From Collimonas sp. OK412 (GTDB lineage Bacteria > Pseudomonadota > Gammaproteobacteria > Burkholderiales > Burkholderiaceae_D): a stretch of 64,000 nucleotides of DNA. The position numbers and the translations under genes were made by a program. Of this stretch, positions 1-64,000 are shown piece after piece. The number at the start of each line of letters is the position of its first letter. The stretch's first letter is position 1. The stretch lies in NCBI RefSeq assembly GCF_900112135.1, contig NZ_FOLC01000009.1:115727-179726 (forward strand), read 5' to 3'. Below the pieces are notes generated by a model, which was not told where the DNA came from, did not search any database, and saw only the letters and a list, made by a program, of their open reading frames with translations.

Positions 1-492
1 GAATTCGATAAAGAATTTCAGTTTGAAACCGTTGCACGGATCCAGCCGCGCCCATTTTTCGCGCTCGCCCTGGCCTTCACGCACTTCGACGGATTTTTTG
101 ATGCGGACAAATTTCTTGGCGGCGTTTTGTTCTTCCAGCCCGGCTTGCTGCAGCAGGAACACAAATGACGACGCCGAGCCGTCCATGATCGGGATTTCCT
201 CGGCCGTCACATCGACATACAGGTTATCGATGCCCAGTCCCGAGCAGGCTGACATCAAATGCTCGATGGTCGAGACGCGCACGCCATCCTTGACCAGCAC
301 CGAGGCCATGCGGGTATCGCCGACTTCGGTGGCCTTGGCCGGGAAGTCGACAGCAGGGTCAATATCGACACGGCGGAAAATGATGCCGGTGTCCACGGCC
401 GCCGGGCGCAAGGTCAGCTCGACTTTGGTGCCGGAATGGACGCCAATGCCTGTCGTCTTGACAATTTTTTTGATGGTGCGTTGTTTCAACAT
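1..492 (-). CDS. lpxC: UDP-3-O-acyl-N-acetylglucosamine deacetylase LpxC (N-terminal 164 residues, cut by window edge)
   Basis: LpxC is the zinc amidase that catalyses the committed step of lipid A synthesis in the cytoplasm. The reading frame begins [11 protein letters not shown] and continues through the family's opening: TTGIGVHSG, the glycine/histidine turn near residue 20, then [15 protein letters not shown], which carries one of the zinc-binding histidines, and MDGSASSFV. The C-terminal half, with the HxxxD zinc site, lies beyond position 1. The gene is the last of the division and cell wall cluster on this strand, as in many proteobacteria. A peroxiredoxin gene with its own terminator separates it from ftsZ, so it probably has its own promoter in the 493-580 gap. 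Identity is clear; only completeness is unknown. Confidence 0.96.
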
Positions 493-579
493 GATGACAT
501 TATAAGTCTGACTGATAATTATTCTGTAGCGATGTGTAATCACTGTGGGGTAAAAAACACGGCCAGGCGTTTTTGCGCG

Positions 580-612
580 CGCACACAAAAGCGGCGCCTT
601 GGGGCGCCGCCT
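580..612 (-). terminator. Intrinsic terminator after the peroxiredoxin gene
   Basis: On the minus strand an 8-bp GC-rich stem (GCGGCGCC / GGCGCCGC, positions 591-610, loop of four) is followed directly by TTTTGTGTG. It sits 25 bp past the peroxiredoxin stop codon and before lpxC, so lpxC is probably transcribed separately. Confidence 0.8.
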
Positions 613-634
613 TGTTGATCAAAATTACCAGCTG

Positions 635-1141
635 TTACGCCAGTTGCGCCAGCAGGGTTTCTGCATTGGACACTTCGAACTTGCCGCCCTGCTCCACGTT
701 CAGCTGCTTGATCACGCCATCTTCGACCAGCGCCGAGAAGCGCTGCGAGCGCATGCCCATGCCGAACTTGCCGAAGTCGGCATCCAGGCCCAGCGCCTTG
801 ACGAAATCGGCGTTGCCGTCAGCCAGCAAGCGCACGATGCCGGTGGCTTTCTGGTCACGGCCCCAGGCGCCCATGACGAACGCATCGTTGACGGAAATCG
901 CCCAGATTTCATCGACGCCCTTGGCCTTGAATTCTGCCGCGTGCTGGATGTAGCCCGGCAAATGCTTGGCGGAGCAGGTTGGCGTGAAAGCGCCCGGCAC
1001 TGCGAACAAGGCGATTTTCTTGCCCTTCGCCAGCTCGCTCACATTGAACGTATTTGGTCCGAGCGCGCAGCCTTCGGTCTCGGTTTCGATGAATTCTGCT
1101 AATTTGCCTTCCGGCAGGCTATCGCCGATCTTGATGGTCAT
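635..1141 (-). CDS. Peroxiredoxin of the Prx5/AhpE-like (redoxin) family
   Basis: This 168-residue protein is a thiol peroxidase expected to reduce hydrogen peroxide and alkyl hydroperoxides in the cytoplasm. It shows the Prx5 active-site stretch VPGAFTPTCSAKHLP with the peroxidatic cysteine at residue 56, the preceding Thr and Pro, and the later GMRSQRFSALVEDG segment with the conserved arginine. Only one other cysteine is present (residue 25), so resolution may be through glutathione or an atypical disulfide; this is inference. The gene lies between ftsZ and lpxC with terminators on both sides, and so looks like an independent unit inside the dcw cluster. A fused glutaredoxin domain, found in some relatives, is absent. 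Confidence 0.93.
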   Translation of the reverse strand: MTIKIGDSLPEGKLAEFIETETEGCALGPNTFNVSELAKGKKIALFAVPGAFTPTCSAKHLPGYIQHAAEFKAKGVDEIWAISVNDAFVMGAWGRDQKATGIVRLLADGNADFVKALGLDADFGKFGMGMRSQRFSALVEDGVIKQLNVEQGGKFEVSNAETLLAQLA

Positions 1142-1237
1142 GATTAAGTCCTTGTCTGGATGAAGAAGCCTCTAAAAACGCAGCACGGAACTGGGTCACG
1201 CGCCGGACTTTCAGAGGAACTGGGAGTTAGCGGATGT

Positions 1238-1272
1238 TACAAAAGAAAACGCCGCGCCTGTCGACGCGGCGT
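1238..1272 (-). terminator. Intrinsic terminator after ftsZ
   Basis: On the minus strand the stem ACGCCGCG / CGCGGCGT (1249-1256 with 1265-1272, loop of eight) is followed by TTTTCTTTTG. It lies about 100 bp past the ftsZ stop and marks the end of the dcw transcript. Confidence 0.85.
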
Positions 1273-1372
1273 GGAACCCGCAGTATGCCTTGTTCCGCAA
1301 ATTCATGCAGAAGGCCCGCGATGATAGCGGGTATCAGCACCCGCCATCATTATTGCTCAGGACAGCCTGGAC

Positions 1373-2548
1373 TCAGTCGGCCTGCTTGCGCAGGAAAGCC
1401 GGAATGTCGTAGGTTTCCATGCCGTTCTTTTCCAAAGCCCGCACCGTGTCGGAAGCCGACTCGCGACGCCATACCGCCGGCGCCTTCATGCCTTCGAACG
1501 AAGAGCTGCCGTGTCCCACCGAAGCCTGGCCATGCATCATCGGCTCATTGTGGGTGCCGGTACGCATCATCGGCGCCTGCACCAGCTGCACTGCCTTGCG
1601 TGCACGGCCCAGGCCGGTCGCCACCACGGTGACGCGGATATCGTCGCCCATGGTTTCGTCGTAGGCAATGCCTTGGGCAATCGAAGCATCCGGCGCCGCA
1701 AACGCACGCACGGTCGCCATCACTTCCTTGATTTCCTTACCCTTCAGGCTGCGGCTGGCGGTAACGTTGACCAGCACGCCACGGGCGCCGGACAGGTCGA
1801 TGCCGTCCAGCAGCGGCGAGGCGACTGCCTGCTCCGCCGCCAGGCGCGCGCGGTCGACGCCGGATGCCGTGGCGGTTCCCATCATGGCCTTGCCTTGTTC
1901 GCCCATGATGGTCTTGACGTCGTTGAAGTCGACGTTGATGTGGCCAGGCACATTGATGATTTCGGCGATCCCGGCAACAGCATTGTTGAGGACGTCGTCG
2001 GCGTGCTGCAGCCATTCCATCATGCTGTCGTCTTCATAAATCTCTTCGAGCTTTTCGTTGAGGATGATGATCAGCGAATCGACATGCTGGGACAGGGCTT
2101 CCAGGCCTTCATCGGCGATGTCCATGCACTTCTGGCCTTCATATGAAAACGGTTTGGACACCACCGCCACCGTCAGCGCGCCCAGTTCCTTGGCGATCTG
2201 CGCCACCACCGGCGCCGCGCCGGTGCCGGTGCCGCCGCCCATGCCGGCGGCGATGAACACCATGTGCGCGCCGCGCAATGCGTCTTCAATCCGGCCGCGC
2301 GATTCCTCGGCCAGCTGACGCCCCACCGACGGCTTCATGCCCGCGCCCAGGCCGGTCTCGCCGATCTGGATCACGTTGTGCGCCTTCGACTGCTTAAGCG
2401 CCTGCGCATCGGTGTTGGCAGCGATGAACTCCACTCCTGACACACCCTTGTTGATCATATGTTGGACCGCGTTGCCGCCGGCGCCACCGACGCCGACAAC
2501 TTTAATCACGGTGCCCAAAGTTGCATTGTCAAGCATATCGATTTCCAT
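1373..2548 (-). CDS. ftsZ: Cell division protein FtsZ
   Basis: FtsZ is the tubulin-like GTPase that assembles the Z ring at midcell. The 391-residue protein opens with MEIDMLDNATLGTVIKVVGVGG; the nucleotide-binding GGGTGTG loop is at residues 104-110 and the N-terminal GGAGGNAV loop near 21. The T7 synergy region (DFNDVKTIM) follows, then a poorly conserved linker rich in H, M and S. The C-terminal peptide DIPAFLRKQ, which binds FtsA and ZipA-type partners, is intact. The start is supported by GAGGAAAT six bases upstream of the ATG. A gap of 118 bp to ftsA could hold an extra promoter, though no clear -35/-10 pair was seen. Confidence 0.99.
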   Translation of the reverse strand: MEIDMLDNATLGTVIKVVGVGGAGGNAVQHMINKGVSGVEFIAANTDAQALKQSKAHNVIQIGETGLGAGMKPSVGRQLAEESRGRIEDALRGAHMVFIAAGMGGGTGTGAAPVVAQIAKELGALTVAVVSKPFSYEGQKCMDIADEGLEALSQHVDSLIIILNEKLEEIYEDDSMMEWLQHADDVLNNAVAGIAEIINVPGHINVDFNDVKTIMGEQGKAMMGTATASGVDRARLAAEQAVASPLLDGIDLSGARGVLVNVTASRSLKGKEIKEVMATVRAFAAPDASIAQGIAYDETMGDDIRVTVVATGLGRARKAVQLVQAPMMRTGTHNEPMMHGQASVGHGSSSFEGMKAPAVWRRESASDTVRALEKNGMETYDIPAFLRKQAD

Positions 2549-2666
2549 GATATTTCCTCATAAAGATGCAGCATCCAGTCAATAGGCATCACGCTGTGTG
2601 AGGCCTAGCAACTGACAACTGCGTGTTGCACAAACAACGTTAAAAACAAATCTCGTATTAAAGTTC

Positions 2667-3899
2667 TTAAAAATTACCCAGGAACCATTCCTTCATGCGC
2701 TGCCAGATCGCCTTCGCAGAACCTTCCTGGCGCGTCACGATGTAGCCGCGCAGGTATTGCTTCTTCGCTTCCAGCAGCAAACCCAGCACCGTCGAATAAC
2801 GCGGGCTGCGCACCACATCGGCCAGCTGGCCGCGATAATCCGGCGTTCCCAGGCGCGCAGGCTTGAGGAAAATATCCTCCGCCAGTTCGATCATGCCGGG
2901 CATCATCGCGGAGCCGCCGGTCAGCACTACTCCGCTCGACAGCACCTCTTCGTAACCCGACTCGCGGACCACCTGGTGCACCAGCGCAAACAGCTCTTCG
3001 ACGCGCGGTTCGATCACCGCCGCCAGCGCCTGGCGCGACAGGGTGCGCGGATTGCGGTCGCCCAGGCCGGGCACTTCCAGCGTCTCGCCCGGATCGGCCA
3101 GGATCTGCTTGGCCACGCCATAGCGCAACTTGATTTCTTCCGCCTCGTTGGTCGGCGTCCGCAGCGCCATCGCGATGTCGTTGGTAATCTGGTCGCCGGC
3201 AATCGGGATCACCGCGGTATGCCGGATCGCGCCTTCGGTGAACACCGCTACGTCGGTGGTGCCGCCGCCGATATCGACCAGCACCACGCCCAGCTCTTTC
3301 TCGTCCGAGGTCAACACCGCATCGGCCGAGGCCAGCGGCTGCAAGGTCAGGTCCGATACTTCCAGCCCGCAGCGCCGGATGCACTTGACGATGTTCTGCA
3401 CCGCCGATACCGCTCCGGTGACGATGTGCACCTTGACTTCCAGTCGGATGCCGCTCATGCCGATTGGTTCACGCACATCTTCCTGGCTGTCGACAATAAA
3501 TTCCTGCGGCACGGTATGCAGCAATTGCTGGTCGGTAGGAATGTTGACCGCCTTGGCCGTTTCTATAACGCGCGAGACGTCGGCCGCGCTGACTTCCTTG
3601 TCCTTGATCGCCACCATGCCGCTGGAATTGAAGCTGCGGATATGGCTGCCAGCGATCCCGGTGTACACGTTGCGGATCTTGCAGTCGGCCATCAGCTCCG
3701 CTTCTTCCAGTGCGCGCTGGATGGATTCGACGGTGGCTTCGATGTTCACCACCACGCCCTTTTTCAGCCCCTTGGACTCAGCCTGGCCCAGGCCGATGAC
3801 TTCATGGCGCCCGTCGGACAATACCTCGGCTACCACGGCCACCACTTTGGAGGTGCCGATGTCGAGACCGACGATCAAGTTTTTTGCGTCTTTTGTCAT
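2667..3899 (-). CDS. ftsA: Cell division protein FtsA
   Basis: FtsA is the actin-fold protein that tethers FtsZ filaments to the inner membrane and recruits later divisome proteins. The 410-residue protein starts with the ATP-site signature GLDIGTSKVVAVVAEV, and the second phosphate loop appears as VDIGGGTTDVAVF. The adenosine motif VVLTGGSAMMPGM is present near residue 330. The tail ends in WQRMKEWFLGNF, an amphipathic helix matching the usual membrane-targeting sequence. It follows ftsQ by only ten bases and precedes ftsZ, the standard order. Confidence 0.98.
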   Translation of the reverse strand: MTKDAKNLIVGLDIGTSKVVAVVAEVLSDGRHEVIGLGQAESKGLKKGVVVNIEATVESIQRALEEAELMADCKIRNVYTGIAGSHIRSFNSSGMVAIKDKEVSAADVSRVIETAKAVNIPTDQQLLHTVPQEFIVDSQEDVREPIGMSGIRLEVKVHIVTGAVSAVQNIVKCIRRCGLEVSDLTLQPLASADAVLTSDEKELGVVLVDIGGGTTDVAVFTEGAIRHTAVIPIAGDQITNDIAMALRTPTNEAEEIKLRYGVAKQILADPGETLEVPGLGDRNPRTLSRQALAAVIEPRVEELFALVHQVVRESGYEEVLSSGVVLTGGSAMMPGMIELAEDIFLKPARLGTPDYRGQLADVVRSPRYSTVLGLLLEAKKQYLRGYIVTRQEGSAKAIWQRMKEWFLGNF

Positions 3900-3909
3900 A
3901 GTGTTTCGC

Positions 3910-4677
3910 TTATTTTTTCTTGCTTCCCAATCCGGCCGACAAACCGCTCGCCTTCAGCGCCAAGCCATTCGGATACCGCATATCCACACTCTCGATCCGG
4001 TTCTGCAAACGCGACAGCAGTTGCGGATAAATCTGCACCAGTCGTTCCACACGGTCTTTCAGCGTGTTCTTGTTTTGCTCACGCCCCAACTCCACCGTCA
4101 TGCCGTTGTCCAGTTTTACGGTCCACGCATAACGACTCGATAAATCCACCTCTACCGGGTTCAGCTTCAACGGCGCAAACCAGGCACGAAAATCCGCCAG
4201 GCGCGCCGTCACATCTTTTTCACTGCCTTTCGGACCAGACAAGCGCAGCAGCTCGCCATCCTCTTCCGCCTCGTCCAGGTTGGCGGTAAACAAATCGCCA
4301 TACACCGACAGCAAGCGGCCGTCGTCGTCCCAGGTCGCCAGCGGCTGGTGCTCTTCCACCGTCACGATCAGCGTGTTCGGCCATTCCCGCTGCACCGCCG
4401 CCTTGCGCACCCAGGGCACCGATTCGAACGCGCTGCGCACCGTATCCAGGTTGGCGGTGAAAAAATTGCCCTTGATGCGAGGCAGCGCGCTGGCGCGGAC
4501 GATCAATGGATTGACACGCCGCAGTTCGCTCTGCCCAGCACCCTCGATCCGGATCGTCTTCAGCGTGAACATGGGACGCTGCGCCAGCCACCAGACGCCA
4601 GACGCCAGCAATGCGAGCGCAGCCAGTCCCAGCAAGGTGCCGGAGATTGCGTTCAACATTTTGATGTCTTGCCACAT
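3910..4677 (-). CDS. ftsQ: Cell division protein FtsQ
   Basis: FtsQ is a bitopic inner-membrane protein that links early and late divisome components through FtsB and FtsL. The 255-residue sequence has a short cytoplasmic N-terminus, one hydrophobic helix at about residues 9-30 (LLGLAALALLASGVWWLA), then a POTRA domain (FTLKTIRIEGAGQ, with the N-terminal beta strand and VNP segment) and the FtsQ domain containing WPNTLIVTVEEHQPLATW. It ends with a lysine-rich tail. Length and position between ddlB and ftsA fit the family. The 77-bp gap to ddlB contains a perfect 13-bp tandem duplication. Confidence 0.96.
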   Translation of the reverse strand: MWQDIKMLNAISGTLLGLAALALLASGVWWLAQRPMFTLKTIRIEGAGQSELRRVNPLIVRASALPRIKGNFFTANLDTVRSAFESVPWVRKAAVQREWPNTLIVTVEEHQPLATWDDDGRLLSVYGDLFTANLDEAEEDGELLRLSGPKGSEKDVTARLADFRAWFAPLKLNPVEVDLSSRYAWTVKLDNGMTVELGREQNKNTLKDRVERLVQIYPQLLSRLQNRIESVDMRYPNGLALKASGLSAGLGSKKK

Positions 4678-4703
4678 GGTTATCGACTTTATCGCTTGGA
4701 TCG

Positions 4704-4729
4704 TTAAGGTTTTCTATTAAGGTTTTCTA
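4704..4729. repeat. Perfect 13-bp tandem duplication upstream of ftsQ
   Basis: The unit TTAAGGTTTTCTA occurs twice head to tail, at 4704-4716 and 4717-4729, between the ddlB stop and the ftsQ start. It looks like a replication-slippage duplication. No function can be assigned. Confidence 0.9.
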
Positions 4730-4754
4730 TTCACGCTTTCTGCATTCCGCCGGA

Positions 4755-5741
4755 TCAGTCCGGTTTCCAGTCTTCCGACGGCTTCAGGTCCAGCGAAGCC
4801 GACTTCAGTATTTCAACGCACAGGTCTTCGTAGCTGACGCCGTCCGCCTTGGCCGCCATCGGCACCAGCGAATGGCCGGTCATGCCTGGCGAGGTATTGA
4901 TCTCCAGCAGGAACGGCTCGTTATCGGACGAGCGCAGCATGAAATCGACCCGCGCCCATCCTTCGCATCCGATCGCGTTGAAGGCCTGTACCGCCAGCGA
5001 CTGTATGCGCTGGGCCAATGCCTCATCCAGCGGCGCCGGACACAGGTACTTGGTGTCGTCGGTAAAATATTTATGCTGATAATCGTAATTGCCTTCCGGC
5101 GCGCGGATCTCGACGATAGGCAAAGCCCGCGCATTGCGGCCGGCGCCCAGCACCGGCACCGTCAATTCACGGCCGGCGATGAATTCTTCCGCCAGCACTT
5201 TTTCATCGAACTTGGCGCACAAGGCAAAACCTTCGTTCATGTCGGAATAACCGACGACCTTGCTGATGCCGATGGTCGATCCTTCATGCGGCGCTTTCAG
5301 CATCAGCGGCAAGCCCAGCACGTCCGGCACCTGGCGCAGTTCTTCGCGGGTCGCGCTGTGCGCATCCAGCACGATGAAGCGCGGCGTCGGCAATCCCATG
5401 CTTTGCCAGATGCGCTTGGTCATGACCTTGTCCATCGCGATCGCCGACGCCATCACGCCCGGCCCGGTGTAAGGAATGCCGAGCTGCTCCAGCGCGCCTT
5501 GCAACGTCCCGTCTTCGCCATAGCGGCCGTGCAGGGCGATAAACACGCGGTCGAACTTTTCCGCCGCCAGTTCCGCCAGGCTGCGCTGTGCCGGATCGAA
5601 AGGATGGGCATCGACGCCGCGGCTTTTCAGCGCCTGCAGCACGCCTGCTCCAGACATGTTGGAGACTTCGCGCTCGGCCGAACGTCCGCCGAACAGCACG
5701 CCGACTTTTCCGAATTGATTGGTCACCATTTTTTTGCTCAT
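4755..5741 (-). CDS. ddlB: D-alanine--D-alanine ligase
   Basis: Ddl joins two D-alanines using ATP, giving the dipeptide that MurF adds to the peptidoglycan precursor. The 328-residue protein has the ATP-grasp layout: [19 protein letters not shown] near the N-terminus, the lid around [32 protein letters not shown], and the metal and phosphate site [18 protein letters not shown] near the C-terminus. It sits between murC and ftsQ, where the ddlB paralogue is found in proteobacterial dcw clusters. A GAGATACAA stretch precedes the chosen ATG. Confidence 0.98.
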
Positions 5742-5771
5742 TTGTATCTCAATATTTGGTATGACTGTTTT

Positions 5772-7178
5772 TTACTGCTCTACCAGCTGCGCAAGCTTGC
5801 CGGGCACGCCGCTGATCGAGCCGGCGCCCATCGTCATCACTACATCGCCGTCGCGCACCAGATTCAAGACCGATGCCGGCATGTCGTTGATATCTTCCAC
5901 AAACACCAGCTCAGCCATGCCAGCCACCCGCAAGGCGTGCGCCAGGGCGCGCCCGTCAGCGGCGACAATCGGCGCTTCGCCGGCGGCGTACACTTCCGCC
6001 AGCACCAGCACATCCACCGTCGACAGCACTTTCACAAAATCTTCAAACAGGTCGCGGGTACGGGTGTAGCGATGCGGCTGGAACACCAGCACCAGGCGCC
6101 GCCCCGGATACGCGCCGCGCGCCGCCGAAATGGTCGCCGAGGTTTCCACCGGATGGTGGCCATAATCGTCGACCAGGGCGAATTCGCCGTTGGCCTTGCC
6201 GGCGGCGTCCTGCAGCTTGATTTCACCGTAGCGCGTGAAGCGGCGGCCGACACCATTGAATTCGGTCAGCGCCTGCTGGATCGCGGCATCGGCGACGCCC
6301 AGCTCGCGCGCAATCGCAATCGCGGCGCAAGCGTTCTGGACATTGTGCATGCCGGGCTGGTTCAGGCTGATCGGCATCGCCGCATAACCCTTCTGGATCA
6401 CCGTGAACTGCATGTGGCCGGCGACGGCCTTGGCGTCGATCGCGCGCACATCGGCGTCGGCGTGGAAACCGTAGGTGGTGATCAGCTTGGAAATCTGCGG
6501 CATGATTTCGCGCACGTTGGCGTCATCGATGCACAGCACCGCCACGCCGTAAAACGGCAAGCGCTGGGTGAATTCGACAAAAGCCTGCTTCAGCTTGCCG
6601 AAATCATGATCATAGGTATCCATATGATCGGCATCGATGTTGGTGATCACTTCGATCACCGGCGACAGGTTCAGGAACGATGCATCCGATTCGTCGGCTT
6701 CGGCCACGATAAAGTCGCCCGAACCCAGCTTGGCGTTGGCGCCGGCGCTGGTGAGGCGGCCGCCGATCACAAAAGTCGGGTCGAGGCCGCCTTGCGCCAG
6801 CACGCTCGCCACCAGGCTGGTGGTGGTGGTCTTGCCATGGGTGCCGGCAATCGCAATGCCGCGCTTGAGGCGCATCAGCTCCGCCAGCATGACCGCGCGC
6901 GGCACGATGGGGATATGCTTTTCGCGCGCAGCGACCACTTCCGGGTTATCGGCCTGCACCGCCGTCGATGTCACGATCGCGTGCGCCTGGTCGATATTCG
7001 CGGCTGCGTGGCCGCGGCTGACTTTGGCGCCGAGGGCGGCCAGGCGCCGGGTCGCGGCGTTGTCGCCGAGATCGGAACCGGAAATCGTATAACCGAGGTT
7101 GAGCAGCACTTCAGCGATGCCGCTCATACCGCTGCCGCCAATGCCTACGAAATGGATATTTTTAACTTTATGTTTCAT
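5772..7178 (-). CDS. murC: UDP-N-acetylmuramate--L-alanine ligase MurC
   Basis: MurC adds L-alanine to UDP-MurNAc, the first amino acid of the stem peptide, with ATP. The N-terminal Rossmann domain begins [22 protein letters not shown], the central ATPase loop is [12 protein letters not shown], and the C-terminal domain includes [10 protein letters not shown] and [15 protein letters not shown] choose the ATG at 7178, giving 468 residues starting MKHKVKN. A GTG nine bases further upstream abuts the murG stop codon and is an alternative start. The gene follows murG immediately, so the two are probably translationally coupled. Confidence 0.97.
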
Positions 7179-7187
7179 GGTCTTCAC

Positions 7188-8276
7188 TCACTGCGCACCT
7201 GCCAATTCTTCAAGAACCTGCGCGATCGCCTGGTTGGCGTCGCGCCGGCCGTTTTCATATGCTGCCTGCGCCATCGTCTGGCAGTCCTGGCGCGAGATCC
7301 GCGTCAACAAGGCGGCCAGGCGCTCTTTGCTCAAATCTGTCTGCGGCAAATGGATCGCCGCTTTCTGCGTCGCCATCCAGCGCGCGTTGTCGCGCTGGTG
7401 CGAAGTGGTCGAGGCCACCAGCGGCACCAGCACGCTGGCGACGCCGGCCGCCGTCAGTTCCGAAATCGTGATCGCGCCGGCGCGGCAAATCACCAGGTCG
7501 GCGTCGGCATAACGGCGCGGCATGTCGTCGATGAACGCCACTACCTCCGCTGTCACGCCGGCCGCCGCATACGCGCTGCGCAAGGCATCGATATGCTGCT
7601 TGCCGGATTGATGCGTGATGCTGGGCCGCAGATCGGCCGGAATCAGGGCCAGCGCCGCCGGCAAACAATCGTTGAGCGCCTTCGCGCCCAGGCTGCCGCC
7701 CACCACCAGCAAACGCAAAGGACCGATGCGGCCGCCGTAACGTTCTGCCGGCAGCGGCAGCGCCAGGATTTCCTTGCGCACCGGATTGCCGGTGACCAGC
7801 GCCTTGTTGGCGGCCCGGCCGAAATCGGCCGGAAATCCGAACAGCACCCGCTGCGCCAGCGGCGTCAAGGTCTTGTTCGACAACAGCAACGCCGCATCGG
7901 CATTCACCAGCACCAGGGGCACGCCGCGCAAGCGCGCCATCGCTCCTCCCGGCACCGTCACATATCCGCCCATGCCCAGCACCACGTTGGCTTGGCGCCG
8001 GCCCAGGATGCGGAAGCAGGCTGGAAAACTCGCCAGCAAGCGCCAGACGCCGCGCAAGGTGTGCGCCAGGCCTTTGCCGCGCAAACCCGAGAAGGCAATC
8101 TGGTCCATCTCGATGCCATGCTGCGGCACCAGGTCGCGCTCCATGCCGTGGGTAGTCCCCAGCCAGCTCACTTGCCAGCCGCGCGCGCGCATGGTGTCGG
8201 CAATCGCCAGGCCGGGAAATATGTGGCCGCCGGTGCCTGCGGCCATGATCAATAAATGTTTCATACCCGGTTTCAT
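7188..8276 (-). CDS. murG: UDP-N-acetylglucosamine--N-acetylmuramyl-(pentapeptide) pyrophosphoryl-undecaprenol GlcNAc transferase MurG
   Basis: MurG is the membrane-associated GT-B glycosyltransferase that converts lipid I to lipid II on the cytoplasmic face. The N-terminal acceptor loop [16 protein letters not shown], the [10 protein letters not shown] segment, the second G-loop [13 protein letters not shown] and the donor-binding [14 protein letters not shown] are all present. The ATG at 8276 overlaps the ftsW stop as ATGA and gives 362 residues; an internal ATG at 8264 ([10 protein letters not shown]) is equally close to family starts. The same frame stays open upstream but that part lies inside ftsW and is not expected to be coding. 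Confidence 0.97.
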
Positions 8277-9508
8277 GCCCGGCCTCCGCGCATCAGAACC
8301 CGGTTTTCGTAATCGATGCGCAGCAGGATCGCCAGGCCGACGCAATTGATCAGCACGCCGGAACCGCCGTAGCTCATCAGTGGCAGGGTCAGGCCCTTGG
8401 TCGGCAGCAAACCCAGGTTGACGCCCATGTTGATGAAGGTCTGGACACCGATCCAGATCCCAATGCCCTTGGCGGTCAAACCGGCGAAAGTCTGTTCCAT
8501 GGCGATCGCCTGGCGGCCGATTTCAAAAGAGCGCTTGATGATCCAGTAAAACAGCATGACCACCACCAGCACGCCGGCAAACCCGAGTTCTTCGCCGATC
8601 ACCGCCAGCAAGAAGTCGGTATGCGCTTCCGGCAGATAATGCAGCTTCTCGACGCTGGCCCCGAGGCCGACGCCAAACAGTTCGCCGCGGCCGAAGGCGA
8701 TCAGCGAATGCGACAGCTGATAAGCCTTGCCCAGGGCATTTTCTTCCGCCCATGGATTCAGGTAAGCGAAGATCCGCTCGCGCCGCCATGGCGACAGCCA
8801 GATCACCAGCGTGAACATGCCGGCCAGCATGGCGCCAATGCCGCCGAACCAGACGCCGTTGATCCCGCCCAGGAACAGGATGCCCATCGCGATGCAGACG
8901 ATCACCCCGAGCGCGCCGAGATCCGGCTCCAGCATCAGCAGCAGGCCGACCAGTCCGACCGCGGCGGTCATCGGCAGGAATCCCTTGGTCAGCTTGTGCA
9001 TCACTTCCTGCTTGCGCACCGTGTAGTTGGCGGCATACAGGACAATAAACAGCTTCATCAATTCCGATGGCTGCAAATTGAATACGCGGAACGACAGCCA
9101 GCGCTTGGCGCCGTTGACGCCGCGCCCCAGGCCCGGCACCAGCACCATCGCCAGCAGGATCAGGGTAATCACGAACAGGTATGGCGCCCAGCGCTGCCAG
9201 GTGGCAATCGGGATGCGGAAGGTCACCAGTCCGGCCAGCAGCGAAACGCCGATAAAGATCGCTTGCCGCACCAGGAAGTGGCCATTCGTGTAATTCGAAT
9301 ACTTGGGCGAATCCGGCAGCGCAATCGAAGCCGAATACACCATCACCAGCCCGAACAGCATCAGCAGCACGACCACCCACACCAGCGGCTGGTCGTACTC
9401 CATCATTTTCGAACGCTGGACGCCAGGTTTCTGGCTATCGAGCGTGCGCGGCCGCGCCGGCGCATGGTCCGCCGGCTTGCCTGAAAATGATGGGAAGGCG
9501 AATTTCAT
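8273..9508 (-). CDS. ftsW: Lipid II polymerase / division protein FtsW
   Basis: FtsW is the SEDS-family peptidoglycan glycosyltransferase of the divisome, working with the transpeptidase FtsI. The 411-residue protein has about ten hydrophobic segments after a roughly 40-residue cytoplasmic N-terminus. Family stretches include [31 protein letters not shown] with the catalytic aspartate, [18 protein letters not shown], and the C-terminal [19 protein letters not shown]. It overlaps murD at its start and murG at its end by four bases each (ATGA), indicating translational coupling. Confidence 0.98.
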
Positions 9509-11049
9509 AGCCCGACCTCGCCACGCGACAAGGCCAGTTCACGCACGGCATCGACGAATACTTGCGCGCGATGGGCGTAATTGCGGAACATGTCGAAACT
9601 GGCGCAAGCCGGCGACAGCAATACGGCATCGCCCGCGTGCGCAAGTTCGGCGGCGCGCGTCACCGCCTCTTCCAGGGTGGCGCAATCGATCATGGCGATG
9701 CCGGCTGCCTGTTTTTCGACCGCAGCGCGGATCGCCGGAGCATCCCGGCCGATCAGCAGCAATGCGCGGCCATAGGCAGCCAATGGCGCGGCCAGCGGCG
9801 CAAAATCCTGCCCCTTGCCTTCGCCGCCGGCGATCAGCAGCAGGCGGCTAGGGTTAGCATTACCCGTACCGTCACCGTCGCAGCCGCGTCCCAAGCCGTT
9901 CAATGCCGCCACCGTGGCGCCGACATTGGTGCCTTTGCTGTCGTCGTAGTATTCCACGCCGCCAATCGTTGTCACCAGTTCGACCCGGTGCGGTTCGCCG
10001 TGATACTCGCGCAAGCCGTGCAGCAGCGGCGCAAAAGGCAAATCGATGGCGCGGCACAAGGCCAGCGCGGCCAGCGCGTTGGCGGCATTGTGACGGCCGC
10101 GGATCCGCAGCGCGTCGGCCGGCATCAGGCGCTTGACTGAAACCGGCAGCAAGGCCAGCTGTTCTTTCTTGTTGCGCCGTTTCCTGTTGCCGTCTGCGGC
10201 GCGTTCCTCTTCGTCGCCTGGCACCGCTACCGACAGCCATTGCATGCCGTTGTCGCTCACCAGGCCGAAACAGTCGCCGTCCAGCGGCTCGTCGAAACCG
10301 AAACTGATGCTGTTGCCGTTATTGAACTGCATTGTCAAAGGATCGTCGCGATTCAGCACCCGTACCGTATCGGCGCTGAAAATGCGCGCCTTGTCGGCGA
10401 CATAGGACGCCATGTCGCCGTGCCAGTCGAGGTGGTCCTGGGTGATATTCAGGATGGTGGCCGCGTCTGCTTGCAGATTGCAGGTTGAATGCAATTGGAA
10501 GCTGGACAGCTCCAGCACCCAGACCTGCGGCAAAGCATCTTTTTCCAGCGCGCTGCGCAATACATCCAGCGCGGCCGGGCTGATATTGCCGGCCACCTGC
10601 ACCGTCAAGCCGGCGCGTTCGCACAGCAGGCCGGTCAGGCTGGTGACCGTGGTCTTGCCGTTGGTGCCAGTGATGGCAATCACTTTCGGCGCATAGGCGC
10701 GGCTCTCGCGCAACGCCGCCAGGGCTTGCGCAAACACTTCGATTTCACCCCATACCGGGATGTTGCGGTCGGTCGCCGCCGACAGGATTTCCTTCAGCTC
10801 GCCGGTGGGCGCCAGGCCAGGGCTGGTGACGGCAAAGTCGATGCCGTCCAGCAGACTGACGTCAAAACCGTCGCCCGAGCCGAAGAATTCCACCGCCGGA
10901 ATCGCCTGTTGCAGCAGCGGCAAGCGTTCCGGCGCGCTGCGCGTATCCGCCACGCGCACCGTCGCACCGCAGTGCGCCAGCCACAATGCGGATGCCAGGC
11001 CCGATTCTCCAAGCCCTAATACCAGAACATGTTTACCCGTATAGTCCAT
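9505..11049 (-). CDS. murD: UDP-N-acetylmuramoyl-L-alanine--D-glutamate ligase MurD
   Basis: MurD adds D-glutamate to UDP-MurNAc-L-Ala. It shows [17 protein letters not shown] at the N-terminus, the ATPase loop [26 protein letters not shown], the [15 protein letters not shown] segment, and the C-terminal domain [12 protein letters not shown]. At 514 residues it is longer than the roughly 440 of E. coli. Extra length comes from a charged insertion near residue 285 ([18 protein letters not shown]) and a glycine-rich loop near 395, both outside the catalytic motifs. It lies 15 bp from mraY and overlaps ftsW by ATGA. Confidence 0.98.
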
Positions 11050-11064
11050 TACCGCCTTACCTGC

Positions 11065-12234
11065 CTACCTTAACTTCAGAGTTGAAAGCCCGAACAGCAC
11101 CAGCATCATCGAGATGATCCAGAAGCGCACCACAACCTGCGTTTCTTTCCAGCCTTTTTGTTCATAGTGATGGTGCAAAGGCGCCATCAGCAGCACACGG
11201 CGGCCGACGCCGAAACGCTTTTTCGTGTACTTGAAATAGATTACCTGCAACATCACCGACAAAGTCTCTACAACGAAAATACCGCCCATGATGAACAGCA
11301 CGATTTCCTGGCGCACGATGACCGCTACGGTACCCAAGGCGCCGCCCAAGGCCAGTGCGCCGACATCGCCCATGAATACCTGGGCCGGATAGGCGTTGTA
11401 CCAGAGGAAAGCGAGTCCGGCGCCGGCCATCGCGCCGCAGAAAATCAGCAGTTCGCCGGCGCCCGGGATATGCGGGATCAGCAGGTATTTGGCGAAAGTG
11501 ACGTTACCGGTCAGGTAGGCGAACAGGCCCAGCGCAGCCCCCACCATCACGGTCGGCATGATCGCCAGGCCGTCCAGGCCGTCGGTCAGGTTGACTGCAT
11601 TGCTGGTGCCGACGATGACAAAATAGGTCAAGGCCATGAAACCCCAGACCCCCAGCGGATAGCTGATGGTCTTGAAAAAAGGCACGATCAGGTCGGCCTT
11701 GGGCGGCAGGTCGAGGCTGAAGCCGGATTCGACCCAAGCTACGAACAGGTCCCAGACCTGGGTATTGTTCGGCGCCGAGACCGAGAACGCCAGGTAGATC
11801 GCGGCGACGACGCCGATCACCGATTGCCAGAAATACTTTTCGCGCGAACGCATGCCGTTCGGATCCTTGTAGACCACCTTGCGGTAATCGTCGACCCAGC
11901 CAATGGTGCCGAAACCCAGCGTCACTACCAGTACGATCCAGACAAAACGGTTGCCCAGGTCGCTCCACAGCAAGGTCGAGATGCCGATCGCGATCAGGAT
12001 CAGCACGCCGCCCATGGTCGGCGTGCCGGATTTGACCAGGTGCGTCTGCGGACCGTCGGTGCGCACCGCCTGGCCTACCTTCAGGCGCGCCAGCATGCGG
12101 ATCACGCCAGGTCCCGCGATCAGGCCGATCATCAACGCCGTCAACGTCGCGAACACGGCGCGAAAGGTGATGAAGTTGAAGACGCGCAGGAAACTGAAAT
12201 CCTGCTGGAAATTTTGTGCCAGCCATAGCAGCAT
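11065..12234 (-). CDS. mraY: Phospho-N-acetylmuramoyl-pentapeptide transferase MraY
   Basis: MraY is a polytopic inner-membrane enzyme that moves phospho-MurNAc-pentapeptide onto undecaprenyl phosphate to give lipid I. The 389-residue protein has about ten hydrophobic helices. Conserved signatures seen are [22 protein letters not shown] with the aspartate pair, [23 protein letters not shown], and the HHHYE motif in [13 protein letters not shown]. It starts one base past the murF stop region and precedes murD, the standard order. Confidence 0.98.
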
Positions 12235-12235
12235 G

Positions 12236-13642
12236 TTAGTGAATCCCCTCAGATGTTGTACCGGCCAGGTGCTGGACAGCGCGTTCCATTTTCATGAAAC
12301 GCGACCCTTTGATCAGCACCGTGGTGTCCGGCGTCATGGTCGCATCGAGCGCGGCTAGCAACGCTGCGATGTCGTTAAAGTGTTGTGCTTGCGGACCGAA
12401 GGCCGCGCTGGCGTCGGCCGCCAGCTCGCCCAAGGTAAAGAGCCGGGTGATGCCGCGCTGCTGCGCGTAAGCGCCGATCTCCTGGTGAAACTTGCCGCCT
12501 TCGTTGCCGACTTCGCCCATGTCGCCCAGCACCAGCAAACGCGGCGCGCCTGCCTGCGCCAGCACATCGATGGCGGCCCGCACTGAATCCGGGTTGGCGT
12601 TGTAGGTGTCGTCGATCACCAGCGCCCCGGCGCAGCCGGCGACTGTCGCCAGCTTGCGTTGCAGGCGGCCGCTGACCGGCACGAATGTTTCCAGGCCGCG
12701 CTTGATCGCCGCGACGTCGACGCCGATCGCCAGGGTGCAGGCGATCGCGGCAAGCGCGTTGCGCACATTGTGTTCGCCGGCGGCAGCCAGCTGCAATGCA
12801 TATATTTGCGGACCTCCCGCAGTGGCGAAGGTAACGATCAGGTCGCTGCCGAAGCCATGCGCCGCGCTGGCGTAGCTGCAGCTGACATCGGCATCAGGCG
12901 AGAGGCCGAAACTGATGCTGCCGGCCTTGCCGGCGGCGTAACCGCGCCACAGTCCGGTATAGGGATCGTCAGCCGGAAACACCGCGATGCCGCTGGCCGG
13001 CAGGCCGCGGATCACGCTGCCGTTTTCCTCGGCGACCGCCGCCACGCTGGCCATGAATTCCTGGTGCTCGCGCTGAGCATTGTTGACCAGCCCCACCGTC
13101 GGCTCCGCCAATGCCGTCAGCAACGCAATTTCGCCAGGATGGTTCATGCCCAGCTCGATCACGGCGGCCTGGTGGCCGGCGTCAAGCCGCAGCAAGGTCA
13201 GCGGCACGCCAATCTCATTATTGAAATTGCCACGTGTCGCCAGTGACTTGTCGACGCCAAAAGCCGCGACCAGGATCGCGGCAATCATTTCCTTTACCGT
13301 GGTCTTGCCGTTGCTGCCGGTGACGGCAATCAGGGGCAGCGTGAATTGCTGCCGCCAGCACTGTCCTATCCTGCCCAGCGCGGCCCTGGTATCGCTTACC
13401 ACCAGCGCCGGCACTGCCAGCGTGCCTGGGTCGCGCTCCACCACCACTGCAGCGGCGCCCTGGGCCACTACCTGTTCCAGGAAATCGTGGGCGTCGAAGC
13501 GCTCGCCGCGCAAGGCGACAAACAGTGAACCTGGCGTCACCGCACGGCTGTCGGTGCACAAGCCGTTTACCGCGACCTGGCTGGCGGCGCCTGCCGGCGG
13601 CAATCCCAGCCACGATTGCAGTTGCTGCAATGAAGTCTTCAT
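12236..13642 (-). CDS. murF: UDP-N-acetylmuramoyl-tripeptide--D-alanyl-D-alanine ligase MurF
   Basis: MurF adds D-Ala-D-Ala to complete the UDP-MurNAc-pentapeptide. The 468-residue protein has the N-terminal UDP-binding domain ([20 protein letters not shown]), the ATPase loop [38 protein letters not shown] and LGDMGEVG in the C-terminal domain. It overlaps murE by four bases (ATGA), and its stop lies next to the mraY start. Substrate from Ddl is made by the gene further along the same strand. Confidence 0.98.
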
Positions 13643-15204
13643 ATGTTGCCGCCTTTCATCGTGGCGCGCGCAGCCAGGGCCAGCGCGGTATGGTCGGCAT
13701 CTAGAAACGGCAATTTCTTTCCTTTTATTTCCTGGTAAGTCTCATGTCCTTTGCCTGCCAGCAAGACCACATCGGCCTTGGCCGCATGTCGCACCGCCCA
13801 TAAAATCGCGGCAGCGCGGTCTTCCAGCGCCTGCGCTGCCTGCGGCGCTTTCATCCCGGCCAGGATCTGGCTGATGATGACGGCGGGTTCTTCGCTGCGG
13901 GGATTGTCGCTGGTGACGATGACGTGGTCCGCGCGTTCCGCCACGGCGCCCATCTGCGGCCGCTTGCCGGGATCGCGATCGCCGCCGCAACCGAATACGC
14001 ACCACAACTCGCCGTTGCGCTGCTGCGTTACTTGCCGCAAGGTATTCAAGGTTTTTTCCAGCGCATCAGGGGTATGTGCATAATCGATCACTATCAGCGG
14101 CGCGTCCTGGCCGCCGAACTGCTGCATTCGACCCGGCACCGCAACCAACAGTTCAATCGCATTCAGCGCGGCGTCCCAGGCCGCGCCTTTTGCCAGCAGC
14201 ACGCCCAGGATGCCCAGTGCATTGCTGACATTGAACTGTCCCACCAGCTGCGTCTTGACTTGCGCCGAACCGAAAGGCGAATCGACGTGGAACGCCGTGC
14301 CGTTGGCATTGGTGCGGATCGCCGAGGCGCGCAGCACCGGGGCGCCGGCCGCCGGAGCGCCGGCCGCAGGAACACCCGTCGGCGTCGCCAGTTCCTCGCA
14401 GCTGTAGCCGATCACCGGAATTGCCGGTTGCTTCTGCTGCAGATGTTTCACCAGGCGCAAACCCATGGCGTCGTCGAGATTGATCACCGCGTGCCGCAGT
14501 CCGGGCCAGTCGAACAGCATGCGCTTGGCGGCTTCGTAGTGCTGCTCGTCGCCGTGGTAGTCCAGATGATCGCGCGTGAAATTGGTGAACAGGGCGATGT
14601 CGACATGCAAGCCGTTCAGGCGTCCCTGCTCCAGGCCGATCGACGATGCTTCGATCGCCAGTGCGGTCGCGCCTTGCCGCCGCATGCCGTTGAGCGTTTG
14701 CTGCAGCAGCAGCGCGTCCGGCGTGGTGTTGCCGGTTTCCTCGAATTCGCCGCGCTCGCCTTGTGTATAGATCCCTGTACCCAGGGTACCGATCACGCCG
14801 GTAGCCTGGCCCAGGTGCGACAGCGCATGGCCCAGCCATTGGGTGCACGAAGTCTTGCCATTGGTGCCGGTGACGGCCACCACCAGCATGCCCTGGTCCG
14901 CCTGGCCGTAATAACCGTGGGCGATCTCGCCGCTGAGCTGCTTGAGTCCGCTCACTGCGCGATGCGGAGCCCGCCAGGCCGTGTCCCAGGCAAATTTCTC
15001 TTTCTCGTACAGTACCGCGCAGGCGCCGTTTTCCAGCGCTTGTGCAATATAGGCGCGGCCATCCGCGGCATCGCCCGGATAGGCAAAGAACACGTCGCCG
15101 GCTTTCACCTTGCGCGAGTCCGACACCAGCTCCGCACCTGCCGGGGCAACGCTGCCCAGCCATTGCTGGATCTCTGGCAATTGCTGTAGCTTAGGCTTCG
15201 TCAC
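13639..15204 (-). CDS. murE: UDP-N-acetylmuramoyl-L-alanyl-D-glutamate--2,6-diaminopimelate ligase MurE
   Basis: MurE adds meso-diaminopimelate to the stem peptide. Seen are LVSDSRKVKAGDVFFAYPG at the N-terminus, AVTGTNGKTSCTQWLGHAL, TNFTRDHLDYHGDEQHYEAAK, DYAHTPDALEKTLN, and DNPRSEEP; the DNPR box is the mark of DAP-adding rather than lysine-adding enzymes. The start is GTG, overlapping the ftsI stop as GTGA. At 521 residues it is slightly long because of an AAGAP tandem repeat in a surface loop near residue 280. Identity is firm. Confidence 0.98.
   Translation of the reverse strand: MTKPKLQQLPEIQQWLGSVAPAGAELVSDSRKVKAGDVFFAYPGDAADGRAYIAQALENGACAVLYEKEKFAWDTAWRAPHRAVSGLKQLSGEIAHGYYGQADQGMLVVAVTGTNGKTSCTQWLGHALSHLGQATGVIGTLGTGIYTQGERGEFEETGNTTPDALLLQQTLNGMRRQGATALAIEASSIGLEQGRLNGLHVDIALFTNFTRDHLDYHGDEQHYEAAKRMLFDWPGLRHAVINLDDAMGLRLVKHLQQKQPAIPVIGYSCEELATPTGVPAAGAPAAGAPVLRASAIRTNANGTAFHVDSPFGSAQVKTQLVGQFNVSNALGILGVLLAKGAAWDAALNAIELLVAVPGRMQQFGGQDAPLIVIDYAHTPDALEKTLNTLRQVTQQRNGELWCVFGCGGDRDPGKRPQMGAVAERADHVIVTSDNPRSEEPAVIISQILAGMKAPQAAQALEDRAAAILWAVRHAAKADVVLLAGKGHETYQEIKGKKLPFLDADHTALALAARATMKGGNI
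14342..14371 (-). repeat. 15-bp tandem repeat inside murE encoding AAGAP units
   Basis: Two adjacent 15-bp units, 14342-14356 and 14357-14371, differ at a single base and encode AAGAP twice within GVPAAGAPAAGAPVL. The length is a multiple of three, so the frame is kept. It lies between catalytic motifs, probably in a tolerant loop. Confidence 0.85.
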
Positions 15205-16982
15205 AAGCCCTCCTGCGGACCGTCGGTCGGGATGATGATGTCGGTGACGGTAGAATCCGGCGACACGTTCAGCGCCCGCAAGGCATTCGCCGCAACCGTC
15301 GCGAATACCGGTGCGGCCACATCGCCGCCGAAATGCGAACCGACGCTAGGTTCGTCCACCATCACGGCAATAATCAGGCGCGGGTCAGAAGCCGGTGCAA
15401 AGCCGACGAAATCGGCGATATATTTTTTGACATATTTGCCGCCTTCTATCTTGTAGGCGGTGCCGGTTTTGCCGCCCACGCGGTAACCCGGCACTTGCGC
15501 TTTAGGCGCAGTGCCGCCCGGCGCGGTGACCCGCTCCAGCATGGCGCGCATGGTGAGCGCGGTCTTTTCAGAAACCACGCGCTGGCCGACCGGAGGTTCG
15601 CTGACTTTCTGGAACGACAGCGGGATCAGGTCGCCGTTGCGCGCAAAGATCGTGTAAGCGTGGGCCATCTGGATCAGGGATACCGAGATGCCATGGCCAT
15701 AGCTCATGGTGGCCTGCTCGATCGGCCGCCATGACTTGAAAGGACGCACCCGGCCGGCGACAGCGCCGGGGAAGCCGAATTTCGGTTGCTGGCCGAGGCC
15801 GACCGTGGTGAACATTTCCCACATTTCCTCCGCCGGCATTTGCAGCGCGATCTTGGCGGTGCCGATATTCGAGGATTTCTGGATGATCTGCGCAACGCTC
15901 ATGGTCCACACCGGATGCGGATGGGAATCGCCCACGGTCGCGGTGCCGATGGTCATCTTGTCGGGCACCTGGAAGGTGGTGGTGGCCTGCACCCGGTTGG
16001 TGTCGAGCGCGAGCGCCACGGTAAACGGCTTCAGGGTCGAGCCCGGCTCGAAGGTGTCGGTCATCACGCGGTTGCGCAATTGCGCGCCGGTCAGCACCGA
16101 GCGGTCATTCGGGTTGTAGCTGGGCAGGTTGGCCAGCGCCAGCACCTCGCCGGTCTTGGCGTCGACCACGACGATGCCACCAGCCTTGGCCTTGCTCTTG
16201 GCCACGGCTTCTTTTAATTGAGTAAACGCGATGTACTGGATCTTGCTGTCGATCGACAGCACCAGGTCCTTGCCGTCATGCGGTTCCTTGACCGCCTCGA
16301 TATCCTCGACAATGCGGCCCAGGCGGTCCTTGATGACGCGCCGGCTGCCGGTCGTGCCGGCGAGGTTTTTCTGCTGCGACAATTCCATGCCGTCCTGGCC
16401 GGCGTCTTCCACATTGGTAAAACCGACCACGTGCGCCATCACCTCGCCTTCCGGATAGAAGCGCTTGTATTCCTTGCGGGTCTCGATGCCGTCGATGCCA
16501 AGCTTGACGATCTGGTCGGAAACGTCTTGCTCTACCTGGCGCTTGAGGTAGACGAAATTGCGGTCGGAATCGAGTTTCTTGCTGAGTTCGGCGTAGCTCA
16601 TGTCGAGCAGTTTCGCCAATGCCTGCAGCTTTTCTTTCGGCGCGGCCTGCACATCTTCGGGAATCGCCCAGATCGCCTTGACCGGCACCGACGACGCCAG
16701 CACCTGGCCGTTGCGGTCGGTGATCTTGCCGCGCGTGGCCGGCAGCTCCAGGGTGCGCGCATAGCGCGAAGCGCCTTGCTTTTGCAGGAAATCGGTGGAA
16801 ATGCCTTGCAGCCACAGAGCGCGCACGATCAGCGCCAGGAAGGCCGCAAACATGGCGAACAAGACTACCCGCGAGCGCCATGCCGGCAGCTTGACCTTGA
16901 GCATGGGGCTGGCCGAAAACGGCACTCCCTTGCCGGCGGCAATGCGTCCTGTGTGCGAGCTGCGCGGGGGATTACGCGTCAT
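15201..16982 (-). CDS. ftsI: Peptidoglycan transpeptidase FtsI (PBP3)
   Basis: FtsI is the septal class B penicillin-binding protein that cross-links new wall with FtsW. The 593-residue protein has a cytoplasmic N-terminus, one membrane helix at about residues 37-57, a dimerisation/pedestal domain starting near RGKITDRNGQVLA, and the transpeptidase domain with the active-site tetrad STLK (Ser315, Lys318), the SSN triad (370-372) and KTG (505-507). It overlaps both ftsL and murE by four bases. Start ATG at 16982 keeps a basic N-terminal segment ahead of the helix. Confidence 0.98.
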   Translation of the reverse strand: MTRNPPRSSHTGRIAAGKGVPFSASPMLKVKLPAWRSRVVLFAMFAAFLALIVRALWLQGISTDFLQKQGASRYARTLELPATRGKITDRNGQVLASSVPVKAIWAIPEDVQAAPKEKLQALAKLLDMSYAELSKKLDSDRNFVYLKRQVEQDVSDQIVKLGIDGIETRKEYKRFYPEGEVMAHVVGFTNVEDAGQDGMELSQQKNLAGTTGSRRVIKDRLGRIVEDIEAVKEPHDGKDLVLSIDSKIQYIAFTQLKEAVAKSKAKAGGIVVVDAKTGEVLALANLPSYNPNDRSVLTGAQLRNRVMTDTFEPGSTLKPFTVALALDTNRVQATTTFQVPDKMTIGTATVGDSHPHPVWTMSVAQIIQKSSNIGTAKIALQMPAEEMWEMFTTVGLGQQPKFGFPGAVAGRVRPFKSWRPIEQATMSYGHGISVSLIQMAHAYTIFARNGDLIPLSFQKVSEPPVGQRVVSEKTALTMRAMLERVTAPGGTAPKAQVPGYRVGGKTGTAYKIEGGKYVKKYIADFVGFAPASDPRLIIAVMVDEPSVGSHFGGDVAAPVFATVAANALRALNVSPDSTVTDIIIPTDGPQEGL

Positions 16983-17251
16983 TTTTCCCCCACCGTCAGG
17001 TATTGGGTGCGGGCAGCAGTCAACGGCACCATGTTCAGGTCGCGCGTGGCGCTGGCTTCGATCCTGGCGTTCTTGCCCAGCGTCGACTGGTCAAGCTGCA
17101 ATTGGGCCCATTCGATGTCCAGCTGGCGCGACTGGCTGGCGGTCCGCTCCAGTTCAATGAACAGCTGGCGCGCCTGGTACTGGGCGTTGACCAGCGCCAA
17201 TGCACATAGCACCAGCGCCAGGGCCAGGACAAAATTGAGGCGCCCGCTCAC
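16979..17251 (-). CDS. ftsL: Cell division protein FtsL
   Basis: FtsL is a small bitopic protein that forms the FtsQLB complex and activates FtsWI. The 90-residue protein has a very short cytoplasmic end, a hydrophobic helix at about residues 5-23 ([19 protein letters not shown]), and a periplasmic heptad-rich stretch ([23 protein letters not shown]) consistent with the coiled coil. The start is GTG, overlapping the rsmH stop as GTGA. Sequence conservation is always low in this family, so position between rsmH and ftsI weighs heavily. Confidence 0.94.
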
Positions 17252-18216
17252 GGCTGGACTCCAGCAGGTGCAGCCAGACGTTCACCGACCCGCATGATGG
17301 CGGAGCGCGCGCGCGGATTGTCGGCGACTTCGGTATCGGACGGCTTGATCCTGGCCACCAGCTTCAATTCCGGCTGCGGCAGGTCGACCGCGCGAATCGG
17401 CAGGCGACGGTCGGGCTGCGGCAGCCTGGCTTTGGAAGCCATGAACTGCTTGACGATCCGATCTTCCAGCGAATGAAAGCTGATCACGACTAATCTCCCT
17501 TGCTGGGCCATCTGCCGAAATGCCTGATCCAGTACTATCTCGAGTTCTTCAAGCTCTTGATTGATGAAAATCCGTATAGCCTGAAAGGTGCGAGTGGCCG
17601 GGTCTTTGCCTTTCTCGCGGGTCTTGACGGCGTTTGCCACGATCTGGGCAAGCTGTCGTGTGCCAGTAATGGGCTGGACTGTCCGGCTAGCAACAATCGC
17701 CTTTGCAATCTGAACAGCAAACCGTTCTTCCCCATAATCACGTACCACCTTTCCGATTGTTTGTTCATCTGCGACTGCCAGCCAGGCTGCTGCCGACATG
17801 CCGCGCGTCGTATCCATGCGCATGTCGAGCGGGCCGTCGGCGCGGAAACTGAATCCGCGGCTGGCGTCGTCCACCTGCGGCGACGAGATGCCCAGGTCCA
17901 GCAACACTCCGTCGACTTGTTGTATGCCTCTTTCCTGCAATGCCTGCGCCATCGTCGCAAAGCTGTCGTGCACGATCTCGAAACGCGGATCGGCAATCTC
18001 GGCCGCGGTAGCGATGGCCTGCGGATCCTTGTCGAAAGCGATCAGGCGGCCGCGCGGCCCCAGGCTCTGCAAAATCTTGCGGCTGTGGCCGCCACGGCCG
18101 AAAGTACCGTCGACATAGATGCCGTCCGCGCGCGCACCGACGATCGCCAACGCACTGACAGCCTCATCCAATAACACGGTGCGGTGCTGGAACTCGGGCA
18201 CCACTGGTTCACTCAT
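17248..18216 (-). CDS. rsmH: 16S rRNA m4C1402 methyltransferase RsmH (MraW)
   Basis: RsmH uses S-adenosylmethionine to N4-methylate C1402 of 16S rRNA. The 322-residue protein begins with [15 protein letters not shown], has the SAM loop [22 protein letters not shown], the [24 protein letters not shown] region, and the C-terminal [16 protein letters not shown], all typical. It is the second gene of the dcw cluster, ten bases after mraZ, and overlaps ftsL by four bases. Confidence 0.98.
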
Positions 18217-18226
18217 GGCCGGCCCG

Positions 18227-18655
18227 TCAGAACGAAAAATTGCTTAACACTTCGGGCATGCCAGCCGCAACTGCTTGCGACTCGCTCTCAGCCAGCTTGG
18301 CTGCATCCCAAATCTCGAAATGGCTTCCCATGCCCAGCAGCATCACCTCGCGCGTCAGGCCGACGGCCGAACGCAGCTCCGGCGCCACCAGGATCCGGCC
18401 GGCGGAGTCAAGCTCGACGTCGGAGGCGTTGCCAAGGAAAATCCGCTGCCAGGCGCGCGCCGACATTGGCCACGCAGCGATCTGTTCGCGGTGGCTCTCC
18501 CAGGTCGGACGGGGAAACAGCAGCAGGCAGCCATGCGGGTGTTTGGTAAGCGTCAAGCGCCCCTCGCACTGAACGGTGAGCGCGTCACGATGCTTGGACG
18601 GCACTGCCATCCGCCCTTTCGCATCGAGATTTAATGCTGACGCCCCCTGAAACAC
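18227..18655 (-). CDS. mraZ: Transcriptional regulator MraZ
   Basis: MraZ is a ring-forming DNA-binding protein of the AbrB-like fold that represses its own dcw promoter. The 142-residue protein starts [24 protein letters not shown] and repeats the DxxGR core in the second half as [13 protein letters not shown], the two SpoVT/AbrB-like halves. The start codon is GTG at 18655, preceded by AAGGAG eight bases upstream. Four matching boxes lie in the promoter just upstream, supporting autoregulation. The C-terminal tail beyond the second domain is short and unconserved. Confidence 0.97.
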
Positions 18656-18710
18656 CGCACACGCTCCTTAATCAATCTTGAAAAAATTCTCTGGCAGCAA
18701 GTAAAAATGC

Positions 18711-18745
18711 CCCACAAAAAAACACTTTTCCACACTTCCACCCAC
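18711..18745 (-). promoter_or_regulatory. Four MraZ boxes at 10-bp spacing
   Basis: Read on the minus strand, boxes GTGGG, GTGTG, GTGTT and GTGGG lie at 18741-18745, 18731-18735, 18721-18725 and 18711-18715, each separated by exactly five bases. MraZ is known to bind GTGGG-like direct repeats with five-base spacers. The first box overlaps the -10 hexamer, as expected for repression. Confidence 0.85.
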
Positions 18746-18772
18746 TTTAGAGGATGCACTATTCTAGGTCAA
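18744..18772 (-). promoter_or_regulatory. Sigma-70 promoter of the mraZ/dcw operon
   Basis: On the minus strand TTGACC (18767-18772) and TAAAGT (18744-18749) are separated by 17 bp. The predicted start of transcription is near 18737, about 80 bases upstream of the mraZ GTG and within the MraZ box array. Confidence 0.75.
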
Positions 18773-18773
18773 G

Positions 18774-19144
18774 CCATTTAGCTGCCTGCAATTGCAAGAT
18801 ATCCGAGTAAAGTCAATGACTTAGCGCTGGTATCTCACAATCGGCCGAGAGTGCCCTTATTTTGAATTACCAAATAAATGAAGGACTTAGCGCTATATGT
18901 AAATGTCAGCTCTCAGATATACACATGTGTTTGCCGTAATTTTGCGGAAACAAAGGTTCACAATTGAACGAGGCTTCCGATACGCAAAATGAGACAAATC
19001 GCAGATAAAGCGAGGAGTAGGCGGCTTGATAGCGCGGGATAAACGGCTGCGGATGGTGGAATAGAATTAATTCCTATTGTAGCGACAAGAACCAGCTTCA
19101 AACAATGCACCAGAATCGGGAACGGCGATGACCACGACAGCGGC
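18774..19144. other. AT-rich intergenic stretch between mraZ promoter and ruvC
   Basis: No gene is supported here: open frames are short and have no family resemblance. The stretch is visibly richer in A and T than its surroundings. It contains an 11-bp direct repeat, GACTTAGCGCT, at 18818-18828 and 18884-18894. In related genomes ruvC is usually followed by ruvA and ruvB; neither is present, so this may be a rearrangement junction. Confidence 0.6.
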
Positions 19145-19687
19145 TTAACCCACCAGCCGGCCGCCGCGCACCCGCAAGCCCTTCTTGGCCAGGCCCGGCG
19201 CCAGCGCACTCAGATGCGCCAGTGCCTCGCCGCTGTGGGCGTGGCAGATCGCCACCGCCAGCGCATCGGCGGCATCGGTGCCAGGCAACCCCGGCAGCTG
19301 CAGCAGCCGCTGCACCATGTCCTGCACCTGCTGCTTTTGCGCCTTGCCATGGCCGGCGACCGCCTGCTTGATCTGCAAGGCGGTATATTCAGCCACCGGC
19401 AAATCCGCGCTGACCAAGGCGCAAATCGCTGCGCCGCGGGCTTGCCCCAGCAGCAGCGTCGATTGCGGATTGACGTTGACGAAGACTTTTTCGATCGCCG
19501 AGCAATCCGGCGCATAGGTGCGGATGACTTCCGAAACGCTGGCCAGGATTACCTTCAGGCGTTGCGGCAGATCGGCATCCGGGGTCTTGATGGTGCCCGA
19601 CGCAATATAGCTGAGCTTGCTGCCCTGCTTGTCGATGACGCCAAAGCCGGTGGTCCGCAGACCGGGGTCGATACCGAGGATTTTCAT
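19145..19687 (-). CDS. ruvC: Holliday junction resolvase RuvC
   Basis: RuvC is the RNase H-fold endonuclease that cuts Holliday junctions with the RuvAB motor. The 180-residue protein has the catalytic acidic residues in [17 protein letters not shown] (Asp7), [13 protein letters not shown] (Glu), and the C-terminal [20 protein letters not shown] pair of aspartates. The ATG at 19687 lies only a few bases from the left end of the structured 344-bp element, which therefore occupies its promoter region. ruvA and ruvB are not downstream, which is unusual. Confidence 0.97.
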
Positions 19688-19690
19688 ATA

Positions 19691-20034
19691 GAGCTCATTT
19701 CATCAATATTCGTGAGTGCGAACGCGGCAATTTGGGAGGTAGTGCAAGGCGCGCCGCGCAGCCAAGGGTGGCCCTTGCCGGTCGCGTTTCCGCTTGCAAG
19801 CGGAAACCGTTCCGCAGGCGGACAGCATGCTGTCCGAATTCCCTGCTACACCCCTTGGCAAGCGGCGCAACGCAGCAATACGCCCAAATTGCCCGTTCCC
19901 GAAGGGTTCTTGCCAGAAGAGGCGCTGGCCGCGTTGCGCTCCTTGCCGATAGCACCGCTATCGGACGCGTCGCGCGCCTTGCCAGCGCCTCTTCTGGCAA
20001 GAACGCATCTCACGAATATTGATGAAATGAGCTC
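19691..20034. mobile_element. 344-bp MITE-like element with 26-bp perfect terminal inverted repeats and TA flanks
   Basis: The ends 19691-19716 and 20009-20034 are perfect inverted copies of each other (26 bp, beginning GAGCTCATTTCATCAATATT), and TA stands immediately outside each end (19689-19690 and 20035-20036). TA duplication is typical of Tc1/mariner and IS630-type insertions, so a non-autonomous element is likely. The interior is almost completely self-complementary: an arm closed by 19720-19736 with 19883-19898, which contains a 22-bp palindrome (19786-19807) and an 18-bp palindrome (19819-19836); and a second arm with a perfect 24-bp stem (19906-19929 with 19981-20004) holding CCGATAGC/GCTATCGG at its tip. 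No transposase frame is present; the open frames are by-products of the repeats. It fills the ruvC-purH gap. Confidence 0.7.
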
Positions 20035-20045
20035 TAACCAGACAA

Positions 20046-20086
20046 TGACCGAAGCGCTTCGCCGTGGCAAGCACGAAGCGCCGGTC
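20046..20086 (-). terminator. Hairpin downstream of purH, possible terminator
   Basis: Just past the purH stop, arms GACCG..GCGCTTCG and CGAAGCGC..CGGTC pair (20046-20060 with 20074-20086, one two-base bulge). There is no good U-tract, so termination is uncertain; it could equally belong to the adjacent structured element. Confidence 0.4.
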
Positions 20087-20094
20087 GCTGCTAC

Positions 20095-21660
20095 TTAGTG
20101 ACGGAAGTGGCGGGTGCCGGTGAGCAGCATGACGACGCCATGTTCGTCGGCGGCGTCGATCACTTCCTGGTCGCGCATCGAACCGCCTGGCTGCACCACG
20201 CAGGTGGCGCCGGCGTCGACCACGACATCGAGGCCGTCGCGGAACGGGAAAAACGCATCCGAGGCGACCGCCGAACCGACCAGCGACAAACCGGCATTCT
20301 GCGCCTTGATCGAAGCAATGCGGGCCGAATCAACCCGGCTCATCTGGCCGGCGCCGACGCCCAAGGTCATGCCATTGCCGCAAAACACGATGGCGTTCGA
20401 CTTGACGAACTTGGCGACGCGCCAGGCAAACATCAGGTCCTGCAGCTGTTGCTGGGTCGGCTGCTTCTTGCTTACCACCTTGAGTTCGCTCAGGGCGACG
20501 TTGCGCGCATCCGGTGATTGCACCAGCAGGCCGCCGCCGACCCGCTTGAAATCATGCAGGTTGATAGCGTGCGCTAGCGGGATTTCCAGCAAGCGTACAT
20601 TCTGCTTGGCGGCAAAAACCTGCTTCGCCTGTTCCGTGAAGGACGGCGCGATGATGACTTCGACGAACTGCTTGGCGACGGCTTCGGCGGCATTACCGTC
20701 GAGTTCCTGGTTGAAGGCGATGATGCCGCCAAAGGCTGAAGTCGGATCGGTTTGCAGCGCCTTGCTATACGCTTCCAGCGGATTGTTGCCGATGGCGACG
20801 CCGCAGGGATTGGCGTGCTTGATGATGACGCATGCAGTTTCGTTGAAAGTCTTGACGCATTCCCACGCCGCATCGGCGTCGGCGATATTGTTGTAGGACA
20901 GCTCTTTACCCTGCAACTGCCTGTAGTTGGCCAGCGCACCTTCAACATGGCGGGTATCGCGGTAAAACGCCGCCGACTGGTGCGGGTTTTCGCCGTAACG
21001 CATTTCCTGCACCTTTTCGAAATGCAGGTTCAACGTCGCCGGATAGGCGCTGCGGGTAGTGTGCTGCTTGTCTTCGCCCAGCGAAGTGAAATAGTTGGTG
21101 ATGGCGCCGTCGTATTGAGCGGTATGGGCAAACACCTTCTTCGCCAGCGCAAATTTGGTGCCGTAGCCGACTTCGCCGTCGTGCGCCTTGAGCTCGGCCA
21201 GCACGCCGGCGTAATCGCTGGGATCGCACAGCACGATCACATCCTTATGGTTCTTGGCCGACGAACGCAGCATGGCAGGGCCGCCGATATCGATATTCTC
21301 GATCGCGTCTTCCAGCGAGCACTGCTCCTTGGCGATGGTCTGCTGGAACGGGTAGAGATTGACCACCACCATGTCGATCACCGGAATCTGGTGCTGCGCC
21401 AGGGCCGCGACATGCTCGGGGAAATCACGGCGGGCCAGGATGCCGCCATGCACTTTCGGATGCAGGGTCTTGACGCGGCCGTCGAGCATTTCCGGGAAAC
21501 CGGTGTAATCCGCCACTTCAGTCACCTTGATGCCGTTGTCGGCCAGCAGCTTGGCGGTGCCGCCCGTCGACAGAATGTTCACACCCAGCGCCGACAGCTC
21601 TTTTGCGAAATCAAGTATCCCGGTTTTGTCGGATACGGAAATGAGGGCTTGTTTAATCAT
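20095..21660 (-). CDS. purH: Bifunctional AICAR transformylase / IMP cyclohydrolase PurH
   Basis: PurH carries out the last two steps of de novo IMP synthesis. The 521-residue protein has the N-terminal MGS-like IMP cyclohydrolase domain ([51 protein letters not shown]) and the C-terminal transformylase domain with the conserved [11 protein letters not shown] and the ending [27 protein letters not shown]. It follows fis by 117 bp on the same strand. The order dusB-fis-purH-ruvC is common in Burkholderiales. Confidence 0.98.
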
Positions 21661-21777
21661 GATGGAAACTCTGGAAGGGAAGGGAAACGGATAAATACAG
21701 CCCTGGTGCCTGTCTCGGCGAGAACTGCGGCCTGCTGTCGGTCCTGGCTTGGCGCCGCGGATCCTTGGAACTGCCTG

Positions 21778-22011
21778 TTACAAAAGACCGTGCTGCTGCA
21801 ATTTCTTGCGCAGGGTGTTGCGATTGATGCCCAGCATTTCGGCTGCATGCGACTGATTACCTTCGGCGCGCGCGATCACGGCTTCCAGCACCGGTTTTTC
21901 AACCGTGGAAATCACCATGTCATACACGTTCGACGGCGGCTGCTCGCCCAGGTCCTTGAAATATTTTTCAAGGCTTTGCTTCACCACGTCTTGGATACTT
22001 TCTTTGCTCAT
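21778..22011 (-). CDS. fis: DNA-binding protein Fis
   Basis: Fis is a small dimeric nucleoid protein that bends DNA and tunes transcription in fast growth. The 77-residue protein ends with the helix-turn-helix NQSHAAEMLGINRNTLRKKLQQHGLL, which closely follows the family, and has the acidic N-terminal half with SLEKYFKDLGEQPP. It is shorter than the 98 residues of E. coli Fis because the N-terminal beta-hairpin arm is abbreviated, as usual in beta-proteobacteria. It lies after dusB, the classic dusB-fis pairing. Confidence 0.95.
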   Translation of the reverse strand: MSKESIQDVVKQSLEKYFKDLGEQPPSNVYDMVISTVEKPVLEAVIARAEGNQSHAAEMLGINRNTLRKKLQQHGLL

Positions 22012-22123
22012 TCTTTTTTACTATTCTTTTTTTCAGGATTTCGGCATTCCATCAGCGTTCCGTCGACGGCGTCATGCCCGCCTTGCTGGGGGAAATCCTG
22101 GTCCTGTTTCTTGTTGATCTGAT

Positions 22124-23140
22124 TCAGGCCGCCAGCATCTGCTCGGCCACCCCGTATTGTAACCGCTCCCCAAACGCAAACTGCGATTCGAAGAAGCTAT
22201 TTACTGCGGCCAGCTGCTGGCCGCAATCTTCCAGCAGGTTCATGCGTTGCCGGAAAGCCTCTCCACCAGGCAAATCGCGCACATACCAGCCGATATGCTT
22301 GCGGGCGGTACGCACCCCCAAGTAGTCGCCATAAAATCCATAATGCGCACGCAGATGTTCATCCATCAGCTGTTGCACTTCCGTCACCAGCGGCGCCGGC
22401 AAATATTCCCCGGTGCGCAGATAGTGCTCGATCTCGCGGAAAATCCATGGCCGGCCCTGCGCCGCCCGCCCCACCATGATGGCGTCGGCCTTGGTGTACT
22501 CCAGCACTTGCCGTGCTTTTTCGGGCGTCGTGATGTCGCCGTTGGCCACTACCGGGATCGTGACCGCTGCCTTGACTGCGGCAATGGTCTGGTATTCGGC
22601 GTCGCCGCTATAACCGTCAGCGCGGGTACGGCCGTGCAAGGTCAGCATGGCGATGCCGCTGGCTTGCGCCAGCCGCGCGATACGCAAGGCGTTCTTGTTG
22701 AGACGGTCCCAGCCGGTGCGGAATTTCAACGTAACCGGGACGTCGACCGCGCCCACCACCGCTTCCAGTATCCGTGCCACCAGTTGCTCATCCTGCAATA
22801 AAGCCGAACCGCACCAGCTGTTGCACACTTTCTTGACCGGGCATCCCATGTTGATGTCGATGATTTGCGCACCGTGGTCGACATTGTATTTTGCGCACTC
22901 CGCCAGCATCAGCGGATCGGCGCCGGCGATCTGCACCGCCCGCGGCTCCATCTCGCCGTCGTGGTTGATGCGGCGCGAAGTCTTCTCGGTCTGCCACAGG
23001 CGCGGATTGGAGGCAGCCATTTCCGACACCGCGTAGCCGGCGCCCAGCTCTTTGCAGAGCTGCCGGAACGGTCTGTCCGTGACGCCCGCCATGGGCGCCA
23101 CAAAGACGTTGTTACGAAGGAAATAAGGGCCAATATTCAC
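22124..23140 (-). CDS. dusB: tRNA-dihydrouridine synthase DusB
   Basis: DusB is an FMN-dependent enzyme that reduces specific uridines in tRNA to dihydrouridine. The 338-residue TIM-barrel protein shows VAPMAGVTDRPFRQLCKELGAG at the start, INMGCPVKKVCNSWCGSAL with the catalytic cysteine, LTLHGRTRADGYSG, VVANGDITTPEKA and VGRAAQGRPWIF. The start codon is GTG. Two cysteines follow each other in the active-site stretch, KVCNSWCGSAL, where a single catalytic cysteine is needed. The gene heads the dusB-fis pair and probably the purH transcript. Confidence 0.97.
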   Translation of the reverse strand: MNIGPYFLRNNVFVAPMAGVTDRPFRQLCKELGAGYAVSEMAASNPRLWQTEKTSRRINHDGEMEPRAVQIAGADPLMLAECAKYNVDHGAQIIDINMGCPVKKVCNSWCGSALLQDEQLVARILEAVVGAVDVPVTLKFRTGWDRLNKNALRIARLAQASGIAMLTLHGRTRADGYSGDAEYQTIAAVKAAVTIPVVANGDITTPEKARQVLEYTKADAIMVGRAAQGRPWIFREIEHYLRTGEYLPAPLVTEVQQLMDEHLRAHYGFYGDYLGVRTARKHIGWYVRDLPGGEAFRQRMNLLEDCGQQLAAVNSFFESQFAFGERLQYGVAEQMLAA

Positions 23141-23224
23141 GGCGGCGTCGCTGACTCGGGATGAAATCGAAAGGGAAAGGCGTCATTTTATCCCGATTGC
23201 CGAAGCAAGCGGGGTTTTGCACAA

Positions 23225-24331
23225 TCAAAGTTCGTCTTCGGCGGAGCTGCGCAGGTGCTGGGTGGCGTAATGGATCAGTTCATCCAGGCCGCGGCCGTCG
23301 GCGCCGTAAGTGGCCACTCCTATCGACAGCGCGAGCCGGATCGACCAGTTTTCGATGTTCACCGGATGGTGCTTGAAATGGCCGAGAAAAGTCTCGGCGA
23401 GGTTGTCGGCATCGACGGTGTCGGTCGCCGGCAACACATACAGGAATTCGGTGGCGTTCCAGCGGCCGCCGCTGTCGGTCTTGCGCAGCTGGGCGCCGGT
23501 ATCCTTGGCGAATGCCGCCAGGATATTGTCGGCCACCGCCCAGCCGTACAGGTCGTTGATCTTGTGGAAATCGTCCAGCTGGCAATACAGGATCGACAGC
23601 GGCGACTCATCGACGGCGGTGGCGGCTACCGCTTCCTCATAGACATGCACGATGCGGCGCCGTGTCAGCAAGCCGGTCAGCGAATCAAGCTGCACCTGGC
23701 GCGTGAGCAGGTGCGACAAATTGGATTGCTTCCAGATCACTTCGCACACATGGCCGAAAGCCTGGAACGAAGCAAACCCGGTTTCTGAAAAATAATCCTC
23801 GCTATCGGCGTAAAACACCATCATGCCGTGCATGCGGGCTTTTTCCGAACGCAGCGGTATGGCCAGCGCGGCCTTGGCGGAGCAGTGCTCAGGGTGCGCT
23901 TGCCAGGGTGTAAAGAGCGCATGGAAGTCACTGTCGTGGCCGGCCTCCCAATCGGCGACCTGGGCAAACGGCGCCACGTAGTCAAAACAATCCTTGGCCA
24001 GCTGCCAATGATCCGACTCGCCCCGCGCCGGGCCGACAATCGCCGCCGGCTTGATGGTCGCTTCCGAATCGTCCTGGCAGAATCCCACCCACACCAGCCG
24101 GATATGCGGACTGGCAGGCAGGATCATCTGGCACAGCCGCTTCACGCTTTCACGGCCGCTATAGGCTTGGGGCAAGGTTTGCAGCAGCTGGTGCAATACG
24201 CCGACCAGCGCCAGCTGCTCATCGTTCAGCGCCGGCGCAGCGGGCGCGCTCTGTTTCCCCGCGGCCGCTTCGACCAATGGTTCAGGCTCAGCGGCACGCT
24301 GAGTCCAGGAGGGAAAGAGGTTAAGTTTCAT
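23225..24331 (-). CDS. GAF-like sensor protein with degenerate GGDEF domain
   Basis: The 368-residue protein has an N-terminal half resembling a GAF sensory domain (about residues 40-200, with LRSEKARMHGMMVFYADSEDYFSE) followed by a GGDEF-type domain starting LDSLTGLLTRRRI at 216. The metal-binding stretch QLDDFHKINDLYG is kept, but the signature that should read GGDEF is NATEF at 292-296. Loss of both glycines and the first acidic residue makes diguanylate cyclase activity unlikely. It may bind GTP or act as an allosteric or protein-interaction module; this is inference. No signal peptide or membrane segment is seen, so it is cytoplasmic. Neighbours dusB and the phosphatase gene give no functional hint. 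Confidence 0.85.
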   Translation of the reverse strand: MKLNLFPSWTQRAAEPEPLVEAAAGKQSAPAAPALNDEQLALVGVLHQLLQTLPQAYSGRESVKRLCQMILPASPHIRLVWVGFCQDDSEATIKPAAIVGPARGESDHWQLAKDCFDYVAPFAQVADWEAGHDSDFHALFTPWQAHPEHCSAKAALAIPLRSEKARMHGMMVFYADSEDYFSETGFASFQAFGHVCEVIWKQSNLSHLLTRQVQLDSLTGLLTRRRIVHVYEEAVAATAVDESPLSILYCQLDDFHKINDLYGWAVADNILAAFAKDTGAQLRKTDSGGRWNATEFLYVLPATDTVDADNLAETFLGHFKHHPVNIENWSIRLALSIGVATYGADGRGLDELIHYATQHLRSSAEDEL

Positions 24332-24506
24332 GCTGGCGGTCCCGCTGTTGTTTTAATTCTTGTCAGCAAGATTAGCACAAGCACACTGCTTTTATCGCAA
24401 CTGTTTTTGCAAGAGCTTATACAGATTTATAGCGATTTTCGGGACTTGCCGCCGAAGCCCAACATAAGCGGCAAAACACTGGCTGCATTGGCGCGGCAAG
24501 CCGGGC

Positions 24507-25166
24507 TCATTGATCGATTTCGTCCAGCGACAAGGCGTCCAGGTGCGCCACGTCGCCCCAGCCGTCCACCCGCAATGGCTGCGGCCATTCGGGGTTCCAG
24601 CTCAGGCGGTTGATGCTGGCGTTGAATATATCGCAACTGCGCGCCTGCTCCAGCGGCAGCTGGTGGGCAAGACGGTATATGCAGTCGAGTACGCCGCCAT
24701 GGGTCACTATCGCGATCTGGCGCAGATCACCCGCCGCCAGCAATGCTGGCAGGACCGCCGCCACCCTTGCGTAGAATTCGCTCATGGTTTCCGCCACGTG
24801 CTGGCCGGCCGGATAACGGACATCGATATCGCGCGCCATCAACGCCGCGTAGGCATCAGGAAAGCGTTCGGCAGCTTCCGGGTAACGCAAGCCTTCCAGC
24901 GCGCCGTAGCAACGCTCGCGCAATCCGGTTTCGAGGCGCAGGGCCATGCCGCTCGCCTCGGCCAAGGGCGCCGCGGTTTGTTGCGCGCGCTGCAGGTCGC
25001 TGCAAAAAATGGCGTCCAGGGCGAGGCCATCCAGGCTGCGCGCCAATGCCAGCGCCTGGCGCCGGCCTGCCGGATTGAGCGGGATATCCAGGTGGCCTTG
25101 CAGGCGGCGCTCCAGGTTCCAGTCGGTTTCGCCGTGGCGTATCAGCAGGATTTCGGTGGTTGGCAT
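24507..25166 (-). CDS. Histidine phosphatase family protein (phosphoglycerate mutase-like)
   Basis: The 219-residue protein has the histidine-phosphatase signature LLIRHGETDWNLERRLQGH with the nucleophilic histidine at residue 10, the LNPAGRRQALALA segment, the conserved EACYGALEG-type stretch (RERCYGALEGLRYPEA), and the second catalytic histidine in IAIVTHGGVLDCIYR. This fits the GpmB/CobC-like branch, which contains broad phosphatases as well as cofactor-dependent mutases. A specific substrate cannot be read from sequence. Its neighbours are tRNA and general metabolism genes. Confidence 0.9.
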   Translation of the reverse strand: MPTTEILLIRHGETDWNLERRLQGHLDIPLNPAGRRQALALARSLDGLALDAIFCSDLQRAQQTAAPLAEASGMALRLETGLRERCYGALEGLRYPEAAERFPDAYAALMARDIDVRYPAGQHVAETMSEFYARVAAVLPALLAAGDLRQIAIVTHGGVLDCIYRLAHQLPLEQARSCDIFNASINRLSWNPEWPQPLRVDGWGDVAHLDALSLDEIDQ

Positions 25167-25188
25167 GGGCTTCCTGCAGGATTGCTGC

Positions 25189-25824
25189 TTACAAGGCCGG
25201 ATTCAGGGTGTACAGGCTGACGATGGATGTCTCGGCCAGGATGTGTCCGCGCATGGCGGCCAGCGCCTGCTGTCCGGTAAATTTGCCGTCTACCGGCAAG
25301 CGCGCGATGTCCAGCGCGTACAGGGTAAAAATGTAACGGTGCGCAGTCTCGTCGTTCCATGGCGGGCATGGGCCGTCGTAGCCAAAATAATCGCCGCCCA
25401 TCGCCGCATCGCCGGCAAACCAGCCGGTGTAGTCGTTCAGGCCGTGGCGCGCGCCAGGGATCGGGCTGCCATAGATTTCCGGGCCGGGCTTGCCGCGCGA
25501 GATGACGCGATCGCTGAAGGTTCCGGCTTCTATCGAAGTCGCATGCGGCGGCAGGTCGACCAGCACCCAGTGGAAAAAATCGACGCGCGGCAGGTCGGCC
25601 GGCACGATCTTGCCGTCCTGGTTGACGTCGTCGCCGCGCGAGGGCACATCGGGATCGTGGCAGATAAGCACCAGCGATTTCGTGCCGGCCGGCGGTTCGC
25701 CCCAGCCCAGGTGCGGGTTATGGTTGGCGGACAGCGTGACATGGGTCTCGGGATGCACCACCGCGAAAGCAAATTCGCCGGGAATATATGCACCGTCGTT
25801 GAAAGAATGGCTCCAGAGGTTCAC
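25189..25824 (-). CDS. YbhB/YbcL family protein (PEBP, Raf-kinase-inhibitor-like)
   Basis: The 211-residue protein belongs to the phosphatidylethanolamine-binding fold family. Seen are HLGWGEPPAGTKSLVLICHDPDVPS, the ligand-site stretch FFHWVLVDLPPHATSIEAG, and YDGPCPPWNDETAHRYIFTLYALD. The start codon is GTG with AGGAG six bases upstream. It lacks a signal peptide, so a cytoplasmic location is likely. The molecular role of bacterial members is poorly defined. Confidence 0.93.
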   Translation of the reverse strand: MNLWSHSFNDGAYIPGEFAFAVVHPETHVTLSANHNPHLGWGEPPAGTKSLVLICHDPDVPSRGDDVNQDGKIVPADLPRVDFFHWVLVDLPPHATSIEAGTFSDRVISRGKPGPEIYGSPIPGARHGLNDYTGWFAGDAAMGGDYFGYDGPCPPWNDETAHRYIFTLYALDIARLPVDGKFTGQQALAAMRGHILAETSIVSLYTLNPAL

Positions 25825-25868
25825 GATAAGCTCCTGTCGTAAAGTTGTCAGGCTACAGCAAAAACGGT

Positions 25869-26327
25869 TTACGCTTTGGCGGCCGGCGGTTTTACCTGCA
25901 GCCAGAAAGTCACCGGACCATCATTGGTCAAAGACACTTTCATGTCGGCGCCAAAACAGCCGGTCGCGACCTGCTTGTGCCGGCTTGCCGCCTGGCCGAC
26001 GAAATAGTCGAACAGGCGGCGGCCGTCTTCCGGCGCCGCCGCCGGCGTGAACGAGGGCCGGGTTCCTGACTGGGTGTCCGCCGCCAGCGTAAATTGCGGC
26101 ACCAGCAGCAGGCCGCCGCCGATGTCGCTCAGGCTGCGGTTCATCTTGCCGGCGTCGTCGGCGAACACGCGATACGCCAGCAGCTTGGCCAGCAGCGCAT
26201 CGGCTTCCTTTTCGCGGTCGCCGCGCTCCGCGCACAGCAAGACCATCAGGCCGCCCTCGATAGCGCCGACCGTGGCGCCGTCCACCACCACGCTGGCGTG
26301 GCTGACCCGTTGCAGCAGGCCGATCAT
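25869..26327 (-). CDS. dtd: D-aminoacyl-tRNA deacylase Dtd
   Basis: Dtd removes D-amino acids wrongly attached to tRNA. The 152-residue protein starts [17 protein letters not shown] and has the conserved C-terminal motif [13 protein letters not shown], whose Gly-Pro enters the partner's active site in the dimer. The other signature, usually SQFTL, reads [17 protein letters not shown] here; the serine is replaced by proline. Its start overlaps the tyrS stop by four bases (ATGA), so TyrRS, which is known to misuse D-tyrosine, and its proofreader are translationally coupled. Confidence 0.95.
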
Positions 26328-27595
26328 GCCGTCAGGTTGACCCGGGCGAACTTGCGCTTGCCGACCTGTATCACGAAGGTGGCAGCCTCGACTTTCAAAC
26401 CCTTGTCGCTGACCACGGCGCCATCGATCCGCACGCCGCCCTGCTCCACCATGCGCAGCGCTTCCGAGGTCGACGGGCAGAGATTGGCCTGTTTCAGCAA
26501 CTGGCCGATGCCCAGCGGCGCACCGCTCAGGGTCAACTCGGGAATGTCGTCCGGGATGCCGCCCTTGGCGCGGTTATTGAAATCGCTCAAGGCGTCTTCC
26601 GCCGCTTGCTGGTTATGGAAGCGCGCCACGATTTCCTGCGCCAGCGCCACCTTGATGTCGCGCGGATTCTGGCCGCCTTCGACCTGCGCCTTGTAGCCGG
26701 CGATCTGCGCCAGCGACTTGAACGACAGCAGCTCGTAATAACGCCACATCATGACGTCGGAAATGCTCATCACCTTGGCGAACATGGTGTTGGCCGGCTC
26801 CGTGATGCCGATGTAGTTGCCCTTGGACTTGGACATCTTCTCGACGCCGTCCAGTCCTTCCAGCAAAGGCATGGTCAGGATGCATTGCGGCTCCTGGCCG
26901 TAATCCTTCTGCAGCTCGCGGCCGACCAGCAGGTTGAATTTCTGGTCGGTGCCGCCCAGTTCCAGGTCCGACTCCAGCGCCACCGAATCGTAGCCCTGCA
27001 TCAGCGGGTACAGCAGTTCGTGCACCGAAATCGGCGTACCGGCCTTGAAACGCTTGGTGAAGTCTTCACGTTCAAGAATCCGCGCCACCGTGTATTTGGC
27101 GGACAGCTGGATCATGCCGCGCGCGCCGAGCTTGTCCGACCATTCCGAGTTATAACGGATTTCAGTTCGCGCCGGGTCCAGCACCAGGCTGGCCTGGGCA
27201 AAATAGGTCTTGGCGTTTTCTTCGATCTGTTCGCGGGTCAGCGGCGGCCGCGTCGCATTGCGTCCGGACGGATCGCCGATCATCGAGGTAAAGTCGCCGA
27301 TCAGGAAAATCACGTTGTGGCCGAGGTCCTGCAGCTGCCGCATCTTGTTCAGCACCACCGTGTGGCCAAGGTGCAGGTCGGGCGCGGTCGGGTCCAGGCC
27401 CAGCTTGATGCGCAGCGGCTTGCCGCTCTGTTCGGAACGCTGCAGCTTGCGCGCAAAGTCGCTCTCGATCAGCAGTTCGTCGACGCCGCGTTTGGTGATC
27501 GCCAGCGCCTCCTGGGTCCGGTCCGACAGGACCAGGGGGGTGTTTTCAACAGCAGCGGCTGCCTTCGGTGATGCGTTGTGGGAATCGTGAGCCAT
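26324..27595 (-). CDS. tyrS: Tyrosyl-tRNA synthetase
   Basis: TyrRS charges tRNA-Tyr with tyrosine. The class I signatures are [12 protein letters not shown] (HIGH-like) and [13 protein letters not shown] (KMSKS), with the [16 protein letters not shown] tyrosine/tRNA region, and an S4-like RNA-binding domain closes the protein ([17 protein letters not shown]). I choose the ATG at 27595, giving 423 residues starting MAHDSHN; the frame stays open to an earlier ATG at 27652, whose extra 19 residues are hydrophobic and unlike the family. It is divergent from the M23 peptidase gene and coupled to dtd. Confidence 0.96.
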
Positions 27596-27741
27596 ATGGG
27601 AAATAAAAATCCAGCGAAAATGAAATCTGAAAAGCTGCGCCTCTGCCTGCACGGAACGGAAATTGCGGATGTAAAGGGAAACGAATACAAAGGGTTACCA
27701 TAAATCGGACCATTCCTACAGTCGCACAAGGTACCCTAAGG

Positions 27742-27747
27742 TATAAT
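27742..27747 (+). promoter_or_regulatory. Probable -10 element upstream of the M23 peptidase gene
   Basis: A perfect TATAAT lies 90 bases upstream of the peptidase ATG in the divergent tyrS gap. No good -35 hexamer stands at 16-18 bp spacing, so only the -10 is called. Confidence 0.45.
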
Positions 27748-27836
27748 CCCTGATCCTTTTAACCCGCCGCAAGTCGTTCAATCAAACAAACAACAACACA
27801 AGAATCGGTAGCAAACGGCAAATTTTAACGTATTGC

Positions 27837-29240
27837 ATGTCTCTCAAAGATAAAATCATCAACTTGCGGTCCAGGATCAAGCCGTTTTTCAAGCAGATAC
27901 CCGCGTTGTTTACTGATTCCTCGCGTAAAACCCGTATCGTCTCCGCTTCCGCCGTGGTGCTGACCCTGATTGCGTTTGGCGCAGCCGGTGTTGCTCCGCT
28001 GCCAACGGATCCCGACGAAGTCTCGGTGCGGGCGATTTCCGCCGAACTGGAATTGCCTAGCCTCAGCGAGCAGATCGCAAAACTTGAAGCTCAGCAACAA
28101 CTTTATGTTGCCGAAGACAAAATGCGCGCCAGCGACACCTTGGCGGCTTTGCTGACGCGGCTCGGCGTGGACGACGACGAGGCCAGCAATTTCATCAAGT
28201 CGGACAGCCGCGCACGCGCCATGCTGCGCCTCAAGGCCGGCACCTCGGTGCAGGCGCAGACCAGCAACGACGGCGTGCTGCAGATGCTGCGCGCAACCCT
28301 CGTCGACGGCCGCGACGATAATACCCCCACCAACCTGCTGATCCAGCGCGACGGCGATAAATTCACCGTGACGGAAGAAACCGCCGCGCTTGAGCGGCGC
28401 GTCGAAATGCATACCGGCGTGATCCGCTCCTCGCTGTTCGCCGCCACCGACGCCGCCGATATCCCAGACAGCGTAGCTTCGCAAATCGTCGCCATGTTCG
28501 GCACCAACATCAATTTCGCTTCCGACCTGAAGCGCGGCGACCACTTCAATGTCGCCTATGAAACATTCTGGCAAAACGGCCAGTTCCTGCGCGCCGGCCG
28601 CATCCTTGCCGGCGAATTCGTGAATGGCGGCAAGCCGTTCCAGGCAGTGTGGTTTGACGAGCCCGGCAGCGGCCAGGGCGGCTACTACGGTTTCGACGGC
28701 AAGTCGCTGAAAAAGGCTTTCCTGAAATCGCCGCTGACCTTTACCCGCATTTCTTCCGGCTTCTCGATGCGCGTGCATCCGATCCTGGGCAAATGGAAAA
28801 AGCACACCGGGGTCGACTTCGCCGCCGCCGCGGGTACGCCTATCCATGCCACTGCTGACGGCGTGATCGACTTTGCCGGCGTTGAAAGCGGCTACGGCAA
28901 TGTGGTCATCATCAAGCACGATAGCAAATACTCAACGGTGTATGCGCACATGAGCCGCTTTGCGCCAACCTCGCGCAAAGGCGGCAAGGTCAGCCAGGGC
29001 GACGTCATCGGCTATGTCGGCATGACCGGCTGGGCTACCGGCCCGCACCTGCACTACGAGTTCCGCGTTGCCAACGAGCCGCGCGACCCGATGTCGGTGG
29101 TGGTGCCTACCGCCAGCCCGCTGGCCGGCGCCGAGCTCGAGCGCTTCAAGACGGTCGCGGCCGATATCACCCATCGTTTTACCCTGTTGAGCGGCAGCGA
29201 AGCAGCGCCCTTGCCGGCCGCCAAACTGGCATCGAAATAA
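27837..29240 (+). CDS. M23 family metallopeptidase (LytM/OapA-type murein endopeptidase)
   Basis: The 467-residue protein has one N-terminal membrane anchor at about residues 33-53 (IVSASAVVLTLIAFGAAGV), a long periplasmic region with heptad-like and OapA/LysM-like character (AEDKMRASDTLAALLTRLGV), and a C-terminal LytM domain. The zinc site is complete: HTGVDFAAAAGTP (HxxxD) and GPHLHYEFRV (HLH). Such enzymes cut peptide cross-links in the wall. The next gene, anmK, recycles anhydroMurNAc, so the pair links wall turnover and recovery. It is divergent from tyrS, an arrangement frequent in Burkholderiales. Confidence 0.95.
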   Translation: MSLKDKIINLRSRIKPFFKQIPALFTDSSRKTRIVSASAVVLTLIAFGAAGVAPLPTDPDEVSVRAISAELELPSLSEQIAKLEAQQQLYVAEDKMRASDTLAALLTRLGVDDDEASNFIKSDSRARAMLRLKAGTSVQAQTSNDGVLQMLRATLVDGRDDNTPTNLLIQRDGDKFTVTEETAALERRVEMHTGVIRSSLFAATDAADIPDSVASQIVAMFGTNINFASDLKRGDHFNVAYETFWQNGQFLRAGRILAGEFVNGGKPFQAVWFDEPGSGQGGYYGFDGKSLKKAFLKSPLTFTRISSGFSMRVHPILGKWKKHTGVDFAAAAGTPIHATADGVIDFAGVESGYGNVVIIKHDSKYSTVYAHMSRFAPTSRKGGKVSQGDVIGYVGMTGWATGPHLHYEFRVANEPRDPMSVVVPTASPLAGAELERFKTVAADITHRFTLLSGSEAAPLPAAKLASK

Positions 29241-29335
29241 ATGCTCGGCGAGCCTTGGCCTTGCTGACTTTGGAATTAATTTAGAACCGTTGTCGAGTCG
29301 CTAGTAAAATCAGCTGATCTCACAACGGTTTTATT

Positions 29336-30493
29336 ATGCCCCCTACAACTATCCATAGCAGCCTGTTCATCGGCCTGATGTCCGGCACTAGCCTGGACGG
29401 CGTCGATGGCGTCATCGCGGCATTTCCCAGCGCCCCGGCGCAGCATCCGGTGGCCACGCTGGCATCGGCCTACATGCCGTTTTCGGCCTCGCTGCGCGCC
29501 GAACTGATGGCGCTGCAAACCGCCGGCCAGAATGAAATCGAACGCGAAGCGCTGGTCGCCAATACCTTGAGTTCGCACTATGCGGCTTGCGTCGAGCGCT
29601 TGCTGGCGGATGCCGGTTTGCGGCCAGACCAGATCCGCGCCATCGGCGTCCATGGCCAGACCATCAGGCATCGGCCCGAATTGGGCTTCACGCGCCAGGC
29701 CAACAACCCGGCGCTGCTGGCCGAACTGACCGGGATCGACGTCATCGCCGATTTCCGCAGCCGCGACATCGCCGCCGGCGGCCAGGGCGCACCGCTGGTG
29801 CCGGCGTTCCACCAGGCTGTCTTCGCCGATCCGGCGCAAACCCGGGTGGTGGTGAATATCGGCGGCATCGCCAATATCAGCGTGCTGCATCACCATGCAA
29901 CGCCGGGCCAAAGCCGCGACGTCATCGGCTTCGATACTGGGCCAGGCAACGTCCTGATGGATTTATGGATCAAGCGCCATCACGGCAAGGATTACGATGA
30001 GAACGGTTTGTGGGCGGCCAGCGGGCAGCCGGCGCCGGCCTTGCTCGACGCCATGCGCAAGGAAGACTATTTTGCCGCCGCGCCGCCCAAAAGCACCGGG
30101 CGCGACCTGTTCCACGATGCCTGGCTGGCGCGCCACCTCGCCAGCTTGCCGCAGCTTGCCCCTGCTGACGTGCAGGCAACGCTGGCAGTGCTGACCGCCA
30201 CCACCATCGCCGATGCGATCGCACAGCATGCGCCGGCAGCGCAAACCGTGTATGTCTGCGGTGGCGGCGCCTACAACCCGTACCTGATGCAACAGCTGGC
30301 GCAAGCGCTGCAAAAGCGCCATCTGGCGGCAGCCGTGCAATCCACCGAGGCGCTCGGCATTGCTCCCAACCATGTCGAAGCGGTTGCTTTCGCCTGGCTG
30401 GCGCTGCGTTTCGACCAGCGCCGGCCTGGCAACCTGCCGCTGGTGACCGGAGCGCGCGATTTACGGATCCTGGGGGCGCTGTATCCCGCCTGA
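29336..30493 (+). CDS. anmK: Anhydro-N-acetylmuramic acid kinase
   Basis: AnmK phosphorylates and opens 1,6-anhydroMurNAc released by wall turnover to give MurNAc-6-phosphate. The 385-residue protein opens with [17 protein letters not shown], the family's nucleotide loop, has [54 protein letters not shown] and the C-terminal [12 protein letters not shown]. It lies 95 bp after the M23 peptidase gene on the same strand and ends at a bidirectional terminator shared with erpA. Confidence 0.97.
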
Positions 30494-30535
30494 CGGGATC
30501 CCGCCGGGAGCGCAATCAACCATCAGCGCCATGCA

Positions 30536-30579
30536 ATAAAAAAAGGACGCTCGAGGATTTCTCCTCGGCGTCCTTTTTC
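30536..30579. terminator. Bidirectional terminator between anmK and erpA
   Basis: A stem of AAAAAGGACGC with GCGTCCTTTTT (30540-30550 with 30568-30578) continues inward as CGAGGA/TCCTCG around a four-base loop. A-runs and T-runs on both sides let it serve the convergent anmK and erpA genes. Confidence 0.88.
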
Positions 30580-30615
30580 TCAAGAGCCGCGTATCGGGAC
30601 TGCGTGATTATTTAA

Positions 30616-30978
30616 TCAGGCTGAGAAAGAAGAACCGCAGCCGCAGGTAGTCGTCGCATTCGGATTCTTGATCACGAATTGCGCGCCTTCCAGGTCGTCC
30701 TTGTAGTCGATTTCAGCGCCGACCAGGTATTGATAGCTCATCGAATCGATCAACAGCTGCACACCGTTCTTACTCATGGTGGTGTCGTCTTCGTTGACGA
30801 TTTCATCGAAGGTGAATCCATACTGGAAACCGGAGCAACCGCCACCCTGCACGAAAACGCGCAATTTGAGGTCTGGATTGCCTTCTTCTTCGATCAGTTG
30901 CGCAACCTTGGCGGCGGCGCTATCGGTAAACACGATCGGAGATGCGACTACATCTTGAATTTCAGCGACAGCATTCAT
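30616..30978 (-). CDS. erpA: Iron-sulfur cluster insertion protein ErpA
   Basis: ErpA is an A-type carrier that passes Fe-S clusters to target enzymes. The 120-residue protein has the three conserved cysteines in [13 protein letters not shown] and the C-terminal [11 protein letters not shown], and starts with [18 protein letters not shown] after a short leader. Length and motifs match ErpA rather than IscA. It is convergent with anmK and followed by the bactofilin gene on the same strand. Confidence 0.95.
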
Positions 30979-31052
30979 TTTTGGCTCCTGCGGGGGACAT
31001 ACAATACTGCATTATAGGCGCTTGCCCGGATTCATGCAGGCAATGCCCAAAT

Positions 31053-31448
31053 CTAAGCAGATTGCGACATGGCAAGCTTCAGCACCGGCTCGGCCACATT
31101 CTGTTCATGGGTCAGTTTGCCGCTTACCAGCGCGCCGCTATGCATTTCCAGCGCCTTGTAATTGACATCACCGGTTATGCGGGCTTTCGGCTGCAATTCA
31201 AGCAGTTCGGCGGAGTAGACATTGCCGCAGATCTCGCCGTTGACCACCAGATGGGCGACCCGCACGTCGCCTTCCACCTTGGCGCTCTCGGAAATCACCA
31301 GGACGCTGGTTTCGCCAGCCTCGGCGACCACATTGCCCTTCACATTGCCGTCGATGCGCAGACCGCCCTTGAAACGGACATCGCCCTCGATGCTGGTCGA
31401 CGAGCCAATCAAGCTATCGATAGTGCTCTTTGCTTTACGGTTGAACAT
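31053..31448 (-). CDS. Bactofilin (polymer-forming cytoskeletal protein)
   Basis: The 131-residue protein has a short N-terminal tail followed by a DUF583/bactofilin right-handed beta-helix made of repeating hydrophobic-glycine turns (SLIGSSTSIEGDVRFKGGLRIDGNVKGNV through LELQPKARITGDVNYKALEMHSGALVSGKL). Bactofilins form non-polar filaments on the inner membrane and can localise wall enzymes. It lies 12 bp from the coiled-coil membrane protein upstream, so the two probably form one unit; a working partnership is inference. Confidence 0.93.
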   Translation of the reverse strand: MFNRKAKSTIDSLIGSSTSIEGDVRFKGGLRIDGNVKGNVVAEAGETSVLVISESAKVEGDVRVAHLVVNGEICGNVYSAELLELQPKARITGDVNYKALEMHSGALVSGKLTHEQNVAEPVLKLAMSQSA

Positions 31449-31460
31449 GATGTTTCCTTT

Positions 31461-32195
31461 TTACAAATTAGAGGTTTGCTGCGCCCGCATCTGGCCCTTT
31501 TCCATGACCTTCGCCTGAATCGCCTTGACCACGGCGCCTTCCGGCAAAGTCAGTTCAGCCTCGACGCGCTGGTAGTACTTGAAATCCAGCTGCGAGGCGG
31601 TCTTTTCTGCCGCCGTGGCGTTGGCGCCGGGGAAAATCAGCACCGTGCTTTTGCCTGCCACTGTCGCGGTCACCAATAGTTGCACATTTCCAACAAAATT
31701 GGCACCCTTCCCGCCCTGCATGATCAACATCCGGTAACGCAATTGCGTCGGCGTCAACAGCTCTGCGGTCAGGCGTTGGATCGTGATGCCCTGGCTGCCG
31801 GTTGCATTCGGCAACAGGCCCTCGAAAAACGCCAGGTCTTCTTTCAGCTTCGCATTCTGGGTTTCCAGCACCTTGATCTGCTGGCCCAGCTGCTCTTGCG
31901 CCGCTTTCTCGATATTGAGCCGGCTTTCGGCCGCATTGACGGTGCTCGAGAAACGGTCACGCTCCGCCGTCAAGGCGTTCACTTTTTCATTCAGGTCCGC
32001 CAGCTGCTGTTTGCTGACCATCGGACTATGGCCGGTAAAATCGCGCCCGAGGTCATATATCCACATCGCAACCGCGCCGCCGAAGCCGAGCACCAGCACC
32101 AGGAAAAGCGCTTTCAGCGGCCACGGGTAATGGCTCTTCACCGTCATTTTCGGCGCCGAAATCGACATGCGCCGAACCCACAATTTATACTTCAT
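31461..32195 (-). CDS. Conserved membrane-anchored coiled-coil protein (DUF6776-like)
   Basis: I do not know a defined function for this 244-residue protein. After a short basic N-terminus there is one membrane helix at about residues 27-48 (LKALFLVLVLGFGGAVAMWIY), then a heptad-rich coiled coil (residues 60-120, LNEKVNALTAERDRF and EQLGQQIKVLETQNAKL), then a beta-rich C-terminal domain (LRYRMLIMQGGKGANFVGNVQL). The layout suggests a bitopic protein with a periplasmic domain. It resembles a family found beside bactofilin genes in beta-proteobacteria, and the 12-bp spacing supports co-transcription. An internal ATG at residue 10 is an alternative start. Confidence 0.8.
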   Translation of the reverse strand: MKYKLWVRRMSISAPKMTVKSHYPWPLKALFLVLVLGFGGAVAMWIYDLGRDFTGHSPMVSKQQLADLNEKVNALTAERDRFSSTVNAAESRLNIEKAAQEQLGQQIKVLETQNAKLKEDLAFFEGLLPNATGSQGITIQRLTAELLTPTQLRYRMLIMQGGKGANFVGNVQLLVTATVAGKSTVLIFPGANATAAEKTASQLDFKYYQRVEAELTLPEGAVVKAIQAKVMEKGQMRAQQTSNL

Positions 32196-32243
32196 CGCTG
32201 CCGGCCCGGTCGTTCAGGGACGGATACAAACGAAACACTGCGA

Positions 32244-33281
32244 TCATGGCATGACCGGCACATGCAGCAGCCCGGTGGTCTCTTCAAGGCCGAACATCAG
32301 GTTCATGCATTGCACGGCCTGGCCGGCCGAGCCCTTGACCAGGTTGTCCTGCACGACCAGCACGACCACGGTGTCGCCGTTGTCCGGGCGGTGCAAGGCG
32401 ATCCGCAACATGTTCGACGCACGGGTGGAGCGGGTCTCGGGATGCGAGCCGAACGGCATCACATCGACAAACGGCTCATCCTTGTACGCATCTTCAAACA
32501 GCGCCTGCAGGGCCGCATTGTCGATATCCTTGATCAGGCGCGCGTAGATGGTGGAATGCATGCCGCGAATCATCGGCACCAGGTGCGGTGTAAACAACAG
32601 GCCGACTTTCTGATCGGTCAGCTTGCCGAGCTGCTCCAGCGTTTCCGGTGAATGCCGGTGGCCGGATACGCCGTAAGCCTTGAAATTGTCGCTGGCTTCC
32701 GAGAACAGCAAGCCGATTTCAGCCTTGCGGCCGGCGCCGGATACACCCGACTTGCAATCGGCGATCAGGTGCGAAGCATCCACCATGCCAGCCTTCAGCA
32801 ACGGCGCCAGGCCGAGCTGCATGGTGGTCGGATAACAGCCGGGATTGCCGATGATGCGCGCTTCCTTGATGGCGGCGCGGTTCAGTTCCGGCAAGCCGTA
32901 CACGGCTTCCTTCAGCAGCTCGGGACAGCTGTGCGGCATCTTGTACCATTTTTCGAACACCGCGGTGTCCTGCAGGCGGAAATCGGCGGCCAGGTCGATC
33001 ACCTTGACGCCGGCGGCCAGCAGTTCAGGCGTCTGCGCCATGGCGACGCCGTGCGGGGTGGCGAAAAACACCACGTCGCACTCGGTCAGCTTGGCTTTTT
33101 CCGGCGCAGAAAACGCCAGCGCGACGCGGCCGCGCAAGGACGGATACATGTCGGCGATCGGCATGCCGTCTTCCTTGCGCGAAGTCACCGCCTGCAATTG
33201 CGCATGCGGATGGCTTGCCAGCAAACGCAGCAGCTCCACTCCGGTGTAACCCGTACCACCCACAATCCCGACTTTGATCAT
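32244..33281 (-). CDS. argC: N-acetyl-gamma-glutamyl-phosphate reductase ArgC
   Basis: ArgC makes N-acetylglutamate semialdehyde, the third step of arginine synthesis, with NADPH. It starts [21 protein letters not shown] (NADP loop), has [11 protein letters not shown] and the catalytic [18 protein letters not shown] with the active-site cysteine, plus [12 protein letters not shown] choose the ATG at 33281 (345 residues), which has GGAAAAG just upstream; the frame is open for 35 more residues that do not look coding. It is downstream of rpsI-rplM, separated by that operon's terminator. Confidence 0.97.
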
Positions 33282-33526
33282 TTCTTTTCCTTGCATGGAG
33301 CTGTACATCTTTCCAATCCGGTTTTTCAAACCCGATATGGAAACCGTACGATGTTGGACCCGGTGCCTTGGGTAAATTGCCGCCAAGAGCTGGCTATTTT
33401 ATCAGCCAATGAATCGTTGAGGAGGCTTAACATTGAAATCGGAAATTCCTTGCAGGCACAGGCGCTGCAGTGCTTTTCCCAATGTTACCTTTTGATAAAG
33501 AGCGCAACAAACGACCCGGCAAATGA

Positions 33527-33560
33527 CAAAAAGCCGCCAGGCGCAAACCTGGCGGCTTTT
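33527..33560 (-). terminator. Terminator of the rplM-rpsI operon
   Basis: On the minus strand AAAAGCCGCCAGG pairs with CCTGGCGGCTTTTT across a six-base loop, followed by TTTTTGTC. It begins about 20 bp past the rpsI stop. The rest of the 33282-33580 gap holds only the argC upstream region, with no further gene seen. Confidence 0.9.
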
Positions 33561-33580
33561 CGATATTCTGAAAGCGTAGA

Positions 33581-33973
33581 TTAGCGCTTGGAGAATTGTT
33601 TTGCGCGGCGTGCCTTGCGCAGACCGACCTTCTTACGCTCAACTTCACGTGCATCACGTGTAACGAAGCCGGCTTTGGACAGCTCCGATTTCAAAGTTGC
33701 ATCGTAGTCGATCAGTGCACGAGTGATGCCGTGGCGAACTGCGCCAGCCTGGCCGGATTCACCGCCGCCGCTGACATTGACCTTGATGTCGAAAGTTTCG
33801 ACATGGTTGGTCAGTTCCAGTGGCTGGCGAATCACCATCAGGCCGGTTTCGCGCGAAAAGTATTCATTCGCTGGCTTGCCGTTGACGACGATCTGGCCGG
33901 AGCCGGACTTGATGAAGACGCGAGCCACTGCACTCTTGCGACGGCCGGTTCCGTAATTGTAGTTACCGATCAT
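33581..33973 (-). CDS. rpsI: 30S ribosomal protein S9
   Basis: S9 binds 16S rRNA in the 30S head, with its C-terminal tail reaching toward P-site tRNA. The 130-residue protein starts near [16 protein letters not shown] and ends in the basic tail [17 protein letters not shown], both typical, and contains [20 protein letters not shown]. It follows rplM by nine bases, the universal order of this operon. Confidence 0.99.
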
Positions 33974-33982
33974 GTCTATTCC

Positions 33983-34411
33983 TTAGAGTTCAAGTGCTTT
34001 AGGTTGCTGCGCAGTGTGCGGATGGGTGCCATCTGCGTACACTTTGAGCTTCTTGATCATGGCGTAGCCAAGCGGACCCTTAGGCAGCATGCCCTTGACC
34101 GCTTTTTCCAGCGCACGACCTGGAAAACGCTGTTGCATTTTCTGGAAATTTGTTTCGTAGATGCCGCCTGGGTAACCGGAGTGACGGAAGTACGTCTTGT
34201 CGGTTGCCTTGGCGCCAGTGACGCGCAGTTTGCCTGCATTGATGACGACGATGAAATCGCCGGTATCAACGTGTGGAGTAAATTCCGGTTTGTGTTTGCC
34301 GCGCAGTCGGAGTGCCACTTCGCTGGCAACACGTCCGAGGACTTTGTCCGTCGCGTCAATCACGAACCAATCACGCTGGACTTCATGGCCCTTAGCGGAA
34401 AAAGTTTTCAT
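33983..34411 (-). CDS. rplM: 50S ribosomal protein L13
   Basis: L13 is an early-assembling 50S protein. The 142-residue sequence has [20 protein letters not shown], the [22 protein letters not shown] stretch, [15 protein letters not shown], and [13 protein letters not shown]-like [19 protein letters not shown], all characteristic. A strong sigma-70 promoter lies about 135 bases upstream, implying a long untranslated leader. Confidence 0.99.
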
Positions 34412-34551
34412 GTTGACTTCCTAACTAGTTTAATTCGCTCAAATGGTGGTTCCGCCGCTATCGAAAACCGGCTTTTAGACCGGGGCTTCGTCCTGCGTCA
34501 GCGACAGACTCTTCCTTGTTATCTTTTCCTGAGCAAACGGAAAAGCCGTAA

Positions 34552-34581
34552 ATTATAGCCTTTTCAAGGACTTGGCGTCAA
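34552..34581 (-). promoter_or_regulatory. Sigma-70 promoter of rplM-rpsI
   Basis: On the minus strand TTGACG (34576-34581) and a perfect TATAAT (34552-34557) are separated by 18 bp. The predicted start of transcription is near 34545, leaving a leader of about 134 bases before the rplM ATG. Confidence 0.8.
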
Positions 34582-34657
34582 ATTGATTGAAAAAAATCGC
34601 CGTTTGCGCTATGCGATGTTGTAAATAAGCTTGCCGATGCGCCGGCTGCCGCTGTTG

Positions 34658-34735
34658 CGGATAAAAGAAAACCCGAACTGCGCACTTGGGCATCGGGTTT
34701 AAATCCACTCCTGTGGAGGGTGGAGGAGACATGGC
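34658..34735 (-). ncRNA. Candidate small RNA with anti-Shine-Dalgarno motif and terminator
   Basis: On the minus strand CTCCTCCACCC is followed by a small hairpin (TCCAC, loop AGGA, GTGGA) and then an intrinsic terminator: AAACCCGA pairs with TCGGGTTT (34693-34700 with 34669-34676), followed by TTTTCTTTTAT. No open frame explains these features. The 5' end is not defined, and no convincing promoter was seen in 34741-34927, a stretch otherwise without a gene. Opposite orientation is possible: on the plus strand GGAGGAG precedes an ATG that opens only a 12-codon frame. Confidence 0.4.
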
Positions 34736-34927
34736 GTCAATTGCCGGAAATCAATTCCGCAACCGTTAGATTGATCTTAGCAAACGGAATGGTGCATCGC
34801 AAGGTAAAGAATCGCGGGTTCGTCCAAAACATGGCCTCGTTTTCTTTTTGCCAACCCGCTCCCGTCCAGGCTACATCCGTCAAGAGCAGTTAGAATATTG
34901 CGACACAACCACTTCCCACGAGATCAT

Positions 34928-35374
34928 ATGGAATGCACAGTTCGCTGGACCGGTTCGTCCGGCATGACATTTTTGGCAGAAACCGGCTCCGGCCATGTAT
35001 TGGCGATGGACGGCGCCCCTGACGGCGGCGGCCGCAACCTGGCGCCGCGCCCGATGGAAGTGGTGCTGGCAGGCACCGGCGGCTGCACCGCTTACGACGT
35101 TGTGCTGATCCTGCGCAAAAGCCGCCAGGATATCCGCGGCTGCGACGTCACGCTGAAATCGGAACGGGCGGAAACGGAACCCAAGGTATTCACCAAGATC
35201 CACTTCCATTTCACCGTACGCGGCCGCAACCTGAAGCCCAACCTGGTCGAGCGCGCAATCAAGCTGTCGCACGAAAAATACTGCTCAGCCTCGATCATGC
35301 TGGAAAAAACCGCCGCGATCACCCATTCCTTCGAGATCGTTGACGACCTGGCCGAAGCGGCCGCCGAAGCCTAG
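34928..35374 (+). CDS. OsmC family protein
   Basis: The 148-residue protein has the OsmC fold signature: GGRNLAPRPMEVVLAGTGGCTAYDVVLILRK with the first conserved cysteine, and HEKYCSASIMLEKTAAITH with the second. OsmC-type proteins are thiol peroxidases active on organic hydroperoxides, though this YhfA-like branch has not been clearly assigned a substrate. The ATG at 34928 is preferred to an upstream TTG at 34898. It is convergent with coq7. Confidence 0.92.
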   Translation: MECTVRWTGSSGMTFLAETGSGHVLAMDGAPDGGGRNLAPRPMEVVLAGTGGCTAYDVVLILRKSRQDIRGCDVTLKSERAETEPKVFTKIHFHFTVRGRNLKPNLVERAIKLSHEKYCSASIMLEKTAAITHSFEIVDDLAEAAAEA

Positions 35375-35376
35375 TT

Positions 35377-36003
35377 TCAAATGTGGTAAGCGACCGTTGT
35401 CATCACTTTCGACATCGCCTGCATCACCTTTTGCACCGGGCGCGGCATTTCAGCTGCACCCAGCGACCGCGCCACCTCGCCATGGGCGATTTCATCGTCG
35501 CGCATCTGTTCGACAATGGCGCGCGACTTGGCGTCCTGCAGCGGCAGCTGTTCCAGGTGGCTGCTGAGATGCGCCTCAACCTGGCGCTCGGTTTCCGACA
35601 CAAAACCCAGGCTCCGGGCATCGCCCAGGCGCGCCGCCAGCGTTCCTAGCGCATAGGATCCGGCATACCACAGCGGATTGAGCAAACTGACGTGCGAACC
35701 CAGCTCGCGCAGGCGTTCCGCAGTCCAGGCCAGGTGGTCTTCCTCTTCCCTGCCCGCCGCGGCAAATTGCTGCTTGATCGGATCGCCTTGGGCGAAGCGG
35801 CCCTGGGCGTCGTACAGCGCCTGCGCGCAGACTTCGCCGACGTGATTGACCCGCATCAGGCCGGCGCTGTGGCGCTGCTCTGCCGCATCCAGCACACCGT
35901 CGGCCGCCTGCAGCGCCGGATTCGGGCGCGAAGCCGACGCTTGTCCGGTGATCACCCGCAAGGCGTTGTCGAAATCGGCGATGGCTCTGTCCAGGAATAG
36001 CAT
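35377..36003 (-). CDS. coq7: Ubiquinone biosynthesis hydroxylase Coq7
   Basis: Coq7 is a di-iron membrane-associated enzyme that hydroxylates demethoxyubiquinol, replacing the flavin enzyme UbiF in many proteobacteria. Ligands are visible in [18 protein letters not shown] (ExxH type), [14 protein letters not shown] and [12 protein letters not shown] with the final EIAHGEVA. I choose the ATG at 36003 (208 residues, [12 protein letters not shown]); the frame runs 34 residues further upstream without family resemblance. It overlaps no neighbour and is convergent with the OsmC gene. Confidence 0.95.
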
Positions 36004-36064
36004 GCGAAGAATCACTTTTAAAATTAGGTAGGTGGATTTTATCAGGCTGTCTTCATTTACCGCC

Positions 36065-36874
36065 TCATTTGCCCCGCTTTGGGCGGAACACCGCGGCGTC
36101 GGCATAAAAAGCCTGGTCCTGTCCCTGGCTCCAGCCCGGCACGCCGAGCACCGGCAGCGGCGTCAGGCGGCCGATCAGCGCGTCTTGCTGCGCCAGCTCG
36201 GCGGCAACGTGCCGGTCGATCCATTCGCGCCGCAGGTTATCGCTCAACCCGTAATAAGATTCCGGCACGCGCAGCACCAGGGTATGCGCGGTTATCGCCT
36301 TGTATGGCTGCACCAGTTTTTCCAGCAAGGCGTGGCCAAACAGCCAGACCTCGGCTGCGCCGCCAAACATGGCGCCTTGCTCGATAAACACCTGCTGCCA
36401 TTGGTGCTGGCGCAATGCGGCGCTCAGCGACTGCCCCGCGGCATTGTCCGGCACCAGCAGCAAGGCGGCATTTTCGTCAAAGATGGTGGCGGCATCGCGC
36501 GCCGCGCCGCGCGGCTTGCTGCTGCCGGAGACGGTCCCGGCCTTGGCCAGCTCGGCGGCCTGCAGCGCATTCAGGCGCGCCTTGACGGCCGGGAACGACA
36601 GCCAGATCAAGGCGTTCAGGAAATCGTGGAGATTGTCGCGGGTCGGCACTTTGCCGCTGCTGCCGATAAATGACTCGTAGGCGGTCGCCGCAGGCAGCTC
36701 GGCCTGTGCCACAAAGCTGACCGGCAAACCCTGGTAGTTGCGGATGTCGCGCTCTCGGGCGGCCGTATTCAATGCCTGCCGCCAGTCATCGGCGACGCTC
36801 AGGCGCTGGCCAAGCAGGCGAAACGGCTTGAGCCAGGGTTGTGACCAATCGACGAGGGCGGCAGGAGTAGGCAT
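36065..36874 (-). CDS. DUF3025 domain-containing protein
   Basis: This 269-residue protein matches the uncharacterised DUF3025 family of proteobacteria. Visible family features include [30 protein letters not shown] near residue 70-100 and [14 protein letters not shown]. No signal peptide, membrane segment or known catalytic motif is seen. It lies 32 bp downstream of cobA on the same strand and may be co-transcribed, though a role in nitrate use is not implied. The function is unknown. Confidence 0.88.
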
Positions 36875-36906
36875 TTGCCGCGCATTTTACCTCGCGCGCA
36901 TGCGGG

Positions 36907-37680
36907 TCAGCCCACTGCCCGCTGCAAATTGTCCAGGCCGATATTGGCGACAGCATCGGCGCAACGCACCACTTCGCCGATAACGATAATGCTGGGGCTG
37001 CCGAGCCCGCTGTCATGCAAGGCTTGCGGCAACTGCGCGAGAGTGGTCAGCAGTTGCGCCTGCGTAGCCAAGGTCGCCGACTGGATCACCGCCACCGGCA
37101 TGGTTGCGGCCATGCCGGCCTGCAGCAGGCTGCGCTGCAACTGCGCGCAGCGGGCCACTCCCATGTACACCACCAGCGTCATGCCGGCCGCCACCAGCGC
37201 CGTCCAGTTCGGCTGGGCGCTCTCGCTCTTGCCATGGCCGGTCACGAAAATCACGCCCTGGCTATGGTCGCGATGCGTCGCCGCAATGCCGATGCTGGCC
37301 GCGGCCGCCATGCCGCTGGTAATGCCCGGCACCACTTCGACCGCCACCCCTTGCCGCTGCAAATGCGCGCGCTCTTCGCCGCCGCGGCCGAACAGATAGG
37401 GATCGCCGCCTTTCAGGCGCACCACGCAATGGCCTGCCTGCGCTTCCAGCACCATCAGGCGTTCGATGAATTCCTGCGAGGTCGACTGGCAACCGCCGCG
37501 CTTGCCGACATGGATCACCCGTGCGCTGTCTTGCGCATGCACCAGCACCTCGGGATTGACCAGGTCGTCCACCAGCAGCACATCGGCTTGCGCGATGGCT
37601 CTGGCAGCCTTCAGCGTCAGCAGGTCCGGATCACCTGGTCCGGCGCCGACCAGCATCACTTTACCTTGCGGTTTCATCAT
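36907..37680 (-). CDS. cobA: Uroporphyrinogen-III C-methyltransferase (SUMT)
   Basis: SUMT methylates uroporphyrinogen III twice with SAM to make precorrin-2, the precursor of siroheme, the cofactor of nitrite and sulfite reductases. The 257-residue protein shows VMLVGAGPGDPDLLTLKAARAI, VYMGVAR, VRLKGGDPYLFGRGGEE and VEVVPGITSGMAAAASIGI. I choose ATG 37680 with AGGAA just upstream. It is the single-domain form without the CysG oxidase/chelatase part. Its place after nrtD fits nitrate assimilation, where siroheme demand rises. Confidence 0.96.
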   Translation of the reverse strand: MMKPQGKVMLVGAGPGDPDLLTLKAARAIAQADVLLVDDLVNPEVLVHAQDSARVIHVGKRGGCQSTSQEFIERLMVLEAQAGHCVVRLKGGDPYLFGRGGEERAHLQRQGVAVEVVPGITSGMAAAASIGIAATHRDHSQGVIFVTGHGKSESAQPNWTALVAAGMTLVVYMGVARCAQLQRSLLQAGMAATMPVAVIQSATLATQAQLLTTLAQLPQALHDSGLGSPSIIVIGEVVRCADAVANIGLDNLQRAVG

Positions 37681-37696
37681 AGGTTCCTGGTTTCCC

Positions 37697-38509
37697 TCAG
37701 GCCGCCTGCGCGGCCGGATGGGCTTGTTTGCGATACAGAAATTCCAGCACCGAGGTACGGTACTCGGCATACAAAGGATCCTGCGCCAGCGCCACGCGTT
37801 CACGCGGCCGCGCCAGCCTCACCTGCACGCTATCGCCGATGGTGGCGGCCGGACCGTTGGTCATCATCACGATGCGGTCGGACAGCAGCACCGCCTCATC
37901 GACATCGTGGGTCACCATCACCACCGTCGATCCGGTCTTGGCGACGATCTTCAGCAGCTCGTCCTGCAAATGGGCGCGGGTCAAGGCGTCCAGCGCGCCG
38001 AACGGTTCGTCCATCAGCAGCACCTTGGGCTCCATCGCCAAAGCGCGGGCAATGCCGACCCGCTGTTTCATGCCGCCGGAAATTTCATGCGGGCGTTTTT
38101 GCCCGGCCGCCGTCAATCCCACCATCGCCAGCGCGGCCTTGGTGCGCTCCTTCAAGGCACTCTTGTTTTCGGTGGCGGCGAACACGCGCTCCACGCCGAG
38201 ATAGATATTTTCGTGGCAGGTAAGCCAGGGCAGCAGCGAATGGTTCTGGAACACCACCGCCCGTTCCGGCGACGGTCCGCCGATTTCACGGCCGGCGCAA
38301 ATCAGCACGCCGTCGCTCGGCAGCAGCAAACCGGCGATCAGGTTCAGCAGGGTCGACTTGCCGCAGCCGGAATGGCCGATCAAGGTCACGAACTCGCCCT
38401 TGCGCACCGTCAGGTTGATGTTGCGCAGTGCGTGGAACTGGCCTTTGCTGGTGCTGAACACCATTTCGGCCTGGTGGATATCGATGAATTTGGCGTCGCG
38501 CTGTTCCAT
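37697..38509 (-). CDS. nrtD: Nitrate ABC transporter, ATP-binding protein
   Basis: The 270-residue ATPase has Walker [17 protein letters not shown], the LSGGQ-type signature [15 protein letters not shown], Walker [13 protein letters not shown] and the switch histidine in [11 protein letters not shown]. The [21 protein letters not shown] stretch places it in the nitrate/sulfonate/taurine group. It follows nrtB and nrtA, which set the likely substrate as nitrate. Only a single ATPase is present, unlike the two-ATPase cyanobacterial system. Confidence 0.93.
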
Positions 38510-38526
38510 GTTTTCCCCGATGTCAG

Positions 38527-39438
38527 TTAGTTCGATACTTGCTCATAGGTAAACGCCTTGGCCAGAGCCACCAGCAATTGCTCCAGCAGCAGGCCGACCA
38601 CGCCGATCACTACTATCGCGATGATGATGTGCGGCACGTTGAGGTTGTTCCATTCATCCCAGACCCAGAAGCCGATGCCGACGCCGCCGGTCAGCATTTC
38701 GGCGGCGACGATCACCAGCCAGGCAGTGCCGATCGCCAGCCGCACGCCGGTCAACATGTACGGCAATACCGAAGGGAACAGGATCCTGGTGATGATTTTC
38801 CATTCCGACAGGTTCAGCACGCGCGCCACGTTCATGTAATCCTGCGGCACCCGCTGCACGCCGACCGCGGTGTTGATGATCATCGGCCAGATCGAGCAAA
38901 TGAAGATGGACCAGATCGCCGCCGGATTGGCCGACTTGAACACCAGCAGGCCGATCGGCAGCCAGGCCAGCGGCGATACCGGTTTCAGCAAGCTGATGAT
39001 GGGACCGAACATGCTGGAGAGGAATTTGAAGCGGCCGATCATGAAACCCAGGGGAATCCCCACCAGCGCCGCCAGGCCGAAGCCGACGCCGACCCGCTGC
39101 AGTGAAGCCAGGATATTCCAGCCTATGCCCTGGTCGTTAGGGCTGGTCCTGTAGAACGGATCGGCAAACAGCTTGAGCGCTTCCTGCAAGGTCAGCAGCG
39201 GCGTCGGAAACTGGCTGTTGCTCATCGCGATGATCTGCCACACCAGCACCAGGAACGCCAGCCCCAGCAACGGCGCAACGATGCTCATCAGCCAGGACGG
39301 CATGCTGCTGCGGCGGTTCATTTTCGGCGACGGGCGCGGGATGGCAACCACGACTTCAGCCACAACCTCGGTTGCCTTGCTATCCATTGCTGCCGCCTGG
39401 CGATTGGCATTTGCCGCCGTGTCCATGATTGCGCTCAT
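38527..39438 (-). CDS. nrtB: Nitrate ABC transporter, permease protein
   Basis: The 303-residue protein has a proline-rich cytoplasmic N-terminus, about six membrane helices, and the permease EAA-type loop ([40 protein letters not shown]). NrtB-like stretches include [25 protein letters not shown] and [16 protein letters not shown]. It lies between nrtA and nrtD and forms the inner-membrane channel for the periplasmic binding protein. Confidence 0.94.
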
Positions 39439-39482
39439 AGTGACTCTCCAATAAATCGCGGTTCATAAACGTTTGGATTTAT

Positions 39483-40766
39483 TTATGCACGGATCTTGAA
39501 AGATGCGGCATAGGCTTGCGGATTCCTGCCGTCCCACACCGTGCCGTCCATCAGCTTCGAGCTCCGCAGCGGGTCTTTCGGCAGCGGCGTGCTTGTCATC
39601 GCCGCCGCATCCTTGTAGAGCGCGATCTGGCTGACCGACTTGGCCACCGCCAGGTAGTCCGGGTCGCTTTTCAGCAAACCCCAGCGCCGGTGCTGGGTCA
39701 TGAACCACATGCCATCCGACAGGTAGGGGAAATTGACCAGGCCGTCGTTGTAAAACTTCATGTAGTTCGGATCGTCCCAGGTCTTGCCCAGGCCGTTCTG
39801 GTAACGGCCCATGATGCGCTGGTCGATCACGTCCTTGCTGGTGTTGACATACGATTTGTCGGCGATCGCTTCGGCCATCTTGTTCTTGTTGGCGAGCGAA
39901 GCATCGATCCATTTCCCCGCTTCCAGCACGGCAGCGATCAAGGCGCGGCAGGTGTTCGGATTCTTGGCGGCAAACTCGGCGGTAGTGCCCAGCACTTTTT
40001 CCGGATGGTCTTTCCAGATTTCCTGGGTCGTGATGGCGGTAATGCCGATGCCATCGACGATCGCCCGGTGGCCCCAAGGCTCGCCGACGCAAAAGCCGTC
40101 CATGTTGCCGACCCGCATGTTGGCCACCATCTGCGGCGGCGGCACCGTAATCACCTTGGCGTCCTTGAGCGGATTGACGCCGTTGACGGCCAGCCAGTAG
40201 TACAGCCACATGGCGTGGGTGCCGGTCGGGAAGGTCTGGGCAAACGTATATTCGCGCTTGTCGCTGGCCATCAGCTTGGCTAGCGACGGCCCGTCCACAG
40301 CGCCTTTGTCGGCCAGCTTCTTGGACAGCGTGATGGCCTGGCCGTTATTGTTGAGCCCCATCAGGATCGCCATGTCTTTCTTCTGGCCGCCTATACCCAT
40401 CTGCACGCCGTAGATCAAGCCCGACAGCACATGCGCGGCGTCGAGTTCGCCGTTGGCCAGCTTGTCGCGCACGCCGGCCCATGAGGTTTCCTTGCTGAGG
40501 ATGATCTTGATGCCGTATTTTTTGTCAAAGCCGAGCAGCGACGCCATCACCACCGACGCGCAATCGGTCAGCGGGATGAAGCCTATCTTGACCTCGGTTT
40601 TTTCCGGCTTGTCCGAGCCTGCGGCCCAAACACCGGTGCTGGAAAGTCCTAACATGCTGGCTCCTGCCGCGAGAGTCGCGGTCTGTAATAGTTGACGGCG
40701 CTTGCCGTCGACAAGCGTGTTCGGCGTGTCCGGGGTGTTTAGCTGCAGTGCATTGCTTGCTTCCAT
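39483..40766 (-). CDS. nrtA: Nitrate-binding protein of an ABC transporter
   Basis: This is the substrate-binding protein of the NrtABD system. The mature part begins KTEVKIGFIPLTDCASVVMASLLGFDKKYGI, and continues with NGELDAAHVLSGLIYGVQMGIGG and VGNMDGFCVGEPWGHRAI, all NrtA hallmarks. The N-terminus holds a Tat-like signal (KRRQLLQTATLAAGASMLGL), so export may be in folded form. I choose ATG 40766 (427 residues) because upstream codons lie in the leader RNA. Control is by a sigma-54 promoter and ANTAR-type antitermination leader at 40795-40927. Confidence 0.94.
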   Translation of the reverse strand: MEASNALQLNTPDTPNTLVDGKRRQLLQTATLAAGASMLGLSSTGVWAAGSDKPEKTEVKIGFIPLTDCASVVMASLLGFDKKYGIKIILSKETSWAGVRDKLANGELDAAHVLSGLIYGVQMGIGGQKKDMAILMGLNNNGQAITLSKKLADKGAVDGPSLAKLMASDKREYTFAQTFPTGTHAMWLYYWLAVNGVNPLKDAKVITVPPPQMVANMRVGNMDGFCVGEPWGHRAIVDGIGITAITTQEIWKDHPEKVLGTTAEFAAKNPNTCRALIAAVLEAGKWIDASLANKNKMAEAIADKSYVNTSKDVIDQRIMGRYQNGLGKTWDDPNYMKFYNDGLVNFPYLSDGMWFMTQHRRWGLLKSDPDYLAVAKSVSQIALYKDAAAMTSTPLPKDPLRSSKLMDGTVWDGRNPQAYAASFKIRA

Positions 40767-40794
40767 CGCATGGCTCCAGATTGTTTCCGGCAAC

Positions 40795-40843
40795 AAAAAA
40801 GGCGTCATCCCGCGCTGGACAAGCCATGCGGAAAGACACCTTT
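40795..40843 (-). terminator. Leader terminator upstream of nrtA
   Basis: On the minus strand AAAGGTGTC (40835-40843) pairs with the GACGCCTTT segment starting at 40806, with inner pairing CCGC/GCGG and TGG/CCA, followed by TTTTTT at 40795-40800. It precedes the nrtA ATG by about 30 bases. A rival hairpin AAGAC/GTCTT uses part of its 5' arm, a natural way to switch between forms. Confidence 0.8.
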
Positions 40844-40852
40844 GTCTTATGC

Positions 40853-40899
40853 GGAAACGGCCGCCGTTAGCCGATTCCAGCAGCGCCAGCGTTGGCGCC
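40853..40899 (-). promoter_or_regulatory. Dual-hexaloop ANTAR antiterminator RNA in the nrtA leader
   Basis: Starting just after the predicted transcription start, two hairpins lie three bases apart on the minus strand. The first (40882-40899) has a six-base stem GGCGCC/GGCGCT and loop AACGCT; the second (40853-40878) has stem GGAATCGGCT/GGCCGTTTCC with one U-U mismatch and loop AACGGC. Both are hexaloops with A in position 1 and G in position 4, the defining pattern of RNAs bound by ANTAR proteins. The ANTAR protein NasT is encoded 145 bp upstream. Confidence 0.82.
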
Positions 40900-40911
40900 T
40901 GAAATGGACTA

Positions 40912-40927
40912 TGCAAACCACGTGCCA
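40912..40927 (-). promoter_or_regulatory. Sigma-54 promoter of nrtA
   Basis: The minus strand reads TGGCACG, four bases, TTGCA, a full match to the -24/-12 consensus. The predicted start is near 40901, right before the first ANTAR hairpin. Confidence 0.88.
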
Positions 40928-40979
40928 GGGATTTTTACCGGGGGAAATGCAGGACCGTGCCGGTTTTCCGCTCAAAAAG

Positions 40980-40996
40980 CGCACCGGCCTTGTGCA
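40980..40996 (-). promoter_or_regulatory. Candidate NtrC binding site upstream of nrtA
   Basis: The minus strand reads TGCACA-AGGCC-GGTGCG, close to the NtrC consensus TGCACC-N5-GGTGCA. Its centre is about 87 bases upstream of the predicted sigma-54 start, a usual enhancer distance. Confidence 0.6.
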
Positions 40997-41044
40997 ATGC
41001 ACCAAACCAGCTCGCGGCAACCGCGCGTCCAGTTCACGGCCTGG

Positions 41045-41665
41045 TCAGCCCAGCAGGTCGGCAGCGTCGATAATGCGTTGCGCCACTTCGGACAGCTTGA
41101 GGTTCTTGTCCATCGCCAGCCGCCGCAGCTTTTGATATGCCTCCTGCTCCGTCAGCTTATGGTGATCCATCAGCAAACCCTTGGCCCGGTCCAGCAACTT
41201 GCGTTCGGCCAGCTTCAGCTTGGTGTCGGACAGCTCCGCCAGCAGCTTCTGCTCTTGCCGGAAGCGCGCCAGCGCGACCTCCAGCACCGGCTTGATGCGC
41301 GCCGTCTGCAGGCCGGCCACGATATAAGCGGAGACGCCGGCCGCCATCGCCGCATCCATGCTGGAAGTTTTTGCATCCTCGGTAAACAGGACGATCGGGC
41401 GGCGCGCATCGCGTGTGGCGATCACCACGTGCTCAAGCACGTCGCGCGCATCGGATTCAGCATCGATGATGACCATGTCTGGTTGCAACTGGGCAATTCT
41501 CTCTGGCAGGTACAGGTCGGCTGGAAGTGAAGCGACTATGTTGTAGCCGGCCTCCAGCAAGCCGATGCGCAAAGCCTTGCCGCGCGCGGCTTGCGCCTCG
41601 AACGCGGGATCATCGTCACCCTCGATGGCGACCGGATTGACAACAACGATACGTAGACTTTGCAT
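41045..41665 (-). CDS. nasT: Nitrate-responsive antiterminator NasT (ANTAR domain)
   Basis: The 206-residue protein has an N-terminal receiver-like domain (residues 4-125, LRIVVVNPV, DMVIIDAESDARDVLEH, RPIVLFTEDA) and a C-terminal ANTAR domain (about 140-204: LAERKLLDRAKGLLMDHHKLTEQEAYQKLRRLAMDKNLKLSEVAQRIIDA). ANTAR proteins bind dual-hexaloop RNA and prevent termination. The predicted target lies in the nrtA leader directly downstream on the same strand. In studied systems NasT is held back by the nitrate sensor NasS; no nasS gene lies in this window. The gene is transcribed toward nrtA. Confidence 0.93.
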   Translation of the reverse strand: MQSLRIVVVNPVAIEGDDDPAFEAQAARGKALRIGLLEAGYNIVASLPADLYLPERIAQLQPDMVIIDAESDARDVLEHVVIATRDARRPIVLFTEDAKTSSMDAAMAAGVSAYIVAGLQTARIKPVLEVALARFRQEQKLLAELSDTKLKLAERKLLDRAKGLLMDHHKLTEQEAYQKLRRLAMDKNLKLSEVAQRIIDAADLLG

Positions 41666-41807
41666 GCTTGAACCTGGATCCGAAGGCGAATCGGTGAGCT
41701 ACGGTTAGACAGGATGGAAGGCCGGTTTTATCCGTTCCTGCCATTCAGGCAAGCAAAAATCGCACCATGTCGATGCAAAAGGTAAAAAGCGGAGGTGTTA
41801 AATGACC

Positions 41808-42860
41808 CTACGCCAGTTGCCAATCTATCGTCTCGCCGCCGTTCAGCGGCACCAGGGTAGTCTCGCCCAGCGGCAATTCCGCCGGCAAGGTCCACGACTG
41901 GCGCTTCAGCGTGACCGTGCCCTGGTTGCGCGGCAGATTGTAGAAATCGGGGCCGTTGAAGCTGGCGAACGCCTCCAGCTTGTCCAGCGCGCCGGCCTGG
42001 TCGAATGCCTGCGCATACAGCTCCATCGCATGCAGCGCGGTATAACAGCCGGCACAGCCGCAGGCGTGCTCTTTCAAACCCTTCGGATGCGGGGCTGAAT
42101 CGGTGCCGAGGAAGAACCGCGTGCTGCCCGACGCCACTGCCTGCACCAATGCTTGCCGGTGCTCTTCTCGCTTCAGTACCGGCAGGCAATAATAATGCGG
42201 CCGGATGCCGCCCTTGAAGATTTCGTTGCGGTTATACAGCAGGTGATGCGCCGTGACGGTGGCCGCCACCGGCCCGCTTGCGCTCTCGACGTATTGGGCG
42301 GCGTCCTTGGTGGTGATGTGCTCGAACACCACTTTCAGTTCCGGCATGTCGCCCCGCAACGGCTGCATCACACGGTCGATGAAAACCGCTTCGCGGTCGA
42401 AGATATCGATTGCCGGATCGGTCACTTCGCCATGCACCAGGAACGGCATGCCGAGCTCCTGCATGACTTCCAGTGTCTTGTAGCACTTGCCCAGGTCCGT
42501 TACGCCGGCATCGGAATTGGTGGTGGCGCCGGCCGGATACAGCTTGACCGCGTGCACGAAGCCGCTGTCCTTGGCGCGCCGGATCTCGTCAGGCGGCGTA
42601 TTGTTGGTCAGGTACAGGGTCATCAGCGGCTCGAACGCCAGCTCCTGCGGCAAGGCTGCCAGGATGCGCTCGCGGTAGGCTGCCGCCTGCGCAGTGGTGG
42701 TCACCGGCGGCTTCAGGTTAGGCATCACGATGGCGCGGGCGAACTGGCGCGCGCTATGCGGCAAGACGGCGGCCAGCGCCACGCCGTCGCGCAGGTGCAA
42801 ATGCCAGTCGTCGGGACGGGTGATGGTCAGTGTGTCGGTCAAGGCATCAGTCATGTTCAT
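41808..42860 (-). CDS. pyrC: Dihydroorotase PyrC
   Basis: PyrC closes carbamoyl-aspartate to dihydroorotate in pyrimidine synthesis. It has the zinc ligands in [12 protein letters not shown], the carboxylated-lysine region [35 protein letters not shown], and [15 protein letters not shown], matching the type II (E. coli-like) enzyme in length. I choose ATG 42860 (350 residues), preceded by AGAAGAGA; a second ATG follows at 42854. The start overlaps the end of the ATPase gene, so coupling is likely. Confidence 0.97.
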
Positions 42861-43596
42861 TCTCTTCTGCAAAAAGTCGCTCCAGCATGGCTGCCGGATT
42901 GTTCAGGAAATGGCGCGTGGTCGTATAGTGTTCGGTGTCTTCGTAGCGGGTCTCGGCAAGGCCGCTCTGGTCCAGCAGGTAAATCCTGGCGTGGGGATAA
43001 GCCAGCAAGATAGGCGAATGGGTGGCGATGATGAACTGGCTGCGATTTTGCGCCAGCTTGTGGATAATCGCCAGCGCCGCCAGCTGGCGGTTGGGCGATA
43101 ACGCTGCTTCCGGTTCATCCAGCATGTAAAAACCGTCAGGCTGGAACTTGTTTTGCAGCAGCGCCAGGAAAGACTCCCCATGCGATTGCCGGTGCAGCCC
43201 CTTGTCGCCATAGGATGGATGCTGTCCGTCATCCATGTTTTCCTCGTAGGTGGCGAGGTTGAAGAAACTTTCGGCGCGCAGGAAATAGCCGGCCCGGGGC
43301 CGCTTGAAGCTCTTCACCGTCCGTATGTAGCGATGCAGGTCGGAATGCGCTTCGGCGCTAGAGAAATTCGCGTTCCTGGTGCCGCCTTCCGCATTAAACC
43401 CCCAGGCAACCGCAATCGCTTCCAGCAAGGTCGATTTGCCTGCGCCGTTTTCGCCGACCAGGAACGTGACGTCAGGATGAAAATCGATCTGCTCCAGTTC
43501 GCGCACGGCCGGGATGCTGAAGGGATACACATCATAATCGACCGCCAGCTCGGGATTGAGTTTCAGGCTGCGCAGGTAAGGTTTGGTGGCTAGCAT
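42847..43596 (-). CDS. AAA family ATPase (SMC/RecF-like small ATPase)
   Basis: The 249-residue protein has Walker [22 protein letters not shown] near residue 47, a signature-like stretch [12 protein letters not shown], Walker [15 protein letters not shown] and the histidine switch [13 protein letters not shown]. This is the compact ABC-class ATPase fold without a long coiled coil, resembling stand-alone YhaN/YbjD-like predicted ATPases. It has no transport partner. Its role is unknown; it overlaps pyrC by a few bases, which suggests shared transcription only. Confidence 0.88.
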
Positions 43597-43696
43597 GGTG
43601 CGGCGGGGGTTCGGATGAGCGTCATTTTACCGCAGGCCGGGGGGCGGCGCCTCGCCGGATGCTCCCCGCCTGCCCTTCCGCGCCAGGCAACCAGGC

Positions 43697-43735
43697 AACA
43701 AAAAAGCCGCCCGGATATGCTCCGGAGCGGCTTCT
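43697..43735 (-). terminator. Terminator after gltL
   Basis: On the minus strand AAGCCGCTCCGGA pairs with TCCGGGCGGCTT (one bulge), followed by TTTTTTGTTG. It lies about 25 bp past the gltL stop and ends the glutamate transporter transcript. Confidence 0.88.
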
Positions 43736-43757
43736 TGCCTCGCGCAAAACGCAGCGG

Positions 43758-44483
43758 TCAGTGAATGATCTTGGCCAGGAAATCGCGGGCGCGGTCGGAA
43801 CGCGGCGCGCCAAAGAACTCGTCCTTGGTGCAGTCTTCCACCACCAGGCCCTTGTCCATGAACACCACGCGGTTGGCGACCTTCTTGGCGAAGCCCATTT
43901 CATGCGTCACCACCATCATGGTCATGCCTTCTTGCGCCAGGCCGACCATCACGTCCAGCACTTCATTGATCATTTCCGGATCGAGCGCTGAAGTCGGTTC
44001 GTCGAACAGCATCGCAATCGGATCCATCGACAACGCACGGGCAATCGCCACGCGCTGCTGCTGGCCGCCGGACAGCTGGCCAGGGAACTTGTCTTTCTGT
44101 GCAATCAGGCCGACGCGGTCGAGGTACTTCAAGCCTTTTTCATTGGCTTCGTCCTGGCTGCGGCCCAGCACCTTGACCTGGCCGATGGTCAGGTTCTCGC
44201 GGATCGACATGTGCGGAAACAGTTCGAAGTTCTGGAACACCATGCCGATGCGCGCGCGCAGTTTCGACAGGTTGGTCTTGGGGTCGCCGACCGAAACGCC
44301 GTCGACCGTGATCTCGCCCTTCTGGAACGGCTCCAGGCCGTTGACGGTCTTGATCAGCGTCGATTTACCGGAACCCGACGGTCCGCACACCACCACCACG
44401 TCGCCCTTGGCCACTTGCGTGGTGCAATCGGTCAGGACTTGAAATTGGCCGTACCATTTGCTGACGTTGTTAAGCTTAATCAT
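43758..44483 (-). CDS. gltL: Glutamate/aspartate ABC transporter, ATP-binding protein
   Basis: The 241-residue ATPase starts MIKLNNVSKWYGQFQVLTDCT and shows Walker A VCGPSGSGKSTLIKTVNGLE, the signature LSGGQQQRVAIARAL, Walker B AMLFDEPTSALDPEM and the switch MVVTHEMGFAKKVA. These match the polar amino acid uptake ATPases GltL/GlnQ. A longer open frame upstream runs antisense-like over the permease gene and is not coding. It is the last gene of gltI-J-K-L. Confidence 0.96.
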   Translation of the reverse strand: MIKLNNVSKWYGQFQVLTDCTTQVAKGDVVVVCGPSGSGKSTLIKTVNGLEPFQKGEITVDGVSVGDPKTNLSKLRARIGMVFQNFELFPHMSIRENLTIGQVKVLGRSQDEANEKGLKYLDRVGLIAQKDKFPGQLSGGQQQRVAIARALSMDPIAMLFDEPTSALDPEMINEVLDVMVGLAQEGMTMMVVTHEMGFAKKVANRVVFMDKGLVVEDCTKDEFFGAPRSDRARDFLAKIIH

Positions 44484-44566
44484 GAGTATTTCTCCTAATT
44501 CCTGAATTCTGTTTTGCAGTCCAGGCCCGCCCCTTCCTTGGGCCGGGCCTGGATCTTGTCGAACAA

Positions 44567-45262
44567 TTATCGAATAATCGCAACCCTTTGCTGCAGCTTC
44601 TTGACCAGCGACGACAAGCCGAAGCTCATCACGAAGTACACCACGGCGACAAACATGTACATCTCCACCAGGCGGCCGTCGCGCTGCGCGATCTTGGATG
44701 CGACAGTAACGAAGTCCGGCACCGAGCCCAGCACATAGACCAGCGAAACGTCTTGGAACAAGACGATGGTCTGGGTCAGCAGGATCGGGATCATGTTGCG
44801 GAACGCTTGCGGCAGCACCACATTGCCCATCATTTGCCAGTAATTCATGCCCAGCGCATAGCCGGCAGAAACCTGGCCGCGCGGGATCGACTGGATCCCG
44901 GAACGCATGATTTCGCAATAATAAGCTGCTTCAAACAAGATGAACGTGATCAATGCCGACGAGAATGCGCCGACCTGCACCGGCTGCGATGCGCCGATAA
45001 TCCAGGCGCCGATGTACGGCACCAGGAAGTAGAACCAGAAAATCACCAGCACCAGGGGCACCGAGCGGATCAGGTTGACGTAGCTGGTGGCGATCAGTGA
45101 AATCGTCTTGTTGTGCGACAAGCGCATCATCGCCAGCACGGTGCCGAACAGGATGCCGCCTATCATCGCCACCAAGGTCAGCGTCAGCGTGAACTTCATG
45201 CCGGTGGTGAACAGGTAGAGCCAGGAGCGCTGGATGACGTCAAAATCGAAATTCGAAAACAT
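44567..45262 (-). CDS. gltK: Glutamate/aspartate ABC transporter, permease GltK
   Basis: The 231-residue protein has about five membrane helices and the amino acid permease motif EAAYYCEIMRSGIQSIPRGQVSAGYALGMNYWQMM, the cytoplasmic loop that docks to GltL. VNLIRSVPLVLVIFWFYFLVP is typical of the HisMQ-type family. It is two bases downstream of gltJ, indicating coupling. Confidence 0.95.
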   Translation of the reverse strand: MFSNFDFDVIQRSWLYLFTTGMKFTLTLTLVAMIGGILFGTVLAMMRLSHNKTISLIATSYVNLIRSVPLVLVIFWFYFLVPYIGAWIIGASQPVQVGAFSSALITFILFEAAYYCEIMRSGIQSIPRGQVSAGYALGMNYWQMMGNVVLPQAFRNMIPILLTQTIVLFQDVSLVYVLGSVPDFVTVASKIAQRDGRLVEMYMFVAVVYFVMSFGLSSLVKKLQQRVAIIR

Positions 45263-45264
45263 GA

Positions 45265-46017
45265 TTAATGACCTCCCGTGTTAGCGCTGCCGGCAGCAAT
45301 GAAACCTGGAATCGCGATCGCTTTTTCAAGCCAGCGCGCCAGCAGCAAGGCAATCGCCGAGATGATCACGTAGATCACGGTGGCGCCGGTGAGGGCTTCG
45401 AAAGTCTGGAAGGTAAATTCACGCATCGAGTAGGTGGCGGCGGTCAGTTCCACCAGGCCGATCGTCAGTGCGACCGAGCTGTTTTTGATGATTGCTGCAA
45501 ATTCGTTGGTCAGCGACGGGATGATGATCCGGAACGACATCGGCAGCAAAACGTAGCGATATGTTTGTGGCAACGTCAGACCAAGTGCAGTACCCGCCAG
45601 CTTTTGGCCACGGGGCAGCGCATTGATGCCAGCGGAGACTTGTACGGCAATCCGCGACGACGTAAAAAAACCCAGCGCCAGGAAGGCGGTGATGAATGAT
45701 GCATTTGGCAGGCTCTTGAGCCAGTTGCCGACGCCCGCAGGGACGATTTCCGGCATCACGAAATACCAGAGAAACATCTGCACGATCAGCGGGATGTTGC
45801 GGAATAATTCAACGTAGCCGTTGGCCACGCGTACTGCCCACTTGTTCGGCATGGTACGGATCGTACCGATCACCGTACCGATGATCAGCGCCATGATCCA
45901 GGCCGATGCGGACAGCGCAAGCGTCCACTTCAGGCCGGCCAGCAAGGTGTCCATGTAAGTGCTGACACCGTCGGGAGACTCTTGCCAGAAGATGCCCCAG
46001 TTCCAGTTGTAATGCAT
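45265..46017 (-). CDS. gltJ: Glutamate/aspartate ABC transporter, permease GltJ
   Basis: The 250-residue protein starts MHYNWNWGIFWQESPDG, has about five helices, the GYVELFRNIPLIVQMFLWYFV segment and the loop SRIAVQVSAGINALPRGQKLAGTALGLT. It pairs with GltK as the heterodimeric channel. It lies after a strong hairpin in the gltI-gltJ gap that may lower its expression relative to the binding protein. Confidence 0.95.
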   Translation of the reverse strand: MHYNWNWGIFWQESPDGVSTYMDTLLAGLKWTLALSASAWIMALIIGTVIGTIRTMPNKWAVRVANGYVELFRNIPLIVQMFLWYFVMPEIVPAGVGNWLKSLPNASFITAFLALGFFTSSRIAVQVSAGINALPRGQKLAGTALGLTLPQTYRYVLLPMSFRIIIPSLTNEFAAIIKNSSVALTIGLVELTAATYSMREFTFQTFEALTGATVIYVIISAIALLLARWLEKAIAIPGFIAAGSANTGGH

Positions 46018-46102
46018 ATTAAGTCCCCTCTATTACTCAAATCTCCATTGCTGCGCCAGCAATCGGCAAGCGCCTATTGTGCGGCGCAGCAATTCAATTT
46101 CA

Positions 46103-46133
46103 GAAACAAAACGGGAGGCTTGCGCCTCCCGTT
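46103..46133 (-). terminator. Hairpin between gltI and gltJ (partial terminator)
   Basis: AACGGGAGGC and GCCTCCCGTT form a perfect 10-bp stem around a four-base loop (46110-46133); on the minus strand it is followed by TTGTTTC. It can lower read-through from gltI into gltJKL or protect the gltI message 3' end. Confidence 0.75.
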
Positions 46134-46151
46134 CCGTTCTTATCGCCTATC

Positions 46152-47105
46152 TTATTTTTTCTTCAACTTCAGCGATTGCTTTTGCGCTTCAGGGACGGCA
46201 GCATAGGCAGCCGGATCACCCGAATCGGTTGGCTTGGCAAACGCAGCCTTCAGCTCTGGGCTGACTGGCACGTTCAGGTTGATGCCCTTCGGCGGAATCG
46301 CCTTCAGGAACCATTTTGCGTAGATGTCGTTGATCTGGCCCGAGGTGTAGACATTGCTCAGCGCAGTGTCGACCGCTTTCTTGAATGGCAGGTCGTCTTT
46401 GCGTTCGATAATGCCGTACGGCTCAACCGACAAGGCTTCCTTGGTGATTTCGTAGTCGGCAGGCGCTCTGGAGCTTGCCGCCAGCGACGCCAGCAGGATG
46501 TCGTCCATGACAAACGCTGTTGCGCGGCCGGTTTCCACCATCAGGAACGCTTCAGCATGGTCTTTGGCGGCCAGGATGTTCATGCCGAGGTTGCGCTCGC
46601 CATTGAGGATCGTGACTTGCTTCAGGTTCGACGTGCCGGAAGTGGAAACGATGGTCTTGCCCTTGAGGTCGTCCAGCGTCTTGATGTTGGACGATTTCTT
46701 GGCCAGGATACGGTTCGCGGTCACGTACATGGTCGGCGCAAAGGAAACGACCTTTTGACGCTCTGCATTGTTGGTGGCGGAATCGCAGGACAGGTCGATG
46801 GTGCCGTTGGAGATCAGCGGAATGCGGGTCGCCGAAGTCACTGGAACCATCTTGACGTTCAAGGCAGTCATGCCGAGCTGTTTCTGAATGGCGGTCGCAG
46901 CTTTCAGGCACAGGTCGATCGAGTAACCCTGATACGATTGTTTGTCATCAAGGTAAGAGAATGGAATGGACGAATCGCGCACGCCCAGGGTGATGGTGCC
47001 GGTATCCTTGATTTTCTTGAGTGTTCCGGTCAGTTCTTGTGCTTGTACGGAGCCAACCATTACTCCCAAGCCAACCAAAGCGACAACTAATTTCGATGAC
47101 ATCAT
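46152..47105 (-). CDS. gltI: Glutamate/aspartate-binding periplasmic protein
   Basis: The 317-residue binding protein has a Sec signal peptide (MMSSKLVVALVGLGVMVGSVQAQ, cleavage probably after QAQ) followed by LTGTLKKIKDTGTITLGVRDSSIPFSYLDD, the GltI/DEBP core SCDSATNNAERQKVVSFAPTMYVT and YAKWFLKAIPPKGINLN. I choose ATG 47105 since upstream codons carry no signal peptide and GGGAGTT lies before it. It heads the gltI-J-K-L transcript. Confidence 0.95.
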   Translation of the reverse strand: MMSSKLVVALVGLGVMVGSVQAQELTGTLKKIKDTGTITLGVRDSSIPFSYLDDKQSYQGYSIDLCLKAATAIQKQLGMTALNVKMVPVTSATRIPLISNGTIDLSCDSATNNAERQKVVSFAPTMYVTANRILAKKSSNIKTLDDLKGKTIVSTSGTSNLKQVTILNGERNLGMNILAAKDHAEAFLMVETGRATAFVMDDILLASLAASSRAPADYEITKEALSVEPYGIIERKDDLPFKKAVDTALSNVYTSGQINDIYAKWFLKAIPPKGINLNVPVSPELKAAFAKPTDSGDPAAYAAVPEAQKQSLKLKKK

Positions 47106-47261
47106 AACAACTCCCGTAAAAAAATTATCTGTATAGTTTAACAAACTCACTGCCTCAGCAGCAGACTTAAACTCATGCTTATTTATTATTCTTACTTCTC
47201 CTCCGAAAATGCCTGTCTCCACCTTTGCATAAATTAAAAATTACAGTCAATTCTGATTACT

Positions 47262-48203
47262 TTAGTTGCCAACCTGGTCCGACGGGAAGCGTAAAGACTC
47301 CCTGAAAAGATAGCCCATGGGCATGTTCAACACGAGATTATTTTTTGCCGGAATCGGGCTCAGGAACCACTTGGTGTACAACTTGTTGATTTCGCCATCG
47401 TGGATAATGCGGCCCATTTCACGGTCGACCACAGCTTTATAGTTTGTATCGCCTTTCGGCAGCATGATAGCGTAAGGTTCGGTTGTCAAAGGCTCGCCGA
47501 CAATCGCGTACGCTGCGGGATCCTTGGCGGTAGCCTTCAATCCGTACAGCAGCACGTCATCCATCACAAATGCATCGGCCGCCTTGTCTTCCACCATCTT
47601 GAACGATTCGTTGTGGTCGCGTCCTTCCAGTATGGTCATGTTCAGGGAGCGGACCTGGCCCCGGTCGACCAGGGATTTGACGCTGGTCGTCCCCTTGGTC
47701 GTCACCACCTTCTTGTCGCGCAGGTCCGGCCAGTTCTTGATCTTGTCTTCGGTCCGCACCAGCATCCGCGACGACGCCATGAAATGCGCGATGGTAAAGC
47801 CGACCTGCTTGCGCCGCTCTGCATTGTTGGTGGTTGACCCGCACTCCAGGTCGATTTTTCCGCTTGCGATCATGTCAATGCGATTAGATGACGTCACTGG
47901 AACATACGCGATATTCAATTGCTGCAGTTTCAATTGCTGCTTCACCGCGTCGGCTATCTTGAGGCACAGGTCGATCGCATAGCCAACCGGCTTTTTATCC
48001 TGGTCCACAAAAGAGAATGGGAACGACGCTTCCCGGTATCCGATCGTGATGGTCTTGCTGTCGCGGATTTTCGCCAGCACGTCTTCCGCATGCGCGGCTG
48101 CCGCTGCGATACTCAACGTTACCGCTAACACAACTCCCAGACCTGCATTGCACCGCGCGGCCGCATTGCTGCCCTGGCCGCCCTTACCGTCCTTGATTCC
48201 CAC
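47262..48203 (-). CDS. Second glutamate/aspartate-type binding protein (GltI paralogue)
   Basis: This 313-residue protein resembles its neighbour GltI across its length (FPFSFVDQDKKPVGYAIDLCLKI, ECGSTTNNAERRKQVGFTIAHF, YTKWFLSPIPAKNNLVLN), with a signal peptide ending AAAAHAE. I choose the GTG at 48203: AAGGGGAG stands six bases upstream. An ATG at 48248 would start almost at the predicted transcription start. No second permease set is nearby, so it may feed GltJKL with different substrate preference; that is inference. Confidence 0.88.
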   Translation of the reverse strand: MGIKDGKGGQGSNAAARCNAGLGVVLAVTLSIAAAAAHAEDVLAKIRDSKTITIGYREASFPFSFVDQDKKPVGYAIDLCLKIADAVKQQLKLQQLNIAYVPVTSSNRIDMIASGKIDLECGSTTNNAERRKQVGFTIAHFMASSRMLVRTEDKIKNWPDLRDKKVVTTKGTTSVKSLVDRGQVRSLNMTILEGRDHNESFKMVEDKAADAFVMDDVLLYGLKATAKDPAAYAIVGEPLTTEPYAIMLPKGDTNYKAVVDREMGRIIHDGEINKLYTKWFLSPIPAKNNLVLNMPMGYLFRESLRFPSDQVGN

Positions 48204-48261
48204 GCTGCTCTCCCCTTGATGTGCGCTGTCGATAATGTTTTTATGCAATGAATATGCTTAA

Positions 48262-48277
48262 TGCAATATTCAAGCCA
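48262..48277 (-). promoter_or_regulatory. Sigma-54-type promoter of the second binding protein gene
   Basis: The minus strand reads TGGCTTG, four bases, TTGCA, with GG and GC at the right spacing for -24/-12. The predicted start is near 48251, giving a 48-base leader that contains the strong ribosome binding site. Two bases differ from the consensus in the -24 box. Confidence 0.6.
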
Positions 48278-48357
48278 GCTGTTTGCTTGTCGGCGGCGAC
48301 TGCTATAGCGTCGCTCTTTTGCAGACAAATCCCCGGATACGCCCAGGGCCAGATGAC

Positions 48358-48391
48358 ACGCGCTCAGCCGGGCAGCAGCTTGAGCGCGCGC
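48358..48391 (-). terminator. Hairpin after gdhA, possible terminator
   Basis: CGCGCTCA and TGAGCGCG pair about 30 bp past the gdhA stop, around a loop of about 14-16 bases. The U-tract is poor, so termination is uncertain. Confidence 0.4.
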
Positions 48392-48420
48392 AAAACATCC
48401 CGACTATAACGCAACATCAA

Positions 48421-49707
48421 TCAAGGATACAAACCACGCATTTCACGCGCTTGCAACACACGGGTACAGGCAACAATAAATGCAGCGGTGCGCAACGATA
48501 CTTTCTTCTCTTCAGCCAGTTGCCAGACCGCGGTAAACGCTTCGCGCATGATGCGGGTCAGGCGCAGGTTGATTTCATCTTCAGTCCAGAAGAAGCTGGA
48601 GAAATCCTGCACCCACTCGAAATAACTTACCGTCACGCCGCCGGCATTGGCGATCACGTCAGGCACTACCAGCACGCCCTTTTCATGCAGGATGTCGTCC
48701 GCAGCCGGACTGGTCGGGCCGTTGGCGCCTTCCAGGATGATCTTGGCGCGGATGGTCGGCGCATTCTCCACGGTGATTTGCTGCTCCAAAGCAGCAGGCA
48801 CCAAAATATCGCAATCGACAGCCCAAAACTGCGCACGGTCGCTGATTTCTTCGCCGCCCTTGAAACCGGCAACGCTGCCGGTTTCATTGACGTGGGCTTG
48901 CAGCGCCGCGACGTCGAGGCCGCTGGATCGCACCACGGTCGAGATATGGTCTTGCACCGCCACCACTTTTGCGCCGGCTTCCGAGAACAGGCGCGCGGCG
49001 ATGCCGCCGACGTTACCGAAACCCTGCACCGCAACCTTGGCGCCGTGGATATCCAGGCCGCGCTTGACCGCTGCTTCGCAACCCACCACGAACACGCCGC
49101 GGCCGGTGGCTTCGCGCCGTCCCAGGCTGCCGCCCAGTGAAATCGGCTTGCCGGTGACGACGCCCGATGCAGTGCTGCCCTGGTTCATGGAATAGGTATC
49201 CATCATCCAGGCCATGATTTGTTCGTTGGTGTTGACGTCCGGCGCCGGGATGTCCTTGTTAGGGCCGATGATGATGCCGATCTCGCTGGTATAGCGGCGC
49301 GTCATGCGTTGCAGTTCGCCTTGCGACAAGGTCTTCGGGTCAACCCGGATACCGCCCTTGGCGCCGCCGTACGGCACGTTGACCGCGGCGTTCTTGACCG
49401 TCATCCAGGCCGACAGGGCCATCACTTCGGACAGGGTCACGTCCTGGTGGAAACGCACGCCGCCCTTGCCCGGGCCGCGCGAGGTGTTGTGCTGCACGCG
49501 ATAGCCTTCGAAGTGGGCAATGGTGCCGTCATCGCGTTCGATAGGGACGTCGACGATCAGCATCCGCTTCGGACGCTTCATGGTTTCGACCCAGCGGGCC
49601 AGGTTGCCGAGGTAAGGTGTTACGCGATCGATTTGTTCGAGATAGTCGCCCCATGGGCCGATGCCATGTTGCGTGAGATAGGATGGAACTTCGTGCTTGA
49701 TAGTCAT
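48421..49707 (-). CDS. gdhA: Glutamate dehydrogenase (Glu/Leu/Phe/Val dehydrogenase family)
   Basis: The 428-residue enzyme interconverts glutamate and 2-oxoglutarate with ammonia. Visible are the substrate stretch [43 protein letters not shown] with the catalytic lysine, [16 protein letters not shown], the Rossmann loop [17 protein letters not shown], and the C-terminal [14 protein letters not shown]. Size and motifs resemble the NAD-using RocG/GudB-like group, suggesting a catabolic role, but coenzyme choice cannot be proven by eye. Its neighbours are glutamate uptake genes and a LysR regulator. Confidence 0.95.
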
Positions 49708-49849
49708 ATTTTTGCGCGCTCCTGGAAGTTGCAGACCGGCCCCCTGGATTAGGACGACAGGGGTACTGACAGCGGGGGCGAAATCGATCTAGTGGCGAAT
49801 CGTAGGACAACGGCATAGGGCAAAGCCAATGCTTTGTGCGCATGTAACT

Positions 49850-49864
49850 ATGCATTTTTTGCAT
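49850..49864 (-). promoter_or_regulatory. Candidate LysR-type operator upstream of gdhA
   Basis: The palindrome ATGCA-N5-TGCAT, which fits the T-N11-A rule of LysR regulators, lies 143 bases upstream of the gdhA ATG. The regulator gene ends 82 bp further along. This is a pattern match only. Confidence 0.35.
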
Positions 49865-49922
49865 TGATATCAAAAAATACAATTACCACATGGCAATAAA
49901 CTTTTCGCGCAGCTTCCGGCGC

Positions 49923-49942
49923 CTGGAACCTGGCGGTTCCAG
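49923..49942 (-). terminator. Perfect 8-bp hairpin just after the LysR gene
   Basis: CTGGAACC and GGTTCCAG pair around a four-base loop, three bases past the stop codon of the regulator gene. There is no U-tract, so it may act as an mRNA 3' stabiliser rather than a terminator. Confidence 0.45.
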
Positions 49943-49945
49943 GGT

Positions 49946-50926
49946 TTATGCGAGCGCCGCCGGTGTTTTGCGTTTGGCGTTTTTGGCTGCTTCCTTGGCG
50001 GCGTTTTCCTGCTGCTGCAGCAGGTAAGCCCACAACCGCGCGACCACCGGCTTGCCCGGCCTTTGCACGGTAGGACGTTCACGGTACAGGCGGATTTCCA
50101 TGGTGGCTTCCCATTCCGGCGCGTTGTGGTCGACGCTGGCCAGCTGTTTCAGCTTGACTTCGCGGGTCACCGCGGACTCCGGCAGGAACGCCACGCCGTG
50201 TCCTTCCAGCGCCATCATTTTCAAGCCTTCCGCCATATCCGTCTCGTAGCGTTTTTCCAGGTAAAGCGGCTTCTTGGCGTCGGCCAGGATCAGTTCCACC
50301 ATGCGCCCGAGGTAGGCGTTGCTGGTATAGGACAAGAACGGCAAAGGCGCGCCGGCGCTGCCGGGAAAGACATAGTCCGGCACCCCGGCCTTGTTGCAAT
50401 GGGCATAGGCGCGCAGCACCTCGCTGCCCAAGGTGATCAGGTCGTAGCGGCCGGTGTCGAGCTGTACCGGCTGGCGCGGATGGTGATAGCACAGCAGCAG
50501 GTCGCAGCCGCCATCCACCATGGCCATCACGGCGTCATGCACGTTCAAGGCCAGCAGGCGCGTATTGAGCGGGCCAAAACCGCCTTCCAGCAAACGGATC
50601 CAGCGCGGCACATAGGTCAGCGACAAGGTATGCGGCACGGCAAAATCGACCGTGCTCAATGCTGTCGGGCGCTTGCCGCGCATCAGCGCACGAGCGTTGT
50701 TGATCTGGCCCAGCATCTCCAGCGCCTGCTCGTAAAAGACCTCGCCGGCCGCCGTCAGCCGCGTCGGATAGGAGGTACGGTCAATCAGGTCGGCGCCCAG
50801 CCATGCCTCCAGCGACTGGATGCGGCGCGAGAAGGCCGGCTGCGTGACGTGACGCAATTCTGCAGAGCGGCTGAAACTATGGGTTTCCGCCAACGAAATG
50901 AAGTCTTCTAACCATTTGCTTTCCAT
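49946..50926 (-). CDS. LysR-family transcriptional regulator (HypT/YjiE-like)
   Basis: The 326-residue protein has the N-terminal winged helix-turn-helix MESKWLEDFISLAETHSFSRSAELRHVTQPAFSRRIQSLE split as usual into two recognition halves, then a periplasmic-binding-type effector domain (about 95-300). The N-terminal sequence resembles the HypT/YjiE branch, but the effector cannot be named. I choose ATG 50926; upstream codons are unlike the family. It ends in a lysine/alanine-rich tail. It lies upstream of gdhA on the same strand and may regulate it. Confidence 0.9.
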   Translation of the reverse strand: MESKWLEDFISLAETHSFSRSAELRHVTQPAFSRRIQSLEAWLGADLIDRTSYPTRLTAAGEVFYEQALEMLGQINNARALMRGKRPTALSTVDFAVPHTLSLTYVPRWIRLLEGGFGPLNTRLLALNVHDAVMAMVDGGCDLLLCYHHPRQPVQLDTGRYDLITLGSEVLRAYAHCNKAGVPDYVFPGSAGAPLPFLSYTSNAYLGRMVELILADAKKPLYLEKRYETDMAEGLKMMALEGHGVAFLPESAVTREVKLKQLASVDHNAPEWEATMEIRLYRERPTVQRPGKPVVARLWAYLLQQQENAAKEAAKNAKRKTPAALA

Positions 50927-51009
50927 GCCGCTATCGTAACGCGAGTCGGCAGCGGCGGCATAGGAAATTGGCGCACCCGCGGACGACAATCTGCATGAGC
51001 GTTGTACTC

Positions 51010-52890
51010 CTACACCATGCGCACCACGTTTTCAGGGTAGCCGTCGCCGGCTTCCGGCGACGGGCTTTCCACCTCGTCCGGATGCGCCTGCTGGCGCTGC
51101 CACATCTGCGCATATGCGCCGCCCGCCGCCAGCAGCTGCGCATGGGTGCCGCGCTCAATGATGTGGCCGTGGTCCAGCACCAGTATCTGCGCCGCATCGG
51201 CGATGGTCGACAAGCGATGGGCAATCACCAGTGTCGTGCGGTCCTTGGCGATTTCTTTCAGCTGCGCCTGGATCGCCTGTTCGGATTTCGAATCGAGCGC
51301 CGAAGTGGCCTCGTCGAAAATCAGCACGGCGGGATTTTTCAGCAGGGTGCGGGCGATCGCCACCCGCTGCTTTTCGCCGCCCGACAATTTCAAGCCGCGC
51401 TCGCCCACCATCGAATCGTAGCCGTCCGGCAGCGACTCGATGAAATCATGGATATGCGCCGCCTTGGCGACCGCGATGATTTCGGCCTTGCTGGCGCCCG
51501 GCTTGCCGTAAGCGATGTTGTACTCGATGCTGTCGTTGAACAGCACGGTATCCTGCGGCACAATGCCGATCGCCTGGCGCAGCGAAGCCTGCGTGATGTC
51601 GCGCAAATCCTGGCCGTCGATCGTGATGCGGCCGGCGTTGATATCGTAAAAACGGAACAGCAGCCGCGACAAGGTCGACTTGCCGGAACCGCTGTGGCCG
51701 ACTACCGCGGTGGTGGTGCCTGCGGCTATCGTGAAATCGACGTCGAACAAGATCTGGCGCTTGCTCTCGTAGCTGAAATCGACATGCGCGAAATGCACTT
51801 GCGCGCCGCCGGTCAGTAGCGGCCGCGCCTCGGCGGCGTCGGCGATCTCGCGGTTCTCATCGAGCAGGTGGAACAGCCGCTCCATGTCGGCCAGGCTTTG
51901 CTTGATTTCGCGATAGATGACGCCAAGGAAATTGAGCGGGATATACAGCTGGATCATGAAGGAATTGACCAGCACCAGGTCGCCCAGCGTCATCTTGCCG
52001 TCGATCACGCCCTGCGTGGCGCGCCACAGGATCAGCGTCACCGCGATGGCGATGATCAGCGACTGGCCGGTATTGAGCAAGGACAGCGAGGTCTGCGATT
52101 TCACCGCGGCGGTCTCATAACGCATCAGGCCGTCGTCGTAACGCCGTGCTTCGTATTCCTCATTGCCGAAATACTTGACGGTTTCGTAGTTGATCAGCGA
52201 ATCGATGGCTTTGGTGTTGGCGCTCGAATCGAGCGTGTTCATGGTGCGCCGGAAATGGGTGCGCCATTCGGTCACGGTCACCGTAAAAAAGATGTAGCTG
52301 ACCAGCGCCACCACGGTGATGCCGGCAAACCAGATGTCGTAGTGCAGCACCAGGTAACCGAGCACCAGCGAGATTTCGATCAAGGTCGGCAAGATGCTGA
52401 ACAGCGCGTACGACACCAGCGACGAAATGCCGCGCGTACCGCGCTCGATGTCGCGCGTCATGCCGCCGGTCTGGCGATTCAGGTGAAAGCGCAGCGACAG
52501 CGAATGCAGGTGGCGGAACACCTGCAGGGCGATGGTGCGCACCGCGCGTTGCGTCACGCGGGCGAACACGAACTCGCGCAACTCCGTGAACAAGGTGGTG
52601 CTCAGGCGCAGCGCGCCGTAAGCCACCAGTATTCCCAGCGGCAGCACCAGCATCGCCTGCGGATGGCTGGCCGTGATGGTCATGCTGTCGACCAGCTTCT
52701 TCAGCACCAGCGGCACGCCGACATTGGCCAGCTTGGCGCCCAGCATGAACAGCAGCGCCAGCGAGACGCGCCACTTGTAGGTCCAAAGGTAAGGCAGCAA
52801 GGTCTTGAGCGTGGCCCAGTCGCTGCGCTTTGGCTGGCCGCTGCCGGCGGCTGCGGCGGGCTCTGGCGACGTGGAAGAATGGTGGCGCAT
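51010..52890 (-). CDS. ABC exporter of the Atm1/HMT1 type (fused permease and ATPase)
   Basis: The 626-residue half-transporter has six membrane helices in residues 35-330 and an ATPase with Walker A VGHSGSGKSTLSRLLFRFYD, signature LSGGEKQRVAIARTLL, Walker B VLIFDEATSALD and IAHRLSTI. The linker stretch NTKAIDSLINYETVKYFGNEEYEA is a mark of Atm1-like exporters, which in mitochondria and bacteria handle glutathione-linked compounds and heavy metals. Substrate is not determined by sequence. It is divergent from the thioesterase gene. Confidence 0.93.
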   Translation of the reverse strand: MRHHSSTSPEPAAAAGSGQPKRSDWATLKTLLPYLWTYKWRVSLALLFMLGAKLANVGVPLVLKKLVDSMTITASHPQAMLVLPLGILVAYGALRLSTTLFTELREFVFARVTQRAVRTIALQVFRHLHSLSLRFHLNRQTGGMTRDIERGTRGISSLVSYALFSILPTLIEISLVLGYLVLHYDIWFAGITVVALVSYIFFTVTVTEWRTHFRRTMNTLDSSANTKAIDSLINYETVKYFGNEEYEARRYDDGLMRYETAAVKSQTSLSLLNTGQSLIIAIAVTLILWRATQGVIDGKMTLGDLVLVNSFMIQLYIPLNFLGVIYREIKQSLADMERLFHLLDENREIADAAEARPLLTGGAQVHFAHVDFSYESKRQILFDVDFTIAAGTTTAVVGHSGSGKSTLSRLLFRFYDINAGRITIDGQDLRDITQASLRQAIGIVPQDTVLFNDSIEYNIAYGKPGASKAEIIAVAKAAHIHDFIESLPDGYDSMVGERGLKLSGGEKQRVAIARTLLKNPAVLIFDEATSALDSKSEQAIQAQLKEIAKDRTTLVIAHRLSTIADAAQILVLDHGHIIERGTHAQLLAAGGAYAQMWQRQQAHPDEVESPSPEAGDGYPENVVRMV

Positions 52891-52962
52891 AAGGTGACAA
52901 TCTTAAAGAATGGTTTAAGCTACGGATACAAAACCAATTGTAGCTCTCAGGGGAAATAATCG

Positions 52963-53370
52963 ATGACTGATCAAAACAACAATCAATTGCCACCCGACAC
53001 CATGCCGCAGCTGCGGGTGATGCCGATGCCATCCGACGCCAACGTGCACGGCGACGTCTTCGGCGGCTGGATCATGGCACAAGTCGACATTGCCGGCTCG
53101 CTGCCGGCCACGCGCCGCGCCAACGGCCGGGTCGCCACGATTGCCGTGAACTCCTTCCTGTTCAAGCAGCCGGTGTTTGTCGGCGACCTGCTGTCGTTTT
53201 ACGCCGAGATAGTCAAGGTCGGCAATACCTCGATCACCGTCAACGTCGAGGTGTATGCCGAACGCAATCGGCTGCAGACAGAAGTCGTGAAGGTGACGGA
53301 AGCGACGCTGACCTATGTCGCCACGGATGCGCAGCGCAAGCCGCGTCAGCTGCCGCCGCTCGCTTCCTGA
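52963..53370 (+). CDS. Acyl-CoA thioesterase (YciA-like hotdog fold)
   Basis: The 135-residue protein has the hotdog-fold active site MPSDANVHGDVFGGWIMAQVDIAGSL with the catalytic aspartate, and FKQPVFVGDLLSFYAEIVKVGNTSITVNVEVYAE. This matches the YciA/YbgC-type acyl-CoA thioesterases that release free acids from medium- and long-chain acyl-CoA. GGGGAAA precedes the start. Its 3' end overlaps the convergent iclR-family gene by 25 bp. Confidence 0.92.
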   Translation: MTDQNNNQLPPDTMPQLRVMPMPSDANVHGDVFGGWIMAQVDIAGSLPATRRANGRVATIAVNSFLFKQPVFVGDLLSFYAEIVKVGNTSITVNVEVYAERNRLQTEVVKVTEATLTYVATDAQRKPRQLPPLAS

Positions 53371-54197
53371 CTCGCTTCCTGATTTGCGCCAAGCTCGCTG
53401 GAAATGCCGGCCGCCGCGGCCTGCACGACAGCGATCAATGACTGCATCCGCTCCAGCGGCATATAAGGCAGCGTGCTGGAAACGCTGATGGCGGCGACAA
53501 TCGCGTGGGTGGCGTCGTAGATCGGCGCCGCCACGCAGCGTATCGACGGCTCGTTGTCTTCCAGGTCGAAGGCGTAACCGCCTTTGACATATTCGCGCAT
53601 CTGGTCGCGAAACTCGGTCCAGCTCCGCTTGGGCAACAAGCCGGCAGCATGGTTGGCGGCAGCGGTGCTGCGCTTCTGGTACAGGCTCTTCCATTCCTCT
53701 TCGTCCATGCCCAGCATCAATGCCTTGCCGACGCCGGTAGTGGCGATCGGCATCCGGTGCCCCACGCGCGAACGCATTTCCAGCCCCTTCTTGCCGGGAA
53801 TCTTGTCCAGGTAAAGCACATCGTCGCCGTCCTGCAGCGCCAGGTGGATAGTGTCGCCCGACTGTTCTGCCAGCCGCTCCAGGTAGGACCGCGCCACTAT
53901 GCTCAGCGAGACTTCTTCGCGCGCCTGGAAACCCAGTTCGATCAATTTGGGGCCCAGCACATAACCCGCGTTCGGCGTAAAGCGCAGATAGCGCTCCTGC
54001 ACCAGGCAGTTGGCCAGCCTGTGGGTAGTGCTGCGGGTGGTGCCCAGCATCTGCGCGATCTGTTTCAGATCGCGCGCGCCGCCGGCTACCGCCTGCAATA
54101 CGGCCAGCCCGCGCGTCAAGGTCTGGGTGCCTGTCGGTGCGGCGGCCTGCTCGCCCACGTGGCCATGCGACTCTGCCGAGTCCTGTAATTTGCGCAT
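53346..54197 (-). CDS. IclR-family transcriptional regulator, probable repressor of the dgo operon
   Basis: The 283-residue protein has an N-terminal winged helix-turn-helix (LTRGLAVLQAVAGGARDLKQIAQMLGTTRSTTHRLANCLV) and a C-terminal effector domain with DKIPGKKGLEMRSRVGHRMPIATTGVGKAL and AISVSSTLPYMPLERM. It is divergent from dgoK-A-D, so it probably senses galactonate or a product of its breakdown. The C-terminus ends QEASQEASGGS through a 12-bp tandem duplication (53359-53382) that also overlaps the thioesterase stop. Confidence 0.92.
   Translation of the reverse strand: MRKLQDSAESHGHVGEQAAAPTGTQTLTRGLAVLQAVAGGARDLKQIAQMLGTTRSTTHRLANCLVQERYLRFTPNAGYVLGPKLIELGFQAREEVSLSIVARSYLERLAEQSGDTIHLALQDGDDVLYLDKIPGKKGLEMRSRVGHRMPIATTGVGKALMLGMDEEEWKSLYQKRSTAAANHAAGLLPKRSWTEFRDQMREYVKGGYAFDLEDNEPSIRCVAAPIYDATHAIVAAISVSSTLPYMPLERMQSLIAVVQAAAAGISSELGANQEASQEASGGS
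53359..53382. repeat. 12-bp tandem repeat in the overlap of thioesterase and IclR genes
   Basis: CTCGCTTCCTGA occurs twice head to tail (53359-53370 and 53371-53382). It gives the thioesterase gene a doubled stop region and the IclR-type protein a QEASQEAS tail. Confidence 0.9.
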
Positions 54198-54206
54198 GAT
54201 TGGAAC

Positions 54207-54262
54207 CTGTCAAAAAATAACTTATATCCCATATATTGGGACATAATATCATATATTGACAG
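54207..54262. promoter_or_regulatory. Operator region between the IclR gene and dgoK
   Basis: A 15-bp palindrome TCCCATATATTGGGA (54227-54241) lies between flanking inverted copies CTGTCAA (54207-54213) and TTGACAG (54256-54262). CATATATTG also repeats in direct orientation at 54230-54238 and 54250-54258, exactly two helical turns apart. These are good candidates for regulator binding. Confidence 0.6.
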
Positions 54263-54284
54263 AAAATTGCGGCAGGAATAAAGT
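54256..54284 (+). promoter_or_regulatory. Sigma-70 promoter of the dgoKAD operon
   Basis: A perfect TTGACA (54256-54261) and TAAAGT (54279-54284) are separated by 17 bp, some 55 bases upstream of dgoK. The -35 overlaps the operator repeats, so repression by blocking polymerase is plausible. Confidence 0.75.
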
Positions 54285-54340
54285 ACGCCACATCGCGGGA
54301 TGCTCAGATCCTGCCCGCAATTTTTGAAGTTAACCGACCC

Positions 54341-55354
54341 ATGCCGCCTGCACTGCATCCAACGCACTTGATCGCCCTCGACTGGGGGACTTCATCGCTC
54401 CGCGCCTACCGGCTCGGAGCGCATGGCCAGACGCTGGAATTGCGCGCCCTCCCCTGCGGCGTAATGCAATTGCCGCAAACCGGCGGCGACGGCGAAAGCG
54501 GTTTCGAAGCCGCTTTCGAGCAAGCCTGCGGCGATTGGCTGCGCGCTGCTCCGGGTACACCGGTGATCGCAGCCGGCATGGTCGGCAGCCGCCAGGGATG
54601 GCGCGAGGTTCCGTACCTGGAAGTGCCGATTGCCGTCGACCGCATCGGCGGCAGCTTGAGTACGCTGCGCAATCGCCACGGACAGCTGATTCACCTGGTG
54701 CCGGGCCTGATCGAAAATTCCATGCTGCCGAACGTCATGCGCGGCGAGGAGACCCAGGTGGTCGGCGTGCTCAATGCCCTTGCCGGCAGCGGCAAATCCG
54801 ATGCCTCCGGCCAGGATATCCTGGTCGGCCTGCCCGGCACGCATTCCAAGTGGGTACAGATACGGCGCTCGGGCGCGCAAAGCCAGCTGGCGCATTTTGA
54901 TACGTTCATGACCGGCGAAGTTTTTGCCGCCTTGTCTGGGCATACCATCCTTGGACGCGGCATGCAGGCCGACGGCGGCGATGCGGAAGCCGGACGGCGT
55001 GCCTTCGAGCGCGGTGCCCTGGTGGCGCAAACCGCGGCCGGCCAGGCCGGCGTATTGTCGACCATATTCAGTACGCGCACGCTGGGGCTGACCGGCGTGC
55101 TGGACGGTCCCGGCCAGCGCGAATACCTGTCGGGACTGCTGATCGGCCATGAAATCGCTGCATTGCAAGCCATGCTGCGCAGCCAGGGACGGCAGCCTTC
55201 CCAAGTGATGCTGGTAGGCGAAGCCGGCTTGTGCGCACGTTATACGCAAGTGCTGCACGCCTATGGTTTTGGCGCAGTCGAGGTGGTGGCCGAAGCCACC
55301 GAACGCGGCCTGTGGCAGCTGGCGCTGACGGCGGGACTATTGAAACATGCTTAG
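54341..55354 (+). CDS. dgoK: 2-dehydro-3-deoxygalactonokinase
   Basis: DgoK phosphorylates 2-keto-3-deoxygalactonate in the De Ley-Doudoroff route. The 337-residue protein starts with the ASKHA-type phosphate loop LIALDWGTSSLRAYRL, and has AAGMVGSRQGWREVPYL, VGLPGTHSKWVQI, FDTFMTGEVFAALSGH and a C-terminal VMLVGEAGLCARY. It is the first gene of the dgo operon. Confidence 0.94.
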   Translation: MPPALHPTHLIALDWGTSSLRAYRLGAHGQTLELRALPCGVMQLPQTGGDGESGFEAAFEQACGDWLRAAPGTPVIAAGMVGSRQGWREVPYLEVPIAVDRIGGSLSTLRNRHGQLIHLVPGLIENSMLPNVMRGEETQVVGVLNALAGSGKSDASGQDILVGLPGTHSKWVQIRRSGAQSQLAHFDTFMTGEVFAALSGHTILGRGMQADGGDAEAGRRAFERGALVAQTAAGQAGVLSTIFSTRTLGLTGVLDGPGQREYLSGLLIGHEIAALQAMLRSQGRQPSQVMLVGEAGLCARYTQVLHAYGFGAVEVVAEATERGLWQLALTAGLLKHA

Positions 55355-55378
55355 CAGCGAGAATATCGGGAAACCACC

Positions 55379-56038
55379 ATGTTGATAAATGCAATGAAAC
55401 AATGCGGGCTGATCGCCATCCTGCGCGGCGTCGAGCCGCATGAAGTGGCGGCGATCGGCTTGAAACTCTACGAAGCCGGCTTCAGGATCATTGAAGTGCC
55501 GCTCAATTCGCCCCAGCCTTTCGACAGCATCCGCATCTTGCGCAACGCCTTGCCGGCCGATTGCGTGGTCGGCGCCGGCACCGTCTTGCGCACCGGCCAG
55601 GTGGCGGAAGTCAAGCGCGCCGGCGGCGAGATCATCGTCATGCCGCACAGCGACCCGGCGGTGATCGCTGCCGCCAAGCAGGCCGGGCTGGCTTGCGCGC
55701 CTGGCGTCGCCACGGTAACCGAAGCATTCGCCGCGCTGGCTGCCGGCGCCGACGTCTTGAAAATGTTCCCGGCCGAGCAGCTGGGGCCGAACGTAGTCAA
55801 GGCATGGCGCGCGGTGATTCCGCGCGAAGTGGCGTTATTGCCGGTAGGCGGCATCACGCCGGAAAATCTGGCAACATTTGCCAGCGCCGGCGCTTCCGGA
55901 TTCGGCCTGGGGTCGGCGCTGTACAAACCCGGCCTGAGCGCCGAGCAGGTCGGCCAGAACGGCAACAGGTTTGTCGCGGCATGGTGCGCGATACAAGCGG
56001 CTTCGGCAACAGCGCAAACGCCAGAAATAAAAAATTGA
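55379..56038 (+). CDS. dgoA: 2-dehydro-3-deoxy-6-phosphogalactonate aldolase
   Basis: DgoA splits 2-keto-3-deoxy-6-phosphogalactonate into pyruvate and glyceraldehyde-3-phosphate. The 219-residue class I KDPG-type aldolase shows [17 protein letters not shown], the [11 protein letters not shown] stretch, [31 protein letters not shown], and [18 protein letters not shown] with the Schiff-base lysine, then [12 protein letters not shown]. It lies 24 bp after dgoK. Confidence 0.95.
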
Positions 56039-56054
56039 ACAGGAGACGAGATTA

Positions 56055-57203
56055 ATGAAGATCACCAAACTGACCACTTACATCGTACCGCCGCGTTGGT
56101 GTTTCCTGAAGATAGAAACCGACGAAGGCGTGGTCGGCTGGGGCGAACCGGTGGTCGAAGGCCGCGTGCATAGCGTGGCGGCGGCCGTCGAAGAACTGTC
56201 GGACTACCTGATCGGCAAGGATCCGCGCCATATCGAGGACCATTGGACCGTGCTGTACCGCGGCGGTTTCTACCGCGGCGGCGCCATCCACATGAGTGCG
56301 CTGGCCGGCATCGACCAGGCGCTGTGGGATATCAAGGGCAAGGCGCTCGGCGTCTCGGTCAGCCAGTTGCTGGGCGGCCCGGTACGCGACAGCATCCGCG
56401 TCTATTCATGGATCGGCGGCGACCGCCCGGCCGACACCGCGGCGGCAGCCAAGGATGCCGTGGCGCGCGGCTTCACCGCGGTGAAGATGAATGGCACCGA
56501 AGAATTGCAATTCGTCGATTCCTATGAAAAAGTGGAAGCGACATTGGCCAACGTCGCCGCAGTGCGCGCGGCGGTCGGTCCGCACATCGGCATCGGCGTC
56601 GATTTCCACGGCCGCGTGCACAAGCCGATGGCGAAGATCCTGGTCAAGGAGCTGGAGCCTTACAAGCTGATGTTTATCGAAGAGCCCGTGCTCAGCGAAA
56701 ACTACGAAGCGCTGAAAGAACTGGCGCCGCTGACCAGCACTCCGATCGCGCTGGGCGAACGGCTGTATTCGCGCTGGGATTTCAAGCGCGTCCTGAGCGA
56801 AGGTTATGTCGATATCATCCAGCCCGATGTCTCGCACGCCGGCGGCATCACCGAAACGCGCAAGATCGCCACCATGGCCGAAGCCTATGACGTCGCCGTG
56901 GCGCTGCACTGCCCGCTCGGCCCGATTGCCCTGGCCGCCTGCCTGCAGGTGGACGCGGTGTCGTATAACGCGTTCATCCAGGAACAGAGCCTGGGGATCC
57001 ACTACAACAAGAGCAACGACTTGCTCGACTATGTGAAGAACCCTGAAGTCTTTGCCTACGACAAAGGCTACGTGACCATTCCCCAAGGGCCGGGACTGGG
57101 CATCGAAATCAATGAGGAATATGTCAAGGAACGGGCCGCCGTCGGCCATCGCTGGCGCAATCCGATCTGGCGCCATAAAGACGGCAGCTTCGCCGAGTGG
57201 TAA
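56055..57203 (+). CDS. dgoD: D-galactonate dehydratase
   Basis: DgoD removes water from D-galactonate to give 2-keto-3-deoxygalactonate. The 382-residue enolase-superfamily protein has [25 protein letters not shown], the first metal ligand in [22 protein letters not shown] with the second, [12 protein letters not shown] with the third, and the catalytic histidine in [10 protein letters not shown], as in E. coli DgoD. AGGAGA precedes the start. No galactonate permease (dgoT) follows. Confidence 0.96.
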
Positions 57204-57250
57204 ACGGAGACTGAAGGCACGCCCCGTCGCCGCCTGTCCCCAAAAAAAAC

Positions 57251-57287
57251 AAACCCCGGATGCGCTTCTCGCACATCCGGGGTTTTC
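57251..57287. terminator. Bidirectional terminator between dgoD and fadD
   Basis: AAACCCCGGATG (57251-57262) pairs with CATCCGGGGTTT (57274-57285). A TTTT follows on the plus strand and TTTGTTTTTTTTG on the minus strand, so it serves both convergent genes. Confidence 0.88.
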
Positions 57288-57332
57288 ACTTTGGAACCGT
57301 GGCCTCCGGCAAGACGCCACTTATTCCAAATC

Positions 57333-59027
57333 TCAGGCCGCCTGCTTTTGCTCGGCCGGTTTTTCGTCGCGCAGCTCGCGCCGCAGGATCTTGCCGACGT
57401 TAGTCTTCGGCAGGTCAGTACGGAACTCGATGTATTTCGGCCGCTTGTAGCCGGTCAGCTGTTCACGGCAATAAGCCATCAGGTGTTCCGCGGTCAGCGA
57501 CGGGTCCTTGCGCACCACAAAAATCTTCACCACTTCGCCGGCATGTTCATCCGGCACGCCGACGCAAGCGCATTCCAGCACGCCAGGATGCTGCACTACC
57601 ACGCCTTCGACCTCGTTCGGATACACATTGAAGCCGGACACCAGGATCATGTCTTTCTTGCGGTCGACGATCTTGGTGTAGCCGCGTTCGTCCATGACGC
57701 CGATATCGCCGGATTTGAAAAAGCCGTCGGCGGTCATGACCTTGGCGGTTTCGTCGTCGCGGTTCCAATAGCCGCGCATGACCTGCGGGCCGCGGATCGC
57801 GATTTCGCCAGGCTGGCCCAGGGCTACCGGATTGCCGGCGTCGTCCAGGATAGCGATTTCAGTCGACGGCAAAGGCAAGCCGATGGTGCCGCTGTATTCC
57901 TTGATGTCGCATGGATTGGCGCAAGCGATAGGCGAAGTTTCCGACAAGCCGTAACCTTCGATGATGGGGCAGCCGGTGATTTCTTTCCATTTGTCCGCGA
58001 CCGCTTTTTGCACCGCCATGCCGCCGCCGACGCAGACCCGGTAGCCGGAAAAATCCAGCTTGGCGAAATCGGGATGGTTCAACAAGGCGTTGTACAGCGT
58101 ATTGACCGCAGGGAAAGTGTTGATCTGGTATTTCGACATTTCCTTGATCAAGCCGGCGATGTCGCGCGGATTCGGGATCAGCAGGTTCAGGGCGCCCTCG
58201 CGCATGCCGAGCATGCCGCACACCGTCAACGCGAAGATATGGTACAGCGGCAAGGCGCAGACAAACACCAGCTGCTCGATTTTCGGGCCATTGGTCAAGC
58301 CGGGCGTAAGCCAGGCTTCAGCCTGCAGCACGTTGGCCACCACGTTGCGATGCGACAGCGTCGCTCCCTTGGAGACGCCGGTAGTGCCGCCCGTGTATTG
58401 CAGGAAGGCGGTGTCTTCCGGCGTCAGCGTCACCGGCTTCAGCTGCAGCGAAGACGCCTGCGACAAGACGCTGTTGAAGGGCACCGAACCAGGCAGGGAA
58501 AAACTCGGCACCATTTTCTTGACGTGGCGCACCACCAGGTTGACCACCAGGCCCTTGACGCCCATCAGGTCGCCCATGCTGGCGACCACCACATGCTTGA
58601 CCTTGGTGCGGGCGACGACCTGCTGCAAGGTAGTGGCGAAATTTTCGAGGATGAAGATGGCTTCCGCGCCCGAATCGTTCAGCTGATGCTCGAGCTCGCG
58701 CGGCGTGTACAGAGGATTGACATTGACCACGACATAACCGGCGCGCAGGATGGCGGCGATCGCCACCGGATATTGCAGCACGTTAGGCATCATGATGGCG
58801 ACCCGCGCGCCCTTTTCCAGACCCTTGCCCTGCAGCCAGGCGCCGACCTTGCGGGACAGCTGGTCAACCTCGGCATACGTCAGGTATTTGCCCATGCAGG
58901 CGTAGGCGTTGCGCGACGCGTATTTCTGGAACGCCTCTTCCAGCAGCTGCGCCAGCGACTGGTACTGGGAGTAGTCAATCTCGGGAGCTACGCCTTCAGG
59001 ATACGATTTGAGCCAAAATTTATCCAT
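57333..59027 (-). CDS. fadD: Long-chain-fatty-acid--CoA ligase
   Basis: FadD activates fatty acids with ATP and CoA at the inner membrane. The 564-residue protein has the full set of adenylating-enzyme motifs: FLQYTGGTTGVSKGATLSHRN (P-loop), GYGLSETSPIA, the aspartate in FKSGDIGVMDERGYTKIVDRKKDMI, and the C-terminal LPKTNVGKILRRELR with the catalytic lysine. Length and sequence fit FadD. It is 97 bp downstream of the hydrolase/ligase fusion gene, likely in the same transcript. Confidence 0.95.
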   Translation of the reverse strand: MDKFWLKSYPEGVAPEIDYSQYQSLAQLLEEAFQKYASRNAYACMGKYLTYAEVDQLSRKVGAWLQGKGLEKGARVAIMMPNVLQYPVAIAAILRAGYVVVNVNPLYTPRELEHQLNDSGAEAIFILENFATTLQQVVARTKVKHVVVASMGDLMGVKGLVVNLVVRHVKKMVPSFSLPGSVPFNSVLSQASSLQLKPVTLTPEDTAFLQYTGGTTGVSKGATLSHRNVVANVLQAEAWLTPGLTNGPKIEQLVFVCALPLYHIFALTVCGMLGMREGALNLLIPNPRDIAGLIKEMSKYQINTFPAVNTLYNALLNHPDFAKLDFSGYRVCVGGGMAVQKAVADKWKEITGCPIIEGYGLSETSPIACANPCDIKEYSGTIGLPLPSTEIAILDDAGNPVALGQPGEIAIRGPQVMRGYWNRDDETAKVMTADGFFKSGDIGVMDERGYTKIVDRKKDMILVSGFNVYPNEVEGVVVQHPGVLECACVGVPDEHAGEVVKIFVVRKDPSLTAEHLMAYCREQLTGYKRPKYIEFRTDLPKTNVGKILRRELRDEKPAEQKQAA

Positions 59028-59124
59028 GTTCTGCCTTTAGTCTCTGCTTGTTATAAATGCATTGTTTTTTTGGCTTGTTTCAATGGAAGAAAACACGCCG
59101 ATAGGGGATAGTACTGGTGACCCG

Positions 59125-61740
59125 CTAAAAAAGCACGGTTGTATTTTTTTGTTCTACCGCGATGCTATCGGGCAAAGCGCTGGCATGCAAGCGTTTTGAT
59201 GCATATTTGAGCAAATCATCGGCGCCAAGCTTCATATTGTGATGCAACAAAACCTCGGCCCGCAGGTGCTGGACGCCCTCCTCGTCCGGACTCCATTTCA
59301 CATGGGCAACCGCCACCGCGGGGTGCTCAAACAAGACCTCTTCGATCTGCCGCGGAAACACGCGCTGCCCGCCCCGTATCCCCATATTACTCTTGCGGTC
59401 GATGATGGAAACAAAACCGTCTTCGTCGATGCTGGCGACATCGCCGGTGGCCAGCCAGCCATCGTGCAGGCGTTCCTTGCTTATCTTCCTGGCAATCAGG
59501 TTCAAGGCCGATGCGCCCTGTCCGGCGGCGCCGGCAGGACCATGGTCGTAGCCCGAGAACAGCTGCGGCCCACGCACCCATAACTCCCCCAGGGTATCGC
59601 TGGGCAACTCAGCGTCGGTATCCAGGTCGACCACTTTCACTTCCGTGTCCGGCAACGGTATGCCGACCACTCCCTGGATGCGGCGCGCCGCCAGCGGCAT
59701 GGCCAGCACCGCCGGCGATGCTTCGGTAAGGCCATAGGCTTCGACCAGGCAGCCGCGTGTCAGCTTTTCAAATTCTTCGCGGATTTCCTGGGCCAGCGGC
59801 GAGCCGCTGACCGCGCACACCCGGATCGACGCCAGGCCGTAACGCCGTATGCCCGGCGTGTGCGCCAGTTCGCGCACCATGCGCGGCGTGGTAGGGAAAT
59901 AGGTCGGCCGCATCTTCTTGACCGTCTTTAACAAGGGCTCCAGCTCCGCCCCCGGCAGCAGGATCAGGGTCGCACCGAGATAAACCCCAAGGTGCAGCAA
60001 GCCGGTCAACCCGTAAGCGCTGGCCAAGGATTGCTGCGCCAGGAAGCGTTCGTCGCCGGGCCGCGATTCCGGCAGCCAATGGCGCAGCTGCAAGGCGTTC
60101 GACGCCAGGCTGCGGTGCGACAGCGCGACCGGCAGCGGCGTGCCGCTGGCGCCGTAGGTGTAAACCACCACCGCGATATCGCCGACATCCTGCGCCAGCT
60201 CGGTCGGCGCGACCGAGCCGCGCCCCAGCACCTGCTTGAATTTCAGGTAGCGCCGCTCATGCCGGCGATGCTGCTTGTCTTGGCGGAACCAGGGCAGCCA
60301 ATGCCCTTCCTGTACATGGTGCAAGGCGGCGAATTTCAGTTTTTCGCGCCAGCCCATGTGATCGATCATCGACGCGAATATCACGCGCCGCAAACCGGCT
60401 GCACGGCGGTCGCTTTGTAGTTCGTCGCGCAATTCATCATAACGGTCGGTGGTGGTCACCAGCATCACGGCGCCGGCATCCGCGATCCGCGCCAGCAGGA
60501 TTTCCTTGGGCGTGGCGGCATCGCTGAGCACCGCGACCGCACCGGCCTTGAGGATGCCGAAATAGGCGATCACCAACGACGGTATGTTCGGCAAGGCCAG
60601 CAAGACCCGCTCGCCGGGCTTGATGCGCATGTCGAGCAAGCCATGGGCAAACCGGTTGGCTTGCCGGTCCAGTTCGCGCCAGTCGATCTTGCCGCCGCGG
60701 TAAGACAGCGCCGTGGTCTTGCCGAAGCGCCTGGCGGTCGCTTCCAGCAAGCGCGGCAAGGCCACGGTCGGCATCTTGATGCGGTATGGCGTGCGGGCAT
60801 CATAGAATTTCAGCCACGGGCGTTCGGCCTCGAGCTGTTTGCGGGCGGCGCGCCGTTCGGCTTTTTGCCGCGCCCGCCGCTCCGCCAGCTCGGACGGATC
60901 GGACTGCATCTGCAGGAAGCGCTGGATGGCGCGGTTCACCGCATCGGGCCGCTCTACCATCACCTGGTGCGCGGATACCGGCACCACCAGCTCTTCCGCG
61001 CCCGGAATCAGGTGCGCCACTTCCTTGTAAGCGGCTTCATCGAACAGGATGTCGCGGTGACCGAGGATCACCAGCGTCGGCACCGTGATCGCGCGCAGGC
61101 ATTCGCTGCCGTCCCACGGCAACAAGGCATTGCGGTTTTGCAGATAGACCACGTGCGACGGCGGATAAATGCGGGCCGCGGTGATGCCGACATACGGCAT
61201 CAGCTTGCGCACCATATCGAATATGCGCGGCGGCATGCGCAGCACAATGCGGCCGGCCAGGCGCAGGCGGAAGCGCGCCGCCGAGGCGATCATGACCAGC
61301 GCCGACACGCGCTGCGGAAACTGCTTGAGGAAATAGGCAGACAGCGCGCCGCCGAAGGAATGGCAGACCATGATGAAACGCTGCGGAACTTCCAGCTGAT
61401 CCAGCGCGGCAGCGATGTCGGCGACCAGTTCCGGCACGTCATAGCTGGCGCCTTCAGCCGCCGTCGGCGCATCGCTGTAGCCGTGGCCGCGCAGGTCGAG
61501 CGCAATCACCCGGTAGTCGAGCTGGAACTGTTCCAGCTGGTATTCCCAGTACGCCGCGCGGCCGCCGAAGCCGTGGATGAACACCATGGTGGGTTGCTGG
61601 TCGCGCGGTCCGCGGCCGTATTCCGGGCCGGCGTCCAGCACGCTCATTTCCAGCGCACTGTCATATACCCCGCTGCCGTTGCGCGCCAGGCGGTTCGGCA
61701 GTTTCAGCGTGCTGCGGTGCAGGTCGGCGTTAAATGTCAT
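59125..61740 (-). CDS. Fusion of an alpha/beta hydrolase and an AMP-dependent synthetase-like domain
   Basis: The 871-residue protein joins two domains. Residues 1-280 are an alpha/beta hydrolase: HGFGG oxyanion loop at 56-60, nucleophile elbow CHSFGG with Ser128, an aspartate in GHRDILF and the histidine in VSAHQVM. A charged helical linker (ERRARQKAERRAARKQLEAE) leads to an ANL-type adenylating domain from about residue 320. The P-loop is altered to YTYGASGTPLPVALSH, lacking the usual lysine, while YGLTEASP, LATGD and IDRKSN are present. The C-terminus ends LPDSIAVEQKNTTVLF with no PxxxxGKxxR lysine motif. The hydrolase half is probably active and the ligase half may be impaired or specialised. 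The substrate is unknown; neighbouring fadD suggests an acyl or acyl-CoA compound. Confidence 0.88.
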   Translation of the reverse strand: MTFNADLHRSTLKLPNRLARNGSGVYDSALEMSVLDAGPEYGRGPRDQQPTMVFIHGFGGRAAYWEYQLEQFQLDYRVIALDLRGHGYSDAPTAAEGASYDVPELVADIAAALDQLEVPQRFIMVCHSFGGALSAYFLKQFPQRVSALVMIASAARFRLRLAGRIVLRMPPRIFDMVRKLMPYVGITAARIYPPSHVVYLQNRNALLPWDGSECLRAITVPTLVILGHRDILFDEAAYKEVAHLIPGAEELVVPVSAHQVMVERPDAVNRAIQRFLQMQSDPSELAERRARQKAERRAARKQLEAERPWLKFYDARTPYRIKMPTVALPRLLEATARRFGKTTALSYRGGKIDWRELDRQANRFAHGLLDMRIKPGERVLLALPNIPSLVIAYFGILKAGAVAVLSDAATPKEILLARIADAGAVMLVTTTDRYDELRDELQSDRRAAGLRRVIFASMIDHMGWREKLKFAALHHVQEGHWLPWFRQDKQHRRHERRYLKFKQVLGRGSVAPTELAQDVGDIAVVVYTYGASGTPLPVALSHRSLASNALQLRHWLPESRPGDERFLAQQSLASAYGLTGLLHLGVYLGATLILLPGAELEPLLKTVKKMRPTYFPTTPRMVRELAHTPGIRRYGLASIRVCAVSGSPLAQEIREEFEKLTRGCLVEAYGLTEASPAVLAMPLAARRIQGVVGIPLPDTEVKVVDLDTDAELPSDTLGELWVRGPQLFSGYDHGPAGAAGQGASALNLIARKISKERLHDGWLATGDVASIDEDGFVSIIDRKSNMGIRGGQRVFPRQIEEVLFEHPAVAVAHVKWSPDEEGVQHLRAEVLLHHNMKLGADDLLKYASKRLHASALPDSIAVEQKNTTVLF

Positions 61741-61764
61741 CTTGACATTGTAACCAAGATAAAT

Positions 61765-62817
61765 TTATGTGGGCCGGGATTTCGCCAGCTCTTCCAGCCG
61801 CCGATGTCTTTCTTCCTTGCTGAGCGCCGCCAGCCCGGCGACCGCCGCATAGAATTTCTTCAGGGTCTGCTGCTGGGCCAGCAAAGCCTTGAAACCGGGC
61901 ACCAGGTCGTAATAGGTCGCCACCAGCGCCAGATGGGCGTTCGACAACGGTTCGGCGAACCAGTGGTCGTAGCCGGCGTAGCCGCCCCACTTTACCTTGA
62001 GCACCTGGTAATCCGCTTGCAGGGCGAGGAAAAGCGCCGCCTTCTGCTGCAGCTTTTGCGCATCGCTGAGTCCGCTCGCGTAGTTGCTTGCCAGCCGCTG
62101 CCGATACTGCAACAGAAGCGCCAGGAACTGCTCCTTACGTCCTTCAAACTGGACGTAGGCGTCGCGCGTCTTTTGGCTGCCAACCGCCGCCAGCCAGCGC
62201 TCGACCCCGACTTGCTCGACCGTGGTGGCAAACGATTCGTTGAATTGCGTATCGTCCTTGGCGTACACCGTCTGGTGCGCCAGCTCGTGGAAAACCAGGC
62301 GCGCCAGCTCGCCGTCGGGATAGCGGATAAAGGTCGACAGCAACGGATCGTTAAACCAGCCGAGCGTGGAGTAAGCCGGCACGCCGCTGACTTGCACGTC
62401 GTAGCCTTGCTGGCGCAGGCTGGCGGCGAATTTTTTCGCAGCGTCCTGGCTGAAATAACCGCGGTAGTTGACGCAGCCGGCAATCGGAAAACACCATTGC
62501 TTGGGCTCCAGCGACAAGGCTGGCGCCGCGATCACATTCCACAAGGCGAAGCGCCGCTGCAGGTCGGCATATTCGGTATAGCTGCGGTTGTCCGGCAGGT
62601 CCAGGTCGGTTACCGCGAAGCGGCGGATCTGCTTGGTGAGCCTGAGCTTGGCCTTGAGGCCGGCATCGACGCTCGGATCGGCCAGCCATTCGTCAACCGG
62701 ATGAGCCCGGTCCAGCAGGGAGAACTGGCCATTCGCCGCCTGCCCGTAATAGGCAAGCTGGGCGCAACCGGCCGCCAGCACGGCGAGCAGCAGGACCGTG
62801 GGCAGCCGCGCATTCAT
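61765..62817 (-). CDS. Predicted lipoprotein aminopeptidase (Aminopep/DUF2265 family)
   Basis: The 350-residue protein has a lipoprotein signal peptide (MNARLPTVLLLAVLAAGCAQ, lipobox LAAGC, Cys19), so it should be membrane anchored in the envelope. The zinc-peptidase motif HELAHQTVYAKDDTQFNESFATTVEQVG supplies HExxH and the downstream glutamate. This matches the predicted aminopeptidase family PF10023, whose substrates are not established. I choose ATG 62817, which overlaps the stop of the upstream oxidoreductase as ATGA. Confidence 0.9.
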   Translation of the reverse strand: MNARLPTVLLLAVLAAGCAQLAYYGQAANGQFSLLDRAHPVDEWLADPSVDAGLKAKLRLTKQIRRFAVTDLDLPDNRSYTEYADLQRRFALWNVIAAPALSLEPKQWCFPIAGCVNYRGYFSQDAAKKFAASLRQQGYDVQVSGVPAYSTLGWFNDPLLSTFIRYPDGELARLVFHELAHQTVYAKDDTQFNESFATTVEQVGVERWLAAVGSQKTRDAYVQFEGRKEQFLALLLQYRQRLASNYASGLSDAQKLQQKAALFLALQADYQVLKVKWGGYAGYDHWFAEPLSNAHLALVATYYDLVPGFKALLAQQQTLKKFYAAVAGLAALSKEERHRRLEELAKSRPT

Positions 62818-64000
62818 GCGGGCGCTTTTTCCACTTCCACCAGGACATCGTAGAAGGTCGGCGCCCGTCCCATGTCGGTCAGGCGCTGGCTGGTTACCTC
62901 GTTGGCGTTCTTGCCGTCGCTGGCCATTTTTTTCCACCAGATCGACAAGCCCACCACCAATCCGATCCGCGCCTTGTCGGTCACTCTCAGCCTGGCGTTG
63001 AAACTGCCGCGGTCGTTATAGATGCGCACGGTGTCGCCGCTGGCCAGGGCTCTTGCCTCGGCGTCAGCCGGATGCATGTCCAGGTGCGGCTCGCCTTCGG
63101 TGTCGCGCAGGCTCTTCACGTTGACGAAACTGGAGTTGAGGAAATTGCGCGCAGGCGGCGAAATCATCGCCAGCGGGTACTTCCTGGCCAGCTCCGGATT
63201 GCTGGCCAGCGATTCATACGGCGCGATATAAGCCGGCAACGGATCGAGCCCGTCTTTCAGCATTTGCGCGCTATAGAATTCGCATTTGCCGGACGGCGTC
63301 GGAAAGCCGCCGTTGGCGAACGGCGCATCCGGCACGTTCAGTTTTTGCCAGCCTTTTTGTTTCAGGGCGTCCCAATCGAAATGGATCGCCCGCTCATTTT
63401 TCCGGTCGAATGCCTGTGCTGCGATTTCGTCGTCGCTTTCGCGGAAGCAGGCGTCGTCGAAGCCCATGCGTGCCGCCAGCAGGCGGAATATTTCGGTATT
63501 CGGCTTGGCTTCGCCCAGCGGCGCGATCGCGGCGTTATTCGCCAGCATGTACAAGTGGCCGTAGGCCGAGTGGGCGTCCACGTGTTCCAGCTGGGTGGTC
63601 GCCGGCAGCACGATGTCGGCATAGTCGGCGGTATCGGTCTGGAAATGCTCCAGCACCACGGTGAATAAATCTTCCCGCGCAAAACCGCGGGCGACGGCGC
63701 CGGATTCGGGCGCGACGGCTACCGGATTCGAGTTGTACACGATCAGCGCTTCAATTTTCGGCCCGAACTCCGGCGATGCTTCGCGCAGCAGATCGTCGCC
63801 GATGGTGCTCATGTTGATGGTGCGCGGCGCCAGTCCTTGCCGGGTCAGGAAATCGGGACGCTGCAGGAACTGGTTATTCTTTGGAAAGCTGTCCGAGGTC
63901 GACAGCTGCACGCCGCCTGCCGCATGGCGCCAGGCGCCGACCAGCGCCGGCAGGCAAGTGATGTTGCGTACCGCCATGCCGCCGCCATGCACGCGCTGCA
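62814..64000 (-). CDS. Molybdopterin oxidoreductase, C-terminal part (cut by window edge)
   Basis: About 395 residues of a larger molybdopterin-dependent oxidoreductase are visible; the 5' end, including any iron-sulfur motif and the molybdenum ligand, is beyond 64000. The visible part has VYNSNPVAVAPE, EHFQTDTADYADIVLPATTQLEHVDAHSAYGHLYM, PTPSGKCEFYSAQM and the C-terminal molydopterin-dinucleotide-binding domain (EPHLDMHPADAEARALASGDTVRIYNDRGSFNARLRVTD). It belongs to the COG0243-type family that includes formate dehydrogenase-like and sulfur oxyanion reductases. Substrate cannot be assigned. Its stop overlaps the lipoprotein start. Confidence 0.92.
   Translation of the reverse strand, partial: QRVHGGGMAVRNITCLPALVGAWRHAAGGVQLSTSDSFPKNNQFLQRPDFLTRQGLAPRTINMSTIGDDLLREASPEFGPKIEALIVYNSNPVAVAPESGAVARGFAREDLFTVVLEHFQTDTADYADIVLPATTQLEHVDAHSAYGHLYMLANNAAIAPLGEAKPNTEIFRLLAARMGFDDACFRESDDEIAAQAFDRKNERAIHFDWDALKQKGWQKLNVPDAPFANGGFPTPSGKCEFYSAQMLKDGLDPLPAYIAPYESLASNPELARKYPLAMISPPARNFLNSSFVNVKSLRDTEGEPHLDMHPADAEARALASGDTVRIYNDRGSFNARLRVTDKARIGLVVGLSIWWKKMASDGKNANEVTSQRLTDMGRAPTFYDVLVEVEKAPA

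Follow-up and report, generated by a model that had tools for sequence, protein, structure and literature searches.

The window, a stretch of 64,000 nucleotides from Collimonas sp. OK412, carries a mobile element at 19689-20036, between ruvC and purH, whose insertion with duplication of a TA target is confirmed by empty sites in related genomes. We consider it probable that this is a MITE mobilised by an IS5-family transposase and selected to fold as DNA. The observations behind this reading are the TA-duplicating insertion, the presence of more than one end type around the same core, a fold conserved in many families of the order, and covariation that follows Watson-Crick rather than wobble pairing. 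The parts of the element are listed in Table 1; their coordinates were read from the sequence and the predicted fold, and the third pair of the mini-hairpin was placed by hand.

Table 1. The element in the window and its neighbouring genes
Feature	Coordinates	Strand	Remarks
Whole element with both TA	19689..20036	.	19691-20034 in the sequence-only reading, plus TA on each side; supported by empty sites
Left terminal inverted repeat, 5' strand of outer stem P1, type-2 end TAGAGCTCATTTCATCAATATT...	19689..19716	+	
Right terminal inverted repeat, 3' strand of outer stem P1	20009..20036	+	
Conserved TGCG, where the inner end of P1 meets the junction	19717..19720	+	pairs with CGCA 20004-20007
Lone unpaired T beside CGCA	20008	+	
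Arm A (AACG ... CGTT), nested repeat at its tip	19721..19897	+	
Dispersed palindromic repeat nested in the arm A tip	19771..19853	+	holds the 22-bp and 18-bp palindromes
Mini-hairpin CCC-GAA-GGG, supplying the fourth helix at the four-way junction	19898..19906	+	
Arm B (TTC ... GAA)	19907..20003	+	internal motif is approximately that of arm A inverted
ruvC, neighbouring gene with its start codon beside the element	19145..19687	-	name as in the sequence-only reading
purH, neighbouring gene on the opposite side, with its end towards the element	20095..21660	-	name as in the sequence-only reading

The terminal arms (19689-19716 and 20009-20036) are 100% complementary over 28 nt, TA included. A reading made from the sequence alone (the sequence-only reading) had described perfect 26-bp terminal repeats with TA outside them; the perfect pairing holds, and its extent grows to 28 nt when TA is counted. 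The nested arm described there is also present, with 19901-19929 pairing with 19981-20009 at 93%, as are, by direct reading, the palindromes of 22 bp (19786-19807) and 18 bp (19819-19836). A separate nested repeat, 19771-19853, encloses both palindromes; it has copies of its own in the congeners G130, G186 and G028 and is missing from a shorter copy of the element (G000:C29:207022-207255). This ~83-bp palindromic repeat with two variable hairpins (19771-19853; loci L582-L601, L492 and L178) adjoins CCTTG-like motifs in the tips of several palindromic elements, and is found on a Cupriavidus metallidurans megaplasmid as well as in the three congeners. The distance to ruvC had been given as four bases; its ATG is the complement of 19685-19687, which leaves one base to the TA and three to the inner element.

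The flanks on the ruvC and purH sides both match in 15 of 15 genomes of the genus, the source genome included. Among the other 14 congeners, the longest gap between the flanks is 168 bases and none is element-sized. In G153, the two flank matches, at 95% identity, overlap in nothing but the two bases TA, and the empty site reads TTTTCATATAACCAGACG; the empty site of G186 reads TTTTCATATAGCCAGACG. These are the empty TA sites that had been sought in element-free relatives, and the element in the window has TA at both of its borders. Together with the dispersed copies described below, they bear out the proposal of a MITE-like mobile element with TA duplication and no transposase of its own. As in other MITEs, the element is short and non-coding, with perfect or near-perfect terminal inverted repeats. 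The suggestion that it carries the ruvC promoter or separates ruvC from purH transcription fared worse: 14 congeners keep both flanks with no element-sized gap, and a consensus scan of 19600-20150 returned 0 sigma-70-like and 0 terminator-like matches, on which we rejected a promoter or terminator role.

Several copies are dispersed in the source genome. A DNA search of this genome found a 234-bp copy with the same ends and without the nested tips (C29:207022-207255). It also found an end standing alone at C26, a decayed one at C25, and other copies whose ends differ. The 17-base core pattern occurs there at 13 places with at most two mismatches. The 10 exact places show the fold or part of it, the three inexact ones do not, and two of the exact ones carry the end type of the window. 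With at most one mismatch, the core is present in 39 of 294 genomes of the family, including 14 of the 15 of the genus. From the fetched loci we extracted 96 elements. Inclusion called for a near-exact core and for pairing at 18 or more of 26 bases, which leaves badly decayed copies out of this set. Complete copies are about 200-420 bp long.

Some copies depart from the full form. Mini-elements that keep the ends and TA and have lost the arms are seen at L005, L289, L304 and L316 (38 bp) and at L343, L528 and L549 (53-61 bp). The copy at G000:C27:49949 (L027) is 166 bp long, has lost arm B and retains a perfect 27-bp outer stem. At G000:C29:56584 (L016/L028) the outer stem ends in GGGGCGTG, without TA, and both arms are altered in step. 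In G186, contigs C4, C42, C51, C75, C81 and C122 have a core match at bases 17-45; these contigs start inside copies, which suggests that copies interrupt the assembly and makes copy counts for G186 lower bounds.

The type-1 end, TAGGGCCTGTT, begins 83 of the 96 copies, and the type-2 end, TAGAGCTCATTTCATCAATAT, begins 13, the copy in the window among them; one core thus occurs on more than one end type. Transposons with closely similar ends are present in the Herbaspirillum-like genome G026. One (L557) is 830 bp long with type-1 ends and TA at both borders; another (L562/L558) is about 875 bp long and its ends, TAGAATTCATTTCATAAATA and TAGAACCCATTTCATAAATA, are close to type 2. The reading frame of L557 matches the IS5-family model NF033580 (IS5_3) at 6.4e-48. 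That of L562, where the first reading frame alone was scanned, matches it at 6.3e-32 (111.1 bits against a cut-off of 110). The frames also match Pfam DDE_Tnp_1 and DUF4096. Because these transposons carry IS5-family transposases, the element would most likely be moved in trans by an enzyme of this family. It resembles IS5-family insertion sequences (NF033580, IS5_3) in its ends and in the TA at the outer borders (L557, L562), and differs from them in having no transposase gene; no likeness past the ends was noticed. Exact and near-exact end patterns gave no inverted end pairs at transposon distance for type 2 in 15 Collimonas genomes and none for type 1 in 7, which is why the mobiliser is inferred from the Herbaspirillum-like genome. 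The sequence-only reading had taken the TA flanks to indicate Tc1/mariner- or IS630-like mobilisation. TA duplication does fit such a source, but the partners found with both end types are IS5_3, and on these partners we set a Tc1/IS630 source aside as unsupported.

Three further observations concern the ends. Immediately inside the left end of L562/L558 is a type-1-like end, TAGGGTCTGTTAAC. A third end type, approximately TAAGAGGCTGTTGCAAACACA, flanks elements in G130 (L586-L599). These share the tip repeat and have arm-like motifs, which hints that modular palindromic elements make up a larger set. At L066/L190, a type-1 and a type-2 element in two genomes have a left flank in common at 85%, possibly two insertions in one neighbourhood.

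The right-end pattern AACGCA-N(16-23)-ACAGRCCCTA, which detects type-1 ends only, matches 28 of 399 genomes of the order, in 21 of 158 genera; the reversed-pattern control gave 8 single matches. When one locus was read per matching genome, 21 of the 28, from 13 families, had a left end that matched at 20 or more of 30 bases; two of the seven that fail lie at contig ends. Run on 369 genomes of the class, a similar pattern with a gap of 17-21 hit the source genome and, of the 365 outside the order, one; this sole out-of-order locus, L577, is a complete element. DNA relatives are found on megaplasmids of Burkholderia, Paraburkholderia and Caballeronia (8 records, 27 places), and the mini-hairpin loop is about 20 bases long in the three Burkholderia loci examined. 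A plasmid search with a 49-base end gave three chance-level matches only, and a type-1 element had no match against plasmids. A search of viral contigs returned at least 80 matching loci, taken as matches only. Among the matches listed in a broader search, many were stretches from unrelated phyla without element ends save chance repeats; from that search we used the Collimonas and Herbaspirillum stretches. The element occurs in numerous families of a single order, and our searches of open-access full text turned up no description of it. Passages of PMC4666352 and PMC13155455 contain nothing on it.

The relatives share one fold plan: an outer stem, two long arms and a mini-hairpin, joined in a four-way junction. 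We examined it in an alignment of 41 elements hand-picked for variety (A1), comprising 17 of the 21 order-level loci with a matching left end, 22 of the 96 extracted elements and two of the three Burkholderia loci (L489 did not fit the expression). For the 74 pairs of the fold of L011, 94.2% of cells are paired and 62 pairs show change on both sides. Cells changed on both sides number 706, against 194 +/- 11 in shuffled and 119-193 in slid versions, a comparison that favours the real over the slid versions because the structure comes from a single member. The structure that RNAalifold itself derives for A1 has 85 pairs on the same plan, 74 of them with both-sided changes. The check for covariation among copies thus indicates a real structural constraint.

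These figures bear on the view of the element as an ordinary MITE, in which the arms would be what remains of palindromes inserted into one another, and a common ancestor alone would account for the shared fold. The arm tips do hold nested repeats, and interior identity within Collimonas is high (mean 0.913 between genomes). Descent alone, however, does not yield both-sided changes with retained pairing, and with 62 of 74 pairs so changed and pairing at 94.2% across the order we give this view very little weight.

The shape itself is conserved in detail. Invariant letters cluster at the junction (GCG, CC, GGGTT and AACGCA). The mini-hairpin, as CCC-GNA-GGG or its complement CCC-TNC-GGG, is present in 38 of the 41 copies and occurs in both orientations; the exceptions are L515, one base off, and two Burkholderia copies with long loops. 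GNA loops form extraordinarily stable DNA mini-hairpins (Yoshizawa, 1997, as cited in PMC6479982). A one-base bulge is kept in 35 of the 41 copies. The arms contain conserved unpaired letters, for example GCGTT and GCCTTG in arm B, the conserved unpaired columns being 335-341 and 384-389 in arm B and 88, 90 and 253 in arm A. The kept bulge and these unpaired letters argue for selection on a specific shape.

Such a shape could be selected as RNA or as DNA, and the sequence-only reading had left the choice between folded RNA and cruciform DNA open. A structured RNA (a regulator, terminator or insulator) would have its pairing kept at the RNA level. The predicted RNA folds are very stable on both strands: -229.1 kcal/mol (z = -18.8) for the element and -226.7 kcal/mol (z = -15.9) for the opposite strand, with 0 of 100 shuffles as good in either case. 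The complement of the mini-hairpin would moreover have a UNCG-type loop, a stable RNA loop, whereas the presence of the mini-hairpin in both orientations speaks against this reading. If selection acted on RNA, the transcribed strand should be rich in G-U and poor in A-C. In A1, the ratio of G-T to A-C is 74:62, G-T makes up 2.6% of pairs, and the ratio of one-sided to both-sided changes is 45:706. For 6S RNA from the same order, the corresponding values are 188:11, 18.9% and 116:88 (25 of 30 fetched loci under the RNAalifold structure; L624, L626, L629, L630 and L631, longer or weakest, were excluded). With the RNAalifold structure for the element as well (101:58, 3.2% and 66:870), the contrast with 6S RNA stays, but a lean towards plus-strand G-T appears. 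With the 96 elements folded singly, one strand had 316 G-U among 10296 pairs and the opposite strand 388 among 10369.

The wobble balance is uneven between helices, and this, like the 101:58 lean, counts against the DNA reading. By helix, G-T to A-C is 9:27 in P1, 46:10 in arm A, where 21 of the wobble cells sit in one column pair, and 18:25 in arm B. The P1 stems of all 96 elements give 11:32 with 16 transversions, changes that are partly inherited and not independent and that favour minus-strand wobble. The lean flips sign between P1 and arm A, which speaks against the RNA reading too. A search of Rfam with 19500-20200 and four other loci gave no match at the gathering score, the best being far below it. 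Given the lack of such an Rfam match and the wobble test with its 6S control, we rejected RNA-level structure as the main reading and consider it quite improbable. Because wobble is rare and nearly strand-balanced, unlike in 6S RNA, the pairing appears to be kept as DNA; the earlier alternative leans to its DNA side. That the substitutions obey the pairing rules of DNA and not those of RNA suggests that the folded DNA itself matters for spread.

Part of the outer stem changes quickly. At end positions 12-19, mean diversity is ~0.43 (left arm) against 0.085 in the interior, about fivefold, among 51 of the 83 type-1 copies, those of 196 bp or more that were hand-assigned to a Collimonas genome. 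Over 26 bp, 51 of the 96 stems are nevertheless perfect, 33 have one mismatch, 10 have two and 2 have three, and there are 29 distinct perfect type-1 stems. Where the interiors of two copies are ~98% identical (39 pairs), the number of differing segment sites ranges from 0 to 5 out of 10; most of these differences involve both arms together, with a mean of 2.05 matched differences. This fits a segment that is free in its letters and bound in its pairing.

The main rival explanation is that arms are corrected from one another as templates: template switching, or gene conversion between copies, would copy arm onto arm, and the fold would have no function of its own. Of six same-locus candidates, five were aligned (all but L066/L190, which has the left flank only); L010/L191 and L045/L097 were assigned by the right flank only. 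One matched change in P1 is seen in L104/L211 (flanks ~98%), and single-arm changes in L009/L193 and L045/L097. In L010/L191, P1 is unchanged and there is a matched A-T to G-C change. L178/L213 have a common site with two different variable segments, each perfect, which may reflect re-insertion or conversion. The tip of arm B switches in a coordinated manner in L009/L193 and L010/L191, between a CTGGGGCACCAG-like and a CAGGGGC..CCTG-like form at several sites jointly, as in a templated event or conversion. With one matched P1 change against two pairs with single-arm changes, these comparisons leave room for in-place correction. Correction should, however, erase the bulge (35 of 41) and the conserved unpaired letters, yet both persist across the order, and 45 of the 96 stems retain one to three uncorrected mismatches. 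It also leaves the invariant junction letters unexplained. Interior identity is 0.931 within genomes, hardly above the mean between them (0.913), so strong homogenisation inside Collimonas genomes is not seen. We judge mutational maintenance of this kind unlikely, if still a serious contender.

The reading that we prefer, an IS5-mobilised MITE selected to fold as DNA, would work as follows. A non-autonomous transposon (MITE) inserted at a TA between purH and ruvC, with IS5-family transposases probably acting in trans and reading its outermost bases. Each single strand would fold into a conserved branched DNA, in which P1 joins the ends and arms A and B and the mini-hairpin complete the four-way junction. 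The fold may help the element to move or to persist, the simplest route being that its two ends pair when the strand is single at the replication fork or in a cruciform. Single-arm changes would build up after landing. Enzymes of the IS5 family, as far as is known, work on double-stranded DNA, so a role of the fold in transposition has no known mechanism.

The element has points in common with several known systems. Among prokaryotic MITEs, which include ERIC, NEMIS/Correia and RUP, ERIC and RUP duplicate TA, as the element does. In integron attC sites, folded single-stranded DNA of variable sequence is recognised by its shape; unlike these, the element has DDE-type ends, and no cassette gene or integrase was seen alongside it. 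REPINs are linked to RAYT, and no target duplication is expected of them; the element differs in its TA duplication, its four helices and the length of its complete copies. Like prokaryotic MITEs, the element is gene-free with terminal inverted repeats and a stable fold (PMC10969869), and it departs from them in its conserved four-way junction, in DNA-level Watson-Crick covariation in many families of the order, and in carrying one core on more than one end type. REPINs are mobile hairpins of DNA, described as often showing compensatory changes (PMC3116915), and the compensatory changes of the element would agree with a REPIN-like origin, with a single-strand (HUH, RAYT-type) transposase and IS5-like ends by chance. 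The clean TA duplication at the empty site and the IS5-family transposons with the same ends make this highly improbable.

A broader reading, which we put forward tentatively and regard as doubtful, is that these elements form a mobile DNA class of wide occurrence that would be active as the folded single strand with its four-way junction. A DDE-type system would then use ends already paired in one stem, the fold would be the unit of selection, and the class would be a DNA counterpart of structured RNA. Covariation normally signals functional RNA. Here it is strong, nearly wobble-free and close to strand-balanced, as expected if folded DNA is selected. If folded DNA is indeed what is selected, selection on DNA secondary structure in DDE-type mobile elements would become directly testable.
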